From contig DATCKS010000134.1 in the NCBI GenBank assembly GCA_036562265.1, positions 1 through 5,094 of the forward strand: a DNA stretch of 5,094 nt. The letters are read 5' to 3'. Made by a program: the position numbers and the translations under genes. Below the pieces are notes generated by a model. The model worked only from the letters and a program-made list of their open reading frames with translations, searched no databases and was not told the DNA's origin. This DNA comes from DASVDK01 sp036562265 [NCBI: Thermodesulfobacteriota bacterium] (GTDB lineage: Bacteria; DASVDK01). Shown piece by piece: positions 1 through 5,094 of the stretch. The number at the start of each line of letters is the position of its first letter. Positions within the stretch are counted from its first letter, which is position 1.

Positions 1-320
1 CCGAGCAGGACCGTCAGCCCGAGGTACCGGCGCATGCCGGCCTGGTCGCCTCGCTCGAGCGCCGCGATCGCCAGGGCGACCGTGAGGCTGCTCGTGAGGA
101 GGATGACGGTGTTGGTGGTGCCGATCGCCAGGTTCAGGTGCTCCGCGGCCTCGCCCCACGCCGGCCGGCCGAGACGAAAGGCGACGAAGCTCGCGATGAG
201 CCCGCCGAAGATCATGATCTCCGAGGCGAGGAACCACCAGATGCCGACCTTGCCGGGCGTGAGCCCGTGGAACGACTCCTGCCTGACGGCGGCGACGGTC
301 TTGACGGCAGCGACGGTCAC
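1..320 (-). CDS. ctaE: Cytochrome c oxidase subunit III, N-terminal part (runs off window)
   Basis: Subunit III of an aa3-type heme-copper oxidase, an integral membrane subunit that carries no redox metal but stabilises proton uptake and the active site in subunit I. Only the first 106 codons are in the window; the gene continues past base 1. The GTG start at 320 is chosen because GGAGG (331-327) lies 6 nt upstream; the next GTG (333) is in another frame. Visible family marks are a first helix at about residues 27-50 with the motif GIWWFLASEIMIFGG, in which Glu34 matches the conserved carboxylate (bovine Glu90), and a second helix at about 65-88 with NTVILLTSSLT. A third helix begins near residue 99. 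The gene lies 13 bp after subunit I, so the two are surely co-transcribed. The family identity is clear; the full length cannot be judged. Confidence 0.95.
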   Translation of the reverse strand, partial: MTVAAVKTVAAVRQESFHGLTPGKVGIWWFLASEIMIFGGLIASFVAFRLGRPAWGEAAEHLNLAIGTTNTVILLTSSLTVALAIAALERGDQAGMRRYLGLTVLL

Positions 321-333
321 GTGGAGCCTCCAC
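321..333 (-). promoter_or_regulatory. Ribosome binding site of ctaE inside a perfect inverted repeat
   Basis: The whole gap between the ctaD stop and the ctaE start reads GTGGAGGCTCCAC on the minus strand. It is a 6-bp perfect inverted repeat around one base and contains the GGAGG ribosome binding site. In RNA it could form a 5-bp stem with a GGC loop that partly hides the site until ribosomes finishing ctaD open it. The repeat is seen directly; the coupling role is inferred. Confidence 0.5.
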
Positions 334-2043
334 TCACGAGCGCGCGGCCGCGACCTGGCCCTGCGGGAGCCAGTCGCGCGCCTCGCCGGGGACGCTGTAC
401 TCGTACGGGCCGCGGTGCACCACGGGCAGCGCCGGGCCCCAGTTGAGGTGGGGCGGCGGCGAGGGGATCGTCCACTCGAGCGTCGCCGCCTCCCACGGGT
501 TCGCCGGCGCCGGCTTGCCGACGAGGAGGCTCCGCACGACGTTCACCACGAACGGGATCTGGGCCAGGAGCAGGAGCACCGAGGAGACGGTGGCCAGCTC
601 GTTGATCCACTGGTGCGGCTCGAGCATCGGGAAGAACCGCGGGTCGGAGGTCCGGCGCGGCATGCCGGCGAGCCCGATGTTGTGCAGCAGGAAGAAGGTC
701 AGGTTGAAGAAGACGACCGTGAGCCAGAAGTGGATCCGGCCGAGGCGCTCCGAGAGCATCCGGCCGAACATCTTCGGGAACCAGTAGTAGATGCCGGCGA
801 ACGCGCCGAACACCACGGAGCTGAAGAGCGTGTAGTGGAAGTGCGCCACGACGAAGTAGGTTCCGCGCAGGTAGATGTCGACCGGCGCCGACCCGTTGAA
901 GATCCCGGTGAGCCCGCCGAAGATGAACATCGCGATGAAGCCGAGGGCGAAGAGCATCGGCGTCTCGAAGCTGATCGACCCGCGCCAGAGCGTCGCGATC
1001 ATGGCGAAGACGATCCAGGCGACCGGGACCGAGATCAGGATCGTGGACACGCTGAAGGGCATCGCCAGGCGCGGGTCCATGCCGCTCACGAACATGTGGT
1101 GCGCCCAGACGAGCATGGACAGCGCCACCACCGCGGCGGTCGCCCAGAGGATCCACCGGTACCCGAAGACCGGCTTGCGGGCGAAGACGGGCAGGATCTC
1201 GAGCACGAGCCCCACCGGCGGCAGGAGCAGCACGTAGACCTCGGGGTGACCGAAGAACCAGAAGAGGTGCTGCCACAGGAGCGGGTCCCCGCCCCCCTCC
1301 GGCACGTAGAAGTGCGTCCCGGCCACGCGGTCGAGCAGGAGCATCACGGCGCCGGCGACGAGCGGCCCGACCGAAAGGAGGAAGATCAGCGCGGCGGCAA
1401 GCTGCTGCCAGACGGCGAGCGGCATGCGGCCGAGCGTCATCCCCGGGGCGCGCATCGTGAGGGCGGTCGTCAGGTAGTTCACCCCGCCCATGAGGAACGC
1501 GGCGAACTCGAGCGCCTGGGCGATCAGCCAGAGGTTCAGCCCCCAGTTCGACCCGGTGAAGGCCGGCTTGCCCGATAGCGGCGGGTAGCCGGTCCACCCC
1601 GCCGAGGCGGCGCCGCCCGGGACGAAGAACGAGACGAGCAGCACGATCGACGCGAGCACGAGCACCCAGATCGAGGCCATGTTGAGCCGCGGGAAGGCCA
1701 TGTCCCGGGCGCCGATCATGAGCGGGATCAGGAAGTTGCCGAACGCACCGAGGAGGATCGGCATCGCGACGAAGAAGACCATGATCGTGCCGTGCATCGT
1801 CACGATCACGTTGTACCGGTCGGGGGTGATCACCCCGAGGCCCGGCACCTCGCTGCCCGGCCAGGCGAGCTGCCAGCGCATGGCGCCGGCGAGGAGCCCG
1901 CCGACGACCGCCCAGAAGGCGCCGACGGCGAGGTACTGCTTCGCGATGGTCTTGTGGTCGGTCGAGAAGACGTAGGTCCGCCAGAAGCCCGGCCGGTGGT
2001 CGCCGTGCTCCGCGGCCCCGCTGCTCGCGTGACGTTCGCTCAT
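334..2043 (-). CDS. ctaD: Cytochrome c oxidase subunit I (A-family heme-copper oxidase), divergent K-channel and Mg site
   Basis: Catalytic subunit of a proton-pumping oxidase reducing O2 at a heme a3-CuB centre in the cytoplasmic membrane; 569 aa, 12 expected helices. The ATG at 2043 is preferred over an in-frame ATG 13 codons upstream: it overlaps the ctaC stop (ATGA), has GGAG 8 nt upstream, and the extra N-terminus would be coding sequence of ctaC. Ligands present: His84 and His403 (low-spin heme), His401 (heme a3), His266, His315 and His316 (CuB), with Tyr270 placed for the His-Tyr cross-link in GHPEVY. The D channel is intact: Asp114, Asn103, Asn121, Asn189 and Glu268. Arg463-Arg464 (GMPRR) fit the propionate contacts. 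Odd points: a gapless alignment from the HH pair puts Val341 and Ile344 where the K channel has Thr and Lys (bovine Thr316, Lys319), and Arg393-Gly394 replace the Mg ligands His368-Asp369. Family call certain; subclass uncertain. Confidence 0.98.
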   Translation of the reverse strand: MSERHASSGAAEHGDHRPGFWRTYVFSTDHKTIAKQYLAVGAFWAVVGGLLAGAMRWQLAWPGSEVPGLGVITPDRYNVIVTMHGTIMVFFVAMPILLGAFGNFLIPLMIGARDMAFPRLNMASIWVLVLASIVLLVSFFVPGGAASAGWTGYPPLSGKPAFTGSNWGLNLWLIAQALEFAAFLMGGVNYLTTALTMRAPGMTLGRMPLAVWQQLAAALIFLLSVGPLVAGAVMLLLDRVAGTHFYVPEGGGDPLLWQHLFWFFGHPEVYVLLLPPVGLVLEILPVFARKPVFGYRWILWATAAVVALSMLVWAHHMFVSGMDPRLAMPFSVSTILISVPVAWIVFAMIATLWRGSISFETPMLFALGFIAMFIFGGLTGIFNGSAPVDIYLRGTYFVVAHFHYTLFSSVVFGAFAGIYYWFPKMFGRMLSERLGRIHFWLTVVFFNLTFFLLHNIGLAGMPRRTSDPRFFPMLEPHQWINELATVSSVLLLLAQIPFVVNVVRSLLVGKPAPANPWEAATLEWTIPSPPPHLNWGPALPVVHRGPYEYSVPGEARDWLPQGQVAAARS

Positions 2044-2747
2044 CCCTGGCTCTCCGATCGGGCCGTGGTGGCGGCCGGCCACTGCTGCCGCACCCAGGCC
2101 TCGTAGTCGTCAGGCGTGTGCACGTGGAGGCGTCCGTTCATGATCGAGTGCGCGACGCCGCAGAGCTCCGCGCAGGGAAGCTCGTACACGCCGGGCGTCG
2201 TCGCCTCGAACCAGCCGCCGGTGAGCCGTCCGGGCACGGCGTCCTGCTTGAAACGGAGGTTCGGGGCGAAGAAGCTGTGGATGACGTCCTCCGAACGGAG
2301 CAGGAGCCGCACGGTCCGGCCGACGGGGACGTGGATCTCGTTGCTGAAGCGGCGGTCGTCGGCGGTGCCGAACTCGCCGTCCGGACCCGGGTACAGGACG
2401 TCCCAGTAGAACTGCCGCCCGGTGACCTGGATCGTGAGGTCGGCCGGGGGCATCTGCCCCTTGACCTTGGCCCAGGCCGGCGCGCCCCGCCAGTCGACCC
2501 AGAGGTCGAGCGCGAGGACGACCGCGCAGGGGACCAGGATCCAGGCCATCTCCCGGAAGCGATCCCCCGTGACGTAGGCGGCGCGCCGCCCGCGGCCGCG
2601 GCGGTAGAGGACGAGGAACGCGCCGAAGACCCCCAGGCTCGCGACGAGCCAGGCGAGCGTTCCCCAGTAGATGATGGCGAAGATCGCGTCCACGTCGCCG
2701 CCGTAGGTGGACGCGTTCTTCGGGAGCCAGGCCATCCAGTCGAACAT
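2040..2747 (-). CDS. ctaC: Cytochrome c oxidase subunit II with CuA domain
   Basis: Takes electrons from cytochrome c on the outer face of the membrane and passes them through the binuclear CuA centre to subunit I. It has 235 aa. ATG 2747 is chosen because the purine-rich stretch GAGGTGAGG ends 5 nt upstream and the protein then begins MFDWMAWLPK; a farther in-frame start would add an unlikely basic leader. There is no lipobox or clear cleaved signal. Two helices are visible at about 20-47 and 67-84, followed by a cupredoxin fold. CuA ligands are complete: His157, Cys192, Glu194, Cys196, His200 and Met203. Aromatic residues Phe113-Tyr114-Trp115 fit the electron entry patch. Glu66 matches the K-channel entry glutamate (bovine subunit II Glu62). 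A loop at 120-131 (PGPDGEFGTADD) is longer than in mitochondrial subunits. No fused cytochrome c domain follows, so this is not a caa3 type. It is the first gene of the operon and overlaps ctaD by 4 bp. Confidence 0.97.
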   Translation of the reverse strand: MFDWMAWLPKNASTYGGDVDAIFAIIYWGTLAWLVASLGVFGAFLVLYRRGRGRRAAYVTGDRFREMAWILVPCAVVLALDLWVDWRGAPAWAKVKGQMPPADLTIQVTGRQFYWDVLYPGPDGEFGTADDRRFSNEIHVPVGRTVRLLLRSEDVIHSFFAPNLRFKQDAVPGRLTGGWFEATTPGVYELPCAELCGVAHSIMNGRLHVHTPDDYEAWVRQQWPAATTARSESQG

Positions 2748-2775
2748 GAACGCCTCACCTCGATACACGAGCCCG

Positions 2776-2794
2776 GACCCCCCGGGTCGCGACC
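2776..2794. repeat. GC-rich inverted repeats in the ctaC leader
   Basis: Two overlapping short inverted repeats lie 29-48 bp upstream of the ctaC start: GACCC-CCC-GGGTC (2776-2788) and the perfect 10-bp palindrome GGTCGCGACC (2785-2794). They share the GGTC segment, so in RNA they would be mutually exclusive. They could be an operator or leader structure; in DNA this GC-rich chance occurrence is also possible. Confidence 0.3.
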
Positions 2795-2818
2795 GACGAG
2801 CAACGTAGCCGCTTGAAT

Positions 2819-2830
2819 TTGTGAGCACAA
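2819..2830. promoter_or_regulatory. Possible operator, TTGTG-AG-CACAA
   Basis: Perfect 5-bp inverted repeat with a 2-bp centre, in the only AT-richer part of the divergent ctaC/regulator region and 72 bp from the ctaC start. Its A/T-ended arms stand out from the GC-rich background. It does not match the full CRP (TGTGA-N6-TCACA) or FNR (TTGAT-N4-ATCAA) consensus. On the minus strand TTGTGC (2829-2824), followed after 17 bp by TACGTT (2806-2801), could be a weak promoter for ctaC, so a protein bound here would affect ctaC transcription. The repeat is seen; its role is inferred. Confidence 0.4.
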
Positions 2831-2840
2831 TGAAGCAAAC

Positions 2841-2858
2841 GGCCCGGGTCCCTGGGCC
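2841..2858. promoter_or_regulatory. 18-bp imperfect palindrome, possible second operator
   Basis: GGCCCGGG-TC-CCTGGGCC has 8-bp arms with a single mismatch. It is centred exactly 25 bp from the centre of the TTGTG/CACAA repeat and ends 21 bp before the -10 element of the plus-strand promoter, so it covers the -35 region of the divergent regulator gene. A bound dimer here could repress that gene or act on both directions. No regulator is recognised from the sequence alone. Confidence 0.35.
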
Positions 2859-2878
2859 GAATGCGTCAAGAAGCGCGG

Positions 2879-2887
2879 TGATATACT
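2879..2887 (+). promoter_or_regulatory. Extended -10 promoter for the PAS-LuxR regulator gene
   Basis: TGATATACT matches the extended -10 form TGn-TATAAT with five of six bases in the hexamer. It is the best promoter element in the window and stands in a GC-rich setting. No good -35 box is found 16-18 bp upstream, which is usual for extended -10 promoters or activator-dependent ones. A transcript starting near 2893-2895 would have a leader of only about 27-29 nt before the GTG at 2922. Confidence 0.6.
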
Positions 2888-2921
2888 TCGGTCGCGCGCG
2901 TGACGTTCAGTGGAGGTGGCG

Positions 2922-3587
2922 GTGAGCGACGAGCTGTCCGAACTGCTCGCGAACACGGCGGACGGGGCACTGGCCGTGGACCGGGAGCAGCGAATCGTCT
3001 TCGCGAACGAGGCGGCCGAGCGGCTCCTCGGCCGCTCGGCCGGGGAGCTCGTGGGGCGCCCCTGCTACGAGGTGATGTGCGGCCGGGACGACGCGGGCCG
3101 GCTCGTCTGCCAGCCGAACTGCCCGGACATGGCCGCGGCGCGCGGCGCCGGGCTCGCGCCGACGCACGAGATCTCGGTCCGGACGAAGGCGGGGGACGAG
3201 ACCTGGCTCAGCGTCAGCAGCATCATGGTCCCGCCGAAGCGCAGGGCGCGCTTCGTGCTCGTGCACCTCTTCCGCGACATCACCGCCCAGAAGGAGATCG
3301 AGCGAGGCGTCCGGCGGCTTCTCGCGAGCCTCTCCAGGCTGCCGCTCGCACGGGGCCCCCGCCCCGCGGCACGGCCGCCCGTCGCTCCCGGCGCCGGCGA
3401 ACTGACCCGCCGCGAGCGCCAGGTCCTCGCCCTCATGGCGGCCGGGACCACGACCAAGGAGATCGCGGCCGAACTCCGCATCAGCCAGGCCACGACGCGC
3501 AACCACGTCCGGAGCATCCTCGCCAAGCTCGGCGTCCACCGGCAGGTCGAGGCGGTCGCGCTCGCGCTGCGGCACGGCCTGGTCTAG
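2922..3587 (+). CDS. One-component PAS-LuxR transcriptional regulator with a four-cysteine PAS domain
   Basis: Cytoplasmic DNA-binding regulator, 221 aa from GTG 2922. This start is chosen because GGAGG (2912-2916) lies 5 nt upstream; in-frame GTGs at 2910 and 2916 overlap that site. Residues about 5-122 form a PAS sensor (ADGALAVDREQRIVFANEAA, then FVLVHLFRDITAQ). The loop after the first PAS helices holds Cys48, Cys53, Cys63 and Cys67 (CX4CX9CX3C), a spacing that could bind a metal or Fe-S cluster or act as a thiol switch. NreB-type oxygen sensors also have four Cys in a PAS domain, with different spacing. Residues 123-157 are a Pro/Ala/Arg-rich linker. Residues 159-221 are a GerE/LuxR helix-turn-helix (LTRRERQVLALMAAG, then TTKEIAAELRISQATTRNHV). 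There is no receiver domain or kinase, so the signal is probably sensed directly. It is divergent from the oxidase operon, its likely target by position only. Confidence 0.9.
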   Translation: MSDELSELLANTADGALAVDREQRIVFANEAAERLLGRSAGELVGRPCYEVMCGRDDAGRLVCQPNCPDMAAARGAGLAPTHEISVRTKAGDETWLSVSSIMVPPKRRARFVLVHLFRDITAQKEIERGVRRLLASLSRLPLARGPRPAARPPVAPGAGELTRRERQVLALMAAGTTTKEIAAELRISQATTRNHVRSILAKLGVHRQVEAVALALRHGLV

Positions 3588-3589
3588 CC

Positions 3590-3617
3590 GGCGGCGCCGC
3601 GGCCGCACGGCGCCGCC
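3590..3617. terminator. Stem-loop between convergent genes, probable bidirectional terminator
   Basis: Perfect 10-bp arms GGCGGCGCCG and CGGCGCCGCC enclose an 8-nt loop. The structure starts 3 bp after the regulator's stop codon and ends 12 bp before the stop of the convergent small membrane protein gene. There is no T-run on either side, so it would be an unusual intrinsic terminator or a block to exonucleases. The position between two converging stops supports the call. Confidence 0.6.
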
Positions 3618-3629
3618 CGGGCGGATCGG

Positions 3630-3836
3630 TCAGGAGCGCTCCCTGTCACCCCCCTCGGCCGAGGCGATCCAGAGCATGGGGCCGACGAAGAACCCCTTGC
3701 CGACGAAGTACAGGCCGATCGCGGTGGTCAGCGCGTCGTTCCCCCGGCTGAAGCCGACCTTCGTGAGGAGCCAGATCCCCGCGAGCAGGCAGGCGGCGGA
3801 GGCCAGAGCCCCGGCGATTCTTCCCAACGTTCGCAT
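3630..3836 (-). CDS. Small two-helix membrane protein, unknown function
   Basis: A 68-aa protein starting MRTLGRIAGALASAACLLAG. The ATG at 3836 is preferred over an upstream in-frame ATG (3911) because purine-rich GGGAGGGAAGG lies just upstream and a hydrophobic segment begins at once. Two membrane segments are likely, at about 5-25 and 36-58, joined by a short polar turn (SRGND), and the tail is charged (EGGDRERS). The second segment is Gly- and aromatic-rich (GLYFVGKGFFVGPMLWIAS). I do not recognise the family. Third codon positions are almost all G or C, as in its neighbours, which supports a real gene. It is convergent with the PAS-LuxR gene and separated from the upstream gene string by a terminator-like hairpin and about 150 bp, so it is probably transcribed alone. 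No function can be assigned. Confidence 0.7.
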   Translation of the reverse strand: MRTLGRIAGALASAACLLAGIWLLTKVGFSRGNDALTTAIGLYFVGKGFFVGPMLWIASAEGGDRERS

Positions 3837-3901
3837 CGGCGACCTTCCCTCCCTGGAGTCGTCCGCGCCGCCGCGGAAAGGTCGCGCGGCGCAGAGCCCG
3901 G

Positions 3902-3930
3902 CCTCTATCACGTCGCCGCCGCGCCCGCAA
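3902..3930 (-). promoter_or_regulatory. Weak candidate promoter of the small membrane protein gene
   Basis: On the minus strand TTGCGG (3930-3925) and TAGAGG (3907-3902) are 17 bp apart, and TGA precedes the -10 as in extended -10 promoters. Each hexamer matches the sigma-70 consensus at only three of six positions. It lies 66 bp before the ATG at 3836. The spacing is right, but the match is weak. Confidence 0.25.
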
Positions 3931-3982
3931 CAGGCCGGGTCGCACGGGCGAGCCGGGGTCGCCGACCCGAACGCAAACGGGG

Positions 3983-4008
3983 ACGCCGGGCCCGGTCAGG
4001 CCCGGCGT
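3983..4008 (-). terminator. Stem-loop at the end of the three-gene string
   Basis: Perfect 10-bp arms ACGCCGGGCC and GGCCCGGCGT enclose a 6-nt loop. Read on the minus strand, the loop contains the TGA (3998-3996) that closes the out-of-frame last segment of the DUF1772-like gene. A moderately T-rich stretch (GTTTGCGTT) follows. Because the hairpin sits exactly at that stop, and not at the earlier stop at 4079, it marks the original end of the gene. Confidence 0.6.
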
Positions 4009-4381
4009 TCGCTCGACAGGGAGAAGGCCGTGAGCGCGGCGATCCACGCCAGAAGGACGATGGCGAGGCGCAGGTAGTTCAGGCCAGCGCCGCCAGGGCC
4101 GCGCCGACCCACCATCGGCGCAGCGTCCCCCGGGCTCGCCAGCCGGCCACCAGGTTCGCCGCCGCGAGGAGCGTGAGCGGCCCGGTCGTGACGAACGCCC
4201 AGAACCGGCGGCCGGTGTCCGCCTCGCGCGCCGCGGCGGCGTCCCATCGGTAACCCGTCTCCGCCGACCCGACGAGCCACTCCGGCACGATGATCCGGGC
4301 CTCGTAGAGTCCGGCGCCGAAGGTGATGCCGAGGGTGATGACGAACAGCCAGAGCAGGAGCCTGCCGCCCCATCGCGTCAC
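3996..4381 (-). pseudogene. DUF1772-like membrane protein gene, frame broken near its 3' end
   Basis: Starts at GTG 4381, which overlaps the upstream stop (GTGA) and has GGAGGAGG 7 nt upstream. The open frame gives 100 aa and stops at 4079-4081. Helix 1 is at about residues 8-31 (WLFVITLGITFGAGLYEARI), then comes RRFWAFVTTGPLTLLAAANL with helix 2 (60-80), then a short hydrophobic segment RRWWVGAALAALA and the stop. This pattern recalls four-helix DUF1772 (anthrone oxygenase-like) proteins, usually about 140-170 aa by memory. Directly after the stop, in another frame, the sequence reads LNYLRLAIVLLAWIAALTAF, a good final helix of this family with nearly all G/C third positions, ending at 3996 within a hairpin. 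The third-helix continuation is missing. I infer an internal deletion with frame loss; a one-base sequencing error or a genuine 100-aa protein are alternatives. The function of the family is poorly known. Confidence 0.6.
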
Positions 4382-4809
4382 GTCGGCTCCTCCTCCCCCT
4401 CGTTCCCGGACCGCCATCGGGCCCGCCGCCCGGCAGGCCGACGACGGGTCCCCCGAGCGTCGCCCGGGAACCGCCGCTCGACCAGGCGCCGGAGCTTCTT
4501 CACCGACAGCGCGTCCCGCCTCGCCGGGTCCTGCAGGAAGAACCAGAGCGCCTCGGCGACCTCGTTCGCGAACTGCTCCCGGCCGCCCGGGCGGCGGTAC
4601 TCGATGGCCCGGTAGAGATCCGCGGCCACCAGCTCGACCTGGTACGGCGTGATGTCGACGCGCACGTCGCCCACCGTGAAGGTCACCTCGACCTGCTGAT
4701 CCCCCCACGGCTCGGCGCGGCGATCCGCGATGGCGAACCCCGTCCCCTGGACGCGGCGCCGGATCGCCTCCTCGACCGCGAGTTGCAGCGCGTTCGGCGA
4801 GGCGGTCAC
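4378..4809 (-). CDS. Unrecognised soluble protein, 143 aa
   Basis: Starts at GTG 4809, which overlaps the previous stop (GTGA) and has GGAGG 5 nt upstream. The long open extension farther upstream is low-complexity Arg/Gly/Pro sequence and was rejected. I do not recognise the family. Visible layout: an N-terminal amphipathic helix (about 6-21, ALQLAVEEAIRRRVQ), a beta-rich part (about 38-57, VEVTFTVGDVRVDITPYQVE), helices at about 58-72 and 78-92 (the second with ALWFFLQDP), then SVKKLRRLVERRFPG, and an Arg-rich disordered stretch (117-133) ending in an acidic tail (GNEGEEEPT). There is no signal peptide or membrane segment. The acidic tail is encoded by the GAG/GAA run that also serves as ribosome binding site for the next gene. 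It is translationally coupled on both sides, so its job is probably linked to the membrane protein downstream. Confidence 0.75.
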   Translation of the reverse strand: MTASPNALQLAVEEAIRRRVQGTGFAIADRRAEPWGDQQVEVTFTVGDVRVDITPYQVELVAADLYRAIEYRRPGGREQFANEVAEALWFFLQDPARRDALSVKKLRRLVERRFPGDARGTRRRPAGRRARWRSGNEGEEEPT

Positions 4810-4973
4810 GAGCGCCTCCCGTCCGGCGCCGGCCGGGTCGCCCCCGGCGCCGGCCGCTCCGCGCCGCCGCAGAGCGGGCTCGCCGCGCGCTCCGGCAGGG
4901 CCAGGATCCTCTCCTCCGGGACGCCGGTTCTGCCGCCGACGCGAGCGGGGTCCACCCCCTCGATCCGTGCCAT
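4806..4973 (-). CDS. Small protein, 55 aa, first gene of the coupled string
   Basis: ATG 4973 has a perfect AGGAGGT ribosome binding site (4986-4980) 6 nt upstream, and the stop overlaps the next start by 4 bp. These two signals are the main reason to accept so short a gene. The protein begins MARIEGVDPARVGGRTGVPE and ends in a Pro/Ala/Arg-rich tail with a single Cys35. The first nine residues resemble the start of some carboxymuconolactone decarboxylase (AhpD-like) proteins, but nothing after them does and the CXXC motif of that family is absent. It could therefore be a remnant or an unrelated leader-like protein. There is no hydrophobic segment. Function unknown. Confidence 0.55.
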   Translation of the reverse strand: MARIEGVDPARVGGRTGVPEERILALPERAASPLCGGAERPAPGATRPAPDGRRS

Positions 4974-4979
4974 GGCACG

Positions 4980-4986
4980 ACCTCCT
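4980..4986 (-). promoter_or_regulatory. Perfect ribosome binding site AGGAGGT
   Basis: Reads AGGAGGT on the minus strand, 6 nt before ATG 4973. It is the strongest single ribosome binding site in the window and decides the start of the 55-aa gene. In the remaining bases upstream (4987-5094) I see no clear promoter and no supportable gene. Confidence 0.75.
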
Positions 4987-5094
4987 CGCATCCGCTGCGG
5001 GGGACGCCGTCACGGGCGGTGAGCCCGCCGCCGCGGCGCGGTCGGACGGCTCTCCGGGGCACGCCGCGACGCCGGGTCACAAGGCCCCCCGGTC

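Follow-up and report, generated by a model that had tools for sequence, protein, structure and literature searches.

The heme-copper oxidase encoded in the window (the whole 5,094-nucleotide stretch of DNA analysed here) is an A-family enzyme by descent and fold that departs from the definition of that family in its K-channel clause. We put at about 0.5 the probability that it is an A-family-derived oxidase fed with protons by the D channel only, in which a glutamate gained in transmembrane helix (TM) IV, E179, helps to deliver the proton normally taken up via the K channel. The wider claim, that a multi-phylum bacterial clade has an A-family oxidase working through the D channel only and that a second buried carboxylate at the position of Rhodobacter sphaeroides S197 replaces the K channel, is made more tentatively and falls a little short of an even chance. 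Nature may already have built a single-channel A-family oxidase. Residues of subunit I (COX1) are numbered as in the window protein, "column n" denotes the alignment column of its position n, and Rs marks R. sphaeroides COX1 numbering; sequences without the K-channel lysine are called K-less.

The COX1 gene lies at 334-2043 on the minus strand (start ATG 2043-2041, stop 336-334) and encodes 569 amino acids that match Pfam COX1 with 498 bits. Directly upstream, an open reading frame with a Pfam match encodes COX2 (2040-2747, minus strand; 235 aa) with the CuA ligands H157, C192, C196, H200, and M203. A further reading frame, cut by the window end (1-320, minus strand), has no Pfam match as a fragment; we assign it to the N-terminal part of COX3 because COX3 follows COX1 in an 85% identical relative (L263), in which the order is COX2-COX1-COX3-COX4_pro-DUF420-UbiA family and an Rrf2-type gene precedes COX2. 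Adjoining the oxidase genes of the window is a divergent PAS-LuxR type regulator (2910-3587, plus strand; reading frame and Pfam match) with several cysteines in its PAS part. Redox control of the oxidase operon is possible, by the PAS-LuxR regulator in the window and the Rrf2-type one in the relative.

COX1 scores 618.6 bits against the NCBIfam equivalog TIGR02891 (CtaD_CoxA), which is below the cut-off of 670.75. Its AlphaFold2 model, built with 54 aligned sequences, has a mean pLDDT of 91.3, and the best PDB matches found with Foldseek are A-family subunits I. The target TM-scores are 0.89-0.96 for R. sphaeroides and bovine entries, including 0.96 for bovine 1occ and 0.90 for the R. sphaeroides K362M mutant (3om3). 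Only weak phmmer matches, of about 60 bits or less, connect the protein to B-family oxidases.

The absence of the K-channel Thr/Lys pair had been claimed in a preliminary description of this DNA from an ungapped alignment with bovine COX1. It is borne out by the translation and by alignment with E. coli bo3, which place V341 (codon GTC, 1021-1023, minus strand) at Rs T359, I344 (ATC, 1014-1012, minus strand) at Rs K362, and L281 (codon 1201-1203, minus strand) at Rs S299; in a phmmer alignment, the Thr and Lys of Mycobacterium smegmatis COX1 likewise stand opposite V341 and I344. A misalignment hiding a nearby lysine is ruled out, as residues 334-353 contain none; H316, V341, and I344 are spaced equally to their bo3 partners, and relatives are mostly apolar at these positions. 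PMC3084760 counts both channels among the A-type properties, lists Lys354, Thr351, Ser291, and Tyr280 (Paracoccus denitrificans numbering) for the K channel, and describes the B family as being without a D channel. Only the tyrosine (Y270) of these four K-channel residues is kept in the window protein. Nor does the protein have the B-type arrangement, in which Thr, Ser, or Tyr take over the K-channel positions and the D channel is missing: it has L281, V341, and I344, and the D channel is present.

To place the protein, we aligned 235 dereplicated COX1 sequences found by similarity to it, a sample by likeness rather than a census of family A, of which 112 bear the lysine and 123 are K-less; addition of 14 plasmid sequences gave 249 (118 with Lys, 131 K-less). 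A FastTree phylogeny of the 249, calculated with columns 179, 180, 183, 217, 225, 281, 338, 341, 343, and 344 left out, unites 99 sequences including the query in one clade (support 100). A more careful tree of 103 chosen sequences, rooted with bo3, containing no B- or C-family sequences and omitting columns 179, 180, 217, 225, 281, 338, 341, 343, and 344, recovers all 34 sampled sequences of the query's type as one clade (100/100), none of them with the lysine, and nests COX1 among the family A subunits I. The tree placement and the inspection of the Lys/Thr columns in relatives, both suggested earlier, were thus carried out, and the proposal of a divergent clade inside family A is confirmed by tree and fold. 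The related statement that the enzyme fits neither the A nor the B pattern is right for the K channel; for descent it is not, as the tree, within its sampling without B- and C-family sequences, and the fold both give family A.

Nearest to the window protein are oxidases from the phylum group of a Methylomirabilis-titled metagenome-assembled genome (MAG). At E <= 1e-80, 83 of the 95 genomes of that group match, and 25 full-length loci from it (L085, L093-L116) are of the window's type, at 67-85% identity. A second phylum group, that of a Binataceae-titled MAG, has 30 of 198 genomes matching at the same threshold and contributes further members (L086/L001, L090, L122, and L123). Most titled members of the clade are MAGs of little-cultured lineages. 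Among the sequences collected, three (L022, L080, and L020) carry titles, such as Klebsiella pneumoniae, Akkermansia muciniphila, or Acidimicrobiales, that fit their place in the tree poorly; these MAG titles may be wrong.

None of the 99 members of the tree-defined clade has the K-channel lysine; chance or a sequencing error in a single codon is therefore ruled out. All 112 Lys-bearing sequences have Ser at column 281 and Ser or Thr at column 341. In the clade, column 281 is A (39), I (22), L (21), V, G, C, Q, or M in 98 members, the exception (L162) having Ser; column 341 is I (68), F (21), V (7), or otherwise L or M; and column 344 is M (44), L (27), I (18), or otherwise A, V, T, G, or S. 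The subgroup of the window (26 sequences) is apolar at columns 281, 341, 343, and 344 with few exceptions, namely Cys at 281, Tyr at 343, and Thr at 344. Glu at column 343, beside the lost lysine, occurs in 60 of the 99 members, in the Myxococcota/Gemmatimonadota part of the clade. These counts indicate a K path that is degenerate as a whole and not point-mutated.

The D channel was also said to be kept, and alignment with bo3 supports this: N124, D135, N142, N207, E286, and Y288 in that alignment correspond to N103, D114, N121, N189, E268, and Y270, and the CuB ligands H284, H333, and H334 to H266, H315, and H316. The window protein thus has the D-channel residues of an A1-type oxidase together with the E286 equivalent. 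On the minus strand, the codons are those of N103 (1735-1737), the channel entry D114 (1702-1704), N121 (1681-1683), N189 (1477-1479), E268 (1240-1242), and the active-site tyrosine Y270 (1234-1236), each conserved in 99 of 99 members of the clade. CuB, heme, and CuA ligands are also invariant, the five CuA residues being present in all 95 COX2 partners. Judged by conservation, the D path of this clade has stayed under selection, whereas the K path has been freed from it.

The COX2 glutamate at the K-channel entry position, E66 (codon 2550-2552, minus strand), had been reported to remain; it is present in the window protein, yet it is not conserved in the clade and is kept only by lineage. Glu occupies COX2 column 66 in 20 of 95 partners of the K-less clade (13 of 25 in the query's own subgroup) versus 106 of 109 partners of Lys-bearing COX1, and an acid at column 65 or 66 is found in 31 of 95 versus 107 of 109.

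We scanned for polar residues that are conserved in K-less groups and rare in Lys-bearing sequences. The scan returned column 179 and also, for example, 323, 325, and 338. E179 (codon 1507-1509, minus strand) is a carboxylate in all 99 members of the clade (97 E, 2 D) and in none of the 112 Lys-bearing sequences. A count of 99 of 99 in the 235-sequence alignment was circular, the sequences having been picked by their acid; a recount on the tree built without column 179 gave the same number in a single clade. An acid is likewise present in all 34 sampled sequences of this type on the careful tree (100/100) and in 47 of 47 sequences of groups that were defined before the column was examined, with L025 joining one group in that count. 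By the printed alignment with 1m56, E179 stands at Rs S197: S197 precedes N207 by ten residues and E179 precedes N189 by ten, with no gap. Rs S197 is one of the residues outlining the D channel in PMC10341450, and it is three and four residues before Rs S200 and S201, about one helix turn from the usual D-channel serine pair. E179 is within a helix spanning residues 167-196 of the AlphaFold2 model; from their spacing, residues 179, 182/183, 186, and 189 would lie on about one helix face.

Two further positions differ. F183 (codon 1495-1497, minus strand; Rs S201 position) is Phe in 95 of the 99 clade members, where the Lys-bearing sequences (n = 112) have S (86), T (10), A (8), Q (7), or F (1). 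A Phe here might narrow the D channel, which counts against delivery by the D channel only. S338 (codon 1030-1032, minus strand) occupies the position of Rs A356, which PMC10341450 places within the K-channel outline, and is Ser in 122 of 131 K-less sequences versus 1 of 118 with Lys. In a scan of all columns it was the substitution most common to the K-less groups, found in five of seven, the exceptions being a rhizobial group (8 sequences) and L010.

On the careful tree, the lysine state needs five changes (5-6 in bootstrap trees) and the TM IV acid two: the acid was gained once at column 179, and another K-less clade acquired one next to it, at column 180. As the trees are read, K loss has occurred several times, and an acid in mid-TM IV has been fixed in two K-less clades. 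The acid at 179 is absent from 24 of the 123 K-less sequences, one of which (L160) has an acid at 180, so K loss is possible without it. The association of acid and loss has few independent gains behind it, and compensation is unproved. An independent-pairs test of the TM IV acid against K loss had four pairs (changing the same way, 0.9; no difference, 3.1; p = 1), and fewer than six informative pairs are unable to reach 0.05; as a statistical claim, compensation of K loss by the TM IV acid is unsupported. The same test for S338 gave a median p of 0.5.

That all protons enter by the D channel was one of the options of the preliminary description, and it is the reading we favour, because the D channel is invariant and the new carboxylate sits about one turn from the D-channel serine pair. 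Under such a scheme, the D channel would admit every proton, also the ones used to make water in the reductive phase, and E179, close to E268, would be a second site that stores or relays protons. Y270, the tyrosine usually supplied via K, would receive its proton across the binuclear centre, perhaps with the aid of a water molecule bound by S338. B and C families use one K-like channel; the enzyme would be their mirror image, and its yield of pumped protons per electron may be lower. In model A-family enzymes, exchange of the lysine for Met blocks heme a3 reduction (PMC12901375), which counts against the D-only reading; one defect of the Lys mutant is eased by changes in the D channel (PMC12901375), and the first reduction still occurs in mutants without Lys (PMC8079940). 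A barrier between the end of the D channel and the tyrosine has also been argued (PMC8079940), so a natural K-less enzyme must lower this barrier or take another route.

Another route is the main rival, and we consider it unlikely: protons would reach Y270 through the TM VI/VIII region via S338, backbone groups, transient water, and, in Myxococcota and Gemmatimonadota, Glu343. The recurrence of S338 across K-less groups and the frequency of Glu343 in the clade speak for such a path, as does the Lys-free K-like path used by B-family enzymes. Against it, the window's own subgroup is apolar, with the few exceptions given above, at the four K-channel columns, the COX2 entry glutamate is not conserved, a single serine makes no path, and S338 gives no significant result in the independent-pairs test. 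Quite improbable, in our view, is a slow or non-pumping oxidase that lost the K channel because it need not turn over fast when opposed by a high proton-motive force, with E179 in a structural role. It would agree with the K-less sequences that have no acid at 179 and with the slow growth that may be supposed for the little-cultured lineages from which most titled members come; a Lys-bearing paralog, present in some genomes (e.g., L002 beside L085 in G002), could carry the main load there. However, the invariance of the D channel and E268 in 99 of 99 members suggests strong selection on proton delivery, and in two genomes of unstated completeness, G508 (4.5 Mb) and G297 (3.8 Mb), the clade COX1 (L205 and L004, respectively) is the only PF00115 match, with no match to a bd oxidase; its standing alone there also speaks for the D-only reading. 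A different main reaction, NO reduction or O2 sensing, is very improbable: the enzyme departs from a usual A-family feature and some heme-copper relatives reduce NO, but the CuB histidines, the tyrosine, the heme and CuA ligands, and the gene order in the 85% identical relative all match an oxidase.

The other six genomes tested alongside G508 and G297 have two to seven PF00115 matches; bd matches occur in G300 and G063 of these six. In the Myxococcales-titled phylum group, 21 of the 31 genomes from which a clade locus was collected (L161-L190 and G297) have one match at E <= 1e-60, a search in which the query misses distant oxidases. The Pelagicoccus genome G300 has five PF00115 matches in all in addition to its bd oxidase; both of its COX1 matches to the query (L012 and L160) are K-less and come from two different clades. 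L012, which belongs to the query's clade, stems from an isolate record.

Compared with the A1-type aa3 oxidases of R. sphaeroides, P. denitrificans, and bovine mitochondria, the query has the same fold, redox ligands, D channel, and CuA-bearing subunit II, and differs in lacking the K-channel Ser/Thr/Lys, in having E at Rs S197, F at Rs S201, and S at Rs A356, and in a COX2 glutamate that is not conserved in its clade. The B-family ba3 oxidase, like the query, has no lysine and has a serine three residues before the Thr position, which we take to be S309 of Thermus thermophilus ba3; unlike the query, it has no D channel. R. sphaeroides K362M (3om3) shares the lost lysine, the kept D channel, and a fold that matches the model. 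It is a laboratory mutant without accompanying changes, whereas the query's clade has lost the whole path and gained a carboxylate. Natural K-channel losses have been published for archaeal family A oxidases (PMC8239418); the sections consulted make no mention of a TM IV glutamate for these archaeal variants. In a literature search that lay outside most subscription journals, we found no description of the clade or of a TM IV glutamate in K-less oxidases. This suggests that, K-channel loss in archaeal family A being already published, the bacterial clade and its glutamate are apparently new. Work on why the A family uses two channels and on how the tyrosine is protonated has mostly relied on impaired Lys mutants; a natural K-less clade with an invariant D path and a gained carboxylate offers evolved, presumably active enzymes as a test case, and E179 and S338 are the residues we name for testing in the Rs K362M background.

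The 24 K-less sequences outside the clade are L010, L031/L067, a 17-sequence group, the A2-type L144/L146/L149, and L160. The 17-sequence group (L066, L070, L071, L076, L080, L092, L125, L222-L230, and L234), titled, where titles are present, mostly as Verrucomicrobia, Planctomycetes, and Omnitrophota, is apolar in place of the lysine, keeps Ser at the Thr position, and has no acid at 179; the entry Glu is kept in the four members for which COX2 was found (L070, L071, L076, and L080). Both trees make it the sister of the main clade, with weak support (91/56 on the careful tree, with 10 sequences; 83 with FastTree), and its K loss may therefore be shared with that clade.

The query had also been suggested to belong to a CoxMNOP-like group with the same gene order, and this did not hold. 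Presumably, six rhizobial sequences (L249, L250, L252, L256, L257, and L260), annotated coxB/ctaD where annotated, represent the CoxMNOP-like group. The rhizobial group with L254 forms a separate clade on the careful tree (8 sequences, 100/99), which rules out membership of the query, and its D-channel residues are altered. Like the query, the rhizobial plasmid oxidases (R. etli L249, M. japonicum L250, and others) are K-less (Gln/Met) and have a Glu in TM IV, in their case at the neighbouring column 180, and that of R. etli shares the COX2-COX1-COX3 order; unlike the query, they have N207 replaced by E, N121 by V, I, or M, and, in some, D132 by N, H, or E. Together with L262 and L160, all six sequences follow this pattern (K362 to Q/M, N207 to E, N121 to V/I/M, Glu at 180, and D132 to N, H, or E in some), so that both classical channels are altered. 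A term search of a paper on alphaproteobacterial oxidases (PMC6431628) gave no occurrence of "K-channel" or "CoxMNOP".

Some of the remaining K-less sequences are unusual in other ways. The COX1 of L010 (6001-7659) is an A-family homologue in which two of the three CuB histidines are Gln (columns 266 and 315), D114 is Glu, and neither the K-channel Lys nor Thr is present; the heme ligands are kept, a second COX1 match (L159) occurs in the same genome, and L010 is perhaps an oxidase without CuB. L254, from a Burkholderia multivorans plasmid record (ctaD, 2399-5029), has E286 replaced by Trp and K362 by Ala. Of the three A2-type COX1 sequences without the K-channel lysine (L144, L146, and L149; Ala at 268), two have Tyr and one has Phe where Rs has S299; this Tyr recalls the tyrosine of the K-like paths of the B family.
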